Shown here: one piece after another, positions 1-64,000 of the stretch
Layout of the letters: each line of letters starts with the position of its first letter
Position numbering within the stretch: the first letter of the stretch is position 1
Made by a program: the position numbers and the translations under genes
From: Planctomycetales bacterium
GTDB taxonomy: Bacteria > Planctomycetota > Planctomycetia > Isosphaerales > Isosphaeraceae
Reading direction: 5' to 3'
Length of the DNA: 64,000 bases
Assembly (NCBI GenBank): GCA_027452145.1
Contig: DAIDHB010000219.1
Coordinates: forward strand, 1-64,000
The notes under the pieces: model-generated
Told to the model about the DNA's origin: nothing
Databases searched by the model: none
Seen by the model: the letters and a program-made list of their open reading frames with translations, nothing else

Positions 1-70
1 GGCGGACCGGGGGGCTGACGCCCCCCGGCTACGTCCTGACGCCCACTTCGTGGGCTCCCGGGACCGACTC
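1..70. repeat. 70-bp interspersed repeat, copy A
   Basis: This stretch recurs nearly unchanged in reverse complement at 17533-17602. It contains two self-complementary hairpins: a G6/C6 stem near positions 9-28 and GCCCACTTCGTGGGC near 41-55. It is truncated by the window edge, so its left boundary is unknown. The remaining noncoding bases up to 275 show no other recognisable element. Confidence 0.85.
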
Positions 71-275
71 GAACCTCCATCTCTCGCCCGTGCGCCACGC
101 GACGGCAATGCGCTCTGGCCAATCGTCAGGCGCTCGAGAAAGCCTGACCGACTTTCACGCCGCCGTGGTCCACCCGAGGTTGCGTCAGCTCCCGGCCGGA
201 TGGATAATTGTTGAACAGGCCGGACGGAACCTTGCGACACGGACCCGAGTCCTCTTGAAACGGAATCCCTCTCCG

Positions 276-3200
276 ATGGCTGAACGATCGACGGAACTCG
301 GGCGGCGCGCCTCGGTGCGCCGGATGATCGCGGCGATGGCGGCCGCATGGCTTGGCGGGCCGGTGGGGCTTGCGCTGGCGGGCGGCGAAGACGTGAAGGG
401 GCAGGGGAGTGGCGCCGAGGTCGCGGCGGCCGGGCGTCAGCTTGAGGCCGAGCTGAAGGGCCGGGTGCGGCCGATCGTCGAGCGGTTTTGCCTCAAGTGC
501 CATTCGACCGCCGAGCCCGAGGGGGACGTCGACCTTCAGCGGTTCACCTCGCTGGCGGAATCACGGCGAGGCGCGGCCTCGTGGCGCAAGGTGGCCGAGG
601 TGCTCGACAAGGGCGAGATGCCGCCGCCCGAGGCGCGCCAGCCGAAGGCCGACGATCGAAAGGCCCTGCGCGGCTGGGCCGGCCGGTTCCTCGACTTCGA
701 GGCGAGGCTGACCGCCGGCGACCCGGGCCGCGTGGTCATGCGGCGGCTGAGCAACGTCGAATACACCCGCACCGTCCGGGATCTCACGCGCGTGCCGCTC
801 GACCCGGCGCGCGAGTTCCCCCAGGACGGCGCGGCCGGCGAGGGATTCACCAACACGGGCGACGCGCTCATGATGTCGCCGGCGCTCCTGGGCAAGTACC
901 TCGACGCCGCCAAGGAGATCGCCGGGCACACCGTGCTCTTGCCGGACGGCTTCCGCTTCTCGCCCAGCGCCAGCCGTCGCGACTGGACCGACGAGCTGGT
1001 CGCCCAGGTCCGCGGGCTGTACGACCGCTTCGCCGACGGCGAGGGCAAGATCCCGCTCGATCGCTACCTCGCCGCGACCGTCGAGCTGCGCCAGCGCTCG
1101 GCCGGCCGGCCGCTTGCCGAGAAGGACATTCACGCGACCGCCGAACGTCTCGGCCTGAGCCCGCAATACCTGGCGACGCTGTGGAAGACCCTTGGTGAAA
1201 CGGAGGCTCCGGGCGATCAGGGCGGCCCGCTGGGGGATATCCGCGCGCGGTGGAAGACGGCCGGGCCGGGCGACGTGCCGGCGCTGGCCGCCGCGATCCG
1301 CGAGTGGCAGGGGACACTCTGGCAGTTCAAGAGCGTGGCGTACTCGTTCGACGGCTCGTGGCAGGTGCCGGTCGAGCGGCTGCCGGGAGGCGTGACGCTC
1401 CAGCACAGGTTCCCGGACGAGTTTCCCACCGGCGAAGTCGTGCTCCGCCTGTCGGCCGGTTCGGCGGGCGACGGGTCGGCCGGCGACGTGGTCGTCTGGA
1501 ACCGGCCGCGGCTCGAGCGGCCGGGCCGGGCGCCGCTGTTGCTCCGCGACGTGCGGGGACTGTCGCAATACCTGACCGGGCGCCGGCGCGAGGTGCTCGC
1601 GGCGACCACTCGGTATCTCGCCGCCGCGGCCGAGGCGCCCTCGGGCTGCGACCGGGCGACGATTGACCAGATTGCTCGAAAGCACAACCTGCCGGCCGAC
1701 GCGCTGGCGAGCTGGCTCGACTACCTCGGCCTGGCCGGCACCGGACCGGCGCAGATCCAGGACTACCTGGCCGAGAAATCGCCGAACGGCGGAGGGTTCG
1801 ACTTCGTCAAGACCTGGCACACCGGCGAGCTGCCGGCGCTGGTGGCGAACGCCTCGAATCGCGAGGTGAACATCCCCGGGCGGGTGAAGCCCCACGGGAT
1901 TGTCGTGCATCCCTCGCCCAGCCGGGCGGTGGCGATCGGCTGGCGGAGCCCGATCGCCGGCAAGGTCCGAATCGCGCCCACGGTGGCCGACGCGCACGGC
2001 GGCTGCGGCAACGGCGTGAGCTGGTCGCTCGAGTGGCGGCGCGGCGGTCAGCGCCGTCGGCTCGCGGCCGGCGCGTTCGGCGACGGCCAGCGCGCCGCGA
2101 TTGCGCCGATCGAGGATCTTGCCGTGCAGGCCGGCGACCTGATTGCCCTGGTGATCGGCCCGCGCGGCGGCGACCACGGCTGCGACACCACCGAGGTCGA
2201 CCTCGAGATCGCGCCGAAGGGAGGCGCGGCGGGCGCGGGCGCATCGGCCTGGCGGCTGGCTCCGGACGTCTCGGGCGACCTGCTGGCCGGCAACCCGCAC
2301 GCCGACCGCCAGGGGCATCCCGGCGTCTGGCATTTTTACTCCGAGCCGGCCGGCGAGCAGGGCTATCTACCCGTCGTGCCCGCCGGCTCGACGCTGGCGC
2401 GCTGGCTCTCGGCCGGGCGGCCCGAGGAGAAGACGAAGCTCGCCGCCGACGTGGCGCGGCTGCTGAACGCCACGGCTCCGCCGGCCGGCAAGGGGAAGGA
2501 TGATCCCGACCTGGTGCTCTACCGCCAGGCCCGCTCGCTCGACGGCCCGCTGTTCGGCGCGATGGCCGCGGGGTGGGATCGTCGCACCGTCTCGTCCGCG
2601 TCCGGCGCCGAGGACTGGGGCCTCGACCCGGGCCTCTTCGGCAAGGCCGCGGGCGGCGAGCCAATCGATGCCGAGGCCATCGCGGTGTCGGCCCCGTCGC
2701 TGCTGGAACTCCGCATCCCGGCCGAGCTGGCCGCGGGGCGCGAGTTCGTCGTCAGCGGATCCCTGGCCTCACGCGCCGGCGCCGAGGGGAGCGTGCAGCT
2801 CGAGCTGACCGACAAATCGGTGGACCGCGCGTCGCTCGACCGATTGCGGCCGGGCGTGTCGGTGGTGGTCCGGCCGTCGAGCAAGGCATCGTCGCGGTGG
2901 TCGGCCGGCATGGACGAGTTCCGCCGCGTTTTCCCGGCCTCGCTCTGCTTCCGCCAGATTATCCCGGTGGACGAGGTCGTCACGGTCATCCAGTTCTTCC
3001 GCTGGGATGAGCCGTTCGCCCGCTTGATGCTCGACGACGCCGGCCGGGCGCGGCTCGACCGGCTCTGGGAGGAGCTGCACTACGTCAGCCAGGACGGCAT
3101 CAAGGTCTACCAGACGTTCGACCAGATGCTCGGCTTCGCCTCGCAGGAGGGCCAGACAGCCAAGGTCGAAGCCTGGCGCAAGCCGATCACGGCGTCGTAC

Positions 3201-4496
3201 GAGGCCGCCACAAAGGTCCAGGCCACCTCCGAACCGCGGCACCTGGATTCATTGATCGCCTTCGCCGCGCGGGCCTACCGGCGGCCACTGTCGGATCGGG
3301 AGAAAGCCGACCTGCTCACCCTCTACCGGCGCCTCCGCGCCGAGGAGGAGCTGGGCCACGAGGACGCCTTCCGCCTCGTGCTGGCGAGGGTCCTGGTGTC
3401 GCCCGAATTCCTCTACCGCGTCGAGCGCCCCGGGGCCGGCTCCGAGGCCACGCCGGTGACTGACTGGGAGCTCGCCAGCCGGCTGAGCTATTTCCTCTGG
3501 GCCACGATGCCGGACGAGGAATTGACCCGCCTGGCCGCCGCGGGAAAGCTGCGAAATCCGGACGTCCTGGCCGCGCAGACCCGCCGGATGGTCCGCGACG
3601 ATCGGGCCCGCGGCCTGGCCACCGAGTTCGCCTGCCAGTGGCTCGAGATCCGCGATTTCGACACCCACGATGAGAAGTCCGAGCGGCACTTCCCGACGTT
3701 CGCCCAGGTCCGCCCCGAGCTGTACGAGGAAGCCGTCCGGTTCTTCGCCGACCTGTTTGCCCGCGACGGCTCGATCCTCGACCTGATCGACGCCGATTAC
3801 ACGTTCCTGAATGAAAACCTGGCGAAGCACTACGGGATCAGCGGCGTGACCGGCCCGGCCTGGCGGCGAGTTGAAGGGGTTCGCGCGCAGGGCCGCGGCG
3901 GCGTTCTGGCCCTCGGCGCGATCCTGGCGAAGCAATCGGGCGCGTCGCGCACCAGCCCGATCCTGCGGGGCAACTGGCTGCTCGAGACGCTGCTGGGCGA
4001 ACGGTTGCCGAAGCCGCCGAAGAACGTCCCTCAGCTCCCCGACGATGAGGCGGCGACCGACGGCCTGACCGTCCGCCAGCTCGTCGAGAAGCACCGGAGC
4101 GTCGCCTCGTGCGCGGCCTGCCACAATCGCATCGACCCCTTCGGCTTCGCCCTCGAAGCCTATGACCCGATCGGCCGGTTCCGGCAGAAGGACCTGGGCG
4201 ATCGCCCGGTGGACACCCGCGCCGAACTGAAGGACGGCACGCGGTTCGAGGGGCTCGACGGACTCAAGCGCTATTTACTGGACCGGCGCAAGGAGGAGTT
4301 CCGCCGCCAGTTCTGCCGCAAGCTGCTGGGCTACGCGCTGGGGCGTGCCGTGCAGCTCTCGGACGAGCCGTTGATCGACGAGATGCTGGCGAAGATGGCG
4401 GCCGACGGCGACCGCGTCTCGGCGGCGCTCGAAACAATCGTCCGCAGCAAGCCGTTTCGCTATCATCGGGGGAGCGTCGAGGTGCCCGGCTCGTGA
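276..4496 (+). CDS. DUF1592/DUF1588 family secreted c-type cytochrome-like protein
   Basis: A planctomycete-type exported protein of about 1,406 residues. The start was placed at ATG 276 because the first 62 codons of the longer ORF (from 90) look noncoding and a signal-like segment (RRMIAAMAAAWLGGPVGLAL) follows. CLKCH at about residue 72 is a haem c site of the PSCyt1 type. In order come a DUF1587-like segment (RRLSNVEYTRTVRDL), a large middle region that looks carbohydrate- or ligand-binding, DUF1595 (ARAYRRPLSDREK), DUF1592 (LASRLSYFLWATMPDEEL), DUF1588 with a second CxxCH (SCAACHNRIDPFGFALE) and DUF1585 at the C-terminus. Such proteins are normally paired with a DUF1552 protein, found here one gene downstream. 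The reaction is unknown; electron transfer coupled to polymer breakdown is a common guess. Family assignment is firm. Confidence 0.9.
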   Translation: MAERSTELGRRASVRRMIAAMAAAWLGGPVGLALAGGEDVKGQGSGAEVAAAGRQLEAELKGRVRPIVERFCLKCHSTAEPEGDVDLQRFTSLAESRRGAASWRKVAEVLDKGEMPPPEARQPKADDRKALRGWAGRFLDFEARLTAGDPGRVVMRRLSNVEYTRTVRDLTRVPLDPAREFPQDGAAGEGFTNTGDALMMSPALLGKYLDAAKEIAGHTVLLPDGFRFSPSASRRDWTDELVAQVRGLYDRFADGEGKIPLDRYLAATVELRQRSAGRPLAEKDIHATAERLGLSPQYLATLWKTLGETEAPGDQGGPLGDIRARWKTAGPGDVPALAAAIREWQGTLWQFKSVAYSFDGSWQVPVERLPGGVTLQHRFPDEFPTGEVVLRLSAGSAGDGSAGDVVVWNRPRLERPGRAPLLLRDVRGLSQYLTGRRREVLAATTRYLAAAAEAPSGCDRATIDQIARKHNLPADALASWLDYLGLAGTGPAQIQDYLAEKSPNGGGFDFVKTWHTGELPALVANASNREVNIPGRVKPHGIVVHPSPSRAVAIGWRSPIAGKVRIAPTVADAHGGCGNGVSWSLEWRRGGQRRRLAAGAFGDGQRAAIAPIEDLAVQAGDLIALVIGPRGGDHGCDTTEVDLEIAPKGGAAGAGASAWRLAPDVSGDLLAGNPHADRQGHPGVWHFYSEPAGEQGYLPVVPAGSTLARWLSAGRPEEKTKLAADVARLLNATAPPAGKGKDDPDLVLYRQARSLDGPLFGAMAAGWDRRTVSSASGAEDWGLDPGLFGKAAGGEPIDAEAIAVSAPSLLELRIPAELAAGREFVVSGSLASRAGAEGSVQLELTDKSVDRASLDRLRPGVSVVVRPSSKASSRWSAGMDEFRRVFPASLCFRQIIPVDEVVTVIQFFRWDEPFARLMLDDAGRARLDRLWEELHYVSQDGIKVYQTFDQMLGFASQEGQTAKVEAWRKPITASYEAATKVQATSEPRHLDSLIAFAARAYRRPLSDREKADLLTLYRRLRAEEELGHEDAFRLVLARVLVSPEFLYRVERPGAGSEATPVTDWELASRLSYFLWATMPDEELTRLAAAGKLRNPDVLAAQTRRMVRDDRARGLATEFACQWLEIRDFDTHDEKSERHFPTFAQVRPELYEEAVRFFADLFARDGSILDLIDADYTFLNENLAKHYGISGVTGPAWRRVEGVRAQGRGGVLALGAILAKQSGASRTSPILRGNWLLETLLGERLPKPPKNVPQLPDDEAATDGLTVRQLVEKHRSVASCAACHNRIDPFGFALEAYDPIGRFRQKDLGDRPVDTRAELKDGTRFEGLDGLKRYLLDRRKEEFRRQFCRKLLGYALGRAVQLSDEPLIDEMLAKMAADGDRVSAALETIVRSKPFRYHRGSVEVPGS

Positions 4497-4516
4497 ATAA
4501 CCGAGGGGAGGACTCC

Positions 4517-6277
4517 ATGAGACTTCTCGTGGTCACGCTGTGTTGCCTCGCCACTCTTCTCTTGGTCACGCTGTTTTGCCTCGTCGCTCCGCCGGTCGTC
4601 GGGGCCGATGTCACCGAGGATGCTGCGCTCAAGAGGATCAAGCAGCTCGGCGGGCGGGTCGAACAGGATGGTCGAGTCGTTGATCTGTCGTTCACGAAGG
4701 TGACAGACGCCGACCTCAAGCAGGTGGCCGCCCTCAAGAACCTCACCACCCTCGATCTCTCCGACACGAAGGTGACGGGTGCTGGGATCAAGGAACTGGC
4801 GGCCCTGCCGCACCTCACCTCCCTCGCCCTCTGTGGTTCCCCTTCGTACGGCACCGCTCGAGACTCCGCCCAGAAGCCGCTGCTGAACGGCGTCGGGGTG
4901 AAGGAGCTCGCGGCCCTCCGGCTTCTTACCAGGCTCGATCTCAGCTCGACCAGGGTGACGGACGCCGGCCTGAACGCGGTGGCGGCACTCAGCAACCTCA
5001 CCTCCCTCAATCTCGCCCAGACGAATGTGACGCCCGCCGGCCTGAAGGAGCTGGCGGCACTCAGGAACCTCGCCACCCTCTCGCTCTCCCGCTCAGACGT
5101 GACGGACGCCGGTGTGAAGGAGGTGGCGGCCCTCAGGAACCTCGCTACCCTCTCCCTCCGTGACACGGAGCTTACGGACGCCGGCCTGAAGGAGCTGGCG
5201 GGTCTGGAGAACCTTACCACCCTCGATCTCTCCGGGACCAGGGTGACGGACGCCGGCCTGAAGGAGCTGGCGGGACTCAGGAACCTCACCACGCTCGACC
5301 TCGCCCGGACGAGGGTGACCGGTGCTGGCCTGAAGGAGCTGGCGGGCCTCGCGAAGCTCACCACCCTCGACCTCACGGGGCCCCGTCGGTTCCGCTCCGG
5401 GGCATCCGCGGAGCCGTCGCCGAATGACGCCGGGATGAAGGGGCTCGCGACACTCAGGAACCTCACCACCCTCGATCTCTCGGACACAGATGTGACGGCC
5501 GTCGGCCTGAAGGAGCTGGCAGCACTCGAGAAGCTCGGCACTCTCGACCTCTCCGGGACGAGGGTGACGGGCGCGGACCTGAAGGAGCTGGCGGCCCTCA
5601 GGAACCTCACCACCCTCGATCTCTCCTGGACCCACGTGACCGACGCCGACATCAAGGAGCTGGCGGCCGTAACGAATCTCGCGACCCTCAATCTGTCTGC
5701 CACGGATGTGACGGGCACCGGGATGAGGGACCTGGCCGTCCTGAAAAACCTGACCACCCTGCACCTCGATGCGCCCGGGTCATACATGATCCCCCCGGGG
5801 GAGAAGGGCTGGGAGCCGTCGCTGACGGACGCCGGGGCAAACGGAATCGCGGCCGTCGAGAGCCTGACCACCCTCGACCTCCAGGGGAACAACGTGACGG
5901 ACGCGACCCTGAAGGAGTTGTCGGCCCTCAGGAACCTCGTTGCCCTCGAGATCAGTGGCACACCAGTCACGGCCGCCGGCTTGAAGGAGCTGGCGGCGCT
6001 CCCGAACCTTCGCATGCTGTCCCTTTCCGAGGCATGGAAGGTGACGGATGACGGAGTCAAGCAACTCGCGGCCCTCAAGAACCTCACATACCTGGACCTC
6101 TGGCGTACCGAGGTTTCGGATGCCGGGTTGATGGAACTCTCGGCAATCCCGGGGCTGGCCCACCTTGGTGTGGCGGACACGAAGGTTTCGGACGCCGGGA
6201 AGAAGGCGTTTCAACGAAGAAATCCCAGGTGCGAGCTGTCCGTTCCCCTGTGGCAGGTCGCAATAAATGAGCGGTGA
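4517..6277 (+). CDS. secreted leucine-rich repeat protein
   Basis: About 586 residues. The ATG at 4517 follows a good GAGGGGAGGA ribosome-binding site and gives a clean signal peptide (MRLLVVTLCCLATLLLVTLF). The rest is about twenty leucine-rich repeats of about 24 residues, consensus VTDAGLKELAALRNLTTLDL, of the RNI/bacterial type; at DNA level this is a degenerate 72-bp tandem repeat. Three longer islands interrupt the solenoid: near residues 105-130 (SPSYGTARDSAQKP), 285-310 (PRRFRSGASAEPSPND) and 415-440 (PGSYMIPPGEKGWEPS). The gene begins 20 bases after the DUF1592 stop and precedes a DUF1552 gene, so all three probably share a transcript. A ligand-binding scaffold role is inferred; no enzymatic motif is visible. 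Confidence 0.88.
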   Translation: MRLLVVTLCCLATLLLVTLFCLVAPPVVGADVTEDAALKRIKQLGGRVEQDGRVVDLSFTKVTDADLKQVAALKNLTTLDLSDTKVTGAGIKELAALPHLTSLALCGSPSYGTARDSAQKPLLNGVGVKELAALRLLTRLDLSSTRVTDAGLNAVAALSNLTSLNLAQTNVTPAGLKELAALRNLATLSLSRSDVTDAGVKEVAALRNLATLSLRDTELTDAGLKELAGLENLTTLDLSGTRVTDAGLKELAGLRNLTTLDLARTRVTGAGLKELAGLAKLTTLDLTGPRRFRSGASAEPSPNDAGMKGLATLRNLTTLDLSDTDVTAVGLKELAALEKLGTLDLSGTRVTGADLKELAALRNLTTLDLSWTHVTDADIKELAAVTNLATLNLSATDVTGTGMRDLAVLKNLTTLHLDAPGSYMIPPGEKGWEPSLTDAGANGIAAVESLTTLDLQGNNVTDATLKELSALRNLVALEISGTPVTAAGLKELAALPNLRMLSLSEAWKVTDDGVKQLAALKNLTYLDLWRTEVSDAGLMELSAIPGLAHLGVADTKVSDAGKKAFQRRNPRCELSVPLWQVAINER

Positions 6278-6345
6278 CGGCCCACGACCGTCCCGGGACA
6301 GATTTTGATTCAAGTGGTTCTTCACAACCGACAAGGGCAAACCTC

Positions 6346-7653
6346 ATGACCGACTACCGCCTCTCGCGACGATCGATGCTCCGCGGCCTGGGCGTCTCGA
6401 TGGCCTTGCCGTGGATGGAGTCGCTGCCGGTCTGGGGCGACGAGCCCTCGGGTCGGAAGCAGGCCAGCGAGCCTCCGGTGCGCCTGGCCGTGCTTTTTTC
6501 GGGCAACGGCTATCACAGCACCGAGTGGTGGGCCAAAGGGGAGGGCAAGGGCCTGAAGCTCGGCAAGGTCCTCGAGCCGCTGAATGACCTGCGCGAGAAG
6601 GTGCTGTTCATCCGCGGGCTGTATAACGAGGAGGCCCAGAAGGGGAACATCCATAGCTCGCAGACGGGCAACCTGCTGTCGGGCGCGCCACTCGCCTCGG
6701 GCGGCGAGATCCGCTCGGGCACGAGCGTCGACCAGGTCGTCGCCCAGCGCCACGGGCGTTCCACCAAGGTGCCCAGCCTGGTGCTCGCCTGCGAGAAGGC
6801 GATCGCGTCGGTGCATCGCAATTATTCGATGCTTTATAGCTCGCACATCTCGTGGAGCTCGCCCACCACGCCCACGCCGCTGGAACTGTACCCGGCCCTG
6901 GCCTTCGACCGCCTGTTCAAGGACGAGGCCCGGCGCGGGGATGAGAGCGTCCTCGACGCAGTGCTCTCCGACGCGAAGGACCTGCGCGGCAAGGTGAGCA
7001 CGACCGATCGGCGCAAGCTCGACGAGTACCTGGACTCGGTGCGCGAGGTCGAGCAGCGGATCGAGAACGCCGGCAAGTCGGGCCAGCTCCAGGGCTGGCG
7101 GCCGACGCTTGAGAAGCCCAATATCCCGAGGCCGCCGGACGGCCTGCCGCAGGACATCGCCGAGCACATGCGACTCATGTGCGACATCCTCGTCCTGGCC
7201 TTCCAGACGGATACGACGCGGGTCTGCACGCTCAAGCTCAACAACGATCACTCGGCGCTGCGGTTCCCGAACCTGGGCGTCGATTACATGATTCATCATC
7301 TGCTGTCGCACTCGTTGACCTCGGCCGACTGGCTGAAGGTCAACCAGTTCTTCGTGCAGCAGCTCGCCTATATCGCCAGGAAGCTCGACGCGATCGACGA
7401 GGGAGGCCGGACGGCGCTCGATAACTCGATGATTTTGATGTGCTCGAGCATGCTGACCGGCGCACACGACGCGTCGCAGTTGCCCGTGGTGATGGTCGGC
7501 CGCGGCGGCGGGAAGATCCGGACCGGGCGGGCGCTCGACTACGCCGGCAAGCCGAATCGCCAGATGTGCCGGCTGTACCTGTCGATGCTGGACAGGGTCG
7601 GCGTGCGCATCGACCGCTTCGGCGATGCGACGGAGCGGCTGGCAGAGGTGTGA
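6346..7653 (+). CDS. DUF1552 domain-containing protein, Tat-exported
   Basis: About 435 residues, starting at ATG 6346 (24 codons inside the longest ORF), which puts the motif SRRSMLRGLGVSMALPWMES at the N-terminus; the RR followed by a hydrophobic stretch fits a Tat signal. The body matches the planctomycete DUF1552 family, with conserved-looking segments LAVLFSGNGYHSTEWW, RGLYNEEAQKGNIHSS, LKLNNDHSALRFPNLG and MCSSMLTGAHDAS. The family resembles DUF1501/sulfatase-like proteins and almost always accompanies a DUF1592 protein; here the LRR gene separates them. Function unknown. The TGA stop directly abuts the TGA of the convergent PHP gene (TGATCA at 7651-7656), so there is no room for a separate intergenic terminator. 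Confidence 0.9.
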   Translation: MTDYRLSRRSMLRGLGVSMALPWMESLPVWGDEPSGRKQASEPPVRLAVLFSGNGYHSTEWWAKGEGKGLKLGKVLEPLNDLREKVLFIRGLYNEEAQKGNIHSSQTGNLLSGAPLASGGEIRSGTSVDQVVAQRHGRSTKVPSLVLACEKAIASVHRNYSMLYSSHISWSSPTTPTPLELYPALAFDRLFKDEARRGDESVLDAVLSDAKDLRGKVSTTDRRKLDEYLDSVREVEQRIENAGKSGQLQGWRPTLEKPNIPRPPDGLPQDIAEHMRLMCDILVLAFQTDTTRVCTLKLNNDHSALRFPNLGVDYMIHHLLSHSLTSADWLKVNQFFVQQLAYIARKLDAIDEGGRTALDNSMILMCSSMLTGAHDASQLPVVMVGRGGGKIRTGRALDYAGKPNRQMCRLYLSMLDRVGVRIDRFGDATERLAEV

Positions 7654-8571
7654 TCACTGGCCGCTTGCCGCCGCGCGAAGGCGAGCGAGCGCCTCGGAGT
7701 CCGTGGTAAACGCCCCGACGCGGCGGCCGGGCCGGTCGGCGGAGTGAAAGTCGCTGCCGGCGATGCCGATCAATCCCAGGCGCGGAGCGATCGCGCGCAG
7801 GCGGCGGCCCAGGCCCGACGAGCAGCCCGGGCCGTCGACCTCGATCGCCCGCAGGCCGGAGTCGGCCAGCCCGCGGATGGATGACTCGCCGAAGTCGTGC
7901 GGCGGGTGCGCCAGCGCGGCCACGCCGCCCGCCAGGGCGATCAGGCCGATGGCCGAGGTCGCGTCGAGCCGGGGCTTCTCCACGCACGCTGGCCGGCCGT
8001 CGCCCAGGTGGAGCGCGAACGCCTCGCGGACCCCGCCCACCTGGCCCGTGCGCGCGAGATACTCGGCCAGGTGCCGTCGACCCAGCACGGCGCGCGGAAA
8101 CGCCCGGCGGATCGCGTCGAGATCGACGCGCAGGCCCAGGGCGCCCAGTCTCTCGGCCATCACCTCGATCCGGCGCGCTCGTCCCTCGCGCAGCTCGACC
8201 ATCGCCGCGGCGAGGCCGGGGTCGTCCTCGCGGAAGAAATAGCCGAGGATGTGCAGCTCGCGTCCGCGGTGCTGGCACGTCAGCTCGACGCCGGCGATCA
8301 GCTCGACGTTCCAGTGCCGGGCCTCGGGACGCGCGACGGCCAGTGCCGAGACCGTGTCGTGATCGGTAATCGCCAGCGCATTCAGGCCGGCGCGCGCCGC
8401 CGCCACGACCACCTCGCAGGGCGAGCACGCGCCGTCGGAGTGCGTCGTGTGCACGTGCAGGTCGGCGCCGGCACGGGGACGAAGGGACCCACCCGGCCCG
8501 CCTGGCTTCGCGGGCACATTACTCGGCAGGCGGGGCATCCGGTCTCGTCCCGGCCTGGCCTGCTTCGTCAT
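7654..8571 (-). CDS. PHP-domain phosphoesterase (TrpH/YciV-like)
   Basis: About 305 residues from ATG 8571; 8538 is an alternative start. It belongs to the polymerase-and-histidinol-phosphatase (PHP) metal-dependent phosphoesterases. Metal-ligand motifs appear in order: DLHVHTTHSDG, ITDHDT, GVELTCQ, LHILGYFF, AHPPHD and GSDFHSAD. The closest characterised relatives are TrpH/YciV-type 3',5'-nucleoside bisphosphate phosphatases and RNase AM, which trim RNA 5' ends; the exact substrate here is not determined. The start region overlaps the 3' end of nusB, so the two are probably co-transcribed, nusB first. Family assignment is strong; start uncertain by about ten codons. Confidence 0.88.
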   Translation of the reverse strand: MTKQARPGRDRMPRLPSNVPAKPGGPGGSLRPRAGADLHVHTTHSDGACSPCEVVVAAARAGLNALAITDHDTVSALAVARPEARHWNVELIAGVELTCQHRGRELHILGYFFREDDPGLAAAMVELREGRARRIEVMAERLGALGLRVDLDAIRRAFPRAVLGRRHLAEYLARTGQVGGVREAFALHLGDGRPACVEKPRLDATSAIGLIALAGGVAALAHPPHDFGESSIRGLADSGLRAIEVDGPGCSSGLGRRLRAIAPRLGLIGIAGSDFHSADRPGRRVGAFTTDSEALARLRAAASGQ

Positions 8572-9115
8572 CGCCGGGTGCGGCGTCGGCTCCCGCGGCG
8601 GCCGCGGCGGCCTCGCGGGCTTCCTGCTCGGCCATGCGTGCCGCCTCAATTCGGGCGGGATGCGTGGCCATGATCGCCTGGGCCTGCGACTGCAATTCCG
8701 ACTGGAGCACCCGGTCGAGGATGCCGTTGACGAACCGGCTCGACTGCGCGGTGCTGTACCGCTTCGCCAGCTCGAGCGCCTCGTTGATCGCCACCTTCGA
8801 CGGGATCTCGCGGCAGATGATCATCTCGTAGACGCCCAGGCGCAGGATGTTGCGGTCGATCGCCGCCATGCGGTCCACCCGCCAGTTGTCCGCGGCGGCG
8901 GAGATCGCCTCGTCAATCCGGGCCAGGTGCTCCTTCACCCCGGCGACCAGGCCCTCGGTGAACTCGCAGAGCTTCCGCTCCCCCAGCAGTCGGCGCTGGA
9001 TGAACAGCCGGACCTCGGCGAGCGACATGCCGGGGTTCTGCTCGACCTGATAAAGGACCTGGAGGGCGACCTCGCGGCCCCGGGAACGTCGCGTCATGTT
9101 CGAGAAGTCTCGCAT
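8519..9115 (-). CDS. nusB: transcription antitermination factor NusB
   Basis: About 198 residues. NusB binds boxA RNA together with NusE (S10) and supports antitermination and rRNA maturation. Typical signatures are RRSRGREVALQVLYQ at the N-terminus, AAIDRNILRLGVYEM and KVAINEALELAKRYS, and SSRFVNGILDRV. Start taken as ATG 9115; ATG 9097 (MTRRSRG) is equally plausible and neither has a strong ribosome-binding site. Compared with ordinary NusB (about 140-160 residues) there is an extra C-terminal tail of about 45 residues rich in Ala, Glu and Asp (AEQEAREAAAAAAGADAA). The longest ORF extends upstream to 9421 but that part looks noncoding and contains a palindromic repeat. Confidence 0.93.
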   Translation of the reverse strand: MRDFSNMTRRSRGREVALQVLYQVEQNPGMSLAEVRLFIQRRLLGERKLCEFTEGLVAGVKEHLARIDEAISAAADNWRVDRMAAIDRNILRLGVYEMIICREIPSKVAINEALELAKRYSTAQSSRFVNGILDRVLQSELQSQAQAIMATHPARIEAARMAEQEAREAAAAAAGADAAPGDDEAGQAGTRPDAPPAE

Positions 9116-9156
9116 CGGATCGGGTCGATTCGTTTCGCTGACGGGCCCTGACCGAT

Positions 9157-9199
9157 CGGGGACTGGCTCCGTGAGTCTTCGAGGGGCCTGTCCCCATTT
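9157..9199. repeat. REP-like palindromic repeat (GGGGACTGGCTCC family), copy 1
   Basis: Reads CGGGGACTGGCTCCGTGAGT followed by CTTCGAGGGGCCTGTCCCCAT. The ends GGGGAC/GTCCCC are complementary. A second copy with near-identical sequence lies at 33243-33287, which marks it as an interspersed element. Confidence 0.75.
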
Positions 9200-9529
9200 C
9201 GACGGGGCTTCTTTGGTTCGAGTTCGATTCTGGCCCGCGACCGGCGAGCCCGGGCCGGCGGTGGCCGGCGGTCCCGCGGGTCCTTGCGCACACTCCTCAC
9301 CACCTCTTGCCGAATCATACGCCAAGGCAGGCCGGGGCGAAAAGGGGTCCTCTGCCCGGACGGGTGGCTGGTGGCTCGCCTCGCCCCACCGCCCGCGGCC
9401 AGTTCGGCACGGATTCTGCACATCACTACTTCAATGAGTGGAGCCAGGCCCGGTCGGGTCCGGCGCCGCGTCTGGACTGGATTCGATTTCAATTTCATCG
9501 GGTCGCTCGCGCCTGAATGAATGACCCTG

Positions 9530-9669
9530 GGAAGGCGAGGCTCCGTCCGAGCCTCTTCCCTTCCGGCGCCGGCCCGGACGGATGACGTCGGGGCCCGTCT
9601 TGCCGGAACCCCGCCGGCCGTCCGAGCCCTGTCCCTCATGGCGCCGGCTCGGACGGAGCCACGCCTTCC
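9530..9669. repeat. long imperfect inverted repeat related to the element inside uvrA
   Basis: The left arm at 9530-9553 (starting GGAAGGCGAGGCTCCGTCCG) and the right arm at 9646-9669 are complementary at 23 of 24 positions. Inside, GGCGCCGGCYCGGACGG occurs twice as a direct repeat (about 9565-9581 and 9641-9657). The arm resembles the arm of the palindrome inserted in uvrA at 26480-26548. Confidence 0.7.
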
Positions 9670-9719
9670 GATCAGGGCCGGGCGGCCCGTGTCCCTCGAC
9701 TCGACCTGGGAGGATCACC

Positions 9720-10859
9720 ATGCGGGTTGCTCGTCGTGAACCGGCGGCTCCGGCCGCCCGGATGCCGATACTGATACTCACGCTGGCGCTCGGGTTCGTC
9801 GCGAGCCCGGCGTCCGCCCAATCACAATCACCGACGCCGTCGCCCGACGGCCCGGGGTCGACGCAACCCCCGCCGCCGCCCGAGCCGCTGAATCCCGGCG
9901 CGCCGGCGCTGGAGGCGCCCCGGTCGGGGCTCGATCCACTGCCGGCTGACGCCGCGACGACGACCAGGCCGGCCGCTCCTGCTCCGACCCAGGACCCGGC
10001 AGCGCCAACCCCCCGGCCGCGGGGCTCCGTGACCGTGGACGTGGATGTCGCCGGCCCCGGCGTGGCGGGAGGCCCGGCGACGAGGGTGTATGTCGACAAG
10101 GAGCCGCCGGAGCCGATCGCCGAGCGTCCATCGGGCCGCCGCCCGAATGCCCGCGCCATCTGGACGCCGGGCTACTGGGAATGGGAGCCGGCCAACGCTC
10201 GGTTTGTCTGGGTCGGCGGAAGCTGGCAGGTGCCCCCGGCGGGCATGACGTGGATCCCGGGCCGATGGGCGCATGACGCCCGCGGCTGGTACTGGACGGC
10301 CGGCGCCTGGCGGCGCCCCGAACTGGTGGCCACCAGCGTCAACCGGCCCGCGTGGCGGATCAACGGCCCGCCGGCCGACCATCCCGATGACACGCCGCCG
10401 CCTGCCCCCGGACCGGATTCCTTCTACATCCCGGGCCACTATGCGCCGACGCCCACGGGCGACCGCCTGGCCTGGGTCCCCGGCTTCTGGGCCGCCATGC
10501 AGCCGGGCTGGGACTGGATCCCCGCCCGATGGATCCGCCGCCCGGATGGCTGGGACTTCCGCGAGGGCCACTGGATGCGCGACCCGGCCAATGTCGTGAT
10601 CGAACGCGTGCCCGGCCGCGCCCTCCGCCGCGCCCGTCGCAATGCCGACGTCACCGTCATCACCCGTGACCCGATCACCGGCGCCGAGGTCGACGTCGAG
10701 GCCAATGGCGATCCCCTCGCGCCCGCCCCGATCGTCGGCGGCATGCCGTATTACGTCATCCGCCCGCCGGGCGCGTACCCGTACGGACCGAATGGCGTCG
10801 TCGTACCCGGCACCGTGCCGCCGTTCGTCCGGCGGATTCTCAACAACGTCCTGCCGTGA
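9720..10859 (+). CDS. secreted YXWGXW-repeat protein
   Basis: About 379 residues. ATG 9720 follows a GGGAGGA ribosome-binding site and begins a signal peptide (RMPILILTLALGFVASPASA). A Pro-rich linker of about 80 residues follows, then tryptophan-rich repeats: IWTPGYWEWEPANARFVW, VGGSWQVPPAGMTWIPGRW, WYWTAGAWRRPE, FYIPGHYAPTP, WVPGFWAAMQPGWDWIPARW. This WxxGxW/YXWGXW pattern is common in exported planctomycete and proteobacterial proteins, probably an extracytoplasmic structural or surface domain. No enzymatic motif is visible. Probably monocistronic, since a long hairpin follows the stop. Confidence 0.85.
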   Translation: MRVARREPAAPAARMPILILTLALGFVASPASAQSQSPTPSPDGPGSTQPPPPPEPLNPGAPALEAPRSGLDPLPADAATTTRPAAPAPTQDPAAPTPRPRGSVTVDVDVAGPGVAGGPATRVYVDKEPPEPIAERPSGRRPNARAIWTPGYWEWEPANARFVWVGGSWQVPPAGMTWIPGRWAHDARGWYWTAGAWRRPELVATSVNRPAWRINGPPADHPDDTPPPAPGPDSFYIPGHYAPTPTGDRLAWVPGFWAAMQPGWDWIPARWIRRPDGWDFREGHWMRDPANVVIERVPGRALRRARRNADVTVITRDPITGAEVDVEANGDPLAPAPIVGGMPYYVIRPPGAYPYGPNGVVVPGTVPPFVRRILNNVLP

Positions 10860-10931
10860 GCGGGCGGGCTGGGCTGTCCGCGGTTCCTACCTTTGACCTC
10901 TGAGACTGAGGAATCGTCCTGTTCGCCGATG

Positions 10932-11051
10932 GACGCAGATATTACGCCGGCATGGAAGTAGGTCGGGCATTCGTGCCCGACGGGGCTTGAGCGTCGGGCA
11001 CGAATGCCCGACCTACTTCAGGATCTACTGTGCCAGGGTAATATCTGCGTC
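10932..11051. repeat. 120-bp near-perfect long inverted repeat (MITE-like)
   Basis: Two nested pairs of complementary arms: an outer 14-bp pair at 10932-10945 and 11038-11051 (GACGCAGATATTAC / GTAATATCTGCGTC) and an inner 27-bp perfect pair at 10955-10981 and 10993-11019, beginning GAAGTAGGTCGGGCATTCGT, around an 11-nt loop. No transposase is encoded. A diverged relative of the inner part is at 43076-43135. It fills most of the 407-bp gap between the YXWGXW gene and the SDR gene and could also act as a terminator for the former. Confidence 0.85.
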
Positions 11052-11266
11052 ATCTGCAGACGAATCCTTCCCCCGTATCATGTCCTCGGCGCCTCACCGG
11101 CGCTGTGCCACTCCGGTCGATTCGATCCATCCTTGACCCGCATTGCCCCCGGCACTCCGGCCGTCGATAATGGCCTGAGCGTTCATGTCGGATCGGGTCG
11201 GATCGGATTGCGTCGATGGGCGGGCGATGCGCGGCCCGCCGTCCCTTACCGCGAGAGGACGAGGTC

Positions 11267-11905
11267 GTGTCGACCGCACATGGAAATCGGCTGCGGATCC
11301 TCCTGGTCGGCGCCTCGGGCACGCTGGGCCGGGCCGTCGCCGCCGAGCTGGGCACGCGACACCATATCTACACCGCCGGGCGGAACTCGGGCGGCGTGCG
11401 GCTGGATATCGGCGACCCGGCGAGCCTGCGCCGGGCGATGGCCGACCTGGCCCCGCTCGACGCCGTCGTCTGCACGGCCGGCGAGGTCGCGTTCGCGCCG
11501 CTGGCCACGATTCAACCGGCACCCATCGGCGAGTCGGCCTATACCCTCGGCCTGACCAGCAAGGTCCTCGGCCAGGTGAATCTGGCACTGGCCGCGCGCG
11601 AGCACCTGGTCGACGGCGGCTCGATCACGCTCACCTCGGGCATCCTGGCCGAGCTGCCGGTGACTGCTGGATCGTCGGCCAGCATGTGCGACGCGGCAGT
11701 CGAGGGATTCGTCCGCGCCGCCGCCGCCGAGCTGCCCCGCGGCATCCGGATCAACACCGTGAGCCCCAGCATCCTCACCGAATCCCTCCCGGCCTTCGGC
11801 TGGCTGTTCCGCGGCTTCGAGCCCGTCCCCGCCGCCCGCGCCGCGCTGGCCTACAGCCGCAGCGTCGAGGGCATCCAGACGGGGCAGGTGTTTCGGATCT
11901 GCTGA
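11267..11905 (+). CDS. short-chain dehydrogenase/reductase-like protein lacking YxxxK
   Basis: About 212 residues from GTG 11267, chosen because GAGAGGACGAG lies just upstream; the longer ORF starts at 11216. The N-terminus has a nucleotide-binding Rossmann motif (ILLVGASGTLGRAVAAEL), then DIGDPASLRRAM and a NAG-like CTAGEVAF. After the TSGI strand the usual catalytic Tyr-x-x-x-Lys is absent: the stretch reads SSASMCDAAVEGFVRAAA. The tail IRINTVSPSILTES is typical. This pattern matches a short SDR subgroup (PRK07578-like) that naturally lacks YxxxK, so oxidoreductase activity should not be assumed. A BrnT-like toxin gene follows after 28 bases. Confidence 0.82.
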   Translation: MSTAHGNRLRILLVGASGTLGRAVAAELGTRHHIYTAGRNSGGVRLDIGDPASLRRAMADLAPLDAVVCTAGEVAFAPLATIQPAPIGESAYTLGLTSKVLGQVNLALAAREHLVDGGSITLTSGILAELPVTAGSSASMCDAAVEGFVRAAAAELPRGIRINTVSPSILTESLPAFGWLFRGFEPVPAARAALAYSRSVEGIQTGQVFRIC

Positions 11906-11933
11906 CGGACGATGGAGCTACAGGATCAGACTG

Positions 11934-12182
11934 ATGCCATGGTATGATATTATCTGGAATGACGAGCCGGGCGGAAACGTCGAGCATATCGCGGAACACG
12001 GTTTGACTCCAGACGACGTCGAAGATGTGCTCTTCAACCCGCTCGAAGAGACGACAAGTCGCTCATCAAGGCGCCCCGTTGCCACCGGATACACTCGAGA
12101 TGGCCGTCTCGTCCTGGTGGTCTACGAGTTGATCGATGATGTCACCATCTATCCCGTGACAGCCTACGAGATCGAAGACTAA
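11934..12182 (+). CDS. BrnT-like toxin candidate
   Basis: 82 residues. The pattern HGLTPDDVEDVLFNP, then a polar stretch, then GYTRDGRLVLVVYEL and TIYPVTAYEIED, resembles the BrnT family of small ribonuclease toxins of type II toxin-antitoxin systems (a RelE-like fold). The gene is followed after 34 bases by a 97-residue protein with antitoxin features, which supports the call. It starts 28 bases after the SDR stop, so read-through from that gene is possible. Similarity is by motif only; DUF4258-like proteins have a similar layout and are the main alternative. Confidence 0.6.
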   Translation: MPWYDIIWNDEPGGNVEHIAEHGLTPDDVEDVLFNPLEETTSRSSRRPVATGYTRDGRLVLVVYELIDDVTIYPVTAYEIED

Positions 12183-12216
12183 CGGGCATTCCCGACATCG
12201 CTCGAGGAGTCTCCTC

Positions 12217-12510
12217 ATGACACAGCAATTCCGCCGCATTCATCGCGAAGCCACTCCCGAAGAGCGTGAGCGGCACCAGGAGATCCGCCAGGAAGTCGAG
12301 CAGGAACTCCCCGAGCTAAAGCAGTGGGCCAGAGACGCCGCCACCCGGAATCGCGAGCGGGTGGCCGTCGGGACCGTGTTCACCGACCGCGAGACCGCTG
12401 TCGTTGAGGCCATCGATCAATACGCGGCCGAGCACTCGCTGGCCGATCGAGGCGCCGTCGTGCGTGAAGCCCTGGCGCATCTGCTTGGAATCGAGATTCC
12501 TCGTCATTGA
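12217..12510 (+). CDS. putative antitoxin of the BrnT-like pair
   Basis: 97 residues; ATG 12217 is preceded by CGAGGAGTCTCCTC. The N-terminal half is a charged helix (EERERHQEIRQEVEQELPEL) that could bind the toxin. The C-terminal half (VFTDRETAVVEAIDQYAAEH, ADRGAVVREALAHLLG) looks like a ribbon-helix-helix or helical DNA-binding segment. This domain order and the close spacing to the upstream toxin-like gene fit an antitoxin with a C-terminal DNA-binding part, as in BrnA. No specific family was recognised with certainty. Confidence 0.55.
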   Translation: MTQQFRRIHREATPEERERHQEIRQEVEQELPELKQWARDAATRNRERVAVGTVFTDRETAVVEAIDQYAAEHSLADRGAVVREALAHLLGIEIPRH

Positions 12511-12646
12511 TCGCTCCTGCATTCTTCCCTCTCGACCCACCACCCCCTTGAAAGTCCGCCGCATTTTCCGACACTTGTAGGATCGCCCGGCCAGCAACCG
12601 GGCCGCGTGGGATCGGATCGGAGGTCGCAGCCGAGGAGAGACAGCC

Positions 12647-14446
12647 ATGGCGAGGACAACCGGGTGGCGCGCGGGCGCGATTCGTCGGGCGACCCGCGGG
12701 AGGTTCGCGGCCATCGCGATGGCGGCCTCGGTGACGCTGGCCCTGGGATGGATCGATCCGGCCGCCAGGGCCCAGCAAGGGCAGGAACAGACGGCCAAAA
12801 CGCCGACCTTCGAGGTCTCGGATTTCGGCGTCGTGCCGCGGCCGGCGGTGGTCATGGCGATCCTCGAGCAGGAGGCGGTCCAGCAGGAGCTGAAGCTCAC
12901 CGACGCCCAGAAGAAGGAGTTCCGGTCGGCCATCCAGAAGCAGCGCCAGGAGCTGCGCAGGCGGATGACCGAGGCGCGAAAGCAGGGCGGAGGAGCCGAG
13001 AAGGCACAGGCCGCCCTGGCCGACGTCTACAAGGATGCGGCGAGGGCCATCCGCAAGGTCTTCCAGCCCGAGCAGTGGGAGCGGCTGGGCCAGATCCAGC
13101 TCCAGGCGCAGGGCCCGCTCGCCTTCACCCGGCCGAACAACGGACCCTTCCGCGCCCTGACCGACGCGAACGAGCCCCTGGCCGAGCGCCTCAAGCTGTC
13201 GGACGAGCAGAAGCGGCGGATCGAGAAGATCGCCAACCAGGGCCATGCCGAGATCGAGAAGGCCGCCAGCTTCCCAATCCCGCTGGATCCCAGGGACAGG
13301 CCGACGCCCGAGGCCATCAAGAAGTACGTCGAGAGCCCCGAGTTCCGCGCGGCCTACGACAGGGCCAGCAAGGCCGGCCGCGAGGCCTGGGCCCCGGTCA
13401 TGGCCCGGATCGAGGAGGTGCTCACCGAATCCCAGCGCGCCGAGTACCACAAGATGCGCGGCGCCCCGTTCGACGCGACCCGGCTCGTGGATTACGACCC
13501 GCAGGAACGCGGTCGGTTCGAGGCCTTCCAGGTCAGCCGGGCCCTCGGCATCGGCGGCCAGGGCGGCGGCGGCCAGCAGGCCGACCCCGATTTCAAGACG
13601 AAGGTCGACCGGCCGGCCTACGCCTCCGGGCCGTCGCACCCGCGCGTCCTGTTCGACGAGGCGCACTACAACTTCCACACCTCCACCGGCCGCTACAGGC
13701 CGTTCGCCGAGCTGCTCAAGAGCGACGGCTACACGATCATCCCAAACAAGGACAAGTTCACCCGCGACGTGCTGGGCAAGGGCGAGATCCTGGTCATCGC
13801 CAACGCCCTGGGCGCGGAGTTCATGGGCGCCGACGGCGCCGCCAACCCGGCCTTCACCGACGCCGAGTGCGACGCGGTGCGAGACTGGGTCAAGGAGGGC
13901 GGGTCGCTGCTCCTGATCACCGATCACGCGCCGATGGGCTCCGCGGCGCAGTGCCTGGCGAAGCGGTTCGGCGTGAACCTGAGCACCGGCGCGGTCGGCG
14001 ACCCGAAGAACTCCGACGGAGGCGAGACCTTCCTGGTCTTCAGCCGGCAGAACCACCTGCTGGGCGACCACCCGATCACCCGCGGGCGGAATGACTCGGA
14101 GCGGCTCAACAAGGTGCAGACCTTCACCGGCACGTCGCTCAGGGGTCCCGAGGGAAGCACGCCGATCCTCAAGCTCTCGGACTCGGCCGTCGACCACGAC
14201 TTCGCCGACGGCGAGGGCAAGGAGACCTCGGCGGCCGGTCGCACCCAGGGCATCGCGTTCGCGTTCGGCAAGGGCCGCGTCGTCGTCATGGGCGAGGCCG
14301 CCGAGCTCTCGGCGCAGGTCGCGGGCGGGGAGAAGTTCGGCATGAACGCCCCGGGCATCGACAACCGCCAGATGGCGCTGAACATCATGCACTGGCTCTC
14401 GGGCCTGCTCGAGCCTCGCGAGGGGGAGCGGAAGAAGGCTGGATGA
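12647..14446 (+). CDS. secreted protein with Spy/CpxP-like helices and a GATase-like domain
   Basis: 599 residues, ATG 12647 with GAGGAGAGACAGCC upstream. The N-terminus is long and Arg-rich followed by a hydrophobic stretch (FAAIAMAASVTLALGW), suggesting export. Residues about 60-270 are charged helices with LTDAQKKEFRSAIQKQRQEL and LSDEQKRRIEKIANQ, resembling the LTxxQ helices of Spy/CpxP proteins. Residues about 325-590 resemble a DUF4350/GATase1-like fold: HPRVLFDEAHYNFHTSTGRY, GEILVIANALG, WVKEGGSLLLITDHAP, GKGRVVVMGEAAELSAQ, NIMHWLSGLL. The nucleophile Cys of true GATases is not apparent, so a binding or inactive domain is likely. The metallophosphoesterase gene follows after 33 bases. 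Confidence 0.7.
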   Translation: MARTTGWRAGAIRRATRGRFAAIAMAASVTLALGWIDPAARAQQGQEQTAKTPTFEVSDFGVVPRPAVVMAILEQEAVQQELKLTDAQKKEFRSAIQKQRQELRRRMTEARKQGGGAEKAQAALADVYKDAARAIRKVFQPEQWERLGQIQLQAQGPLAFTRPNNGPFRALTDANEPLAERLKLSDEQKRRIEKIANQGHAEIEKAASFPIPLDPRDRPTPEAIKKYVESPEFRAAYDRASKAGREAWAPVMARIEEVLTESQRAEYHKMRGAPFDATRLVDYDPQERGRFEAFQVSRALGIGGQGGGGQQADPDFKTKVDRPAYASGPSHPRVLFDEAHYNFHTSTGRYRPFAELLKSDGYTIIPNKDKFTRDVLGKGEILVIANALGAEFMGADGAANPAFTDAECDAVRDWVKEGGSLLLITDHAPMGSAAQCLAKRFGVNLSTGAVGDPKNSDGGETFLVFSRQNHLLGDHPITRGRNDSERLNKVQTFTGTSLRGPEGSTPILKLSDSAVDHDFADGEGKETSAAGRTQGIAFAFGKGRVVVMGEAAELSAQVAGGEKFGMNAPGIDNRQMALNIMHWLSGLLEPREGERKKAG

Positions 14447-14479
14447 GAGCGAAGGTAGGCCGAACGCGGGAGTCCTGAC

Positions 14480-15253
14480 ATGCGCCGCGCCGTCATCAGC
14501 GACATCCACGCGAACCTCGAGGCCCTCGAGGCCGTGCTCGCGGATATCCGCACGCGCGGGATCGACGAGGTCGTCTGCCTGGGCGACATCGTCGGGTTCG
14601 GCCCCAACCCGCGCGAATGCATCGACCGCGTGATGGCGGCCTGCCAGATCACCCTGATGGGCAACCACGATCGTGAAGCCCTGTCCGATCGCGGGCAACC
14701 GGGGATCGGGATCGAGGCGGAGCGCTCCGCCCTCTGGACGCGCCGGGAGCTCGATCCCGCCCACGATCGGGCGAATGCCCGCCGCCTCGAGTTCCTCGCG
14801 GCACTGCCGGCCTCGTATCGATCGGGGCCGTACCTCATGGTCCACGGATCGCCCCGCAACCCGATCGGCGAGTACGTCTTCCCCGAGGATATTTACAACC
14901 GCCGCAAGATGGAGCGGCTGTTTCAACTCGTGGAGCATTACTGCGTCCAGGGCCATTCGCACGTGCCTGGCATCATCACCGGCGACTTCCAGTTTCTCTC
15001 ACCGGTCGAGATCGACGAGCAATATTCTCCAGGCAAGGGAAAGCTGATGATCAACGCCGGCTCGGTCGGCCAGCCTCGCGACGGCGACGAACGGGCCTGC
15101 TACGTGATCCTCGATGACGGCGATCCCGGCGAGGATGCCGGCGGTGGAACCGGCGATCGGACAACCTCGCCGAACCCGCCGAGGATCGTATTCCGCCGGG
15201 TCCCGTACGACTTCGACACCACGATCGGCAAGATCCGCGAGATCTGGCCGTGA
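14480..15253 (+). CDS. metallophosphoesterase family protein (YfcE/Ap4A-hydrolase-like)
   Basis: 257 residues. The calcineurin-like phosphoesterase motifs are complete and in order: SDIHANLEAL (metal site I), GDIVGFGPNP (II), GNHD (III), MVHGSP (IV) and QGHSHVP (V). INAGSVGQPRDGD near the C-terminus is typical of the YfcE/diadenosine-tetraphosphatase-like cytoplasmic subgroup. A loop rich in Gly, Asp and Pro near residues 213-235 (DPGEDAGGGTGDRTTSPN) is an extra insertion. Probable substrate is a phosphodiester or nucleotide; not determinable from sequence. Convergent with the GH127 gene, 10 bases apart. Confidence 0.9.
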   Translation: MRRAVISDIHANLEALEAVLADIRTRGIDEVVCLGDIVGFGPNPRECIDRVMAACQITLMGNHDREALSDRGQPGIGIEAERSALWTRRELDPAHDRANARRLEFLAALPASYRSGPYLMVHGSPRNPIGEYVFPEDIYNRRKMERLFQLVEHYCVQGHSHVPGIITGDFQFLSPVEIDEQYSPGKGKLMINAGSVGQPRDGDERACYVILDDGDPGEDAGGGTGDRTTSPNPPRIVFRRVPYDFDTTIGKIREIWP

Positions 15254-15263
15254 GCCGATCGCC

Positions 15264-17405
15264 TCACGGTGTCACCTCGAACCCGGCGACGTTGACGAAC
15301 CGCCCCTTTGAGGCCGGCGGTTTCGCCTCGCCGACCGTGATCGTCAGGCGATGCTCACCCCGCGGCAGGCGCTCCGACCGCCAATCGAACGGCTCGCCCC
15401 GGCGCGGAGCGTACTGGTCGACCTTCACGACCGGCTGGTCGTCGATCCGGATCTCGGCGATCCCCGCGTCGTCGAAGCGCTGGCCGATCCAGCGCACGGC
15501 GGTGCCCCGAAAGGTGAATTCCGCCGACGCGCCGGGGCGATCGTTGAACCGGAACGATTCCGACTCGCGCCAGCCGTCGCCTTGGAATTTCGCCTCGCGG
15601 TGCCCGTGCCGGTTCGGGTCGAGCTCGATCGCATATGGCTCGCCCGCCTTCATCGCGTAGAACGGCCGGACCAGTAGCTCGGCTCCCGACGCCGGCCGGT
15701 AAGTCAGCGGCTCGCCGGGCGAGGGGACGAGCGACCGCTCCAGGTCTGATTCACTGACCAGCTCGCCCGGGTTGCCGCCCGTCGAACGAACGGCCATCGC
15801 GATCGGGCCGCGGACGATCATCGCCGGGGCGGGCGAGCCTGCGTCCAGCCGCTTCAACTCGAATCTCATCGGCAGCCGAACCCTCAGGCGATCGCCGTTT
15901 TTCCACTCGCGGCGAACGGTCGCCCAGCCGTGCGGATCGACCGGCGCCTCGGCCGGCTCGCCATTCACCTTCGCCTCGAGCGAACCGGCGAGCCAGCCGG
16001 GCACGCGCAGCTTCAGGGCGAAGATGACCGAGCTTCCCTCCGGCGGGACGACGACGAACTCGGTCGAATCGACCTCGGGGAACCTCGTCAACTGGCGGAC
16101 GGTGATCGATTCCGAGCCGCCGCCCGGCTGCCAGGTCGCCGTCGAGGGGACGAAGAGGTTGACGTAAAGCGCACCCTCGCCGCGGAAGTACACCAGGTCG
16201 TGCAGGTCGGCCAGGGCCATCGGGCGGGTGCCCGTGCAGCACGTCCAGCCGACCGGATGATTCTGCTTCACCGCGCCGAACGCGTTGTAATCCGAGTAGT
16301 AGAACACGCGGCCGTCGGGCGACATGGGGATCGTCGCGGCAATCCCGTTGTACGCCAGCCGTTCGATCCAGTCGCCGTACCGGGCATCGCCGGTGATCGT
16401 CAACAGATATCGGCACAGCTTGAACACGGCGAAGCACCCGCACTGGGTCTCGAACGAGTTGTGCGAGGATTCGACCTTCCGCAGCCACTCGCGCCGGGGG
16501 ATGATCTGCTCGTCCGGCCCGAAGCCGCCGGTGGGGTAGCACTGCTGCGGCACCAGGTAGTCGTGGGCGTTCCTGATGACGTCGAGATACCGAGGATCGC
16601 CGGTGTGCAGGTACGCCTGCGCCGCACCGCCCAGGGTGTTGACGTGGCTATAAGCGTGATAGGCGCCCGTCCGCCGGCCGCCGCCGCGGTCGCCGAAGAG
16701 GTCGCCGCGGCGCGCGTAGAGATCCCAGTATTCGTCGTAGTGCCAGACCCGGGCAAAGGCGGCGTACCGCGGGTCGCCCGTGGCGAAGTGGGCGCGGTAG
16801 AGGTTTTCGCTGAGCGTGTACCACTCGGTCCCGCCGAAGGCATAAGGATTCGACCGGTCGAGGTGCTTCTCCGCCCACGCGGTGATCCTCGCGAGCGAGT
16901 CCGCCGCGAGCTTGCTGTCGCAGAAAATCACCATGTCGGCCAGGCCGCCGACCATCTTGTCGTAGATGTAATGCGGCGCGTTCGGCCTGCGCGAGAAGTA
17001 AAAATATCCGTCGGGCTCGATGCATTCGACCCAGCCCGCCAGCAGGGCCTCGGCCTTCTCGCGGCAGGCGGGATCGCCGGTAGCGGCGTGCAGGCGAGCC
17101 AGGCCCGAAAGAATCTGGCCGAAGACGTGGAAGACGTCGGACGAGTACCAGCCGCCCAGGTCGGCCCCGGGCGCGGGCTTGCCGGCGCGGCGGCGGAAGC
17201 CCCTGAGCAGGTCGTCGTTGGGAATGCGCAGGTAGTCCTCGCGCGCCGCGTCGAGCTGCCGACGGAGCATCCCCTCGTCGAGCCGCACGCCACGATGGCC
17301 GAAGGGTTCGACCGCCAGGCGCACGGGCGCGTTCTCGGCGGGCTTCGCAGGAGCAGGCGCCTGGGCCGTCGCGGCCAGAAGCAACAGGGGCACGAGCATC
17401 GGCAT
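15264..17405 (-). CDS. GH127-family (DUF1680) glycoside hydrolase, secreted
   Basis: 713 residues with a signal peptide (MPMLVPLLLLAATAQA); ATG 17405 is preceded by GGGAGGTTCCC. Residues about 40-560 match DUF1680/GH127, the beta-L-arabinofuranosidase family with an (alpha/alpha)6 barrel: GGWYSSDVFHVFGQIL, YIYDKMVGGLADM, YHAYSHVNTLGGAAQAYLHT. The metal/catalytic region is represented by FETQCGCFAVFKL near residue 318 and WTCCTGTRP near residue 392; in characterised HypBA1 a Glu and three Cys coordinate zinc, and the Glu-Cys spacing here (ETQC) differs by one residue. The last 120 residues (FTFRGTAVRWIGQRFDDAG) look like a jelly-roll carbohydrate-binding module. Role: extracellular polysaccharide breakdown. 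Confidence 0.86.
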   Translation of the reverse strand: MPMLVPLLLLAATAQAPAPAKPAENAPVRLAVEPFGHRGVRLDEGMLRRQLDAAREDYLRIPNDDLLRGFRRRAGKPAPGADLGGWYSSDVFHVFGQILSGLARLHAATGDPACREKAEALLAGWVECIEPDGYFYFSRRPNAPHYIYDKMVGGLADMVIFCDSKLAADSLARITAWAEKHLDRSNPYAFGGTEWYTLSENLYRAHFATGDPRYAAFARVWHYDEYWDLYARRGDLFGDRGGGRRTGAYHAYSHVNTLGGAAQAYLHTGDPRYLDVIRNAHDYLVPQQCYPTGGFGPDEQIIPRREWLRKVESSHNSFETQCGCFAVFKLCRYLLTITGDARYGDWIERLAYNGIAATIPMSPDGRVFYYSDYNAFGAVKQNHPVGWTCCTGTRPMALADLHDLVYFRGEGALYVNLFVPSTATWQPGGGSESITVRQLTRFPEVDSTEFVVVPPEGSSVIFALKLRVPGWLAGSLEAKVNGEPAEAPVDPHGWATVRREWKNGDRLRVRLPMRFELKRLDAGSPAPAMIVRGPIAMAVRSTGGNPGELVSESDLERSLVPSPGEPLTYRPASGAELLVRPFYAMKAGEPYAIELDPNRHGHREAKFQGDGWRESESFRFNDRPGASAEFTFRGTAVRWIGQRFDDAGIAEIRIDDQPVVKVDQYAPRRGEPFDWRSERLPRGEHRLTITVGEAKPPASKGRFVNVAGFEVTP

Positions 17406-17830
17406 GGGAACCTCCCGTCCTCGGTCGTCGCGCCTCAGAAATGAGACTCGCCGACGATCATATTACCCCGGCGAGACGGTTTTTCATGCAGGTCGGGCTT
17501 TCCAGGCTGACTCGGCTGGACCTTCAGGCTAGGAGTCTGTCCCAGGAGCCCACGAAGTGGGCGTCAGGACGTAGCCGGGGGGCGTCAGCCCCCCGGACCG
17601 CCACGCGAACCCTCATCTCCCCGCCGTCGTGTCACCCTCCCGGGACCGACTCTAAAGAGCCCGACCTACGTTACTGATTGTGCCGGGCCGGGCCGCGCGG
17701 CAGAATGAGGCGCGGGGGACCCGTCCCGCCACACCGCACCCAGGTCCCCCGAGGGTCGTGCCGATCGCGGGACTTACCCGCCTTCGCTTCCGCAGCCGAA
17801 TCGGGACTCTTCCCGAGAACAGGAGCCATC
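17406..17830. other. 425-bp intergenic region with repeat
   Basis: Divergent spacer between the GH127 gene (leftward) and the Tat-exported unknown (rightward). It carries the 70-bp repeat copy B (17533-17602), flanked by short GTCGGGCTT- and GCCCGACCTACG-like pieces that recall the inner arm of the hairpin at 10955-11019. No convincing promoter was seen by eye. Confidence 0.55.
17533..17602. repeat. 70-bp interspersed repeat, copy B
   Basis: Reverse complement of bases 1-70 with only a few mismatches. Contains the same two hairpins (GCCCACGAAGTGGGC and the C6/G6 stem). Non-autonomous, with no coding capacity. Confidence 0.85.
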
Positions 17831-19378
17831 ATGGGCATGCGAACCGACCGAAGGCGCTTCCTGGGCGCGTCCGCCGCGGGCGTCGCGATGGCCGGGCTGG
17901 GCGACCTGGGCTTCCTGGCGAGGCTCCGGCCCGTCTCGGCCGACGAGGCAAAGCTCGACCCGAAGGTCGTCCGCCTGCGGCCCGAGATCGAGCCGATCGT
18001 CCGATTGCTGGAGGACACCCCGCGCGAACGGCTGCTCGAGGAGGTCGCCGCGCGGATCAAGAAGGGGCTGAGCTACCAGGAGGTGCTCGCCGCGCTGTTG
18101 CTTGCCGGGGTGCGGAACGTCCAGCCCCGGCCGCACGTCGGGTTCAAGTTCCACGCGGTGCTCGTGGTGAACTCGGCGCACCTGGCGAGCCTGGGCTCGC
18201 CCGACTCCGACCGCTGGCTGCCGATCTTCTGGGCGCTCGACTACTTCAAGAGTGCCCAGGCGCAGGACGTGAAGGAAGGCAACTGGACAATGGGCCCGGT
18301 GGACGAGAAGGCCGTGCCGCCGGCCGGCCGCGCCCGCGAGGCGTTCATCGCCGCGATGGACCGCTGGGACGAGGCCGCGGCGGACGCCGCCGTCGCCGGG
18401 CTGGCGCGCACCGCCGGCAGCGACGAGATCTACGAGCTCTTCGTCCGCTACGGCGCCCGCGACTTCCGCGACATCGGCCACAAGGCGATTTATGTCGCGA
18501 ATTCCTGGCGGACGCTCAACTGCATCGGCTGGCAGCACGCCGAGCCGATCCTCCGGTCGCTGGCCTATGCGCTCCTCCAGCACGAAGGAGCCAACCCCGC
18601 CGACCGCGACGACGCCGCCGACCGCCCCGGCCGCCGCAACGCCATTCTCGCGGCTCGCATCCGCGAGGGCTGGTACGCCGGCCAGCCCGACCCGAAGGCC
18701 GCCGAGGACCTGCTGTCGACGCTGCGCACCGGCTCGGATGAGGACGCCAGCCGCCAGGTCGTCGAGCTGCTCAATCGAGGCGTCGCGCCGCAGTCGATCT
18801 GGGACGCGCTCTTCGACGGCGCCGGCGAGCTGCTATTGCGCCAGCCGGGCATCGTCGCATTGCACGCGTCGACCACCACGAACGCGATGCACTACGCCTA
18901 CCAGGCCACGGGCGACGACCTGACTCGCCGGATGCTGCTGCTCCAGAACGCGGCGTTCCTCACGATGTTCCGCAACGCCCTGGGCCGCAAGGCCCGCGAG
19001 GCCCGGATCGACCAGCTCGAGCCGGCCGAGATGTCGGCGAGCAGGGCCAACGGCAAGGACGCCGCCCACGCGGCCTCGGCGGCGGTCGAGGCCGTGTTCG
19101 GCTCGGGCGGCGACAAGATGGCCGCCGCGCGGCAGGCGCTGGCTTATCTTCAGGCGGGCCACGAGCCCGAGCCTCTGATCCACGCCGCGCGCCGGCTGGT
19201 GTTCCTCAAGGGGGACGACGCGCACGACTACAAGTTCAGCTCGGCCGTGCTGGAGGACTACTATCACGCCTCGCCCCGGTTCCGCGAGCGCTACCTGGCC
19301 GCCAGCATGCTGCTCTTGCCGGGTGCGTCGGACCGCGACAACGGCCTGGTGAAGCGGATCCGGGCGGCGATGGCGTAG
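17831..19378 (+). CDS. Tat-exported protein of unknown function
   Basis: About 515 residues. ATG 17831 follows AGGAGCCATC and yields a clear twin-arginine signal (TDRRRFLGASAAGVAMAG); the upstream extension to 17678 is unlikely to be translated. I do not recognise the family. It is mainly alpha-helical and rich in histidines within conserved-looking segments: HVGFKFHAVLVVNSAHLASL (about residue 100), YGARDFRDIGHKAIYVANSW (about 200), and LHASTTTNAMHYAYQ (about 345). Clustered His in an exported all-helical protein suggests a metal or haem site, but that is inference. No partner gene is adjacent on the same strand closely enough to help. Confidence 0.7.
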   Translation: MGMRTDRRRFLGASAAGVAMAGLGDLGFLARLRPVSADEAKLDPKVVRLRPEIEPIVRLLEDTPRERLLEEVAARIKKGLSYQEVLAALLLAGVRNVQPRPHVGFKFHAVLVVNSAHLASLGSPDSDRWLPIFWALDYFKSAQAQDVKEGNWTMGPVDEKAVPPAGRAREAFIAAMDRWDEAAADAAVAGLARTAGSDEIYELFVRYGARDFRDIGHKAIYVANSWRTLNCIGWQHAEPILRSLAYALLQHEGANPADRDDAADRPGRRNAILAARIREGWYAGQPDPKAAEDLLSTLRTGSDEDASRQVVELLNRGVAPQSIWDALFDGAGELLLRQPGIVALHASTTTNAMHYAYQATGDDLTRRMLLLQNAAFLTMFRNALGRKAREARIDQLEPAEMSASRANGKDAAHAASAAVEAVFGSGGDKMAAARQALAYLQAGHEPEPLIHAARRLVFLKGDDAHDYKFSSAVLEDYYHASPRFRERYLAASMLLLPGASDRDNGLVKRIRAAMA

Positions 19379-19693
19379 GCGGTGATTGTCGAGGCGAGGG
19401 CGTCGCCGGGGCGGATGCGATGGGCATCACGCCGCCCACCCGTCATCTGGACCTCGACGACCACGAGTGGGAACGAAGGACCGCCGAGGGATTCGGGCGA
19501 GGATACGCGGACTCCGACGCCATCTACGACCAGCGATCAGCCGGGTGGTCTGGTCGTCATCGAGCTCCCCTTCACGACGAACGGACCGGGAAAACTGCGC
19601 CCAGCCCTGGATCTGCCTCGAGATGCCGAAAGAGATCGAATCAATGGTAGAATCACGGAATGAAACCCCGGAGGACACTGGAGAAGGCCGGAC
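19379..19693. other. 315-bp intergenic region with a relic antitoxin 5' end
   Basis: ORFs in all frames here look accidental except that one frame ends in a segment resembling the start of the next gene (see 19608-19690). No promoter is evident. Confidence 0.45.
19608..19690 (+). pseudogene. possible degraded duplicate of the UPF0175 5' end
   Basis: Translated in the frame opposite to the downstream gene it gives ICLEMPKEIESMVESRNETP, which aligns with the start of the intact gene, ICFEIPREIEQQIRANGIDL. At DNA level the first 30 bases of 19611-19676 and 19700-19765 agree at about three quarters of positions, offset by 89 bases. No RBS and start pair precedes it, so it is probably a remnant. 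Confidence 0.45.
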
Positions 19694-19978
19694 ATGACCA
19701 TTTGCTTCGAGATACCGCGGGAGATCGAGCAGCAAATCCGCGCAAACGGAATCGACCTCGAGCGGGAAGCGCGCGAGAGCTACCTCGTCGAGCTCTACCG
19801 CCAGGACCGAATCACACATCACCAACTCGCCGAGGCCCTCGGCCTGGGCCGCCTCGAGACTGACGGGTTCCTCAAGAGGCACAAGGTGTCATCCGGTCCA
19901 ACTCTCGACGAGCTAAGTACCGAGATCGGCTCGCTCCGGGCGGATGCCGACCAAGCCCAATCGAATGGAGCCGGCTAG
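19694..19978 (+). CDS. UPF0175-like antitoxin, orphan
   Basis: 94 residues. The layout EIPREIEQQIRANGIDLERE, ARESYLVELYRQDRITHHQL, AEALGLGRLETDGFLKRHKV matches UPF0175: a short beta N-terminus, then a helix-turn-helix-like segment with LY(R)xxxIT and a Leu-rich recognition helix. UPF0175 proteins are usually antitoxins for PIN-domain (DUF3368) toxins encoded immediately downstream. No such toxin is present: the next gene, 43 bases on, runs the other way. The gene is either an orphan or acts as a regulator. Confidence 0.65.
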   Translation: MTICFEIPREIEQQIRANGIDLEREARESYLVELYRQDRITHHQLAEALGLGRLETDGFLKRHKVSSGPTLDELSTEIGSLRADADQAQSNGAG

Positions 19979-20021
19979 ACGCCGGCCGCCGTCGTGTTGT
20001 CGGCTCAAACGCCGAGCGACG

Positions 20022-20447
20022 TCATCGATTCAGGCACATTTCCGCCTCGACTTCCGATTCCTCGGCCACGTCGATGAGTTTCTCGTACGTGAGGGTGGCG
20101 AGATCCTTCTGGTCGAGGTTCGAGGACCAGAGGCGAGCCCGGAAGATATGAACCAGACGCACCCGTCCGTCGCGAATCTCGATTTGGAATCCGGGCATCG
20201 TCTCCGACAGCTTCTTGCAGAAGCCCGACACACCCTTGATGAGCGAGCCGATCACCTCATGCGTTTCCTGGCTGTAGTACACGGTCACAAGGTCATCCAC
20301 CCGTTCGGCATAGAAGCTGTCCGGCCTGGCCAGGAACTCGATACAATCCCCGTCCGGGTCGTAGGTCGCGGTTGGCTGGAAGTCGGCGGCGGACCTCGCC
20401 AACAGCATCATACGCTTGGCAAAGTCGCTGTTGGACATTGCAGTCAT
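20022..20447 (-). CDS. small hypothetical protein, DUF2283-like
   Basis: 141 residues from ATG 20447, preceded by AAGAGGTTCCC. The segment ATYDPDGDCIEFLARPDSFY, RVDDLVTVYYSQETHEVIGS resembles the short beta-rich DUF2283 fold (a D-x-x-x-D start and a terminal isoleucine-glycine turn), followed by a helical and beta tail. Cytoplasmic; no signal or membrane segment. It is the last of three leftward genes (22138 to 20022) and may be co-transcribed with the two upstream. Function unknown. Confidence 0.6.
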   Translation of the reverse strand: MTAMSNSDFAKRMMLLARSAADFQPTATYDPDGDCIEFLARPDSFYAERVDDLVTVYYSQETHEVIGSLIKGVSGFCKKLSETMPGFQIEIRDGRVRLVHIFRARLWSSNLDQKDLATLTYEKLIDVAEESEVEAEMCLNR

Positions 20448-20514
20448 GGGAACCTCTTGGAACCGCCCTGAAGGCCGGGGGGTTTCCGTTTAGGAGATAA
20501 CGGGCGCAGTCATG

Positions 20515-20949
20515 CTAAAGAAGCCGCTGTCTGAAGCGGGTCTCGTGGCCAAGGGGAAGTTTGGGGTTATCCGGATCCGCCTTCTCCCATCGCCAATTAT
20601 AGGCGACTCGTTCGTCGTTCACGAAGACCAGGTACACCTGACCGTGATACGGCGGGGCTGACGATCCGTCCGGTCGATAGCTCTGTTCAGGCTGGCCACA
20701 GTAACACCGCCAGCCGTACCCCCGGCGGTCCTCGTCTTCGTCTCGTCTCAACCCCTCGAAGATGGCCGTCGGCCCTTGAAGAATCATCGGCAGGATGTAC
20801 CCACATTCCTTCGCATGGCCAAGGCTGCGGCGACCGACTGTCTGCATGCGCTCGAAAGAAACCTGGACCTCGCAGGTCAGCGTGCCGTCACTCGGCTCGA
20901 TGGCCAGGAGGGTAATGTATTCCCGTCGGTTAGGACCCTTGGACGTCAT
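20515..20949 (-). CDS. hypothetical protein
   Basis: 144 residues if it starts at ATG 20949; a longer frame reaches 21129 but would overlap the upstream gene by 47 bases and looks noncoding there. I do not recognise it. It contains two cysteines in WRCYCGQPEQSY, and Trp/Tyr-rich segments (GYGWRCYCG, VAYNWRWEKADP), and no signal or membrane segment. It sits between the ATPase-STAS regulator and the DUF2283-like gene, all leftward, with gaps of 133 and 67 bases, so a common transcript is possible. The ribosome-binding site is weak. Confidence 0.5.
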   Translation of the reverse strand: MTSKGPNRREYITLLAIEPSDGTLTCEVQVSFERMQTVGRRSLGHAKECGYILPMILQGPTAIFEGLRRDEDEDRRGYGWRCYCGQPEQSYRPDGSSAPPYHGQVYLVFVNDERVAYNWRWEKADPDNPKLPLGHETRFRQRLL

Positions 20950-21082
20950 AATGCTCAAGATATCCGGACCGGCCCTGGCGAGCAAGGCGGGAGAATGATT
21001 GCTTGGCGTGGAGATCCCCGCCGGAATCCCCCGGTGTTGCTCGGCTGGCCGAAGATCGTCCAGGCGGGACATGCAGGCGGAG

Positions 21083-22138
21083 TCAAGTCGCGGCCGAGGT
21101 TTCCCCGCCCGCCGATCTTGCCGCGGCAAGTGCCCGGCCGATCATCCGGTTCACGTCCTCGTTCGCGCCGATCGCGACGAACTTCACCTGGGGGTGGGCC
21201 AGCGCGAAGACCCGGAAGATCTCATCGGCGAACGCCTGGCCGATGAATTCGACGCCCGAGAAATCGAGGCAGACCTCCCGGAACCGCTCGACCCGCTCCA
21301 GGACCCGCCGCGCCTGGGACCGCGACACCAACTGGTCCTGCCCGTACTGGGCCAGCGTGAGCGGGATATGAGTCCGGGAGAATCCATAATCATCGAGATC
21401 GGGGTTCGCGTAGCGATCGAAGACCTCCTTCGTCGTCCGCTGGCTATTCGTGGAAATCCTCATGAGGAAATTCGTTCCCGGCCAATTCTCGCTGGCTTCC
21501 AGCAGCCAGTCGTCACCGTCTTCATGACCAACGAATAGTTTTCCTGACAGGATTGAGAACATGTCGAACATGCGTGACGTCAAGAAGATCCCCCCTCCCC
21601 AGTGACGTGCCGGATCGGTCGTGAGCTTCCCCTTGGCCAGTTCCAGCATGGCATGGCGCTCATCCTCGAGCCCGAACTTCGAGCGAATCTTTCGGAAGAT
21701 GCCGACGCCGTTATCCTCGATCCATAGTGAAACACATGCGGCCGAACGACCGACTGTTACATCGGCCTGGGAACCCTCCGAATGATCGATTGCGTTGTTG
21801 AACATCTCCGTGAAGCCGTACTGGCAGATCCTCAGGACATTGGTGGGAAGTCCGGCAAGGTGCGGCTCGACGTACATCCGCCAGACGCGATCCTCGTCCC
21901 GGTTCTCCGCGAGGGAAAGGGTCTCCCTGAAGTCCTGAACCTTCAGCGAATACTCCCTCTGCCTCGTCCGCCCGGTTGCCTTGATGGCGCCCTCATCCAC
22001 CAACGCCCTGAGGTGGCGATGCACCGCCTGACGCGTGAGGCCGAACCGCTCGGCCGTCACCCTGACGATTGAGATCGGGTTCGCCGCCACTTGCTCAACG
22101 ATGAACCTCCGGATCTCCTCGCCAGAAGCCTTTTCCAC
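21083..22138 (-). CDS. winged-helix / HATPase / STAS-like (DUF4325) regulator
   Basis: 351 residues from GTG 22138. Residues 1-70 form a helix-turn-helix (RVTAERFGLTRQAVHRHLRA). Residues about 100-235 form a GHKL ATPase: N-box GFTEMFNNAIDHSEG (E111, N115, D118), G1 box EDNGVGIF and a glycine-rich HWGGGIFLTSRM, of the RsbW/anti-sigma class rather than a full histidine kinase. Residues about 255-345 match the STAS-like DUF4325 domain (CLDFSGVEFIGQAFADEIFR). The fusion therefore combines DNA binding, ATPase switching and an anti-anti-sigma-like module in one chain. It faces away from uvrA, and direct repeats at 22-bp spacing lie just upstream of its start, suggesting autoregulation. Biological signal unknown. 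Confidence 0.82.
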   Translation of the reverse strand: MEKASGEEIRRFIVEQVAANPISIVRVTAERFGLTRQAVHRHLRALVDEGAIKATGRTRQREYSLKVQDFRETLSLAENRDEDRVWRMYVEPHLAGLPTNVLRICQYGFTEMFNNAIDHSEGSQADVTVGRSAACVSLWIEDNGVGIFRKIRSKFGLEDERHAMLELAKGKLTTDPARHWGGGIFLTSRMFDMFSILSGKLFVGHEDGDDWLLEASENWPGTNFLMRISTNSQRTTKEVFDRYANPDLDDYGFSRTHIPLTLAQYGQDQLVSRSQARRVLERVERFREVCLDFSGVEFIGQAFADEIFRVFALAHPQVKFVAIGANEDVNRMIGRALAAARSAGGETSAAT

Positions 22139-22151
22139 AGGTTATGCCCAG

Positions 22152-22204
22152 TTTGCCAACACACGACCGCCATTTTGTCAACGCCTGACCACCACATTGT
22201 AAAC
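22152..22204. promoter_or_regulatory. three 9-bp direct repeats at 22-bp spacing (candidate operator)
   Basis: TTTGCCAAC (22152), TTTGTCAAC (22174) and ATTGTAAAC (22196) are each exactly 22 bases apart, two helical turns. The first two 22-bp units match at 16 of 22 positions; the third shares mainly the core. They start 14 bases upstream of the GTG of the HTH-ATPase-STAS gene, a natural place for an autoregulatory operator. Confidence 0.5.
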
Positions 22205-22248
22205 AAGCCCCGCCAATAAGGAAGATCCATTCGGCGCCCCGGTCGGGA

Positions 22249-22277
22249 TGGACAATCTACGGCGACACGTGTATAGT
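22249..22277 (+). promoter_or_regulatory. sigma70-type promoter for uvrA
   Basis: TGGACA (22249-22254), a 17-bp spacer and TATAGT (22272-22277) form a near-consensus promoter. Transcription would begin near 22284, giving a leader of about 55 bases before the uvrA ATG at 22340, which has GGAGGGG upstream. Predicted from sequence only. Confidence 0.6.
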
Positions 22278-22339
22278 AAAAGGCTCTCCCGATCGACTGG
22301 CGATGAATCCTTGAAACAAACGGAGGGGACCAACCAGGG

Positions 22340-28996
<6,657 letters not shown>

Positions 28997-29084
28997 CGGG
29001 CCGGAAAGCTGCCCCGGCACGAGGCGGCAACCGCCGGCCCGGACAACGCCGTCGCATCCGAAAGGCGACCTGGAGTCTTCTCCC

Positions 29085-31157
29085 ATGCCTTACGACCCCG
29101 CGCGAGCCCTCGCACTCCTGAGGCTCGGCGTCCGGGACGAATCCGCCGCCTTTCGCGACGGCCAGGAGGAGGCCATCCGCCATGTCGTGGAGGGCCGCGG
29201 TCGATTGCTCGTCGTGCAGAAGACCGGCTGGGGCAAGAGCTCGGTCTATTTCATCGCGACCCGGCTGCTACGCGACGCCGGCCTCGGCCCGGCGCTCCTG
29301 ATCTCGCCGCTGCTGGCCCTGATGCGCAACCAGATCGACGCGGCCGGGCGCATGGGCGTGCGGGCGCGGACCATTCATTCCGAGAACCGGGACGAGTGGG
29401 AAGCGGTCCGGGCGGAAATCGCGCGCAATGACGTCGATATCCTGCTGATCTCGCCGGAACGGCTCGCGAACGAGTCCTTCCGCAACGAGGTCCTGGGCCC
29501 GATCGCCGGACGGATCTCGCTGCTCGTGATCGACGAGGCCCATTGCATCTCGGACTGGGGACACGACTTCCGCCCCCACTACCGCCTGATCGAACGCATG
29601 ATCCGCGCGATGCCCCCTCAGCTCCGACTCCTGGGGACCACCGCGACGGCCAACGATCGCGTCATCGAGGACCTGGCCTCGGTCCTGGGTCCCGGCCTGA
29701 CGATCTCGAGGGGCAGCCTGAGCCGGCCATCGCTGTTCCTCCAGACGATCCGCCTGGCGGGCCAGGCAGAGCGGCTCGCATGGCTTGCCGAACAGGTGCC
29801 CGCGCTGCCCGGCCACGGAGTCATCTACACCCTCACGGTCCGCGATGCCGAACTTGTGGCGGCCTGGCTGCGCTCGCGCGGGATCGACGTGGAAGCCTAT
29901 TCCTCAGAGACGGGCGAGCGTCGCGCCGAGCTGGAAGCGGCCCTGCTGGGCAATCGTCTCAAGGCCCTGGTGGCGACCACGGCGCTGGGCATGGGCTTCG
30001 ACAAGCCGGATCTCGCCTTCGTCGTCCATTTCCAGACCCCCGGCTCGGTCATCGCCTACTACCAGCAGGTTGGTCGGGCCGGCCGGGCCCTGCCGTCGGC
30101 TTACGGCGTGCTGCTCAGCGGGGCCGAGGAACGGGAGATCACCGATTACTTCATCGAGAGCGCGTTCCCAACGCGAGAGGAGGTCGGTCAGGTGCTCGAC
30201 GCCCTGGAGGCGGCCCCGGAGGGCCTCTCGATCCCATCGCTGCTGGAGCGGGTCAACATCCGCCGCGGGCGGGTCGACAGGGCGATCCAGCTTCTCTCGC
30301 TGGAATCGCCGTCGCCGATCGCCAAACAGGGGAGCCGGTGGACCCTCACGGCGGCCGAGCTGGGCGAGGCGTTCTGGCAGAGGGCCGAGCGTCTGACGGC
30401 CCTGCGCCGCGTCGAACAGAGGCAGATGCAGGAATACGTCGATCTGCGCTCCGACCACATGGAATTCCTCATCCGGGCGCTCGACGGGCCGCCGGAGACG
30501 TTCCGCCCGCCGGACCTGCCCCGGCTCGCGACGACGCCCGACGCGGCGCTCGTGCGGGACGCCGAGGCGTTCCTGCGGCGCACGAACCTGCCCCTGGAGC
30601 CGCGGAAGATGTGGCCGACGGGGGGCCTTCCGAGGTTGGGCGTAACCGGCCGGATCGCCGAGCCGCGCCAGGCACGGCCGGGCAAGGTCCTCTGCGTGCT
30701 GGGCGATGCCGGCTGGGGAGCCGTGGTCCGCGACGGGAAATATCGAGACGGTCGCTTCTCCGATGAGCTCGTCCGGGCGTGCGTGAAGCTCCTTCGGGAA
30801 TGGGCGCCGGATCCGGCGCCACGCTGGGTCACGTGCGTCCCCTCGCGACGCCACCCCGAGCTTGTCCCCGACTTCGCGCGTCGGCTCGCGGCCGCCGTGG
30901 GGTTGCCGTTCCATCCGGCGCTGGAGAAGACCGAGGATCGGCCCGAGCAGAGGGCCATGGCCAATAGCGCCCAGCAGGCTCGTAACGTCGACGGCTCCCT
31001 TGCCGTGACGGAAGCGCCGATGCCGGACGGGCCGGTGTTGCTGGTGGACGACGTGGTAGACTCAAAATGGACGATCGCCGTTGCGGCCTGGCTGCTGACG
31101 ACCCGGGGCAGCGGGCCGGTTTATCCGCTCGCGCTGGCCTCAACCGCCCATGCCTGA
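29085..31157 (+). CDS. RecQ-family helicase fused to a ComF-like phosphoribosyltransferase domain
   Basis: 690 residues, beginning 88 bases after uvrA. Residues about 20-345 form a RecQ-type SF2 helicase: QKTGWGKSS (Walker A, Trp within the P-loop), [31 protein letters not shown] (D150), [20 protein letters not shown] and [10 protein letters not shown]. The RecQ zinc-binding cysteine cluster is absent: the region after it ([16 protein letters not shown]) has no Cys. A winged-helix-like stretch ([20 protein letters not shown]) follows. Residues about 560-690 resemble Com[40 protein letters not shown], and the PRPP-loop [13 protein letters not shown] (D655, D656) with SKWT replacing the usual TTGAT. 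The next gene overlaps by one base (TGATG), so the two are translationally coupled. DNA-processing or defence role inferred. Confidence 0.85.
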
Positions 31158-32449
31158 TGAACCAGCCGCTCTCTCCGAATTCGATGGCGATCCTGCTGCT
31201 GACCGCCCCCCTGATCGTCGGGCGCCGCGGGGCCGCGTCCGAGCTGTTGACGCCGGGCGAATACAACCGGCTGGCGCGCCTCCTGAGAGAGGAAGAGCGG
31301 CAGCCCTCCGACCTGATCGGTCCGGACGCACCTGAGTTGATCGATCGGTGCGCGGCGGTCGTCGATCGCCCTCGCCTCGAATCCTTGCTCGGGCGCGGCT
31401 TCCTGCTGAGCCAGGCGACCGAGCGATGGAGCACGCGTGCCATCTGGGTCGTGAGCCGTGCCGACGCCCAGTACCCCCGCCGGCTGAAGGCCCGCCTCAA
31501 GGAAGACGCCCCGCCCGTGCTCTACGGCTGCGGCGACATCGCGCTGCTGGAGACCGGGGGATTGGCCGTGGTCGGGTCGCGAAACGTCGGAGACGAATGG
31601 ATCGCCTATGCCGAACGGCTGGGCCGGACGGCGGCGTCCGCCGGCCGGACGCTGGTCTCCGGAGGCGCTCGCGGCGTCGACCAGGCCGCGATGCGCGGGG
31701 CCTCGCAGGCGGGCGGTGCCGTCGTGGGATGGCTCGCCGACAGCCTGGAGCGCGCCGCCCTCGTGCGCGAGAACCGCGAACCGCTGATGAACGGGCGGCT
31801 GGTCCTGGTCTCGCCGTACGACCCCGCGGCCGGATTCAACGTGGGTCATGCCATGGGTCGGAATAAACTCATTTATGCGACGGCCGATGCCGCCGTCGTC
31901 GTGAATTCCGACTTCCAGAAGGGCGGCACCTGGGCCGGAGCCGTCGAGCAACTGGAACGGCTGCGCCACGTGCCCGTGTTCGTCCGGAACGGCCCCGATG
32001 CCGGAAAGGGCAACGAGGCGCTGCTCCGCCGGGGTGCCCGGCCCTGGCCCGAGCCGGTTGACGGCGAGGCTCTCAGCGCGGCGATCTCCCGCGCCGCCGA
32101 GGCGGTCGCGGGGCAATCCGGGCAGGAGGCATTCGCCTTCATCACGCCCGCGGGAGAACCTCTTCCTGCCGAGGAGGAATCGCCCCAGCCAGCCGGGGCC
32201 GGCGTCGGCGCCCCCCGAACCGGCCAGGCCCATGCGACGCCGCCACCCGCGGAGAAACTGCTTCGCTCCGTCGGCGATATCCTGAGCCACGAGCTCGTCG
32301 AGGCCCGCACCGATGCCGAGGTGGCCGAACTGCTCGCGATCTCGACGCCACAGGCCAGGAACTGGCTCTCTGAGCTGGTCGGCCAGGGCGTGCTGGAGGA
32401 ACTGTCGGGCCCCACGCGATACCGTGCGGTCACCGGGCGGACCTCCTGA
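31157..32449 (+). CDS. DprA/Smf-like protein with C-terminal winged helix
   Basis: 430 residues; ATG 31157 overlaps the stop of the RecQ-PRTase gene. The central Rossmann domain is DprA-like but divergent: [12 protein letters not shown] (about 137-148), [15 protein letters not shown] (168-182, where DprA has SGLARGID), [20 protein letters not shown] (about 230-249, where DprA has RNRIIAGLS) and [16 protein letters not shown]. The N-terminal 100 residues ([20 protein letters not shown]) resemble the helical N-terminus of DprA. Residues about 365-425 form a winged helix ([20 protein letters not shown]). A Pro/Glu-rich linker separates the two. Canonical DprA loads RecA on incoming single strands; divergent DprA proteins also act as partners in defence pairs. 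The coupling argues for a two-protein system with the helicase. Confidence 0.82.
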
Positions 32450-32923
32450 AGCCGAGGCGGCGGCGGGAAGGCCGGACCGCCGCGGGCCGGGATTCGCCGC
32501 AGGCGGCCGGCACCCGAGCGAGCCCCGCGGCGGGCCTGACGGACGAACAAACGCAGGCCGCCGTATCGAGCGGCGGCCCTCCGGAATCACCTGCGGCGCC
32601 TGCGGACGATCCTCCCCTGGATCGGCATCGACCGGCCGGACGCGTCGACCTCGAACCCGCTGCCATCCGCATCAGTTCCGCGCGGCCGGGGGGCCAGACC
32701 TGGCCCGCCCGTCCTGCGGATCGGGCCGGGCCGGGACCGGACGGACGTCGCCACCGGCCGGCCGGCCGACCGGCCGGAGCAGGGCCGGCGGACGCAGAAT
32801 GCGCTGCCCGACCGCGAAGTCCCCGTCCGTTCTCCACATCGGCCTGCCGGCAGCCGGCGTTCAAGGTCCCGGAGACCGCCCGGATGTCCCGCCGGAGCCT
32901 GCCCGTCCGGCAGCGCCGAGACC

Positions 32924-33037
32924 GGCGGCCGGCGGCGGATCAATCGGGGCGCATTCCGATCTCCGCGCCACGCCTGTCCAGGCCGCGCCTGCCAGGCCAG
33001 GGCGGCCGGCGGCGGATCGATCGGGGCGCATTCCGAT
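32924..33037. repeat. 37-bp direct repeat, 77-bp period
   Basis: Bases 32924-32960 and 33001-33037 (both starting GGCGGCCGGCGGCGGATC) are identical except for one base. The intervening 40 bases are unrelated. No coding role. Confidence 0.8.
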
Positions 33038-33201
33038 GGGGCGGCGGCCCTGCGGCCGTTCGGACCGGGCCAGTCCGGTTCGGTCCGGATGGGCCGGTCG
33101 CGGCGAGGCGGCGGCGGTCGGCCGGCGGCGGCGGGGCGATTGGTGCCGATCTCGCGGCCGTCAGTGCGGGGCCACAGCCTTGGACATCTGTCGATATTCA
33201 G

Positions 33202-33287
33202 AGTGTCCCCGTTTTCCGCCTAGTGTCCCCGTTTTCCGCCTCAAATGGGGACTGGCTCCGAGTCTTCGAGGTGCCTGTCCCCATTTT
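33202..33287. repeat. 20-bp tandem repeat plus REP-like element, copy 2
   Basis: AGTGTCCCCGTTTTCCGCCT occurs twice head to tail (33202-33221 and 33222-33241). It is followed at once by the REP-like palindrome (33243-33287, AAATGGGGACTGGCTCCGAG, then TCTTCGAGGTGCCTGTCCCC), a second copy of the element at 9157-9199. Confidence 0.8.
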
Positions 33288-33373
33288 GTTCGACGCTCCA
33301 GGCCTCGCGGGTCGGTTAGAATGTAGAGTCGGTGGCGGAAGCCATCTGTTGACCGTGACCGGAGGAACCCGCG

Positions 33374-34144
33374 ATGCCGTCACCGTTCCCGGGCATGAAC
33401 CCGTACCTGGAGACCGTCCTCTGGCATGACTTCCACGAGCGGTTCCTGCCGGCCGCCGCCGCGCAACTGACCGCCCAGGTTCGTCCCAGGTATCGCGTGC
33501 TGATCGACGAGAACGTCTACGTCCACGACCTCCCGCCCGAGGAGCGGCGCCTGCTCGGCCGCCCGGGCCTGTCGGTGATCCGGGGCCAGGATGCCCGGAT
33601 CCGCGGCGAGGCCGTCGGGGTCCTCGAGGCACCGGCCCATGTTCTCTTACCGGCCCAGGATGTGGAAAGCCTCTCGTACATCAGGATCCTCGATCGCGAC
33701 GGGCGGGACCTGGTCGCGGTCGTCGAGCTGCTCAGCCCGACGAACAAGCGAGCCGGCGACCATCGCGCGCAGTACCTGGGCAAACGGTCGCAGGTGTTGC
33801 AAGGCCCGGCCCACCTCGTCGAGATCGACCTGTTGCGGGGTGGTGCGCCGATGCCCATGGAGAACCGTCCCGCGTGTATGTTCTCGGTGCTCGTCAGCCG
33901 CGCTGATCGCCGGCCCGAGGCCGATTTCTGGCCAATCGGCCTCCGCGACCGCCTGCCGACGATCCCCGTCCCGCTTCGACTCGGCGAGCCCGACGCCCGG
34001 CTCGACCTCCGGGCGGTCCTCGATCGCATCTACGACGAATCGGGCTACGAGGACTTCCTCTACCTCCACGAGCCCGACCCGCCCCTGGCCGATGCGGACG
34101 CTGAGTGGGCCAGGACGTTTCTTCCCGCGGTCGCGAGCGACTGA
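33374..34144 (+). CDS. DUF4058 family protein
   Basis: 256 residues, ATG 33374 preceded by CCGGAGGAACCCGCG. The N-terminus MPSPFPGMNPYLE is the hallmark of DUF4058, as are WHDFHERFLPAAAAQLTAQV, VVELLSPTNKRAGDHRAQYL and LVEIDLLRGGAPMP. The last two, with E-V-V-E-L-LSP-N-K, recall a PD-(D/E)XK-like nuclease core, a relationship that is only suggestive. These proteins occur in many copies in planctomycetes and cyanobacteria; function unknown. No partner gene is adjacent. Confidence 0.88.
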   Translation: MPSPFPGMNPYLETVLWHDFHERFLPAAAAQLTAQVRPRYRVLIDENVYVHDLPPEERRLLGRPGLSVIRGQDARIRGEAVGVLEAPAHVLLPAQDVESLSYIRILDRDGRDLVAVVELLSPTNKRAGDHRAQYLGKRSQVLQGPAHLVEIDLLRGGAPMPMENRPACMFSVLVSRADRRPEADFWPIGLRDRLPTIPVPLRLGEPDARLDLRAVLDRIYDESGYEDFLYLHEPDPPLADADAEWARTFLPAVASD

Positions 34145-34190
34145 GAAAACAAGCCGTGAGCCAGACCCGATGGACCCTCGACTCATGGCC

Positions 34191-34284
34191 CCCGGAAGAA
34201 AAGCTAAAAGCGCTACGTCCCCCTTTTCCGCCCGTCCCCCTTTTCCGCCCCCGGAAGAAAAGCTAAAAGCGCTACGTCCCCCTT
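34191..34284. repeat. 35-bp direct repeats, 59-bp period
   Basis: CCCGGAAGAAAAGCTAAAAG followed by CGCTACGTCCCCCTT occurs at 34191-34225 and 34250-34284, separated by a duplicated CCCCCTTTTCCGCCC-type segment. It fills the convergent gap between the DUF4058 gene and the 254-residue protein gene. It looks like an interspersed element. Confidence 0.8.
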
Positions 34285-34301
34285 CGTCTTGACTCATTGG
34301 A

Positions 34302-35066
34302 TTAGGCGAACAGTTTCTGCGAGGGTTGTTCGGTCTTCAGCGTGGTCCAAGGCGCGATCGGGCTGTTCTCGACCAACTCCCTCTGCCAGTTCAGCAGGCT
34401 GAGCAAGCGTCGCTTTTGCAGCGATTGCCAGTTCTGCATCTCGCGAGTCTGGAGCCGGCTGTGGCCCTCCCACTCATCCTGGAAGAGCTCTCCGAGGACG
34501 AACTCGAGGACCGCCATGGGCGTCGTCGCGATGCAGGGCAGGCGGGGGACGGTTACTGCATGGGGGAAAGGGGGCCTGTCATCCTCGCCTAGGATCTGGA
34601 CGTGGAAGAAGCAGCCCGGAGACGCCTCATCGGCGATCTCCATTCTCCAATGCCCCATGGAGAGGTTTTTCTCGTGGTCCCTCCATTCAACCCGGACGCT
34701 GGCATTGCCCGTCAGGTAGAACTGCTTGGGGGAGTCATAATTGTTCTTTTTCGGCTCAGGCGTGATCTCCCACAGCGAGGTGATGCGAGCGCAGATCGAC
34801 GGGCCGCCCCGCCTTCTCCCCTTCTCGTACCCCTGGCTCGGTCGGGTCAGCAGGGGTTGGTGATCGGGGATGACCCACTCATGCTGCTTCGAGACGACCT
34901 CCAGCGGGTTGTTCGCGAGGGGGGATTTGAGGCGGATGATCTCAAGGCGGCGGGAAAATGCCTGGAGGCACGCCTCGGCTGAGGGATCCAGGAAGCTCTT
35001 CGCGATGGTCAGAAAGTCATCGACTTCCCGCTTCATATCGTCGAAGCGAAAGATCAGCCCCCTCAC
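34302..35066 (-). CDS. unknown protein, third gene of the dual-GHKL operon
   Basis: 254 residues from GTG 35066, whose GTGA overlaps the stop of the receiver-like gene by four bases; GGAGG lies upstream, so this start is preferred over the longer frame to 35183. No family was recognised. Segments: FRFDDMKREVDDFLTIAKSF (helical), YLTGNASVRVEWRDHEKNLS and GHWRMEIADEASPGCFFHVQ (a beta-rich middle), RLPCIATTPMAVLEFVLGEL and QNWQSLQKRRLLSLLNWQRE (helical C-terminus). No signal peptide, membrane segment or nuclease motif. Tight coupling to the receiver-like gene suggests it acts in the same pathway, possibly as output; that is inference. Confidence 0.7.
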   Translation of the reverse strand: MRGLIFRFDDMKREVDDFLTIAKSFLDPSAEACLQAFSRRLEIIRLKSPLANNPLEVVSKQHEWVIPDHQPLLTRPSQGYEKGRRRGGPSICARITSLWEITPEPKKNNYDSPKQFYLTGNASVRVEWRDHEKNLSMGHWRMEIADEASPGCFFHVQILGEDDRPPFPHAVTVPRLPCIATTPMAVLEFVLGELFQDEWEGHSRLQTREMQNWQSLQKRRLLSLLNWQRELVENSPIAPWTTLKTEQPSQKLFA

Positions 35067-36235
35067 CTCGCCACCTCCGGGCCAGGAGGGGCCGCCTCGG
35101 GAACCGGCAACTGATCCTGCTCTTCGTCGACAACCATGGCCTTCAGTCGAGGGTGCGAACGAGCGAGCTCGACGGTTGTCCACGCCTGGCTGGCGTAGCC
35201 GGGCCAGTCATCCGGTTGGATGCGAACGACCCGATCTGGTGGGTAGGTGCCTTCCAGAACCCGATAATTCTCGTCGATACACACGATCGGGTCCACTACG
35301 CCGGCCGGGACCAGTTCCACCCCCGTCTCCTTGGCCAGCCTCGCATGCAGCTCTCCCATCGGGACACTGGCGCCATCGGCCAGCTCCCAGAGAGCGAATT
35401 CGACCCCGGACCGCCACCATCGATCGCCCGCGAAATCGGCGAGCATCCCTTCGTATTTGTAAGGCTGGAGCCAGGTCCCTAGCCCCTGGCGGAGGGCCGA
35501 TATCAGCGACCCATGCGTGATCCTCAGGCGGGCGGCGAGCCGATGGGAGTCATGGAGGAAGCAGGGATAGGGGAGGATTCGCTGCAGCAACCATCTCAGG
35601 AATAGGAGTCCATGGTTCCTCTCGGCGAGCTCCGTCAGGGGCGGCCGGCAGACTTCGATGTCGCTCAGCGCCATGGGCGTCCATGGGGGGGCCGTCCCGT
35701 CGTCCGGCGTTTTGGCGAGCCCGAGGAGGCTCAGAACTAGCCTCGTTGCCCCGTCGTGGTCCGCCCCCGGCCAGCGTTGCGGCAGCCTGCGGATGGCGGA
35801 GGCGAGCGATGTCGCCTGCTGGATATTCCGCTCGCTCTCGGACTTGAGAAACACCCACTCGAGGTTGTATGCTCGAGCAATGAGATGCGCTCGAGTCTCC
35901 GCGGGGGTCATCCAGAGCGCGGCGGGATTGCCCGTGTTCAAGGCGAAGCCGGTCGGCCTGTCCAGCCTGCCCGCATGCTCCCGAAGCACTGCGGAGAGTG
36001 CGATACCGTTGCTCGGCCTGAGTCCCAGCTGAAGGCTGTTTTCCCGGGCCTCCCAGGCGTCAATCAGATAATCGACCATCACCAGATCCGCGGTATTGAG
36101 CGTATCACCATCCACCTCCTCGGGGTGGAGCACCTCAAACCGCGCGCTGCCCGGTTCGGTATGGCGGAAAGCGGTCCTCTGGGTCTCGGGCTCATCATCG
36201 AGAACGATGACGTGCGGGACGCCGGTCTCGCTCAC
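35063..36235 (-). CDS. receiver-like regulatory protein, partner of the dual-GHKL kinase
   Basis: 390 residues from GTG 36235, 10 bases after the kinase stop. The N-terminal 135 residues have receiver-domain landmarks: VIVLDDEPETQ (D13, D14), LVMVDYLID (D55, candidate phosphoacceptor), a Thr-containing FALNTGNP, and FLKSES (K131). Spacing is longer than in classical CheY-like domains, so it is a divergent receiver. The remaining 250 residues are not recognised: LLFLRWLLQRILPYPCFLHD, DRWWRSGVEFALWELADGAS, IDENYRVLEGTYPPDR. No DNA-binding domain is evident, so signalling is more likely by protein contact. Its tight position between the kinase and the third gene points to a phosphorelay or an activation switch. 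Confidence 0.68.
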   Translation of the reverse strand: MSETGVPHVIVLDDEPETQRTAFRHTEPGSARFEVLHPEEVDGDTLNTADLVMVDYLIDAWEARENSLQLGLRPSNGIALSAVLREHAGRLDRPTGFALNTGNPAALWMTPAETRAHLIARAYNLEWVFLKSESERNIQQATSLASAIRRLPQRWPGADHDGATRLVLSLLGLAKTPDDGTAPPWTPMALSDIEVCRPPLTELAERNHGLLFLRWLLQRILPYPCFLHDSHRLAARLRITHGSLISALRQGLGTWLQPYKYEGMLADFAGDRWWRSGVEFALWELADGASVPMGELHARLAKETGVELVPAGVVDPIVCIDENYRVLEGTYPPDRVVRIQPDDWPGYASQAWTTVELARSHPRLKAMVVDEEQDQLPVPEAAPPGPEVAR

Positions 36236-36245
36236 AGGTCAGCCC

Positions 36246-38606
36246 TCACTCAGGAAACTTGATCTCTACGGCGGTTGCGAACTCGGCCGAGGGCTCGACG
36301 AATCGGATCGTCGCCCCGTACTGCTCTAGGAGGTCCCTCGTGATGGTGAGTCCCAGTCCCATCCCCTGACCGAGCGTGCTATCCACCTCGGTCGTCGTCG
36401 ACTCGAACGGCAGGAACCATCGCTCCGCTTCGGCCAGGTCGACCGACGCCCCTGTGTTCTCCAGGATGACGACAGACCCCCCGTTGCTCAGGTCCCCGCC
36501 ACGAGCCCCGATCACGCCTCGCTCTCCGGACGCCTTGATCGCGTTGGTCAGGAGGTTCGAGAAAACGACGGTCAGCTCTGCCGGGAACATTGGAGGGGAT
36601 TTCAGGTGCGCGGGGATGTCATTGTTGAGTTGGATGCCCCGACGTTCGATAGCGGGCATGACCAACTTCGCCGCCGCGTCGAAGCGCTCGCCGAGCCGCT
36701 GCCTGCTCCTCCGTCGGCGGGCATCGGGAGAGGTGATGTCGACCAGGTAGGCCGCTTGGCGTTCGATCTGTTGCCGCATGTCGCCGAGGGACTGATAGAC
36801 GTCCGAAAGTCGCTTCTTCGCCTCCCCGCGAATCGACGGGTCCGAACGGAGCCGGTCGACGGCCTGATGAACTGCGACCGCCATGCCGAGCAGGCCGCGG
36901 ATCTCGTGCACGAAGCTGGCCATCTGCGTGCCGAGAGAAGCCAGAACCCGCAGCATCGCCGCCGAGTCCTGGACCCGTGCGGCCGACGAAGCCAGTTGAT
37001 CGAGGGCCGCACGAGTTGTCTCCAAGCGGCTATCGACCTGCACCTTGTCCCCGCCGGAGATCAGCAGCTGTCGCGCGTCGCGGATCGATGCCAACGCCTG
37101 GGCCGTGGCATCGGCGAGCGTGGGCGTTGGTCGGTTGTCCCTGAGCTGAGGCTCTTCGACGGCCGCTCCCCTCGGTCGCTCGACCTCCTTAACCTCCGCC
37201 TCGACCAGGGGCCGGGGCGGTGCCTGCTCCTGTCGGGCCTTTTCTCGCTCTTCTCGGATGCGGATCCGCGCGGGCGCCTTCGCCGCCGCCCGGGTCCTGG
37301 TCAGCAGGTCGATCCCCCGGCGGACGATTTCCCACAAGGTGTCGAACGCCCGATCCGCGACAAACCCCTCGCGATTGACCAGCATCCGGAGCGACGGGGC
37401 ATCCTCCTGGGTCAGGAATACCGCGCCCGTATATGAGCTGTTCGGGAGGACCGAGAGCTGCCAATCGCCCGCATCGCCGTCGCTCTCCACCAGGCCCTCG
37501 AAAACCTCGTCCGTCTTCCAACTCCTCCGCGCGACGTCGGCATCGATTCTGAGCCAATCGTCGCCGGGGTCGCCGTACGGCAGGACCCGGAACCCCTCGA
37601 GATAGACTCTGACGCCGCTCATCTGCCTTGACCACCGAAGCAGTGCCTCCTTGCGAATCTGCTCGTCCCGGGCCAGGATCCGAGCCTGGAAGAACGGTCC
37701 TTCCTGCGGGTAGGGGTGGGGGTGCCGGAACTTCCGACGCCGCGCCTCGGGGTACGCTTTCAAGGTCGATTTGGCCGGCGTGATCGAGTAGTGGACGACT
37801 CCCTTCTCGCTTTTCGCATCGATCTCCAGCACCCAGTTGGTCGCATCTACCAGGGCGTCCCAGTAGCTGTCTCCTTCGCTGAAGTCGCCTTCCAGACGGA
37901 TATCACACCCGGGATCGTCGCTATTCGAGTCCCTCATTTGGGGCACGGCGAAGAGGGAGGAGGCCGGAACGACCCGGGTCGGTAGCTGCTGCTTCAGCAC
38001 TTCGGGGACCTGGAACGACCTGCATTCGTTGACGAACCTCAGGCGTTCTTTGTCAGACCAGGCGCGGCGGAGTCGGCGTAGGATGATAACCGTCCCAGGC
38101 TTCGTGGCCTTGCCAAGGTGGGCGGTGTCGAGGGTGACCTCATCCTTCAGTTGTGAGAGGGTTTCTTTCTCCTCGATCTTCTCCCAGTCGATCCTGGCTA
38201 GCAGGGATTCCCTCGAGGTCTTTGAAGGATCGCCGCAAACAGAATAGACCTCCATCAACTGCGCCAGCTTGTGGGCCGCGAGTCGCCCGATGCCCTTCGA
38301 GCCGGTGTAGCGACGCCGGAAGAATCGCGAGCGGCGAGCTCCCCCCTCTTTGAACCGCGAAGCGATCCTGAGGAACCCCTTCTGGAACTGGTCGGCATCC
38401 ATTCCGGAGCCGTTATCGCGGACGACGATCTCACCCCGCTCGCGAGAACTCAGATTAATGGCGGTGACGACGATCTCCGTCGCATCGGCGTCGTAGGCGT
38501 TCTTGATCAGCTCGAGCAGGGCGGTGGAATCGCGGCCCACCAGGAGTTCGCCGAGTTCGCGGAAGACGTGCGTGTCGACGGTAAAGGTCGGATTCGATAG
38601 TGGCAT
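36246..38606 (-). CDS. sensor kinase with two GHKL ATPase modules
   Basis: 786 residues from ATG 38606. The first module (residues about 10-200) is Hsp90/MutL/MORC-like: TALLELIKNAYDADATEI (E32, N36, D39), RDNGSGMD (D64) and TGSKGIGRLAAHKL. Residues about 200-440 match the expected middle domain of such ATPases (RWSRQMSGVRVYLEGFRVLP). A charged linker, rich in Glu and Arg, leads to a histidine-kinase core: H-box MASFVHEIRGLLGM (H567), N-box VVFSNLLTNAIKASGERG, and G-box STLGQGMGLGLTITRDLL at about 745. There is no membrane segment, so it senses a cytoplasmic signal. The first gene of a three-gene operon with a receiver-like protein. The architecture is seen in predicted immune and conflict genes, but I know no characterised example. 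Confidence 0.82.
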   Translation of the reverse strand: MPLSNPTFTVDTHVFRELGELLVGRDSTALLELIKNAYDADATEIVVTAINLSSRERGEIVVRDNGSGMDADQFQKGFLRIASRFKEGGARRSRFFRRRYTGSKGIGRLAAHKLAQLMEVYSVCGDPSKTSRESLLARIDWEKIEEKETLSQLKDEVTLDTAHLGKATKPGTVIILRRLRRAWSDKERLRFVNECRSFQVPEVLKQQLPTRVVPASSLFAVPQMRDSNSDDPGCDIRLEGDFSEGDSYWDALVDATNWVLEIDAKSEKGVVHYSITPAKSTLKAYPEARRRKFRHPHPYPQEGPFFQARILARDEQIRKEALLRWSRQMSGVRVYLEGFRVLPYGDPGDDWLRIDADVARRSWKTDEVFEGLVESDGDAGDWQLSVLPNSSYTGAVFLTQEDAPSLRMLVNREGFVADRAFDTLWEIVRRGIDLLTRTRAAAKAPARIRIREEREKARQEQAPPRPLVEAEVKEVERPRGAAVEEPQLRDNRPTPTLADATAQALASIRDARQLLISGGDKVQVDSRLETTRAALDQLASSAARVQDSAAMLRVLASLGTQMASFVHEIRGLLGMAVAVHQAVDRLRSDPSIRGEAKKRLSDVYQSLGDMRQQIERQAAYLVDITSPDARRRRSRQRLGERFDAAAKLVMPAIERRGIQLNNDIPAHLKSPPMFPAELTVVFSNLLTNAIKASGERGVIGARGGDLSNGGSVVILENTGASVDLAEAERWFLPFESTTTEVDSTLGQGMGLGLTITRDLLEQYGATIRFVEPSAEFATAVEIKFPE

Positions 38607-38920
38607 TCCAACCGCCCCGCCGCCGTGACGTATTTCACGGGCACCAGCCTGCCGAAGGATGGCGACACGCCTCCGCCCCTAGTCTACCATCTCCGCCGCC
38701 CGAAAGCGTTACCAGGCAGGCCCCATCGACACGGGGGCAATATTGCGGTTCCTCCTGGGGAAGTCAGGGCTTGCGCCATCGCGCCGAGCCGAGGCAATGC
38801 CGGGGCGACGGCCAACGCAGACCGGACACCTCTAACCAAAATGCGCCCTATCCGTCATCACCCGACCCGACTAGCCGCCGTTCCATCGGCAATCATCAAA
38901 TATGTACATTTATCTGCTCA

Positions 38921-39070
38921 GACCCCGAGGGTCCGGACCCCGAGCGGCCCCCGGGGACCCCGAGGGTCAGACCTAATTTCTGGGGACCCCGAGGGTCGGG
39001 ACCCCGAGGGTCAGACCCGGGACCCCGAGGGTCGGGACCCCGCGGACCCCGATGGTCAGACCTAATTTCT
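38921..39070. repeat. cluster of GACCCCGAGGGTC units
   Basis: GACCCCGAGGGTC occurs exactly at 38921, 38956, 38985, 39000 and 39021, with near copies at 38936, 39036 and 39045. A longer unit continuing into CAGACCTAATTTCT appears at 38957-38981 and 39046-39070, 24 of 25 bases identical. The unit is almost self-complementary. Similar GGGGTCAGACC-type sequences are common REP elements. Confidence 0.8.
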
Positions 39071-40254
39071 AGTCTTTCCGCCGGTCCGTCCTGGCGGGTC
39101 CATCCGGCCCGGTGGTCGCGGGGCGGGCCGGTCGGCAGGCGGGGTCCACCGTCGGGGTCAGACCGGGTTAGCGGTTCTTCCGCCGATCCGACCGCCCGTC
39201 CCGCCCCGACGGGTCGGGGTCGCGGGACTGGCGGTCGCCGTCGCATACGGTGCGGGGCCCGGTCCGTCTTCCGGCCGTTCCCGCCGTTCCGGACGGCTGC
39301 GGCAGCCGGGGCGGGTCGGGGGTTATCGCTCCCCCGGCCTGGCTGGGACCCCACGGACCACGGCGGCCACCCGGACTCGGCACCAGGAAGGAGCCCAATC
39401 ACGCGAGGCCCGCCCACTCATTCATTCAGCGCAGGCAGGAGAAGGCAACCGATTGCCCGCCAATGGGACAAGGGCCATCTGGGCAGATTTCAACGATTCC
39501 GACAACCTTGCCGGTCGGCGAAAATCTTTAAGAAATCGGAATAATTTTAACCGTTTGATTGCCATTGGTTTACGGCGTTCTCCGACGCTATTTCGGAAGG
39601 GGGGCCGCGCAGTTTTTGCGAAACCGATACATCATGTCTATAGGGAGAAATAAAATGGGCACTCTCCGCAGGCTTCCGGACCAGTATCCTTGAGCCCAAG
39701 GCCCACCGGGTCAGCCGGCCGACCTTCGCACCGGGTCGAGAACCGCGCATGGTGCGACGAACGCACTCCCAGATGTCCGGGATCAAAAACCAGAGTCGCA
39801 ACGCCAACCCCGCCCCGGCGATGGTCGGGGGCAGCAGCGTGATCGAGTGGGCCAGGGCCAGCGGCATCCCCGGGCTCACCGCGTCCCCGGAGCCCCACTC
39901 GCGCGCGGTGCTCGAGCAGGCCGAGGCCATCCGTCGGGATCGCCCGGATCGGACGGGCCGGCGGGTTGCCGGCGCGACGTCCGCCAGCCCACCGAGCGGC
40001 CGACCCCTCGCCCGGTGCCCCGCCGACCCCGGCCAGTCCCGGATCACCCCTGTTCGCCGACCAAACGACCGGCTGCCGCCGTCGGCCGCAAAGGAACGCG
40101 CCGGTCATCGGCGAAAGAACCAGGTCGTCGCCCCGGGCCGGGACGCTCGTCCGTCTGCCCGCGCCACCGATGACCGCACAATCGCCGCAGTCCTCACAAT
40201 CCAACGCCCAGTGCACCCAAAATCGGCCGCCAGGCGCCGAAAACCTGCCACTAG

Positions 40255-40400
40255 CTGCCACCGGCTGCCATTTGGGGTCAAAAACCCGCCTCCAGGAGCC
40301 GTTTTGGGGGTCCAAAACCTGCCTCCAGGAGCCATTTTGGGGTCCAAAACTGCCACCTGGAGCCATTTTGGGGTGCAAAACTGCCACAAAGCTGCCACCA
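40255..40400. repeat. about four tandem 31-34-bp units
   Basis: Consensus CTGGAGCCATTTTGGGGTCC followed by AAAACTGCCAC, repeated with one- to three-base variation (for example 40289-40321, 40322-40355 and 40356-40386). Units contain a GTTTTGG/CCAAAAC self-complementary core. Confidence 0.75.
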
Positions 40401-40533
40401 TTCGGAGGCGACGCGGGGCCGGACTCCGCGGGGCGGCCCTCGACGCGGGCCACACCGGGACCGGCAGAGTGATGCCGCCGGAGGGCCGGAAGAGCCGCAG
40501 AACCACCCGGCAGTCGGCGAGCCGGGTCCGGCC

Positions 40534-41985
40534 TCAAAACAGCCCTCGCAGCGCCTCGCCCTCCTCGAGGAGGTTATACACTCGCCCGTCGCCGGCCGTG
40601 GCGGTGAGGTCGTGGACGCCCATCGCGTGATAGACCGTTTTGGCAATATGCGCGGGCGTGACGGGGTGCCCCGCGGGGTACTCGCCGCGGCGGTCGCTCG
40701 AGCCGTGGACCTGCCCGCCGACGATGCCGCCGCCGGCCAGCAGGACGCTCATGCAGTGCGTCCAGTGGTCGCGGCCCGCACCCGAGGTCCCGCCCGAGCG
40801 CGGGTCCCCGATCCGAGGGGTGCGGCCCATCTCGCTGGTGACCAGGAGCAGCGTCCGCGACAACAGGCCCCGCGCGGCGAGGTCCTCGACCAGCGCCGAG
40901 AATGCCCGGTCGAACTCCGGCAGCAGGTTCTCTTTCAGACAGTTGAAATTGTTGCCGTGCGTGTCCCAGCCGCCGGCGCTCTTGCACTTATCCGCGATCG
41001 CCTCGTTCTCCTTCCAGAAGACCGTGACAAACGGGACGCCCGCCTCGACCAGCCGCCGGGCCAGGAGCAGGCTCATGCCGTTGATCGTCTGGCCGTAGCG
41101 CTCGCGCAGCTTCAGCGGCTCGGAGGCGACGTCGAACGCCGACGTCGTCCGCGCCGAGGCCAAAAGGCCCCAGGCGCGTTCCTGGAGGCTGTCCCACCGG
41201 CCGCGGCGCCCGGCGCGGTCGAGGTCCCGCCGCGCTGCGTCGACCACGGCGAGCAGGCTGCGGCGATCCTGCAACCGCTCGGCAGACACTGAGCCGCCGA
41301 GGGTCAATGCCGGCGCCTGGAAATGCAACGGCCGCGCGACCTCGCCGTGCACGTACAGCGGCTCGTGCTCCACGCCCAGCCGCGCGGCGAACTGGCCGGG
41401 CCGGGTGTAGGGGGCCTTGCTCGGCCGGTGCGGCAGCGTGATCGTGCCCGGCAGGTGCGGATGCGACGGCACCCGCGAGGCCGCCACGCAGCCCATGTAG
41501 GGCCAGTCGTCCGACCGGGGCGTCCGGTCGTTGCCCAGCGTCTTGAAGCTCGAGTCCGGCACGTGCCCGGTCAGGTTGTAGTAATACCCGGCGTGGTGGT
41601 CGTTGGTATTGACCGTCGCGCCCACCGAATTCACCACGGCCAGGTGATGCGCCTGGCGGGCGAGCATCGGCAGGTGCTCGCAGAGCCGGACGCCAGGAGC
41701 CGACGTCGCCACCGGGCGGAACGGCCCGCGGTACTCGGCCGGCGCATCGGGCTTCATGTCCCAGGTGTCGACGTGCGACGCCCCGCCGCAGAGGAAGAAC
41801 AGGATCGTCGACCGCGCCGGGGCACCGGTGGCTGCGGCCGCGGCCGCCGCTGCTTCCGCCGAATCGGGGACGCCGCCGAGACCCAGGCCCAGGCCCGCCA
41901 GTCCGGCCCCCGAGGCCACGAGGAACGCCCGGCGATCGAGGTCGGCCCGCCCGCCCGTGGAGGTCGTCGCATCACGCCTGCCCAT
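40534..41985 (-). CDS. DUF1501 domain-containing protein, Tat-exported
   Basis: About 483 residues; ATG 41985 is preceded by AGGAGGGCCGCCGGG. A Tat signal (LDRRAFLVASGAGLAGLGLG) is followed by an Ala-rich stretch. The DUF1501 fold, related to alkaline phosphatases and sulfatases, shows LFFLCGGASHVDTWDMKPDA, GPFRPVATSAPGVRLCEHLP, NSVGATVNTNDHHAGYYYNL, KSAGGWDTHGNNFNCLKENL and VTSEMGRTPRIGDPRSGG. It is a typical exported planctomycete protein, usually paired with a DUF1549/DUF1553 cytochrome gene. No such partner is within view, which is unusual. Activity unknown. Confidence 0.9.
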   Translation of the reverse strand: MGRRDATTSTGGRADLDRRAFLVASGAGLAGLGLGLGGVPDSAEAAAAAAAATGAPARSTILFFLCGGASHVDTWDMKPDAPAEYRGPFRPVATSAPGVRLCEHLPMLARQAHHLAVVNSVGATVNTNDHHAGYYYNLTGHVPDSSFKTLGNDRTPRSDDWPYMGCVAASRVPSHPHLPGTITLPHRPSKAPYTRPGQFAARLGVEHEPLYVHGEVARPLHFQAPALTLGGSVSAERLQDRRSLLAVVDAARRDLDRAGRRGRWDSLQERAWGLLASARTTSAFDVASEPLKLRERYGQTINGMSLLLARRLVEAGVPFVTVFWKENEAIADKCKSAGGWDTHGNNFNCLKENLLPEFDRAFSALVEDLAARGLLSRTLLLVTSEMGRTPRIGDPRSGGTSGAGRDHWTHCMSVLLAGGGIVGGQVHGSSDRRGEYPAGHPVTPAHIAKTVYHAMGVHDLTATAGDGRVYNLLEEGEALRGLF

Positions 41986-42134
41986 CCCGGCGGCCCTCCT
42001 GCATCGTCGACCCATCGCGGCGAGCCAGGCCCTCGCCGGCTCCTCATTCGCAACAGGGCGATCGTTGCATGCTAATCGGATCGCCCGGCCGCCGCTACCG
42101 GCGAGCCGGAATGCGGCTCCCTGCTCTCACGCCG

Positions 42135-42530
42135 TCAGGCAGGCTCGACGCAATGCCCTGCATGCCGCAGGGCCTCGACCGCCGCGTCCAGGCGATCGGA
42201 CTTCACCAGCAGGTAATCGGTGTCGAACGTGGAGACGACAAACACGGCGATGCCGGCCGCCGCCAGCGGGGCCAGGAGCGCGGCCAGCACGCCGACCTCG
42301 GCGAAGTCGAGCGCCCCGGCGACGCGGAGGCACCGCCAACCCGGCTCCGAGCGGACCTCCTGCGGGACCGCCTCGGCGCGGCAGACGATCGACAGCTCAT
42401 CGCCCGTGCGGGCGATCGCGACGAACGGCCCGGCCGCGCCGCCGAGCGCCCAGCCGGGCAGGGGAGCATCAGCCGGGAGCCGGCAGACGGCGAAGGTCCC
42501 ATCGAGCAGCGCGATCGTGCGAGCGGCCAT
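42135..42530 (-). CDS. ACT-domain protein
   Basis: 131 residues from ATG 42530; the longer frame would overlap the downstream gene. SIVCRAEAVPQEVRSEPGWR and WRCLRVAGALDFAEVGVLAA, LAPLAAAGIAVFVVSTFDTD and YLLVKSDRLDAAVEALRHAG match the CASTOR/ACT-like domain found in small regulatory proteins that bind amino acids. The N-terminal 55 residues are an ACT-like half without clear ligand residues. No catalytic domain is attached. Follows the LigD-type gene by 59 bases on the same strand; whether the two are linked is unknown. Confidence 0.8.
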   Translation of the reverse strand: MAARTIALLDGTFAVCRLPADAPLPGWALGGAAGPFVAIARTGDELSIVCRAEAVPQEVRSEPGWRCLRVAGALDFAEVGVLAALLAPLAAAGIAVFVVSTFDTDYLLVKSDRLDAAVEALRHAGHCVEPA

Positions 42531-42589
42531 TGCGGAAATCTCGAACGGGTAGGGGGGTGAATCACGAAAGCGGACCCTTGCGATGCGAA

Positions 42590-43006
42590 TCAACCGGACT
42601 CCTCCTCCGCAGTTCCCGGCGCATCCTTGCGACGGAAGAGCAGCCAGTCGCGCGGGCCCTTGCGGGCGAAGCGGACGAGCGAGTACGCACCGACGACCCG
42701 CCGGCCGTGCAGGACGAAGTCGATCACGTCGTCGTCCCAGCGAAGCGGCTCATAGGTTCCCTCGTCCCAGATCTCGACGGTCCCCGCGCCATACTGACCC
42801 TCGGGGATGGTGCCCTCGAACGAGCCCCAGGAAATCGGGTGGTCGGGCACCTGCACGGCCAGCCGGCGCACGCCCGTCGACTCGGGCACGCCCTTCGGCA
42901 CGGCCCAGCTCACGTAGACGCCGTCCCGCTCAAGGCGGAAGTCGTAGTGGAGCGTGCGGGCGTGGTGTTTCTGGACGACGAAGCGGAGGCGGGCCGGGGC
43001 AGGCAT
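42590..43006 (-). CDS. standalone LigD-type 3'-phosphoesterase domain protein
   Basis: 138 residues from ATG 43006, with GGAG upstream. The sequence VVQKHHARTLHYDFRLERDG, PISWGSFEGTIPEGQYGAGT, IWDEGTYEPLRWDDDV and RDWLLFRRKD is the PE (phosphoesterase) domain of bacterial ligase D, which removes 3' phosphates and ribonucleotides at broken DNA ends. The metal-binding His cluster (KHHARTLHYDF) and Glu residues are present. Here it is independent of a ligase or polymerase domain and no Ku gene is nearby. Such single-domain proteins occur in many bacteria. Confidence 0.9.
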   Translation of the reverse strand: MPAPARLRFVVQKHHARTLHYDFRLERDGVYVSWAVPKGVPESTGVRRLAVQVPDHPISWGSFEGTIPEGQYGAGTVEIWDEGTYEPLRWDDDVIDFVLHGRRVVGAYSLVRFARKGPRDWLLFRRKDAPGTAEEESG

Positions 43007-43075
43007 GGCGGACTCCACAAAAGGGATTGGCGGAGATCCGGGGGAGATCCGCGATGATTCTACGTCGGAACGGGA

Positions 43076-43135
43076 GTCGGTCGGGCATTCCAGCCCGCGA
43101 GGGCCCTGGCGTCGGGCAAGAATGCCCGACCGACT
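43076..43135. repeat. diverged relative of the 10955-11019 inverted repeat
   Basis: AGTCGGTCGGGCATTCCAGC ... GAATGCCCGACCGACT forms an inverted repeat with arms of about 14 bases that resemble the inner arm of the element at 10955-11019. Confidence 0.7.
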
Positions 43136-43237
43136 TGAGATTCGGCTCAAGTCCGGCGCGGGGGATGCCGATCCAGAGCAGAAGAGCGGGATTCTCTTGT
43201 GGCGCATCGATCCGGGTGAGGCGGGCTGGTTCCGGGG

Positions 43238-43265
43238 TTGACACCCCCGGCGGTTCGATTAGATT
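43238..43265 (+). promoter_or_regulatory. sigma70-type promoter for rsmH
   Basis: TTGACA (43238-43243) followed by a 16-bp spacer and TAGATT (43260-43265). A start near 43272 gives a leader of about 75 bases before ATG 43348. Predicted by eye only. Confidence 0.5.
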
Positions 43266-43347
43266 CGCCCGCGGAACACGTCCGTTCCGTTCCCGATCGC
43301 GGCCCGGCCCCGGGGATCCCGTCTCGACGAGACGAGCGAGCGCCGCC

Positions 43348-44265
43348 ATGGGAACGCAGCATCTGCCTGTCATGCTCGACGAGGTCACGGCCTGGCTGGC
43401 CCCGGCCCTTCGCGAGGGCTCGATCCTCGTCGACGGGACGGCCGGGGGCGGTGGCCATGCGTCGGCCCTGGCGGCCCGGATGGGCCCGGGCGGCCGGGTG
43501 ATCGCCCTGGACCGCGACCCGGCGATGCTCGAGCTGGCCCGGCAGGCGACGGCCGGGCTGCCCGTGACGCTGGTGCACGCGTCGTATGCGGAGCTGGATC
43601 GGGTACTGGAAGAAGCGGGGATCGATCGCGTACAGGGGGTGCTCTTGGACCTCGGCCTGTCGTCGGATCAGCTCGGCTGGGAGGGCCGCGGATTCAGCTT
43701 CGCGGCGGACGGGCCGCTCGACATGCGGTTCGACCCCGGCTCGGGCGCGCCGAGCGCGGCCGACCTGGTCAACCGCCTGCCGGCCGAGGACCTGGCGAAT
43801 CTGTTCTATCAGCTCGGCGAGGAGCGCCACAGCCGCCGGATCGCCCGGCGGATCGTCGAGGCCCGCCGCGAGTCGCCGATCCGCACGACCGCCCAGCTCG
43901 CCGAGCTGGTGCGGCGGAGCCAGCCGCCCGCGAAGTCGCGGGGCAAGGGCAAGGGCAGGGGCAGGGGCCACTCGATCGACCCGGCGACCCGGGTCTTCCA
44001 GGCGCTCCGGATCGCCGTCAATGACGAGCTCGGCCAGCTCGACACCGTGCTCGCCAGGCTGCCCGAGGTCCTCGCCCCCGGCGGCCGCGCCGCCATCATC
44101 AGCTTCCACTCGCTGGAAGATCGTCGCGTCAAATGGGCGTTCAAGTCGGATTCCCGATGGAACGTCCTGACCCGGAAACCCGTGACCGCGGCGGCCGGGG
44201 AATTGGCCGTCAACCCCCGCGCCCGTAGCGCCAAACTGAGGGTGGCCGAGCGATGTCCCAACTGA
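43348..44265 (+). CDS. rsmH: 16S rRNA (cytosine1402-N4)-methyltransferase RsmH
   Basis: 305 residues from ATG 43348 (the longer frame to 42583 is antisense to the LigD gene). HLPVMLDEVTAWLAPALREG, VDGTAGGGGHASALAARMGP, IALDRDPAMLELAR, LLDLGLSSDQLGWEGRGFSF, GPLDMRFDP and IISFHSLEDRRVKWAF are diagnostic. It methylates C1402 of 16S rRNA using SAM. In the centre, KSRGKGKGRGRGHS is a low-complexity insertion encoded by a repetitive GGCAAG/GGCAGG stretch. In most bacteria rsmH opens the dcw division cluster with ftsL and ftsI next; here a LysM protein overlaps its 3' end by 13 bases, consistent with the reduced division gene set of planctomycetes. Confidence 0.95.
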   Translation: MGTQHLPVMLDEVTAWLAPALREGSILVDGTAGGGGHASALAARMGPGGRVIALDRDPAMLELARQATAGLPVTLVHASYAELDRVLEEAGIDRVQGVLLDLGLSSDQLGWEGRGFSFAADGPLDMRFDPGSGAPSAADLVNRLPAEDLANLFYQLGEERHSRRIARRIVEARRESPIRTTAQLAELVRRSQPPAKSRGKGKGRGRGHSIDPATRVFQALRIAVNDELGQLDTVLARLPEVLAPGGRAAIISFHSLEDRRVKWAFKSDSRWNVLTRKPVTAAAGELAVNPRARSAKLRVAERCPN

Positions 44266-47200
44266 TCACCAACCCGTATGACGATGCCGATGCCGGTCAT
44301 GGTCACGGTCTCGAGCCGAACCAGCCCGACCACGACGGTCCCGGGCAAGGACCCGTCCCGGATGCCTTCGCGCAGCCCCCAATCGTCGTCAGCTACGACG
44401 CGGCCGTCGGGCCCTCCGGCGATCAGGATCATGACGGCGACGGTGAGAGCGACGGCGGGTCGGCCCGCGCGGGCTTGCCGGCCCGCGCCCGCGCGGTGAT
44501 GGCCGCCGTGTCGAACGCCGCGATCGCCGCGGGCGGGACGGCGCTCCGGACGGCCTACCGCTACCCGCGCTGGGCGGCGGTCGTCGCGCTGTCGGTCACG
44601 GTCCTCGGCGCGATCGCGCTGACGCGCCCCGGCCGGGCCACGCCCCACGCCGCGATCCCGGCGCAGCAGGCGTCGAATTCCGACGACAAGTCGGATGCGA
44701 ACGAGGACGACAAGGCCAACAAGACCGACAAAACCGACAAGGCCGATTCGACCGAGGTCGCCCAGAACGACGCCTCCGGGGACGGGGCCAGGAAGCCGGA
44801 GGACGAGGCCGGGAAGCCGGCGACCGGCCCGAAGGCCAACGACGATCACCCCGCGACTCCGTCCACGACCGCCTCGGCCGATGGCGACGGCAAGGACCAG
44901 CCAAAGCCGGCCGGCGAGGGGAACGCCGGCGCCTCGGAGACCACGACCGTCGCCCAGGCCGGCCCGACCGGCACCGAGGCCCACGAGCCCGGCAAGGAGG
45001 CGGGTTCCCCGTCAACTCCGCCGAGCGGCGAGCCGAGCAAGACCGTCGCGGCCCCGCCGCCGCTGCTGACCGCCAACGCCCAGGCCGGCGGTGCCGCGCC
45101 GGGCGGCCAGGCGTCCGAGCCGGCCACCGTGCCCGGTCCGCCCGCGTTGCCCTCGTCGGAACCGAAGAACGACGCCCCCGCGCCGACGACGCCGCCGCCC
45201 GCGCTGACGTCCGTCGGCGAGCCGCCGCCGCTCGCGAACCAGAAACCCGGGTCGGAGGCCCCGGCCGGTTCGCCGACCGCTCCGAAGCCGACCGAAACCG
45301 ATACGCTGCCCCCGCTGCCGGGCCCCGGCAGCGAGCTGACGCTGACCGGCGCGACCGACGCGGCGAACAGGAAGCCCGGCGACAACAAGCCCGGCCCGAA
45401 TGCCGGCGCCGGCGCGAAGAATCCCGCCGAGCCGCCCGCCGGGTTGGGGGCCTTGCCGGCGACGCCCTCGGGCGGCGTGACCGAGGCAAAGCCGGCGGCC
45501 ACACCTCCGGGCGGCGGGCCCGAGAAGCCCCTCGGCCCGATGCCCGCACCCGAGGCGGGGGGCCTTCCGCTTGTCGGGAATGCGCCGCCCATCTCTCCGC
45601 CCGCGACCACGACTCCACCCCCGACCGCCGCCGCGCCCGTCGAGGTCGCCGCCGTCGCCCCGAAGGCGGCGGCAGCCAAGGAAGAACCGAAGCCGAGCGA
45701 TCCAAAAGCCAGTCCCGAGCCGAAGAAGGTCGAGCCCCCCGCGGCCGCCGCGAACGGATCGAGCGCGCCGGCGCCGACACCGGCCCCGATCCCCGGCCCG
45801 GTCCCGATCGGATCGACGCCCGCCGGCGAGTCCGGGCCGCCGCAGCTCGACGGACCTCCCGCGACGCCCGCGCCCGGCGGCCTGACCGCGCCGCTGCCGC
45901 TGCCGCGAGTCGACCCAGCGACGCCGCCCCCGGCCGCCGCACCGGCCGTCGGGGCGGCCCCGGAGTCTGCGAAGCAGGGAGCACTGCCCCCGGTCGGCGC
46001 GCCACCGGCCGCCGCCCCCGAGCATTCCGAGCCAGCAAAGCCCGCACCAGGTGCCGCGCCGGCGCCCGAGCCGCCCGCGAACGTCGGCGGCCACGAGAAC
46101 CGGCCGGCTGAGCCCGCGCCCGGGGCCAGCCTGATGCCGAAGGACGAGCCCGGGACCAACCTGAAGCCGAACGACGAACCCACTCCTCCCGCCGTCGGCG
46201 GCCCGGGACACACCGACGGATCGCCCGGAGCAGGCCACGGGCCGGCCGGCGCCCCGGCCCAGCCGGCCGCACTGCCCACGACCGTGGAACCCGGGGCCCT
46301 CGGCCGGCCGAGCGCGTCGACCGACGGCGCCGGCCGCGAGGAACCAGCCGCCCCGCCAGCCGAGCCCGCAACCACCCGGATACCCGCTGGTATCGAATCC
46401 GCCGGCGCCCTCGGCGGCGCGGGCGCGACGACCACGGCGGCCTCGCCCGTCGCCTCGTCGACGGCCGCGATCCCGGCCGGCCCTCCCACCGGCGAGGGCT
46501 GGGTGCCGATCCCCAACAAGGGGCACCTCCCGTCCGACCTCGCGGCGGACGACCGACCCGCGAGCATCGCGGCCGGCCCGAGCCCGCGGCTCGCTGGCCG
46601 GATCGTCGAATCGACGCCCGAGACCGTCGGGGCCGTCGAGACCGCGGCGGCCGGGACGGCGTCTCCCCGGCCCGCGATTGACCGGCGTGCGGCGGCAAGC
46701 CAGCGCGGAACAGCGTCCCCGAAGGCCGCGAGGGTCGAGCCGGCGCTGCACACAGTCACCCGCGGCGAGAACTTCTGGACCATCTCGCGGCTCTACTACG
46801 GCTCGGGCCGGTATTACAAGGCGCTCTGGAAGGCCAACTCGCAGCAGTATCCGGACATCAACGACCTGCACATCGACGACGTCATCCTGATCCCGGCCCC
46901 GGAGGATCTCGACCCCGCGTTGATCGTCCAGCCCTCGCGGTCCACCGCCGCGGGTCGTGTTCGCGGCCGCTCGCCCTCGTCCGGCGACCTTGCGCGGACC
47001 AATCCGCCGACCGCCGCGCGCCGGGCTCGCACGGCCGCCCCGGCCGAGACGTCCAACCCCGGCCGACCCGGCCAGGCCGAGCCCGAGCTCGACCTGCCCA
47101 TCAGCGTCGGCGACGAGGAGACCAATCCCGGCCACGACGACGCCCCCGCCCCCGGCCGCAGCCCCGGCCGACTCGACGACGGCGGCGACGCCCTGCCGAC

Positions 47201-47471
47201 CTCGGCGACCGCCGCCCGCCTGACCGCCCGGCCGCGCCCCTCGTCATCCCTGACCACCCGGCCGGTCTACAAGGTCCGCCGGTACGACACCCTCCGCTCG
47301 ATCGCCCGCGACGTCCTGGGCGACCCCCACCGCGCCGACGAGCTTTACGAGCTGAACCGCGACGCGATCTCCGACCCCTCGCGCCTGGCCGTCGGCCAGC
47401 TCCTCGACCTCCCCGACGACGCCGACACCCGCCGCCTCTCCGCCCGCGACCGCTCGAGCGGACTCGATTGA
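44253..47471 (+). CDS. large membrane-anchored LysM protein
   Basis: 1,072 residues; ATG 44253 lies 13 bases inside the rsmH stop. Residues 1-100 are a short cytoplasmic part, followed by a single transmembrane segment (WAAVVALSVTVLGAIALTRP). About 700 residues of Pro/Ala/Gly/Glu/Lys-rich low-complexity linker follow, then two LysM modules: HTVTRGENFWTISRLYYGSG (about residue 830) and VYKVRRYDTLRSIARDVLGD (about 1005). LysM binds N-acetylglucosamine-containing glycans such as peptidoglycan. The topology suggests a long tether from the membrane to the cell wall. The position after rsmH is where ftsL normally sits, but there is no FtsL-like coiled coil here. Confidence 0.88.
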   Translation: MSQLITNPYDDADAGHGHGLEPNQPDHDGPGQGPVPDAFAQPPIVVSYDAAVGPSGDQDHDGDGESDGGSARAGLPARARAVMAAVSNAAIAAGGTALRTAYRYPRWAAVVALSVTVLGAIALTRPGRATPHAAIPAQQASNSDDKSDANEDDKANKTDKTDKADSTEVAQNDASGDGARKPEDEAGKPATGPKANDDHPATPSTTASADGDGKDQPKPAGEGNAGASETTTVAQAGPTGTEAHEPGKEAGSPSTPPSGEPSKTVAAPPPLLTANAQAGGAAPGGQASEPATVPGPPALPSSEPKNDAPAPTTPPPALTSVGEPPPLANQKPGSEAPAGSPTAPKPTETDTLPPLPGPGSELTLTGATDAANRKPGDNKPGPNAGAGAKNPAEPPAGLGALPATPSGGVTEAKPAATPPGGGPEKPLGPMPAPEAGGLPLVGNAPPISPPATTTPPPTAAAPVEVAAVAPKAAAAKEEPKPSDPKASPEPKKVEPPAAAANGSSAPAPTPAPIPGPVPIGSTPAGESGPPQLDGPPATPAPGGLTAPLPLPRVDPATPPPAAAPAVGAAPESAKQGALPPVGAPPAAAPEHSEPAKPAPGAAPAPEPPANVGGHENRPAEPAPGASLMPKDEPGTNLKPNDEPTPPAVGGPGHTDGSPGAGHGPAGAPAQPAALPTTVEPGALGRPSASTDGAGREEPAAPPAEPATTRIPAGIESAGALGGAGATTTAASPVASSTAAIPAGPPTGEGWVPIPNKGHLPSDLAADDRPASIAAGPSPRLAGRIVESTPETVGAVETAAAGTASPRPAIDRRAAASQRGTASPKAARVEPALHTVTRGENFWTISRLYYGSGRYYKALWKANSQQYPDINDLHIDDVILIPAPEDLDPALIVQPSRSTAAGRVRGRSPSSGDLARTNPPTAARRARTAAPAETSNPGRPGQAEPELDLPISVGDEETNPGHDDAPAPGRSPGRLDDGGDALPTSATAARLTARPRPSSSLTTRPVYKVRRYDTLRSIARDVLGDPHRADELYELNRDAISDPSRLAVGQLLDLPDDADTRRLSARDRSSGLD

Positions 47472-47510
47472 GCAGGCACCGAAAGCCGCCGAGGCGTCGA
47501 CCGGCGTCGG

Positions 47511-48527
47511 CTACGGGGCGGTCCGGACACCACGGGCGACGATCAGATCGTGATACCGGCAGGCCAGGGCCTGGATCCGCGTCGAGTCCCGGACGGACGC
47601 GGCCAGATGCTCGGGGATTGCTGAGATGCCAAGAAACGCCCCCGACAATGCTCCGACGATCGCGCCCAGGGTATCGACGTCACCGCCCAGACCGATCGCC
47701 TCGGAGACGGCATCGGGCCAGGATGAGGGATGCCGAAGCACTGCCCAAAGCGCGGCCAGCACCGTGGGAACGACGTAGGGCGTTATGATCGGCCGTTCGA
47801 ATTCCGGCCGGGGCGAGCCGGCCCAGGCGATGGCCGCGACGGCGGCCTCGCGGTCCTCGTCCCGCCGCGCGGCAAGCCTCTCGATCTGCTCGGCGAACAC
47901 CGCATCATGCGGCCGGGCCGCCGCGGCGACAGCGCGGCAGAACACGGAAGGATCAAAATGCTCGGCACCGCGGCCAGATTCCGTCGCGGCGAGCCACCGG
48001 GCGGCCGCGGCGATTGCGATGCCGCCGGCCACGCTCCGCGGGTCCTGATGCGTGATCCGCGACACGTCGGCCGCAGCCGCCGGCAGACCCTCGGGATCGC
48101 CGAGGAAATAGAGCCCGAGTGCGGCGGTGCGCATGGCCGTCCCGTTGCCCGCCTGGCCCACCGGGGCGCCGCAGGTCCTCCAGTCGCCGGTCCTGAGGAA
48201 CGCATTCGCGGCGAACGTGCAGGCACCGCCCGGCCCGACCACCGACTGGTGCTTCCACAACACGGCGATCGCGCGGGCAATGTCCGCCGTGTCCAGCTCC
48301 CGACGGCCGACAATCGACTCCACCGTCGCGAGCGTGAGCTGCGTGTCATCGGTGTACTGGCCGCGAGGGTATCCCTCGAACTCGGCGAACCCTGCCAGCA
48401 GGTCGTCGCGGACCGGCAACTGGTGGTCCCAGTAGCCCTCAAAAGGCGCCCCCAGGGCATCGCCGACCGCACAGCCGACCAGGCAGCCGAGGAATCGACC
48501 TCGCAGATCGGATTCCGATCCGGACAT
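47511..48527 (-). CDS. ADP-ribosylglycohydrolase family protein
   Basis: 338 residues; ATG 48527 preceded by AAGGAGACGAGC. GCLVGCAVGDALGAPFEGYW, GQYTDDTQLTLATVES, ITHQDPRSVAGGIAIAAAAR and LGGDVDTLGAIVGALSG carry the acidic metal-binding residues of the DraG/ARH3 fold: paired Asp in YTDDTQ and Asp in GGDVDT. The family removes ADP-ribose from proteins or nucleic acids, or cleaves related glycosidic bonds. No ADP-ribosyltransferase is adjacent, so the substrate is unknown. Confidence 0.92.
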   Translation of the reverse strand: MSGSESDLRGRFLGCLVGCAVGDALGAPFEGYWDHQLPVRDDLLAGFAEFEGYPRGQYTDDTQLTLATVESIVGRRELDTADIARAIAVLWKHQSVVGPGGACTFAANAFLRTGDWRTCGAPVGQAGNGTAMRTAALGLYFLGDPEGLPAAAADVSRITHQDPRSVAGGIAIAAAARWLAATESGRGAEHFDPSVFCRAVAAAARPHDAVFAEQIERLAARRDEDREAAVAAIAWAGSPRPEFERPIITPYVVPTVLAALWAVLRHPSSWPDAVSEAIGLGGDVDTLGAIVGALSGAFLGISAIPEHLAASVRDSTRIQALACRYHDLIVARGVRTAP

Positions 48528-48763
48528 GCTCGTCTCCTTGCCTCACCTCGAGAGCACGGTCCCCGTTCGACCCGTCGCCTCAACGAAGTACCCGAACTGG
48601 TACCACGCCTGTTCAGGCGGTGGCGCACGGCCAACCTGTCGTGACATTGTCGGGCGATCGCGTTAAACTGAGTTCTGAGTCATCAAGAATGCCTGACGAA
48701 AATGAAACTGGTTCTCAGCCTTCAAGGTAGCTTACCGTCAGGCCCTGAAAGGAGAAGAATGTG

Positions 48764-49054
48764 ATGGCCGGACGAGTGGTTAGAAGCTCGAAACTCGATC
48801 TGCGGCTCACGCCCGAGGCCAAGGCGAAGCTTCAGGCAGCGGCGAAGGCTTCTCGACGCTCCGTAAGCGAGTTCGTCCTGGAAAGTGCGATGGTCCGGGC
48901 GGATGAGACCCTGGCCGGACGGACGCGATTTGGGCTCGAAGCCGACCGATGGCAACTGTTCCTGGCCGCGCTCGATGCCCCGCCGCGCGAAATCCCGCGG
49001 CTCGCCCGGTTATTCCAGGAGCCTGGGCCTTTTGAGGACGGCATCAAGCCGTGA
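48764..49054 (+). CDS. DUF1778/TacA-type antitoxin
   Basis: 96 residues from ATG 48764 (GTG 48761 is also possible; AAAGGAGAAGAAT precedes both). The N-terminus SSKLDLRLTPEAKAKLQAAA plus ASRRSVSEFVLESAM forms a ribbon-helix-helix of the DUF1778 family. The C-terminal half (DRWQLFLAALDAPPREIPRL, ARLFQEPG) is the toxin-neutralising tail. Its stop overlaps the start of the GNAT gene (GTGA). The antitoxin and complex typically autorepress the operon. Confidence 0.88.
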   Translation: MAGRVVRSSKLDLRLTPEAKAKLQAAAKASRRSVSEFVLESAMVRADETLAGRTRFGLEADRWQLFLAALDAPPREIPRLARLFQEPGPFEDGIKP

Positions 49055-49554
49055 GTGATCCCCTACGGATTGAGAAGTTAAAGGCCGATCACGCGGTCGA
49101 TGGATTCGACTGTGGCTCGGAAGAGCTGAACCGCTTCCTGATCCGGTTCGCGCGCATCAACCAGCAGGCCGGGGCTGCCCAGACCTATGTCGCGCTGTCG
49201 GGGTCGCTGGTGGTCGGCTACTACTCGCTGGCGGTAGGCGAGGTTGCATACGAAGGGGCCCCGGGGCGCCTGAGCAAGGGTCTGGCTCGTCATCCGATTC
49301 CCATCATGCTCCTCGCCCGCCTGGCTGTGGCCTCCGCCTGGCAGGGACGCGGCCTGGGCGCAGCGCTGCTGAAAGACGCCATGCGCCGTACCCTCCAGGC
49401 CGCCGACATCGCCGGCATACGGGCCTTTGCCGTTCACGCCAAGGATGAACGTGCTCGCGACTTCTACGCTCACTTCGGGTTCATCCCTTCCCCGACCGAC
49501 CCGCTCCATCTCTACCTGCTGATCAAGGATATCCGGCGCGCCGCGGGGGCCTGA
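49051..49554 (+). CDS. GNAT-family acetyltransferase toxin (TacT-like)
   Basis: 167 residues from GTG 49051, overlapping the antitoxin stop by four bases. HAVDGFDCGSEELNRFLIRF is the characteristic N-terminus of TacT/AtaT-like toxins; the acetyl-CoA motif is LARLAVASAWQGRGLGAALL and the C-terminal Tyr is in ERARDFYAHFGF. Such toxins acetylate the amino group of aminoacyl-tRNAs, blocking translation. Together with the DUF1778 protein this forms a standard type II pair. Confidence 0.9.
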   Translation: MSDPLRIEKLKADHAVDGFDCGSEELNRFLIRFARINQQAGAAQTYVALSGSLVVGYYSLAVGEVAYEGAPGRLSKGLARHPIPIMLLARLAVASAWQGRGLGAALLKDAMRRTLQAADIAGIRAFAVHAKDERARDFYAHFGFIPSPTDPLHLYLLIKDIRRAAGA

Positions 49555-49559
49555 ACGAT

Positions 49560-50675
49560 TCACTCTGCGAACGGCTCGATGAGCGAATAGCTGGTACTCC
49601 GTCCGCCGGCGGCATCCCTGGCCAGCACTCCGCGTGCAACCAGGTCGTTGATATCGCGACCGGCCGTGTCCTGCGAGCATTTGACGAGCTTCGCCCATTT
49701 CGACGAGGTGAGCTTGCCCTCGAAGGTGTCGAGCAGGCGGTTGAGGACCTTCCGCTGCCGGTCGTTGAACGACTCCCCAGCATGGGCCTCCCAGAATCGG
49801 GCCCTTCGAAGCACGCCTCCCAGCGTGGTCTCCGCCCCGACAAAGGCCCGGTCGAGGCAGTCGAGGAACCAGCGCATCCAGGGGGTGACGTCGAGGGTTC
49901 CCTTCTGGGTGCGTTCGAGGACGTTGAAGTAGTCGTCCCGTTCGAGCCGGACCTGGGCGGACATGCTGTAGAAGCGGTTCGGACTCTGCTCGGAACGTGC
50001 GAGAGCCAGGTCGGCGATCGCGCGAGCGATCCGTCCGTTGCCGTCGTCAAACGGGTGGATCGTGACAAACCACAGATGCGCCAGCGCGGCCCTGAGAACG
50101 AGGTCGGAAGAGTCGGGTGCGTTGAACCAGTGAAGGAACCGCGACATCTCCGCCGCAACGCGATCGGCGGCAGGGGCCTCGAAATGAACCCGCTGCCTGC
50201 CGACCGGCCCCGAGACGACCTGCATGGGCCCCGAGCGGTCATCCCGCCAGGCGCCGACGCGGATCTTTCGCAGGCCGCTGCGCCCGATCGGAAACAACGA
50301 AGCGTGCCAGCCGAACAGGCGTTCCTCCGTCAGCGGTTCCTGATACTTCCGCGTGGCGTCGAGCATCATCTCGACGACGCCCTCAACTTCCCGATCGGCC
50401 GGCGTCGGCGCCCCAATCTCGATCCCGAGACGGCGAGCGATCGACGAACGCACCTGATCGCCATCGAGGATCTCCCCCTCGATCTCGCTGGTTTTCAGCA
50501 CGTCCTGGGTCAGGGTGCCGAGGACGGCCTCCTCGCGCAGTCGAAACCCAAGCCCCTCCATCCGCCCGATCAGCCGTCCCTGCCGATGCCGCACCGCGGC
50601 AAGCCGGTCCACCAGCGCCTGCGGATCCCAACGGAAGCGGGGCCAGTCGTTTCGCTCGTGGATGTACACGCCCAT
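49560..50675 (-). CDS. Fic family protein with self-inhibitory motif
   Basis: 371 residues from ATG 50675 (TTG 50684 is a possible earlier start). The N-terminal part (MGVYIHERNDWPRF, RLIGRMEGLGFRLREEA) matches DUF4172. TSEIEGE at residues 62-68 fits the inhibitory pattern [S/T]xxxE[G/N], placing this in Fic class II, in which the protein inhibits itself. The catalytic motif HPFDDGNGRIAR at residue 207 is intact, so AMP transfer onto target hydroxyls is expected. The C-terminus (SSKWAKLVKCSQDTAGRDIN) is a winged helix. It ends 6 bases from the TacT stop on the opposite strand. An inverted repeat lies at the start codon. Confidence 0.9.
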   Translation of the reverse strand: MGVYIHERNDWPRFRWDPQALVDRLAAVRHRQGRLIGRMEGLGFRLREEAVLGTLTQDVLKTSEIEGEILDGDQVRSSIARRLGIEIGAPTPADREVEGVVEMMLDATRKYQEPLTEERLFGWHASLFPIGRSGLRKIRVGAWRDDRSGPMQVVSGPVGRQRVHFEAPAADRVAAEMSRFLHWFNAPDSSDLVLRAALAHLWFVTIHPFDDGNGRIARAIADLALARSEQSPNRFYSMSAQVRLERDDYFNVLERTQKGTLDVTPWMRWFLDCLDRAFVGAETTLGGVLRRARFWEAHAGESFNDRQRKVLNRLLDTFEGKLTSSKWAKLVKCSQDTAGRDINDLVARGVLARDAAGGRSTSYSLIEPFAE

Positions 50676-50717
50676 TCTCCGCAAATCCTGCGGAGATTCT
50701 AGCGAACAATCTCCGCA
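50676..50717. promoter_or_regulatory. inverted repeat at the fic start (candidate operator)
   Basis: TCTCCGCA at 50676-50683 and TGCGGAGA at 50689-50696 are perfectly complementary across 5 bases, and TCTCCGCA recurs at 50710-50717. The first arm touches the fic ATG (50675). It could be a binding site for the winged helix of the Fic protein itself; no binding data exist. Confidence 0.45.
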
Positions 50718-50838
50718 AGAACAACCACCGGACGACCCGCTGGCTCGCGCAGCGACAATCCCTGACCCTCGCCAGGATGTTATGATACCTGTCCTGATCC
50801 AATCGTATTTTCATCCACCTGCCGCCGAGGATCGAGCA

Positions 50839-52212
50839 ATGCGAAGTCCGACCTGCCCGAGCGGATCCGGCCGCAGCCCCTTCCGATTCCGAACCCCGAT
50901 CGCCGCGGGCCTGGCGTTGATCGTCGTCCTGGGCGGGGCCGGTGCGGCGAGGGCCCAGCGGGCCGCGGGCGATCAGGCCGGGCCTCGACTTCCGGGCACG
51001 ATCGACCGCGCCCCCGAATGGGCCGGGCCGGATGCGCCGTTCGACCTGAAAGCGTACTTCGCCCCAGTGCCCGCGGGGCGCAATGCCGCGCCGCTGTACC
51101 TCGATGCCCTGTTCGAATTCGGCCACGAGGTCGAATACTGCTTCCCCCCGGGGCCCGAGCGCAATCGCCGCGCCGCCGCCGCCAGGGATCGTATGGCTCG
51201 TTACATGAAACTGCTCACGCGGATGCGAGAGGACGAGTCGGCCGTGTCCGACGCGGACATCAACGCGGTCATCGCGATGTACGGCGAGGGGCTCCGCAAG
51301 GTCGCCGAGGCGCAGAAGCGAGATCGCTGCGACTTCGGGCTGACGATCCAGGCGGACGGGCTCGTCGCGCACGCCCAGTCGGCCCGGCAGGTCGCGCGGA
51401 TCGCGTCGCTGCGGGTCCGGCAGGCGGTCAAGCGCGGCGACTTCGACGCCGCCATCGATGACGTGAAGATGGTCCTGCGGCTCTCCCGCGATCTCCGGCC
51501 GCACGGCGTGATCATCGACCAGCTCGTCGCCGACGCGATCGTCGTCGTCGTGTGCAGCGACCACGCGAAGACGATCCTCGCCGCGACGAACCTGCGCGTG
51601 ACCGACTGCGACCGGCTCCTCAAGGTGTTCCTCGACCACGAGGCCGCGAGCCCTAATGGCTACGTCGAGGGCCTGCGCGCCGAGTATCTCTTCGGCCTCG
51701 CCGCGACCCGGCAGGTTGCCGAGTCGAAATCGGCGCGAGTGCGGGCCGCTCTGCCCAATGTCGAGCGGGCCGCCCGCGAATCGAGCGACTTCTACCGCGC
51801 GATGCTGGCGCTCGACGGCCAGCCCTATGCCCCGCGCCTCGCCGCGACCGAGAAGCTTTCGCTCAAGCCCGGCGGGGCCCAGATCGGCCCGATGCTCGGT
51901 GCCTTCGTCCAGGCGACGGGGCGGACCGGCGCGACCATCCGGGCCACCGAATGCCTGATCGTCATGCGGCGGTGGGAGCTGAAGCACCGTGGCCTGCCCC
52001 GCGCGCTTTTGCTGCCCGTCAAGGAGGCCGGCCTCAAGGCGATCCCGCTCGACCCCTACGACGGCCAGCCGATGCGGGTGGGCGTCTTCGAGGACGACAC
52101 GGTGGTGTACTCCGTCGGCAAGGACGGCCGCGACGACAAGGGCCGGCGCGACAGCCGCTTCGACACCCAGCCCGGCGACCTCATCTACCGCATGACGAAG
52201 AACCCGCGTTAG
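50839..52212 (+). CDS. secreted protein of unknown function
   Basis: 457 residues from ATG 50839, which gives a signal peptide (RFRTPIAAGLALIVVLGGAG AARA cut). The mature part starts with a proline-rich stretch, then NAAPLYLDALFEFGHEVEY, long helices (FDAAIDDVKMVLRLSRDLRP, IDQLVADAIVVVVCSDHAKT) and, at the C-terminus, PYDGQPMRVGVFEDDTVVYS, VGKDGRDDKGRRDSRFDT, GDLIYRM. The last segment resembles the end of pseudopilin-like or DUF1559-type planctomycete proteins. No enzyme motif was recognised. Convergent with the Ntn hydrolase gene, 13 bases apart. Confidence 0.6.
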   Translation: MRSPTCPSGSGRSPFRFRTPIAAGLALIVVLGGAGAARAQRAAGDQAGPRLPGTIDRAPEWAGPDAPFDLKAYFAPVPAGRNAAPLYLDALFEFGHEVEYCFPPGPERNRRAAAARDRMARYMKLLTRMREDESAVSDADINAVIAMYGEGLRKVAEAQKRDRCDFGLTIQADGLVAHAQSARQVARIASLRVRQAVKRGDFDAAIDDVKMVLRLSRDLRPHGVIIDQLVADAIVVVVCSDHAKTILAATNLRVTDCDRLLKVFLDHEAASPNGYVEGLRAEYLFGLAATRQVAESKSARVRAALPNVERAARESSDFYRAMLALDGQPYAPRLAATEKLSLKPGGAQIGPMLGAFVQATGRTGATIRATECLIVMRRWELKHRGLPRALLLPVKEAGLKAIPLDPYDGQPMRVGVFEDDTVVYSVGKDGRDDKGRRDSRFDTQPGDLIYRMTKNPR

Positions 52213-52225
52213 CGGTCTGACCGCC

Positions 52226-53317
52226 TCAACGCGCGGTCCCGGTGACGTCCTCGAACCGCTCCGCTCCGCGGATCGGGATCGTCTTCACGTCCTTCGCGTC
52301 CAGGTCCAGCGATTTCAGCTCGATCATGCGAATCCGGCTGTTGTCGAAGGTGCGGAAGTAATATCGCAGGTTCTTCAGGTCCGAGGCAGCCGTCCAGAGC
52401 GTGTAGTCGGCGACCGGCTTGCCATTCTCGACGCTGCGGGCCGCACCTTTGGGGATGTCGAACTGGTTGAGGATGTGGAACGCCTGGAGAACGCCCTCGC
52501 GGGCGGTGTCCGCCGGCAGGGCCGACCGCGAGAACGCCACGGCCCGGACGAACCGCGACGGCGGCGTGAAGTCGCCCGGCAGGCCGAGCAGGCCGGCCCC
52601 CTGTCCCAGCGCCTTGAACTCCTTCCCGGCGACGTCCAGCGGCGGCACGTCGCTCACCGTCAGGTTCACGTAGTTGCTCAGGTTGGTCATGTGCCAGTCG
52701 AAGGTGGGTGAGTTGGTCAGCACGCCCAGCGGGTTGCGGTGGACCTTCAGCTCGCCGCCGACATGCTCCAGAACCATCGAGCGGCCCGAGGCGTCGGTGA
52801 CGATGAAATGCACCGGCAGCACGAAGCCGAACTCCTTGAAGACAACGGGCCCCACCCGGACGCCCCGCGCGGCCTCGACGGCCTCGCCCGCGTCCGCGCA
52901 CGTCCCCAGCAAGAACCCGGCCAGCTCGTGAGGCGCCACCGCCCGGACCTCGTCCGCCGCCGCGATCGCCTGGTAGCCGGCAAATCCGGGGAAGTAGAAG
53001 ACGCCGACGTGAAGCCCCCTCTCGTTGAGCCCGTCAACCAGAAGAGGCTGGCCGAAAGCATTCATCCCGACGCTCGCATACCGGGACCGCCAGCGCAGGC
53101 CCGGCCGGCCCGCCGGGGTCGATCCCACGTGATCCCTCCCCCGCGGCACGACGATCACCTCCGACCGGATGTCCACGGCGAACTCCAGCGTCCGCGCGAA
53201 GATGACCGAGCCGTCCCCGGCCCTGATCGTGATCCCGGTGCACGCCGGGGCGGGCCACGCCCAGGCCAGCAGCACGAGGGCCGTCGGGATCGCAAGCGCC
53301 AATGTGGTTCGATGCAC
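52226..53317 (-). CDS. linear amide C-N hydrolase (choloylglycine hydrolase family), secreted
   Basis: 363 residues from GTG 53317. A signal peptide ends at ALVLLAWAWPAPA, and the next residue, Cys (PACTGITIRAGDGSVIFART), is the expected N-terminal nucleophile of an Ntn hydrolase; Arg in FARTLEF and Asn-rich GVLTNSPTFDWHM fit the family that contains bile-salt hydrolases and penicillin V acylases. A hydrolysable amide substrate is likely but not known. A second secreted Ntn hydrolase lies at 58628. Confidence 0.85.
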   Translation of the reverse strand: MHRTTLALAIPTALVLLAWAWPAPACTGITIRAGDGSVIFARTLEFAVDIRSEVIVVPRGRDHVGSTPAGRPGLRWRSRYASVGMNAFGQPLLVDGLNERGLHVGVFYFPGFAGYQAIAAADEVRAVAPHELAGFLLGTCADAGEAVEAARGVRVGPVVFKEFGFVLPVHFIVTDASGRSMVLEHVGGELKVHRNPLGVLTNSPTFDWHMTNLSNYVNLTVSDVPPLDVAGKEFKALGQGAGLLGLPGDFTPPSRFVRAVAFSRSALPADTAREGVLQAFHILNQFDIPKGAARSVENGKPVADYTLWTAASDLKNLRYYFRTFDNSRIRMIELKSLDLDAKDVKTIPIRGAERFEDVTGTAR

Positions 53318-53644
53318 GGGTGAGAATCCTTGCGGCTTCGGAGGATCGGGTGACAGGATCCGCGACCCAGAACGTCAGGCCGAACTCGCGACCGACCTGC
53401 CTCGACCGCCCGGCGAGCCATCTCGGTCCCGCACACCCCGCTATCAGCAGGATAGGACGGCCGACCGCCCCCGTCCAGCTTCCCCAGCCCGACCAACTCA
53501 CAGCCCCTGCCAGCCGCCGTTTCTTGAGCCGAAGAGCAGTAGATTTCCCATTTTATCTAGTTTATCATCCTGGGTGGTTATGACCTGGATTGTCGGGTCG
53601 CTATTCGCTCGTTTCATCGAGCCCGGGATGAAGGGGGGCTGGTC
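53318..53644. other. 327-bp divergent intergenic region
   Basis: Separates the Ntn hydrolase (leftward) from the arylsulfotransferase-like gene. It is AT-richer than its surroundings around 53545-53600, as a promoter region might be; no clean -35/-10 was found by eye. The ribosome-binding site AAGGGGGG lies at 53630-53637. Confidence 0.5.
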
Positions 53645-55252
53645 GTGGGAGCCTGCGCTGGCAACTGGGTGATCAGGACGTTCAGGTTCTTCTGTGCTCA
53701 TTCGAAGCGGGGTTCCCGCGCTCGCACGCGGCGTCCCGGGGGCGCACCGGCGAGGCTGGAGGCCCTCGAGGGACGCGAGCTGCTGAGCGGGGTGTGGAAC
53801 TTCGCGAGCGCGCCGGGGCAACAGCCGATGCAGGCGAACGTGTTGACGCTCAGGCCGGGCGCTTCGCTGAATCCGATCTTTGTCTCGCCCTACGACCAGT
53901 CATCGAACCCGGGGCTGCTGGTCGGTCAGACCGGCCCGCTGATCATGGACGCCTCGGGCAACCCGATCTGGTTTCACCCGCTTTCCAACCACAACAAGTA
54001 CCAGGCGATCGATTTTCAGGCCCAGACCCTGTACGGCAAGCCCGTGCTGACCTGGTGGCAGGGGACGATCTCGGGGATCCAGCCGAGTAATCTACCCCCC
54101 GGATCGGCGCTGCCGGGCGGGCACTTCGTCGTCTACAACCAGCATTATCGCCAGATCGCGTCGGTCCAGGCGCCGAAGGGATTCGCGGTGGACGAGCACG
54201 AGCTGCTGCTCACGCCGGCGGGGGACGCCTACATCATCGCCACGAAGCCCGTCCGGGCCAACCTGACCCCCTACGGCGGGCTCAGCAGCGGGGTGTTCCA
54301 GGACCCGTTCGTGCTGGAGATCAGCCTGCGGACCGGCCGGGTGATCTACTCGTGGAACATGGCCGCGCACGTCCCGCTGAGCGATACGTACTCGCCGGTC
54401 CCCACCGCCCCGAATCACCCGTGGGACGTCTATCACGCCAATTCGATCGCGCTGAGCCCGGACGGCTCGCAGCTCCTGGTCTCCGCGCGGAATACCTGGG
54501 GGATCTACGATATCAGCCGGGCGTCGGGCCAGATCCTCTGGCAGGTCGGCGGCAAGGAGAGCCAGTTCACCATGCCGTCGAGCCTGGTCACCGGCCCAGA
54601 TGGTTCGGCATTCCAGTACCAGCATGATGCGCGGTACACGCCCGGCGGGATCAGCCTCTTCGACGACGGCGGCCAGGGCGCTCCGCCCAACGGCGGTCCG
54701 TATGGCCCCGGGCGGGCCCTGTTCCTCAACCTCAACTTCCAGAACCACACGGCGAGCCTCGCAAGTCCGCCCGACTACCACAACCCGGCGCTGTATCCGA
54801 ACAGCCAGGGGAACACCCAGCTCCTCCCGAACGGAAACGCCTTCGTCGGCTGGGGTTCGGATACCGGATCCGGCGGGGTCCTCAGCTCGTACTTCACCGA
54901 GTATTCCCCCGGCGGGAAGGTCCTCGCCGACTACTCCCTGGCCGGCCAGGATATCTCCTACCGCGCCTTCAGCTATCCGTGGGTGGGGATCCCGCACCTC
55001 AAGCCCTCGGTGGCCGCCGGCGTCGCGAACGGCCAGACGACCGTGTACGCCTCGTGGAACGGGTCGACCGAGACGACCGCCTGGGAGCTGCTCGCCGGCC
55101 CGACCCGGAACTCGCTGAAACCCGTCCTGACCGCGCCGCGCACGGGCTTCGAGACGGCGATCACCACCGCGAACCCGGGGCCCTTCTACAAGGTCCTGGC
55201 GATCGGCGCCGGCGACGTCATCCTCAGGTCCTCGGGCATCGTCCGCGCCTGA
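53645..55252 (+). CDS. arylsulfotransferase-like secreted beta-propeller protein
   Basis: 535 residues from GTG 53645 (GTG 53669 is possible). RLEALEGRELLSGVWNFASA carries the planctomycete LEPR-type motif found at the N-terminus of extracellular proteins. The rest is a propeller of the ASST (arylsulfate sulfotransferase) type: IMDASGNPIWFHPLSNHNKY, AVDEHELLLTPAGDAYIIAT, DVYHANSIALSPDGSQLLVS, ILWQVGGKESQF, QYQHDARYTPGGISLFDDGG and GNTQLLPNGNAFVGWGSDTG. The paired His in EHELLL and YQHDARY fit the catalytic and binding histidines of that family. A sulfotransferase reaction is inferred from the fold; a nonenzymatic propeller is also possible. Confidence 0.78.
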   Translation: MGACAGNWVIRTFRFFCAHSKRGSRARTRRPGGAPARLEALEGRELLSGVWNFASAPGQQPMQANVLTLRPGASLNPIFVSPYDQSSNPGLLVGQTGPLIMDASGNPIWFHPLSNHNKYQAIDFQAQTLYGKPVLTWWQGTISGIQPSNLPPGSALPGGHFVVYNQHYRQIASVQAPKGFAVDEHELLLTPAGDAYIIATKPVRANLTPYGGLSSGVFQDPFVLEISLRTGRVIYSWNMAAHVPLSDTYSPVPTAPNHPWDVYHANSIALSPDGSQLLVSARNTWGIYDISRASGQILWQVGGKESQFTMPSSLVTGPDGSAFQYQHDARYTPGGISLFDDGGQGAPPNGGPYGPGRALFLNLNFQNHTASLASPPDYHNPALYPNSQGNTQLLPNGNAFVGWGSDTGSGGVLSSYFTEYSPGGKVLADYSLAGQDISYRAFSYPWVGIPHLKPSVAAGVANGQTTVYASWNGSTETTAWELLAGPTRNSLKPVLTAPRTGFETAITTANPGPFYKVLAIGAGDVILRSSGIVRA

Positions 55253-55255
55253 ACG

Positions 55256-55401
55256 GCGAACCGGCGACGTCAGGCGCCGGGTCATGGCACTCGGGCCAGC
55301 CGCCAACGTCATCGGCCTCCTGGCGAACCGGCGACGTCAGGCGCCGGGTCATCCCTCGAGAGAAGCACCCGGCGACTCACGTCGCCGGTTCGCCGGGTCG
55401 A
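55256..55401. repeat. three GGCGAC/GTCGCC palindromic repeats
   Basis: Copies at 55256-55285, 55322-55352 and (inverted) 55366-55401 share GAACCGGCGACGT...GCCGGGTC. They occupy the 168-bp gap between the ASST-like stop and the SMR-like stop. Other copies lie at 58469-58500, 60295-60323 and 62718-62930. Confidence 0.85.
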
Positions 55402-55420
55402 TCGATCAATCGGCCGAGAC

Positions 55421-55756
55421 TCAGGCGAACCTCATCAGCAGGATCAGCGAGCCGATTGCCATCGCCAGGCCGGCGGCCTCGTAGGCATTCAGCGGCTGGC
55501 GGAACGCCGCGACGCCCACGCCGGTCAGCAGCAGGATCATCGACACCGAATACACCGCGCCGATGGTCGCCAGCTTCAGGTGGCGCATCACATACACCCA
55601 GCCGAACGCCGTCGACGCATACACGACGAACCCCAGGTAGAACCACCCGCTCCGGAGTGGATTCTTCTGCTCGCTGGCCAGCTTGAGCAAGTAGTCGCCG
55701 ACGACCCCGACGACGCTGAAACCGACGGTCACGAGCAGGGGCAGATGGTTCTTCAT
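55421..55756 (-). CDS. SMR/EamA-like small membrane transporter
   Basis: 111 residues from ATG 55756; the longer frame to 55882 lacks a credible start. Four transmembrane segments: LPLLVTVGFSVVGVVGDYLL, FYLGFVVYASTAFGWVYVM, IGAVYSVSMILLLTGVGVAA and AAGLAMAIGSLILLMRF. Size and topology match small multidrug-resistance/DMT transporters, although the conserved membrane Glu of SMR pumps is not evident in the first segment (Asp in VVGDYLL instead). Substrate unknown. Confidence 0.75.
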   Translation of the reverse strand: MKNHLPLLVTVGFSVVGVVGDYLLKLASEQKNPLRSGWFYLGFVVYASTAFGWVYVMRHLKLATIGAVYSVSMILLLTGVGVAAFRQPLNAYEAAGLAMAIGSLILLMRFA

Positions 55757-55944
55757 GCCTGGACCTTCGACGGTCGAGAACGATTGTCCATCGGCGCCGG
55801 GGCCGCGGGTCAACCGTCGTGCCGCGCCGCGCCCGCCGCGGTGGCGGGTCGAATCCCGCCGTTCGACAGAGGATAATGGCACGGCACCGCCGCGGCCAGC
55901 ACCTTCGGCGACCGATGTTCGACCAGCACGTTCGGAGAATGCCC

Positions 55945-56295
55945 ATGAGTACCGTCTCCCGCTTCCTGCGGCGCGACCCCGCCGACGTCGAGCCCTGGGC
56001 CGAGACCTGCGGCCAGATTCGGCCCCTCGTCGAGGAGCAGGATGAGGCCGCGGCCGAGATCCACCACGTCGAGATCCACGACGCCAAGCTCCACTACCAC
56101 GAGCACACCGACGAGTTCTACTACATCATCGACGGCCAGGGCACGATGATCCTCGACGGCGAGGAGATCGAGCTGCACCGAGGCGTGGTGGTCTATGTGC
56201 CCCGGGGCGTGCGGCACAAGGCCGTGGGCAAGCTGACCGTCCTGACCGTCTGCATCCCCAGGGGCGTCCTGCACGACGTCCACGAGGTGGAGTGA
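55945..56295 (+). CDS. cupin-domain protein
   Basis: 116 residues from ATG 55945 (alternative 55939); CGGAGAATGCCC lies upstream. The cupin motifs are HYHEHTDEFYYIIDGQG (motif 1, G(X)5HXH(X)3-4E(X)6G-like) and HRGVVVYVPRGVRHKAVG (motif 2), with His and Glu ligands for a metal. First of four closely packed genes (gaps 7, -4 and 30 bases), so probably one operon with the propeller, the hydratase and the CMD protein. Function unknown; a sugar- or small-acid-binding or isomerase role is plausible. Confidence 0.85.
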   Translation: MSTVSRFLRRDPADVEPWAETCGQIRPLVEEQDEAAAEIHHVEIHDAKLHYHEHTDEFYYIIDGQGTMILDGEEIELHRGVVVYVPRGVRHKAVGKLTVLTVCIPRGVLHDVHEVE

Positions 56296-56302
56296 GCCGC
56301 CA

Positions 56303-57322
56303 ATGCGATCGATCTTGACGTCGCTTCTGCTTCTCGTCCCGACGGCGTGCGTGGCGCAGGCCGTCGATTCTCCCGAGGCCCTCGCCGCGCCGCCGGCGCA
56401 GGCCCAGGCCGGCGACCCGGTGACGGCGCGCGCCTCGCCGCGGCGGCCCGAGATCCGCAAGCTCGGCACGCTGGACGTCGACCTGGTGGAGGCAACTCCG
56501 ATCGTCTTCAAGGACCGGCTCTATCGCTTCGAGTACGTCCGCAAGGAGTACAAACCGAACACCAGCGGCGACACCTATTTTCGCTTCATCGACGTCGAGA
56601 CCGGCGAGGCGACCCCGGCCTTCGCGCGTGGTTATGACCTGGGGTGTGCCCATGTCGAGGGCAACTCGATGTGGGCCTTCGGCGTCGACCAGTGGGACGG
56701 CTCGAAGATCGCCGCGTTCCGCTCGACCGACCTGAAGACATGGGAGCAGTTCCCGGCCCTCGAGCTGCCCGGCTGGGGGCTGTTCAACACGTCGGTCTGC
56801 AAGGCCGGCGATCGCTCCATCATGGCGATCGAGGTCGGCCGGCCGCCCGAGGTCGTTGGCGTGCCGTTCACGACGCGCTTCGCCGAGTCGACCGACCTGA
56901 AGTCGTGGAAGCTCCTGCCGGAGGATCGGGTCTTCACGAAGGAACGATACTCGGCCTGCCCGTCGATCCGCTTCCTCGACGGGATGTTCTACATGACCTA
57001 CCTCGAGACGAAGCCTGGCCCGCGGTACGAGACGCACATCGTCCGGTCGAAGGACCTGATCCGCTGGGAGTCGAGCCCGCTCAACCCGATCCTGGCGGCT
57101 TCCGAGGCCGACAAAACCATCGCCAACCCGAAGCTGACCGCCGAGCAGCGGGCGAAGATCGCCGCCGCGGTGGACCGGAACAACTCCGATGTGGACTTCT
57201 GCGAGTTCCGCGGCCGGACGATCATCAATTACAGTTGGGGCAACCAGCAGGGGACGGAGTTCCTCGCGGAGGCGGTGTACGACGGGCCCCTGGCGAGCTT
57301 CCTGCGGGGATTCTTCCAGTGA
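56303..57322 (+). CDS. secreted five-bladed propeller, GH43/GH32-like
   Basis: 339 residues with a signal peptide (MRSILTSLLLLVPTACVAQA). A propeller of glycosidase type: IVFKDRLYRFEYVRKEY, GCAHVEGNSMWAFGVDQWDG, FRSTDLKTWEQFP, ACPSIRFLDGMFYMTYLETK, IVRSKDLIRWESSP and INYSWGNQQGTEFL. The repeated S-x-D-L-x-x-W signature is typical of GH43/GH32/GH117-like and related proteins. Which Asp/Glu are catalytic could not be assigned. The stop overlaps the start of the hydratase gene. Confidence 0.72.
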   Translation: MRSILTSLLLLVPTACVAQAVDSPEALAAPPAQAQAGDPVTARASPRRPEIRKLGTLDVDLVEATPIVFKDRLYRFEYVRKEYKPNTSGDTYFRFIDVETGEATPAFARGYDLGCAHVEGNSMWAFGVDQWDGSKIAAFRSTDLKTWEQFPALELPGWGLFNTSVCKAGDRSIMAIEVGRPPEVVGVPFTTRFAESTDLKSWKLLPEDRVFTKERYSACPSIRFLDGMFYMTYLETKPGPRYETHIVRSKDLIRWESSPLNPILAASEADKTIANPKLTAEQRAKIAAAVDRNNSDVDFCEFRGRTIINYSWGNQQGTEFLAEAVYDGPLASFLRGFFQ

Positions 57323-58101
57323 GCCCCGACGAGGTGCGACGGATCGCGACATCGCTGCTGGCCGGACTCGACGCCCGGACGCCGGGGACGCCCTCGTGCT
57401 GGCTGTCGAAACTGTCGATCGCCGATGCCTTTGAAGTCCAGGCGGAGGTGAGCCGGCTCCGCGAGGCTCGGGGCGAGCGGGTCATCGGCTACAAGGTGGG
57501 CTGCACGGGTCGGCCGATCCAGGAACAGTTGAACGTGCGCGAGCCGATCTTCGGCCGGCTCTTTGACACCGGATGCTTCCGCTCGGGCTCGCGGCTCTCG
57601 CACGCGGCCTTCGCCAATCTCGCCGTCGAGGGCGAGCTGGCGGTGCGGCTCGGCCGCGACCTGTCGGGGCCGGATATCTCGGCGGACGCCTGCCGCGAGG
57701 CGATCGACGCGGCCTTTCCCGTGATCGAGCTGCACCACCACGTCGTGCCGGCGGATTGGCCCCCGGCGCATTGGCTGGTCGCGAGCGGGGGCATGCACGC
57801 GGGATTCGTTTTCGACGAGGCGGCATCGGCGGGTCGGGTATCATCGGGCCACGCCGAACGCCTGAGCGTCCGCATCGACGAGACCACCGTCGGCGACGCG
57901 CACGGACCCGAGGCTCTCGTCGACCCGGTCGAGTCGCTACGATGGTTATGCGGGCGGCTGGCAAGGTCGGGCCTATCGCTCCGGGCCGGCCAGACCGTCC
58001 TCACCGGCTCGCCCCTGAACCTCTATCCGGCCGGACCCGGCAGCCGCATCGAGGTCGAGACGCCCCCGCTCGGATCGGCCCGCGTCGAGATCGTCCCTTG
58101 A
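57319..58101 (+). CDS. 2-keto-4-pentenoate hydratase / FAH-family protein
   Basis: 260 residues from GTG 57319, whose GTGA overlaps the propeller stop by four bases. VIGYKVGCTGRPIQEQLNVR, EPIFGRLFDTGCF, VEGELAVRLGRDLSGP, IDAAFPVIELHHHVVP, LVASGGMHAGFVF and GQTVLTGSPLNLYPAGPGSR match the MhpD-like branch of the fumarylacetoacetate hydrolase superfamily, with the metal site in EGELAVRLGRD and the Lys in GYKVG. It hydrates or decarboxylates 2-oxo acids in catabolism of aromatic or sugar-acid compounds; the exact substrate is unknown. Confidence 0.85.
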   Translation: MSPDEVRRIATSLLAGLDARTPGTPSCWLSKLSIADAFEVQAEVSRLREARGERVIGYKVGCTGRPIQEQLNVREPIFGRLFDTGCFRSGSRLSHAAFANLAVEGELAVRLGRDLSGPDISADACREAIDAAFPVIELHHHVVPADWPPAHWLVASGGMHAGFVFDEAASAGRVSSGHAERLSVRIDETTVGDAHGPEALVDPVESLRWLCGRLARSGLSLRAGQTVLTGSPLNLYPAGPGSRIEVETPPLGSARVEIVP

Positions 58102-58131
58102 CCACCTGGTCTCATTTCGAGGAGTTTCCCC

Positions 58132-58452
58132 ATGCCCTATGATGGCGCACTGGTGCAGGACTACCTGGGCAAGACTCACGCCGGCTCGTTGCTGACCGAC
58201 CGCGAGAAGCACCTGGTCGGGCTGGCGGTCACGATGACGCGCGGCTGTCAGGTCTGCACGCGGAACCGGAGCGTCAAGGCCCGCGCGGCCGGCATCGGCG
58301 ACGAGGTCATCAACGCCCTGGTCGAGGTCGTCGCCGCGGTCAACGCCGGCGTCACGGCGGCCACGGCGCGCGAAGCGTTCCGGGTCGCCGACGAATCGGA
58401 GGCCGAGGCATGCGGCACGCTGTGCTCGGCGGAAGGGTCCAACGGCCGCTGA
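58132..58452 (+). CDS. carboxymuconolactone decarboxylase (AhpD-like) family protein
   Basis: 106 residues; CGAGGAGTTTCCCC precedes ATG 58132. LTDREKHLVGLAVTMTRGCQ and VCTRNRSVKARAAGIGDEVI match the CMD fold. The CxxC pair (CQVC) is kept, but the His three residues after the second Cys in AhpD (C-x-x-H) is Asn here (CTRN), so AhpD-type peroxidase activity is doubtful. A second CxxxxC-like pair (CGTLC) is at the C-terminus. Last of the four-gene set. Confidence 0.85.
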   Translation: MPYDGALVQDYLGKTHAGSLLTDREKHLVGLAVTMTRGCQVCTRNRSVKARAAGIGDEVINALVEVVAAVNAGVTAATAREAFRVADESEAEACGTLCSAEGSNGR

Positions 58453-58468
58453 CGGAGAACCTCGGGAA

Positions 58469-58500
58469 GGCGAACCGGCGACGTCGGTCGTCGGCTCGGG
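58469..58500. repeat. GGCGAC-type palindromic repeat
   Basis: GGCGAACCGGCGACGTCGGTCG followed by TCGGCTCGGG; a degenerate copy of the family at 55256, 60295 and 62718. Confidence 0.7.
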
Positions 58501-58627
58501 TCAGGGCCGCCCATCCGAGCCCGGACCGTTGGCGCTCGATCCGCTTCACCTGACCCGCTTCGGGCGGTATGCTCGAACCGCCCGGGAAGCCGACGCTCGC
58601 CGGACCCTACAAGCAAGGAGATTCCCC

Positions 58628-60283
58628 ATGTCGAGACCCGGTACGCGCACGCGCAGGCCCACGACGGCCGCAATCTGGGCACTGGTCGTCCTCCTGGTCG
58701 GATCGAGCCCCGTCGCCCTGGCATGCACCAGCATCGTGGTGAGCCGCGGCGCCTCAAAGGACGGCTCGGCCATGATCACCTATTCGGCCGACGCGCCCTT
58801 CATGCCGAGGCTGCTGCATGTCCCCGGCGGAACGCACACGGCCGGCGAGCTGATCCAGGTCAAGGGCTGGGAGGACGACCGCCCGTGCGGCCCGATCCGC
58901 CAGGTGGCCCGGACCTATTCGGTCGTCGGCCTGATGAACGAGCACCAGCTCTCGCTGGGCGAGACGACCACCGGCGGCCGCCGCGAGCTGGTCGACCGTT
59001 CGGGAATCCTCGACTACGACGCGCTGATGTTCCTGACCCTCCAGCGCGCCCGCACGGCCCGCGAGGCGATCAAGATCATCGACGAGCTGGCGCGCGAGTA
59101 CGGCTACAAATCCTCGGGCGAGACGTTCTCGATCGCGGATCCGAACGAGGCGTGGATCATGGAATTGATCGGTAAGGGGCCAGGCCAGAAGGGGATCGTC
59201 TGGGTCGCCGCCCGCGTACCGGATGGCATGATCACCGCGCATGCCAACCTCAGCCGGATCACGACGTTCCCGCTGGATGACCCCGAGAACTGGATGTATT
59301 CCCCCGACGTGATCTCGTTCGCCATCGAGAAGAAGTTCTATTCGACCGACTCGCAGAAGCCCTTCAGCTACCGGGATGCCTATCACCCGAATATCGCCGC
59401 GTCGCAGAAGCGCGCCTGCGCCGGGCGGGTCTGGAGCATCTACCGCCGCTCGGCCCCGTCGCAAGGCTTCTCCGACGCCTTTTTCCGCGGCAAGGACGGT
59501 GCCGAGGACTACCCGCTGTTCATCAAGCCCGACAAACCGCTCGGTGTCGCCGATGTGATGGCGCTCATGCGCGACCACTACGAGGGCACGCCGTATGACA
59601 TGACCAAGGGGATCGACGCGGGACCGTTCGGCAGCCCGTACCGTTTCCGCGAGCTGACGTTCAAGGTGGACGATCAGAATTACATGTGGGAGCGGCCGAT
59701 CTCGACCCAGCAGGCGGGGTTCGTGGTGGTGACCCAGAGCCGCAAGGGGATGCCGGACGCTGTTGGCGGGGTCACCTGGTTCACGCCGGACGATGCGGCG
59801 GTCTCGTGCTTCACCCCGTTGTATTGCGGGATCACCGCGCTGCCGGCGCCCTATACTCGCGGCGACTACAGGAAGTTCGACTGGGAATCGGCGTGGTGGG
59901 TCTCGAACCTGGTGTCGAACCTGTGCTACGACCGCTGGTCGCGAGTCGCGCCCGATGTGAAGGCCGCGCAGGCGAGGCGCGAGGGGGACCTGCTGAAGAT
60001 GCAGCCCGTCATCGAGGAGGCGGCGGCGAAGCTGGGTGGGAAGGACGAGGGTTTGATGCGCGAGTTCCTCACGAATTACTCGGTCTCGACGGGTGAATCG
60101 GTGTTCCGCAACTGGCAGGGTGTGGCCGAGTCGATCCTGGTCAAGCACGTGGACGGCTACGTCAAGAACGACCAGGGCCGCGGCCGCGGCGTCGGATACT
60201 CGCCCGAGTGGCTCCGCCGGGTGATCGCCGAGCGCCCAGAGCAATTCAGGCTGCCGATGAAGGAGGGTGAGACGGATCACTGA
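58628..60283 (+). CDS. C69-family dipeptidase (Ntn hydrolase), secreted
   Basis: About 551 residues; ATG 58628 follows CAAGGAGATTCCCC. A signal peptide (IWALVVLLVGSSPVALA) leads straight to Cys (ACTSIVVSRGASKDGSAMIT), the expected N-terminal nucleophile after processing. Family segments: LMNEHQLSLGETTTGGRREL, YGYKSSGETFSIADPNEAWI, AHANLSRITTF, GSPYRFRELTF and the C-terminal MREFLTNYSVSTGE. Peptidase family C69 cleaves dipeptides and includes PepD-like enzymes. Extracytoplasmic use suggests peptide scavenging or envelope turnover. A second secreted Ntn hydrolase, of the C59/PVA type, is 5 kb upstream. Confidence 0.9.
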   Translation: MSRPGTRTRRPTTAAIWALVVLLVGSSPVALACTSIVVSRGASKDGSAMITYSADAPFMPRLLHVPGGTHTAGELIQVKGWEDDRPCGPIRQVARTYSVVGLMNEHQLSLGETTTGGRRELVDRSGILDYDALMFLTLQRARTAREAIKIIDELAREYGYKSSGETFSIADPNEAWIMELIGKGPGQKGIVWVAARVPDGMITAHANLSRITTFPLDDPENWMYSPDVISFAIEKKFYSTDSQKPFSYRDAYHPNIAASQKRACAGRVWSIYRRSAPSQGFSDAFFRGKDGAEDYPLFIKPDKPLGVADVMALMRDHYEGTPYDMTKGIDAGPFGSPYRFRELTFKVDDQNYMWERPISTQQAGFVVVTQSRKGMPDAVGGVTWFTPDDAAVSCFTPLYCGITALPAPYTRGDYRKFDWESAWWVSNLVSNLCYDRWSRVAPDVKAAQARREGDLLKMQPVIEEAAAKLGGKDEGLMREFLTNYSVSTGESVFRNWQGVAESILVKHVDGYVKNDQGRGRGVGYSPEWLRRVIAERPEQFRLPMKEGETDH

Positions 60284-60294
60284 GGCAGCCCGTC

Positions 60295-60436
60295 CGGCGA
60301 CCCGGCGACGTCCGTCGCCGGGTCCTTTCCTGGCGAACCGGGCGATGTGCGGGAGGGCAGACGCTGTCCAGTGGCCGGATCGGGCCGGGTCGAGTCGAGT
60401 CGGGTCGAGTCGAGTCGAATCGAGTCGAATCGGGTC
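60295..60436. repeat. palindromic repeat plus GAGTC/GGGTC tandem repeat
   Basis: A GGCGACCCGGCGACGTCCGT CGCCGGGTC copy at about 60295-60323 is followed by a 5-bp microsatellite (CGAGT, CGGGT, CGAAT) of about ten units at about 60387-60436. The 285-bp gap before the Uma2 gene holds nothing else recognised. Confidence 0.75.
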
Positions 60437-60568
60437 CGAACGGCGGCCCGGTCCCTGGTCCCCGTTCCGGGTCCCGTCCGGTGGAGGCGTTGCAGAGGAT
60501 CAGATAAACTATGAGTTCCGGAGGCCGCGGCCATCCCGGGCCGGCCGTCTCGTCAAGGAGCGATCCCC

Positions 60569-61198
60569 ATGTCCACACTCACGGCGCCTGATGCGACGGC
60601 CACAGCGGCGGAAACGAATCCGGCGGACCCCGGATGGATACCGTCCCCGCTCTATCGATTCAGCCTCGAGCGGTACGAGGAATTGGTCGACTCCGGCGTG
60701 TTCTCGAAGAAGGACAGGTTCCACCTGATTGACGGATACCTGGTGGCCCGGATGACCCAGAACCCGCCCCACAACACGGCCGACGATCTTTGCGGCGAGG
60801 CCCTGCGACGCGTCATCCCGCCCGGCTGGTATATTCGCGCGTCGAAGCCGGTTCGCATCCCCAGCCGGGCGAGCAAGCCCGAGCCGGATCGAGCGGTCGT
60901 CCGGGGAACGGTTCGCGACTACGGGCACCGGGACCCCGACCCTCCCGAGATCGCCCTGATCGTCGAGGTTGCCGACTCGAGCCTCCGCGACGATCGCGAG
61001 CTCGCCCCGATCTACGCCGGCGGCAAGATCCCGACCTACTGGATCGTCAACCTGGTCGACCGCCAGGTCGAGGTCCACGCCGATCCCACCCCGTCGGGCT
61101 ACCGATTGCGCAGTGTTTATCGGTCGGGCCAGGACGTACCCGTGGTCATCGACGGCGTCGAGGTCGGTCGGATCGCGGTGGACGACCTGCTGCCTTGA
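60569..61198 (+). CDS. Uma2 family (DUF820) putative endonuclease
   Basis: 209 residues; AAGGAGCGATCCCC precedes ATG 60569. FSLERYEELVDSGVFSKKDR, RFHLIDGYLVARMTQNPPHN, PSRASKPEPDRAVVRG, IALIVEVADSSLRDDRELAP and AGGKIPTYWIVNLVDRQVEV match Uma2, with PD-(D/E)XK-like residues PEPD and EVAD...K. These proteins are extremely numerous in cyanobacteria and planctomycetes; the target is unknown. Confidence 0.9.
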   Translation: MSTLTAPDATATAAETNPADPGWIPSPLYRFSLERYEELVDSGVFSKKDRFHLIDGYLVARMTQNPPHNTADDLCGEALRRVIPPGWYIRASKPVRIPSRASKPEPDRAVVRGTVRDYGHRDPDPPEIALIVEVADSSLRDDRELAPIYAGGKIPTYWIVNLVDRQVEVHADPTPSGYRLRSVYRSGQDVPVVIDGVEVGRIAVDDLLP

Positions 61199-61486
61199 CG
61201 GACGTCTTTCAGACGGAGGGGCCAGGAAACCCATCGGGGCCTGGCAGATTCTCACGCCCCGGGGCCCTCGCCGCCCCCGGCCGGCGGCGGCGAGGGCCCG
61301 GACGGGCGGGCCGGACGGCGGGAACATCGGTCAACTGCCGATATTTCGTTCCATGCCCTTTCCGCGCCTCCGTCCCCCTTTCCTCGCGCCGGTCATACAA
61401 TAAACCGGGTTGTAACAAACGGCGCGGGCGCTAGCCGTCGGGGCACTCCGTGTTCCTGGACGGCAGAAGGACCTGGGGGAACGGCG
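61199..61486. other. 288-bp spacer before the WD40-like gene
   Basis: Contains an AT-richer stretch near 61385-61415 (CATACAATAAACCGGGTTGT) that could hold a promoter for the WD40-like gene. No repeat or RNA gene was recognised. Confidence 0.4.
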
Positions 61487-62539
61487 ATGCCCTACCAGCT
61501 TGGACCTCGCTTCTTCCGAGTATTGCTGATGCTCTCGACTCTCGGGCCGACTGGCGGATGTGGGCGTCTATCGACCGCTCAGGAACAGGCCGCGACGATT
61601 GCCAAATTCCCCGCGGACTTCGTGGATCCAACCTACTGCGAGGACGTCGTCTTCGCACCCAACGGACGCGTGGCGTCCCTACTCAAACCCGAGGGGGAAG
61701 TCAAGTTTTGCGACCTTACGACTGGAAAGGTGGAGACGCTCCCGTGCCCCTACAAGGGCGAGCTTTGGGGCAGCACGGCCGCTTACTCGAAGGACGGAAA
61801 GATCCTGGCAGTCGTCTATGATCCTCATGGGACTGTGATCTGGGACATTGCCGCAAAGAAGGAGAAAGCTCGCATCCCCCTGAAGCGTCTATCCATGAAG
61901 CGCCTCATCTTCATGGACGACGACCGTATCCTCCTCGCGCTGGTGCGCACTCACGAGTTTGATCTCGTCGTGGAGCGCTGGGAGGTCCGGTCAGGGGAAC
62001 TGCGAGGCACCCTGAATCTCGGGAAGGCCCCGATTCCCCAGGTCCTATCACCTGACGGTCGGCACGCGATCCTCCGCACCCCAGATGACGGCTATGGGGT
62101 TTTCAGCCTGGAGAGCGGCATGGAATGCTTTGGCCTGAAACCAGGCGGCGACTGGGTCTTCTCCCGAGATGGCTCGAAGCTGATCTCGTGCGAGGACAGC
62201 CAACTCTCGATCCGAGATGTCCCCTCGGGGAAGGTACTGAAGCGTCTTCCTGTCTCAATAGAATTCGGCAGCGACTATTCCCAGAATCCTTCTATGTCGT
62301 TCGATGGGAAGCTGCTGGCGGTGGGAGGCTACCCCGGCTCTCATCTCGCTTCGGTGCTCAGCCTCGAAACGGGAAAGCTCCTGGGTCGAGTGGAATTTGG
62401 TCCGCCGTTGAGTCTCTGCAAGTTTGTCCGACTGTCCCCCGACGGGCGGACAATGGCGACCCAGACGTACGGGGTGAACTCTCATGACGAGCCCGTGACG
62501 CCGATCATGAAACTCTGGAAGCTTCCCGCGTCGTGGTAA
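61487..62539 (+). CDS. WD40-like propeller protein, possibly a lipoprotein
   Basis: 350 residues; CTGGGGGAACGGCG precedes ATG 61487. The N-terminus (FRVLLMLSTLGPTGGCGRLS) is signal-like with a Cys at residue 25, possibly a lipid-modified Cys, although the lipobox is not canonical. The rest is a seven-bladed WD40-type propeller: VVFAPNGRVASLLKPEGEVK, AAYSKDGKILAVVYDPHGTV, IWDIAAKKEKARIP, VLSPDGRHAILRTPDDGYGV, VFSRDGSKLISCEDSQLSIR and VRLSPDGRTMATQTYGVNSH. Blade pattern SxDGxxL...IWD is clear. A scaffold or sensor role is likely; no enzyme motif was found. Base composition is lower in GC than its neighbours. Confidence 0.75.
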   Translation: MPYQLGPRFFRVLLMLSTLGPTGGCGRLSTAQEQAATIAKFPADFVDPTYCEDVVFAPNGRVASLLKPEGEVKFCDLTTGKVETLPCPYKGELWGSTAAYSKDGKILAVVYDPHGTVIWDIAAKKEKARIPLKRLSMKRLIFMDDDRILLALVRTHEFDLVVERWEVRSGELRGTLNLGKAPIPQVLSPDGRHAILRTPDDGYGVFSLESGMECFGLKPGGDWVFSRDGSKLISCEDSQLSIRDVPSGKVLKRLPVSIEFGSDYSQNPSMSFDGKLLAVGGYPGSHLASVLSLETGKLLGRVEFGPPLSLCKFVRLSPDGRTMATQTYGVNSHDEPVTPIMKLWKLPASW

Positions 62540-62717
62540 CGGTCGCTCGGAGCTCGAGGCCGAGACGTGCACCATGGGAAGGACACGAAACAAATAGCAA
62601 TATCCGGACAATTGCTCGGTCGGCCGATCCAACCCGCCCGGCTGAGCTCTGGCCGCCGCCGTCCGGAACCCGGCGGACATCCCCCTTCCCGGCAGCCGGG
62701 CCGGCGAGCCGAATATC

Positions 62718-62930
62718 CGGCCAACCGGCGACGCCAGTCGCTGGGGCCCCGGTGGTTTTGGCGAACCGGCAACGTGAGTCGCCGGGTCTGTCAATCAATC
62801 CCGCAGGCCCGACGACCGAAGCATGATGGCTCGGCGACTCACGTCGCGGGTTCTCCCGGCCGCCCCGACGGAGGTGGCATGCCCGCCGACTGAAGGATGA
62901 CCCGGCGACTCACGTCGCCGGTTCGCCCGG
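62718..62930. repeat. four GGCGAC/GTCGCC palindromic repeats
   Basis: Copies at about 62718-62748, 62760-62788, 62829-62853 and 62897-62930, alternating in orientation (AACCGGCAACGTGAGTCGCC and CCCGGCGACTCACGTCGCCG). They fill the 393-bp gap between the WD40-like gene and the esterase gene, which contains no credible ORF. Confidence 0.85.
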
Positions 62931-62932
62931 AG

Positions 62933-63970
62933 TCACGAGCCGGCCGACTTCTTCGCGGCCGGCTGGCGGAACGAGCGTTCGGTCATGTCCCTCGGGTCGG
63001 TCGAGACCGGGGCATCGCGCCAGAGCCAGCGCATCATGTCGGGCAAAATGGCCCCGCCGAACTTCTGGCCGTGGGCGTTCATCCCCCATGTGTAGTTCAC
63101 GTCATAGCCCTTTTGCGTCAGGGCCTTCATCAGCCGGACGTTCTGATGGAACCAGTCGCGGGTCTCGTCATACCGGCCGTTGCGGAGGCCGCGGTTGTCG
63201 TTCCGGCCGTCGCACAGATACACGCGGATCGGCTTCTTCTCGCTGGCGAGGACCTTTTCGGGATAGACGTGACCGCCCCGCAGGTTGACGAAGCTGCCGA
63301 CGTTGCTCAGCACCTTGCGGAACTCGTTGGGCCGCTCCCAGGCCACGGTGAACGCGGCGATCGCGCCCGAGCTCGAGCCGCCGATGCCGTGCCTCTCGGG
63401 ATCGGTAGAGATGTTGTAATCCTTCCGCAGGGCCGGCATGAGCTCCTCGGTGATCACCCGGGCATAGCGGTCATCCAGCGAGTTGTACTCGGTCGGCCGG
63501 TTGGTGTCGCGGTCGCCCCAGTTGCGCGGGGTGGGCTCGGGCTGATCGGGCCGACGGCCCGGGTTGATGAACACGCCGATCATCACGGGGATCTCGCGGC
63601 GGTAGATCAGGTTGTCCATCACGTTCTGGGCGCGCATGTCGCCCTTCTCGTCCTTGAACGCCTGGCCGTCCTGGAAGACCATGAGCGCCGCCGGCACCGC
63701 CGGGTCGTACTGGGCCGGCACGTACACCCAGTACGTGTGCTGGGTGCCCGGATACGCCTGGCTGGGGAGCGTGAACGGCCCGCGGATCTCGCCCTTCGGG
63801 ACGCCCTCCTGCGGCAGCGAATCCGGCCCCAGCCGGTAATGCGAATCCGGGTGCGGCCCGCGCGGCGGCTGCGCCTTGGCCCTGGCCTTCGCCTTCTCCT
63901 CCTGCGCAAGCGCAGTGCTCGCCATGCCCGCGCATCCTAGTAACACCGCCAATGTGATCGCCATTCTCAT
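62933..63970 (-). CDS. secreted esterase (alpha/beta hydrolase, Fes/esterase-D-like)
   Basis: 345 residues from ATG 63970 (alternative 63964). A signal peptide ([20 protein letters not shown]) is followed by a charged linker. The alpha/beta hydrolase core shows [32 protein letters not shown], nucleophile elbow [20 protein letters not shown] and the catalytic His in [20 protein letters not shown]; the acid is probably Asp in [12 protein letters not shown]. This resembles carbohydrate- or siderophore-esterase families (PF00756). Substrate unknown. The gene ends just after the repeat cluster at 62897-62930. Confidence 0.87.
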
Positions 63971-64000
63971 TCCAGGAAGCTCCCCGGCACGATGTTGAAT

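Follow-up and report, generated by a model that had tools for sequence, protein, structure and literature searches.

A gene for a RecQ-type helicase that runs on into a phosphoribosyltransferase (PRTase) domain, followed without a gap by a gene for a DprA-like protein, raises the question of what such a pair does in a planctomycete and how it got there. We analysed this pair in a stretch of 64,000 nucleotides (the window) from an assembly of 10.9 Mb, in which both genes lie on the + strand directly 3′ of uvrA. The two open reading frames reported in a preliminary description of this DNA were found at their positions; altogether, its observation was confirmed and its interpretation partly supported.

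Identity of the gene pair

The first gene (29085–31157, +) encodes a protein of 690 amino acids with a RecQ-type helicase and a C-terminal PRTase, the second (31157–32449, +) a DprA-like partner of 430 amino acids; both assignments are based on PADLOC and AlphaFold2. At the junction the sequence reads ATGCCTGATGAACCAG: the stop codon TGA of the first gene (31155–31157) and the start codon ATG of the second (31157–31159) share one base, forming a TGATG overlap (31155–31159, +). The overlap of the helicase-PRTase stop with the ATG of a DprA-like, winged helix gene, noted earlier, is thus borne out by the sequence read, the PF02481 match and the AlphaFold2 model. An alternative in-frame ATG at 31067 would yield a DprA-like protein of 460 instead of 430 amino acids. 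Among the homologous pairs measured, the genes overlap by 4 nt in 53 of 76 and by 1 nt in 10 of 76.

The first protein matches the PADLOC model PsyrT with 880 bits (residues 5–689 on profile positions 5–686 of 689) and the second the model PsyrA with 422 bits (421.8; profile positions 1–395 of 398). E. coli RqlH and RqlI match the same two models with 1065 and 671 bits, respectively; thus PsyrTA and RqlHI are one family. K51, D150 and D656 of the window PsyrT correspond in the alignment to K49, D148 and D663 of E. coli RqlH. Judged by these matches, the gene pair is the already described PsyrTA/RqlHI and does not represent a novel type of system. It shares with PsyrTA both genes, their order, the overlap and the full-length profiles, and differs in host lineage and by about 28% in sequence from the nearest homologue among the matches listed.

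PsyrTA was reportedly described by Sberro in 2013. RqlHI was described by Russell & Mulvey 2015 (PMC4670107). E. coli RqlH is genotoxic via its PRTase domain and is restrained by RqlI; the two proteins interact physically and are encoded in one operon (PMC4670107). Toxicity depends on D663 in the PRPP pocket and was largely abolished by the D663A exchange, and K49A and D148A variants were studied as well (PMC4670107). A DprA-PRTase pair provides phage defence, with shosTA, "syrTA" and rqlHI named as related, and a model has been proposed in which DprA senses phage DNA and the PRTase is then activated (PMC9122126). PsyrTA is also listed among the abortive-infection systems (PMC10855318), and an E. 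coli PsyrTA gave no phage protection in its native host under the conditions of the respective study (PMC12409345).

Compared with E. coli RqlHI, the window pair has the same helicase-PRTase and DprA-like partner and keeps the three residues named above, whereas a cysteine zinc module is retained in E. coli RqlH and lost in the clade to which the window protein belongs. The RqlH of Mycobacterium smegmatis has the same helicase-PRTase architecture as the window PsyrT, as Ordonez 2012 is cited in PMC4670107, but in contrast to the window it has no RqlI partner (PMC4670107).

The pair had been regarded earlier as a helicase-armed relative of PRTase/DprA systems. The kinship with ShosTA fits this view; the novelty was lost, because PADLOC and the E. 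coli match identify the pair as PsyrTA/RqlHI. Like ShosTA, it combines a PRTase toxin with a DprA-family antitoxin, and the ShosA structure 8zva is among the matches of the PsyrA model. ShosT is not known to contain a helicase, whereas the window PRTase follows a complete helicase core in the same protein. That the pair is a variant form of ShosTA was ruled out, as the partner scores 71.5 bits with ShosA versus 421.8 bits with PsyrA (PADLOC). Canonical RecQ, DprA and ComF have folds in common with the window proteins, which in contrast do not reach the NCBIfam cut-offs for recQ and dprA, have no zinc module and carry a different PRPP loop.

Helicase core and loss of the zinc module

The helicase core is of the RecQ type (Pfam DEAD, 4.8e-24; Helicase_C, 1.1e-11), and the three motifs read earlier as a RecQ core hold up in Pfam and in the alignments. 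The Walker A motif TGWGKSS (29223–29243, +) contains K51, the equivalent of E. coli RqlH K49, which is present in 80 of 80 homologues; the DEAH box (D150–H153; 29532–29543, +) starts with D150, aligned with E. coli RqlH D148; and GRAGR, helicase motif VI (30072–30086, +), is invariant in two alignments. The homologue alignment shows the helicase active site to be fully conserved. The AlphaFold2 model of PsyrT has a mean pLDDT of 90.4 and a pTM of 0.87. With NCBIfam recQ the protein reaches 240.5 bits (3.1e-71), below the equivalog cut-off of 640.2 bits, which places it outside canonical RecQ.

At the place of the RecQ/RqlH zinc module (30456–30524, +) the four cysteines are absent according to alignments and tree. 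No CxxCxxC cluster was found in the window PsyrT, which is thus not a member of the zinc-branch RqlH sensu stricto. The C..CGxCxxC motif is kept in the outer branches, including E. coli RqlH, and is gone in the window protein and 70 other clade members. The tree has a single change in the zinc state, located at the root of this 71-row clade, which has full support. The loss of the zinc cysteines noted in the preliminary description is therefore real, but it is not an oddity of this locus: a loss peculiar to the window was ruled out by the single change common to all 71 members.

PRTase domain

The C-terminal domain (30642–31154, +) is a PRTase that is distantly ComF-like, as seen in matches of its family to Pribosyltran and in hhalign. 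For the window sequence alone the Pfam PRTase match reaches an E-value of only 0.18; 14 of 26 homologous domains match Pribosyltran, the best with 8e-11, and hhalign aligns the domain with a planctomycete ComF profile at 97.6% probability, including the LLVDD PRPP loop. At the family level this bears out the ComF-like PRTase fusion proposed earlier. The PRPP loop (31047–31073, +) contains D656, the equivalent of E. coli RqlH D663. It follows the pattern DDxVDSxWT (DDVVDSKWT in the window) versus DDVLTTGAT in planctomycete ComF, so that the TTGAT loop of ComF is not present. D655, D656 and W662 are found in 80 of 80 homologues, S660 and T663 in 79 of 80. The conserved acidic residues suggest that the PRTase is an active enzyme. 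Structure searches with full-length PsyrT listed only helicases; the helicase domain fills the list, which thus has no bearing on the PRTase.

A frame of 298 amino acids in another genome (G056:C2:291614-292048) matches the PsyrT profile only in its PRTase portion (547–684) and is possibly a stand-alone PRTase.

DprA-like partner

PsyrA contains a DprA Rossmann core (31430–32041, +; residues 92–295, PF02481, 5.2e-33) and, after a low-confidence linker (residues 324–357), a C-terminal winged helix (32246–32428, +). Both are predicted in the AlphaFold2 model, which has a mean pLDDT of 89.6 and for which the top Foldseek matches are the DprA structures 3uqz and 3maj and ShosA 8zva. The NCBIfam dprA score of 76 bits lies below the equivalog cut-off of 191.15, outside canonical DprA. 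In an alignment of 78 homologues, G169, A171, G173, D175 and R235-N236-K237 each reach a conservation of 95% or more. The DprA motifs described earlier as shifted are thus present in this form, yet they are a property of the whole family and not of this locus.

Distribution and association with the partner

A scan of genome contigs yielded at least 593 relatives of PsyrT, the best 80 of which were kept for the statistics on loci. PsyrA lies downstream in 80 of the 80 kept loci; 75 partners were found as open reading frames and five more by tblastn, most of these five being cut by contig ends. No solitary PsyrT was seen among these best 80 of at least 593. Because the 80 were kept as the top matches to the window branch, the partner and zinc statistics apply to this branch and not to all RqlH. 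At the actinobacterial and haloarchaeal plasmid homologues L032–L035 a match to PsyrA was not found, in agreement with the solitary RqlH of Gram-positives (PMC4670107). RqlH occurs without RqlI in many bacteria, including Gram-positives (PMC4670107); thus not every member of the RqlH family is part of a toxin-antitoxin pair.

PsyrT homologues are located on plasmids and also on two viral contigs. On pSymB of Sinorhizobium meliloti the PsyrA homologue is split over two frames (L028:12076-13430) and PsyrT is intact; HNH nuclease genes and insertion sequences surround this locus.

Neighbourhoods of the homologues

One PsyrT homologue (L031) lies within a BREX operon and another (L030) between the genes of a type I restriction-modification (R-M) operon. 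Neighbour clustering found type I R-M genes at 13 of 80 loci and BREX genes at 3 of 80. A regulator with a WYL domain is encoded directly upstream of PsyrT at 7 of 80 loci and on two viral contigs (clustering, two members checked). Type I methyltransferase models match 7–8 of 114 proximal neighbours versus 1 of 101 distal genes, a conservative control because the distal genes come from the same loci. Proximity of homologous pairs to defence genes had been set beforehand as the point on which a defence role could fail; R-M and BREX genes are enriched near them.

At L050, L058, L065, L067, L109, L048 and L056 a WYL regulator of about 300 amino acids ends at PsyrT or a few bases before it. Type I R-M or BREX genes are often located downstream of such WYL-PsyrT loci.

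Probable acquisition and the position after uvrA

Similarity to the sister genome G003 ends within the uvrA-pair junction (28997–29084, +; blastn). It amounts to 92.7% DNA identity over the uvrA tail and breaks off 6 bp after the stop codon of uvrA, at 29002; the remaining 1.3 kb of the G003 contig have no match to the window. A full-length PsyrT match was found in none of 58 sampled relatives, leaving the window genome as the only one among 59 searched; other strong PsyrT matches in the relatives concern the helicase part. In the tree the window PsyrT groups with Verrucomicrobiota (SH-aLRT 99), apart from other planctomycete copies, although more than one change on the tree does not prove transfer. 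Taken together, the lack of a full-length match in the 58 relatives, the G003 break, the Verrucomicrobiota placement and the defence-gene settings of the homologues favour acquisition, and the locus is probably a horizontally acquired accessory cassette of a widespread kind.

The position directly after uvrA had been taken as a hint at a role in DNA damage or against phages. This was not borne out: since none of the 58 relatives matches full-length PsyrT and the G003 similarity ends 6 bp past uvrA, the position is incidental, and a functional link to uvrA was ruled out on the same grounds. In two further genomes (G001 and G004) the region after uvrA contains a PIN-like gene together with one judged by eye to be hemC. 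Repeats around the pair looked like chance GC-rich matches and were discarded.

In a genome of the same genus, a DUF3368/PIN-like gene (L132:9564-10061) occupies the slot after uvrA, which suggests that this site is variable.

Proposed mechanism and alternative explanations

The PADLOC matches, the residue alignment, the partner in 80 of 80 loci, the gene overlaps, the sporadic distribution and the R-M, BREX and WYL neighbours favour a toxin-antitoxin/defence module. The locus is thus probably a chromosomal PsyrTA/RqlHI toxin-antitoxin module, with a probable role in anti-phage or abortive-infection defence and a probable horizontal origin. PsyrT would be the toxin: its helicase part may load onto DNA and move along it, in the 3′–5′ direction if mycobacterial RqlH is a guide, and the PRTase at its C-terminus would use PRPP on DNA or nucleotides, so that the cell is damaged or stalled. 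PsyrA, a DprA paralogue supplied by coupled translation, would bind PsyrT and hold back its toxicity. It probably senses single-stranded or abnormal DNA of an invading phage or plasmid, upon which the PRTase would be released; the PRTase would thus be the effector, and DprA-like protein and helicase would be sensor and brake. The window PsyrT may be toxic and neutralised by PsyrA as shown for E. coli RqlHI (PMC4670107). We infer that the window copy is active in defence. Points against the module as a whole are the lack of phage protection by an E. coli PsyrTA in its native host (PMC12409345), the many bacteria with RqlH but no RqlI (PMC4670107) and the missing clear defence gene among the few immediate neighbours scanned in the window.

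The analysis places a known module in a planctomycete. Across phyla the alignment shows no change in the active site of the helicase, in the PRPP loop DDxVDSxWT or in the presence of a coupled DprA partner, and the one zinc loss marks a large branch that always has the partner in the sample of 80 loci. The map of conserved residues, the single zinc loss and the WYL, R-M and BREX settings are the most useful additions and constrain ideas on how the PRTase acts. That the zinc-less PsyrT clade is functionally distinct, with DNA recognition depending on the DprA partner and a PRTase with the DDxVDSxWT loop that phosphoribosylates DNA or nucleotides, seems unlikely to us. To our knowledge, phosphoribosylation of DNA or nucleotides has not been shown for any toxin.

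The pair might instead be a DNA-repair or replication-stress module, in which single-stranded DNA is processed by helicase and DprA-like protein and damaged nucleotides are modified by the PRTase, the pair becoming toxic only upon imbalance. When RqlI is missing, RqlH leads to higher SOS induction, a higher mutation rate and greater sensitivity to damage, and a cycle of nucleotide modification and resolution was proposed by the authors of that study (PMC4670107). The intact helicase active site and the adjoining uvrA would also fit; however, the adjacency to uvrA is not common to the relatives, and the sporadic distribution and the restriction and BREX genes near homologues argue against this explanation, which we consider unlikely. 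Sporadic insertion, together with the homologues on plasmids and two viral contigs and the toxin-antitoxin-like behaviour of RqlHI in E. coli (PMC4670107), would suit a selfish addiction cassette that maintains mobile elements and has no defence role. But homologues recur next to R-M and BREX genes and together with WYL regulators, a setting more characteristic of defence islands, and we regard such a cassette as very improbable.

ComF and DprA both serve DNA uptake, and a competence module acting in natural transformation would agree with the alignment of the PRTase profile to ComF and with the DprA matches of the partner. Yet a DprA (G000:C265) and a ComF-like protein are encoded separately in the window genome, and the PRPP loop departs from that of ComF; a function in competence is extremely unlikely. 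The toxin-antitoxin/defence module remains our preferred explanation.

Other genes in the window

Among the few immediate neighbours scanned in the window no clear defence gene was found, only weak matches. The uvrA gene (22340–28996) encodes a protein of 2218 amino acids, in which a double-length tandem UvrA is followed by an extra segment at the C-terminus (28150–28993); this segment has no Pfam match and is present in some genomes of the same genus. On the − strand, the region 34302–38606 encodes a protein of 786 amino acids that has an HATPase domain at both its N- and its C-terminal end. It adjoins a protein of 390 amino acids, receiver-like by eye, and one of 293 amino acids, neither with a Pfam match. 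The N-terminal ATPase of the 786 amino acid protein resembles parts of type II restriction models, and this HATPase locus is possibly another conflict system.

Follow-up and report, generated by a model that had tools for sequence, protein, structure and literature searches.

A three-gene operon of a paraMORC-type histidine kinase, a receiver protein and a protein of an undescribed family, probably a phosphorylation-switched variant of restriction defence

The operon and its genomic setting

Analysis of the window (the whole stretch of 64,000 nucleotides studied, from a contig of a Planctomycetales bacterium) revealed three adjacent genes on the same strand (Table 1). Gene 2 begins with GTG, 10 bases past the stop codon of gene 1, and gene 3, also with a GTG start, overlaps the TGA of gene 2 as GTGA. 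The coordinates, frames, lengths, gap and overlap given for these genes in a preliminary description of this DNA proved exact. All three frames are intact in the window and every signature residue discussed below is kept. The highest 19-residue hydropathy means are 1.16, 1.10 and 1.42 for genes 1, 2 and 3, respectively. Since none of them exceeds 1.42, a membrane segment is absent from the three products, in agreement with the cytoplasmic location proposed earlier.

Concerning the genomic setting, the GC content of the operon is 64% versus 69-72% in the neighbouring genes, and gene 2 is absent from four genomes of the same genus. Both observations fit a recent acquisition. The genome holds no second copy carrying both modules of gene 1. 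Moreover, a PsyrTA defence pair, encoded on the plus strand, adjoins the operon, and because this pair matches the PADLOC models PsyrT and PsyrA, the region is considered a defence island.

Table 1. Features of the operon, of its products and of the adjoining DNA. Nucleotide positions refer to the window and residue numbers to each protein.
Feature	Position	Strand	Length	Basis, key residues or remarks
Gene 1, paraMORC-type ATPase and histidine kinase	36246..38606	-	786 aa	Pfam, alignment
Gene 1, N-terminal GHKL ATPase	residues about 8-200			E32, N36, D64, G66, G68
Gene 1, middle part, S5-like position	residues about 200-440			linker follows
Gene 1, DHp	H567-E568			alignment
Gene 1, CA domain	residues about 650-785			N684/N688, degenerate G1 717-NTGAS, G2 748-GMGLG
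Gene 2, response-regulator-like protein	35063..36235	-	390 aa	fold model, alignment
Gene 2, receiver domain	residues 4-156			D13, D14, D55, T101, K131
Gene 2, helical C-terminal domain, conserved	residues about 186-304			motif W..L.....P..L....A..L....Y.G...RWW
Gene 3, protein of undescribed family	34302..35066	-	254 aa	profile, 21 loci
PsyrT-type RecQ-like helicase	29085..31157	+		PADLOC E 2.3e-265; context, outside operon
PsyrA-type DprA-like protein	31067..32449	+		PADLOC E 9e-127; context, outside operon
Short repeat directly 3' of gene 3	34187..34285	.		partial copies on other contigs

Domain composition of the three products

Two domains are recognised by Pfam in gene 1, HATPase_c_3 spanning residues 28-150 (E 4.6e-19) and HATPase_c spanning residues 677-785 (E 8.3e-20), and there is a weak match to HATPase_c_5. 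The protein had been read as an Hsp90/MutL/MORC-type ATPase joined to a complete histidine-kinase core; both ATPase domains are borne out by Pfam, but the core departs from completeness in its G1 box, which is non-canonical. A conserved region at residues ~330-415 lies where the S5 domain of paraMORC proteins would be expected. The N-terminal residues E32, N36, D64, G66 and G68 are invariant among the related kinases alignable there, and so are N684/N688 and the G2 glycines G748/G750/G752 among those alignable at these positions. PADLOC has no model for the whole kinase, its N-terminal part alone matching REase_II weakly. Against solved structures, the kinase profile matched DHp and CA domains along the whole stretch (E 9.5e-26).

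The canonical G1 box is D-x-G-x-G. In the sub-clade of kinases to which the window's protein belongs it reads N-x-G-x-[SAK] (N-x-G-x-S in the window), with the adenine-binding Asp replaced by Asn. AgrC-type (HPK10) kinases have a likewise non-canonical G1 box, yet they are active. Because of these kinases and of the weak HATPase_c_5 match, kinase activity of gene 1 is plausible, judging by the sequence, despite this departure.

Regarding gene 2, no significant Pfam family was found. Its predicted fold is (beta-alpha)5 with a pLDDT of 83, and the landmarks on which the receiver assignment had been based (D13-14, D55 and K131), together with T101, each close a strand of the model: D13-14 beta1, D55 beta3, T101 beta4 and K131 beta5. 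Comparison of this model with solved receivers gave a VIA-align Z of about 12 over residues 4-156, and the gene 2 profile also matches solved receivers, so that the assignment can be maintained. For the C-terminal domain no DNA-binding fold match was obtained, the structure matches covering mainly the receiver (residues 4-156). By eye, the stretch ~230-250 resembles a helix-turn-helix. As a single query, gene 2 recovered almost nothing in the phylum, the plasmid collection or the viral contigs, because it diverges fast; a scan of the genome contigs with the receiver profile gave at least one locus among the matches listed.

The product of gene 3, previously described as a 254-residue protein of no known family, still fits that description after searches of Pfam, PADLOC, NCBIfam and PHROGs, none of which returned a match. 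In its family, present at 21 loci, P150, H155 and R175 are invariant, and almost every member also has H139 and Q157; D141 is found in 19 of the 21 and is R in the window and in the closest relative (L017). Structure prediction, suggested earlier for the unrecognised parts of the operon, succeeded for the receiver of gene 2 but gave a low-confidence model for gene 3 (pLDDT 59), for which the fold search returned chance-level rows (best Foldseek E 0.75). The gene 3 profile likewise gave chance-level matches against solved structures, and neither a recognised catalytic motif nor a nuclease fold was found by family, motif or fold searches. Used alone as a query, gene 3 failed to recover its relatives. 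Two candidates were discarded: the coproporphyrinogen oxidase fold (VIA Z 5.3, rmsd 4.9 over 146) is a chance-level likeness, and DUF2290, which gene 3 had been supposed to resemble, was matched by none of 15 members of the family even with E allowed up to 10.

Relatives, locus classes and linked methyltransferases

The search for relatives relied on the kinase profile: loci were gathered by kinase similarity from plasmids, genomes and viral contigs, and 88 non-redundant kinase loci were sorted by profile. Most of them are prophage or plasmid fragments, and many of the viral contigs are themselves fragments or prophages. The profile of gene 3 was built from 15 sequences; six more class A loci (L065, L067, L069, L071, L082 and L117), which lie outside its training set, were picked up by this profile independently.

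Class A comprises 21 of the 88 loci, including the window, and combines a long receiver (about 336-390 aa) with the gene 3 family. Among its carriers are a genome of the same family (L017), Rhizobium, Paraburkholderia, Hymenobacter, an archaeon and viral contigs. The 17 loci of class B have a short receiver of 209-232 aa, without a long output domain, and the occupant of their third slot is an HNH protein in 14 loci and a metallo-beta-lactamase-fold protein in three (motif recognised by eye); these proteins and the class A gene 3 never occur together at one locus. Class C (33 loci) carries a C5 methyltransferase, often with Vsr, and a receiver usually of 400-465 aa. In the actinobacterial loci L002 and L011 a methyltransferase, the kinase and a long receiver are followed by a different family; an identification of the latter genes as PIN nucleases was by eye only, those of L011 having no Pfam match, and was not retained. 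The third gene of the Mycolicibacterium locus L008 was left out, its relatedness to gene 3 not being clear. Fifteen of the 88 loci are unclassified.

The closest relative of the window's operon is L017, with 59%, 50% and 49% identity in the kinase, the receiver and gene 3, respectively. In other phyla the same gene order is found at 23-41% kinase identity, and for this reason the three-gene arrangement is far beyond chance. Within class A, the pairwise distances correlate between kinase and receiver (r 0.93), kinase and gene 3 (0.85) and receiver and gene 3 (0.88), values reached by none of 2000 permutations in a Mantel test, whereas the distances of the methyltransferase correlate with those of the three proteins at r of only 0.47-0.53. 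Hence, as far as the sequences tell, genes 1-3 are inherited together, whereas the methyltransferase is swapped more freely. The co-occurrence of the three homologues, which the preliminary description had set as a test of its proposal, is thus found at 21 of the 88 loci. The two residues named there as phosphorylation sites are also conserved: H567 in 75 of the 75 kinases of the set alignable at that position, and D55, like D14, in all 20 of the 20 receivers compared in class A, in which D13 is D or E. K131 is kept in the close group and is absent from some distant class A members. The pairing of kinase and receiver is supported by these residues and by co-inheritance, the phosphotransfer between them being presumed. 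It can be stated that the three-gene unit is real and conserved, and that by sequence gene 3 represents an undescribed family that accompanies the kinase/receiver pair.

An Eco57I-type methyltransferase with NPP[YF] (NPPY or NPPF) adjoins 20 of the 21 class A loci, and a methyltransferase of this kind is present in 16 of the 17 class B loci. The exception in class A is the window, where the best score for such an enzyme over the whole 64 kb is 2.8 bits. In L017 the Eco57I-type methyltransferase gene comes after gene 3 with an ATGA overlap, at the point where the window has the repeat, and that layout may be the form that the window's operon had before losing the methyltransferase. Another contig of the genome, C262, encodes a distant Eco57I-type methyltransferase (28% identity). 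The window's copy must therefore be one of three things: served by a methyltransferase in trans, responsive to another cue, or decaying. Since the methyltransferase is missing here, the link of this operon to restriction comes from its relatives. A DNA methyltransferase next to nearly every relative is the strongest clue, and the preliminary description missed both this and the lack of the enzyme here. At present the place is taken in the window by the repeat and a DUF4058 gene.

Defence genes are also neighbours of other loci of the set, such as BREX BrxL at L011, SIR2 at L025 and pAgo/Piwi at L006. Together with PsyrTA in the window and the DNA methyltransferases, they raise the defence role formerly put forward as possible to a probable one.

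Proposed mechanism and comparison with known systems

The operon probably represents one form of a restriction defence that has received little study and in which phosphorylation switches a DNA-attacking partner. The favoured reading, held with modest confidence and drawn from sequence comparison, is that it works as a mobile defence module of the restriction type under the control of a phosphorelay. The MORC-like ATPase and the S5-like part of gene 1 would form a DNA clamp powered by ATP, which checks incoming DNA for the mark of the partner methyltransferase or for another foreign feature. Recognition would lead to autophosphorylation at H567, the phosphate would pass to D55 of gene 2, and phosphorylated gene 2 would contact and license gene 3, which could then attack the DNA or some other essential target. 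From these comparisons we infer the signal that is sensed, the phosphotransfer, the output by protein contact, the gating of gene 3 and its nuclease role. Protein contact is preferred to transcription as the output because the class B receivers are little more than a receiver domain. More tentatively, gene 3 could found a new family of restriction effectors gated by two-component phosphorylation, in which the soluble kinase would read the DNA through its MORC-like clamp domain and the receiver would signal directly to the effector.

A different, and unlikely, possibility is that the pair regulates the expression of restriction-modification genes, sensing the methylation or nucleotide state, with gene 2 as a DNA-binding transcription regulator that tunes the levels of methyltransferase or effector. 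The long receivers with extra C-terminal domains in classes A and C and the helix-turn-helix-like stretch of gene 2 would suit it, and it is near a published speculation on the control of restriction-modification (PMC8011034). However, class B keeps the same gene order with receivers that have no comparable output domain, and the C-terminal domain of gene 2 gave no DNA-binding fold match in comparisons that covered mainly the receiver.

The role of gene 3 can also be read in another way. The best guess, by analogy of position, is an effector, possibly a nuclease, because HNH or metallo-beta-lactamase-fold proteins take its slot in class B. In the Rhizobium locus L003 the gene next after gene 3 encodes a GIY-YIG nuclease, so that at this locus the nuclease may not be gene 3 itself. 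This separate enzyme and the lack of a detected nuclease fold or motif in gene 3 would agree with gene 3 being an adaptor or specificity subunit; in that case the complex of the MORC-like ATPase, or else a further protein, would carry out the destruction, and assembly would be gated by the receiver. This seems improbable, as the slot is exchanged with those class B proteins and the Pro/His/Arg set of gene 3 is invariant, with a second His nearly so. Least probable of all is that the window's operon is a decaying remnant, passively retained and functionless after losing its methyltransferase: it is the sole class A copy (1 of 21) without one and has the repeat and the DUF4058 gene instead, but its three intact frames with every signature residue and the distant methyltransferase on another contig speak against it.

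If the phosphorelay reading is true, the operon would be a restriction system whose safety catch is a phosphorelay. To our knowledge, no phosphorelay has been described that decides whether a restriction system cuts. Licensing of gene 3 by the D55 phosphate would explain how an effector is tolerated without a neighbouring methyltransferase, would give the published HEF_HK/Response_reg_2 family a defined input and output, and would tie MORC-type ATPases to DNA sensing. In eukaryotes, these ATPases are chromatin silencers too. Furthermore, in classes A-C the kinase/receiver core is common and the methyltransferase and the effector are exchangeable, which makes the D55-licensing reading testable.

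The earlier statement that no characterised system has this composition holds for experiments, since none on a HEF_HK/Response_reg_2-like pair was found in the open literature searched, but not for predictions: PMC8011034 presented the pair as a predicted two-component system tied to restriction-modification, and PMC2292703 described the N-terminal module under the name paraMORC. HEF_HK (PF19191) and Response_reg_2 (PF19192) were defined by Bellieny-Rabelo et al. 2021 (PMC8011034) as soluble proteins whose linkage is 91.6% across 644 regions. Most have HATPase_c_3 at the N terminus, and the pairs are enriched in the vicinity of type II restriction-modification genes, chiefly C5 methyltransferases and Vsr; that such signalling cascades control restriction-modification is a speculation of that paper. 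Neither model matched the three window proteins at E up to 1, PF19192 matched 0 of 16 class A receivers (best E in any relative 0.46), and its cut-off was passed by 0 of 37 records of classes A-C, class C included. Hence the published Pfam models cover part of the radiation only. The likeness lies in the architecture: HATPase_c_3, a DHp His followed by Glu/Asp, a C-terminal HATPase_c, solubility and an adjoining gene for a receiver-like protein that bears D-D, D and K are all present in the window, and the restriction-modification linkage is shared by 20 of 21 class A loci but not by the window. The published set differs in being dominated by C5 methyltransferases and Vsr, whereas class A has the Eco57I-type enzyme and the gene 3 family, absent from PMC8011034.

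ParaMORC families in restriction-modification operons were described by Iyer et al. 2008 (PMC2292703), among them paraMORC1, whose motifs are intact and which has an extension at its C terminus and HNH genes nearby. Gene 1 shares the GHKL N-terminal module with intact ATP motifs, the S5-like position and, across class A, the restriction-modification neighbourhoods, but in that work the extension was not recognised as a histidine kinase, and no receiver partner was identified. The N-terminal 180 residues of gene 1 also resemble BbrUII/HgiDII-type restriction enzymes (NCBIfam NF050001, E 7.5e-25; PADLOC REase_II), although the NF050001 score is 87.5 against a cut-off of 550 and a histidine kinase replaces the remainder of the enzyme. 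With HisKA-type sensor kinases the operon shares profile matches of gene 1 to ThkA/HK853/ZraS-type DHp and CA structures and of gene 2 to receivers; however, gene 1 is soluble, has a second ATPase as input domain and reads NxGxS in G1, and gene 2, unlike classical receivers, has a C-terminal domain of no recognised fold. GHKL-Shedu (VcSduA, PMC12137116) is one fused polypeptide without histidine kinase or receiver, but it is likewise a phage-defence nuclease under the control of a GHKL ATPase. In short, the kinase/receiver pair is already published as a predicted system, and the family of the third gene is new.

Proteins following the receiver in related loci

In three related kinase loci (L095, L099 and L107), a metallo-beta-lactamase-fold protein follows the short receiver, in the effector slot of an operon composed of methyltransferase, kinase and receiver genes. 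These proteins are another putative effector type; by eye, they are ComEC-like. In Clavibacter and Galbitalea, the receiver is followed by paralogous proteins which have a PIN-like look by eye, and those of L011 showed no Pfam match. Gene 3, the predicted effector of the window operon, has a homologue on a haloarchaeal Halomicrobium plasmid (L005); this homologue is missing in the gene table of the plasmid collection.

Receiver variants

In class A, where a long receiver is accompanied by the gene 3 family, some receivers (those of L071, L074, L117 and L005) carry a zinc-ribbon-like motif, C-x2-C ... H-x2-C, in the C-terminal domain. The window receiver does not have this motif. In a remote locus of the same phylum (L025), the receiver gene is found in two ORFs, and this split may be either real or an assembly error.

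Surroundings of the operon

Repeats are present on both sides of the operon, a GGGGGACGTAGCGCTTTTAGCTTTTCTTCCGGGGGC repeat of 30-40 bases directly past gene 3 and repeats of CTCGGGGTCC upstream of the kinase gene, and partial copies of the GGGGGACGTAGCGCTTTTAGCTTTTCTTCCGGGGGC repeat were found in two other contigs (C184 and C11). The window also encodes an ORF in which modules of UvrA, the excinuclease ABC subunit A, are duplicated, and a PsyrTA-like pair. One member of this pair is a RecQ-like helicase whose C-terminal end is phosphoribosyltransferase-like, the other is a DprA-like protein, and their two frames overlap each other.

Positions of the features in the window and in related loci
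Feature	Location	Positions	Strand	Remarks
UvrA-module ORF	window	22340-28996	+	one ORF, 2218 aa
PsyrTA-like pair	window	29085-32449	+	PADLOC E 2.3e-265 and 9e-127
GGGGGACGTAGCGCTTTTAGCTTTTCTTCCGGGGGC repeat	window	34187-34285		two near-identical copies
CTCGGGGTCC repeats	window	38880-39070		tandem-like
PIN-like (by eye) proteins	L002; L011	10142-10723; 9145-10385		one or two
Split receiver gene	L025	7685-8700		different frames; both ORFs match receiver profile
Gene 3 homologue	L005	10355-11164
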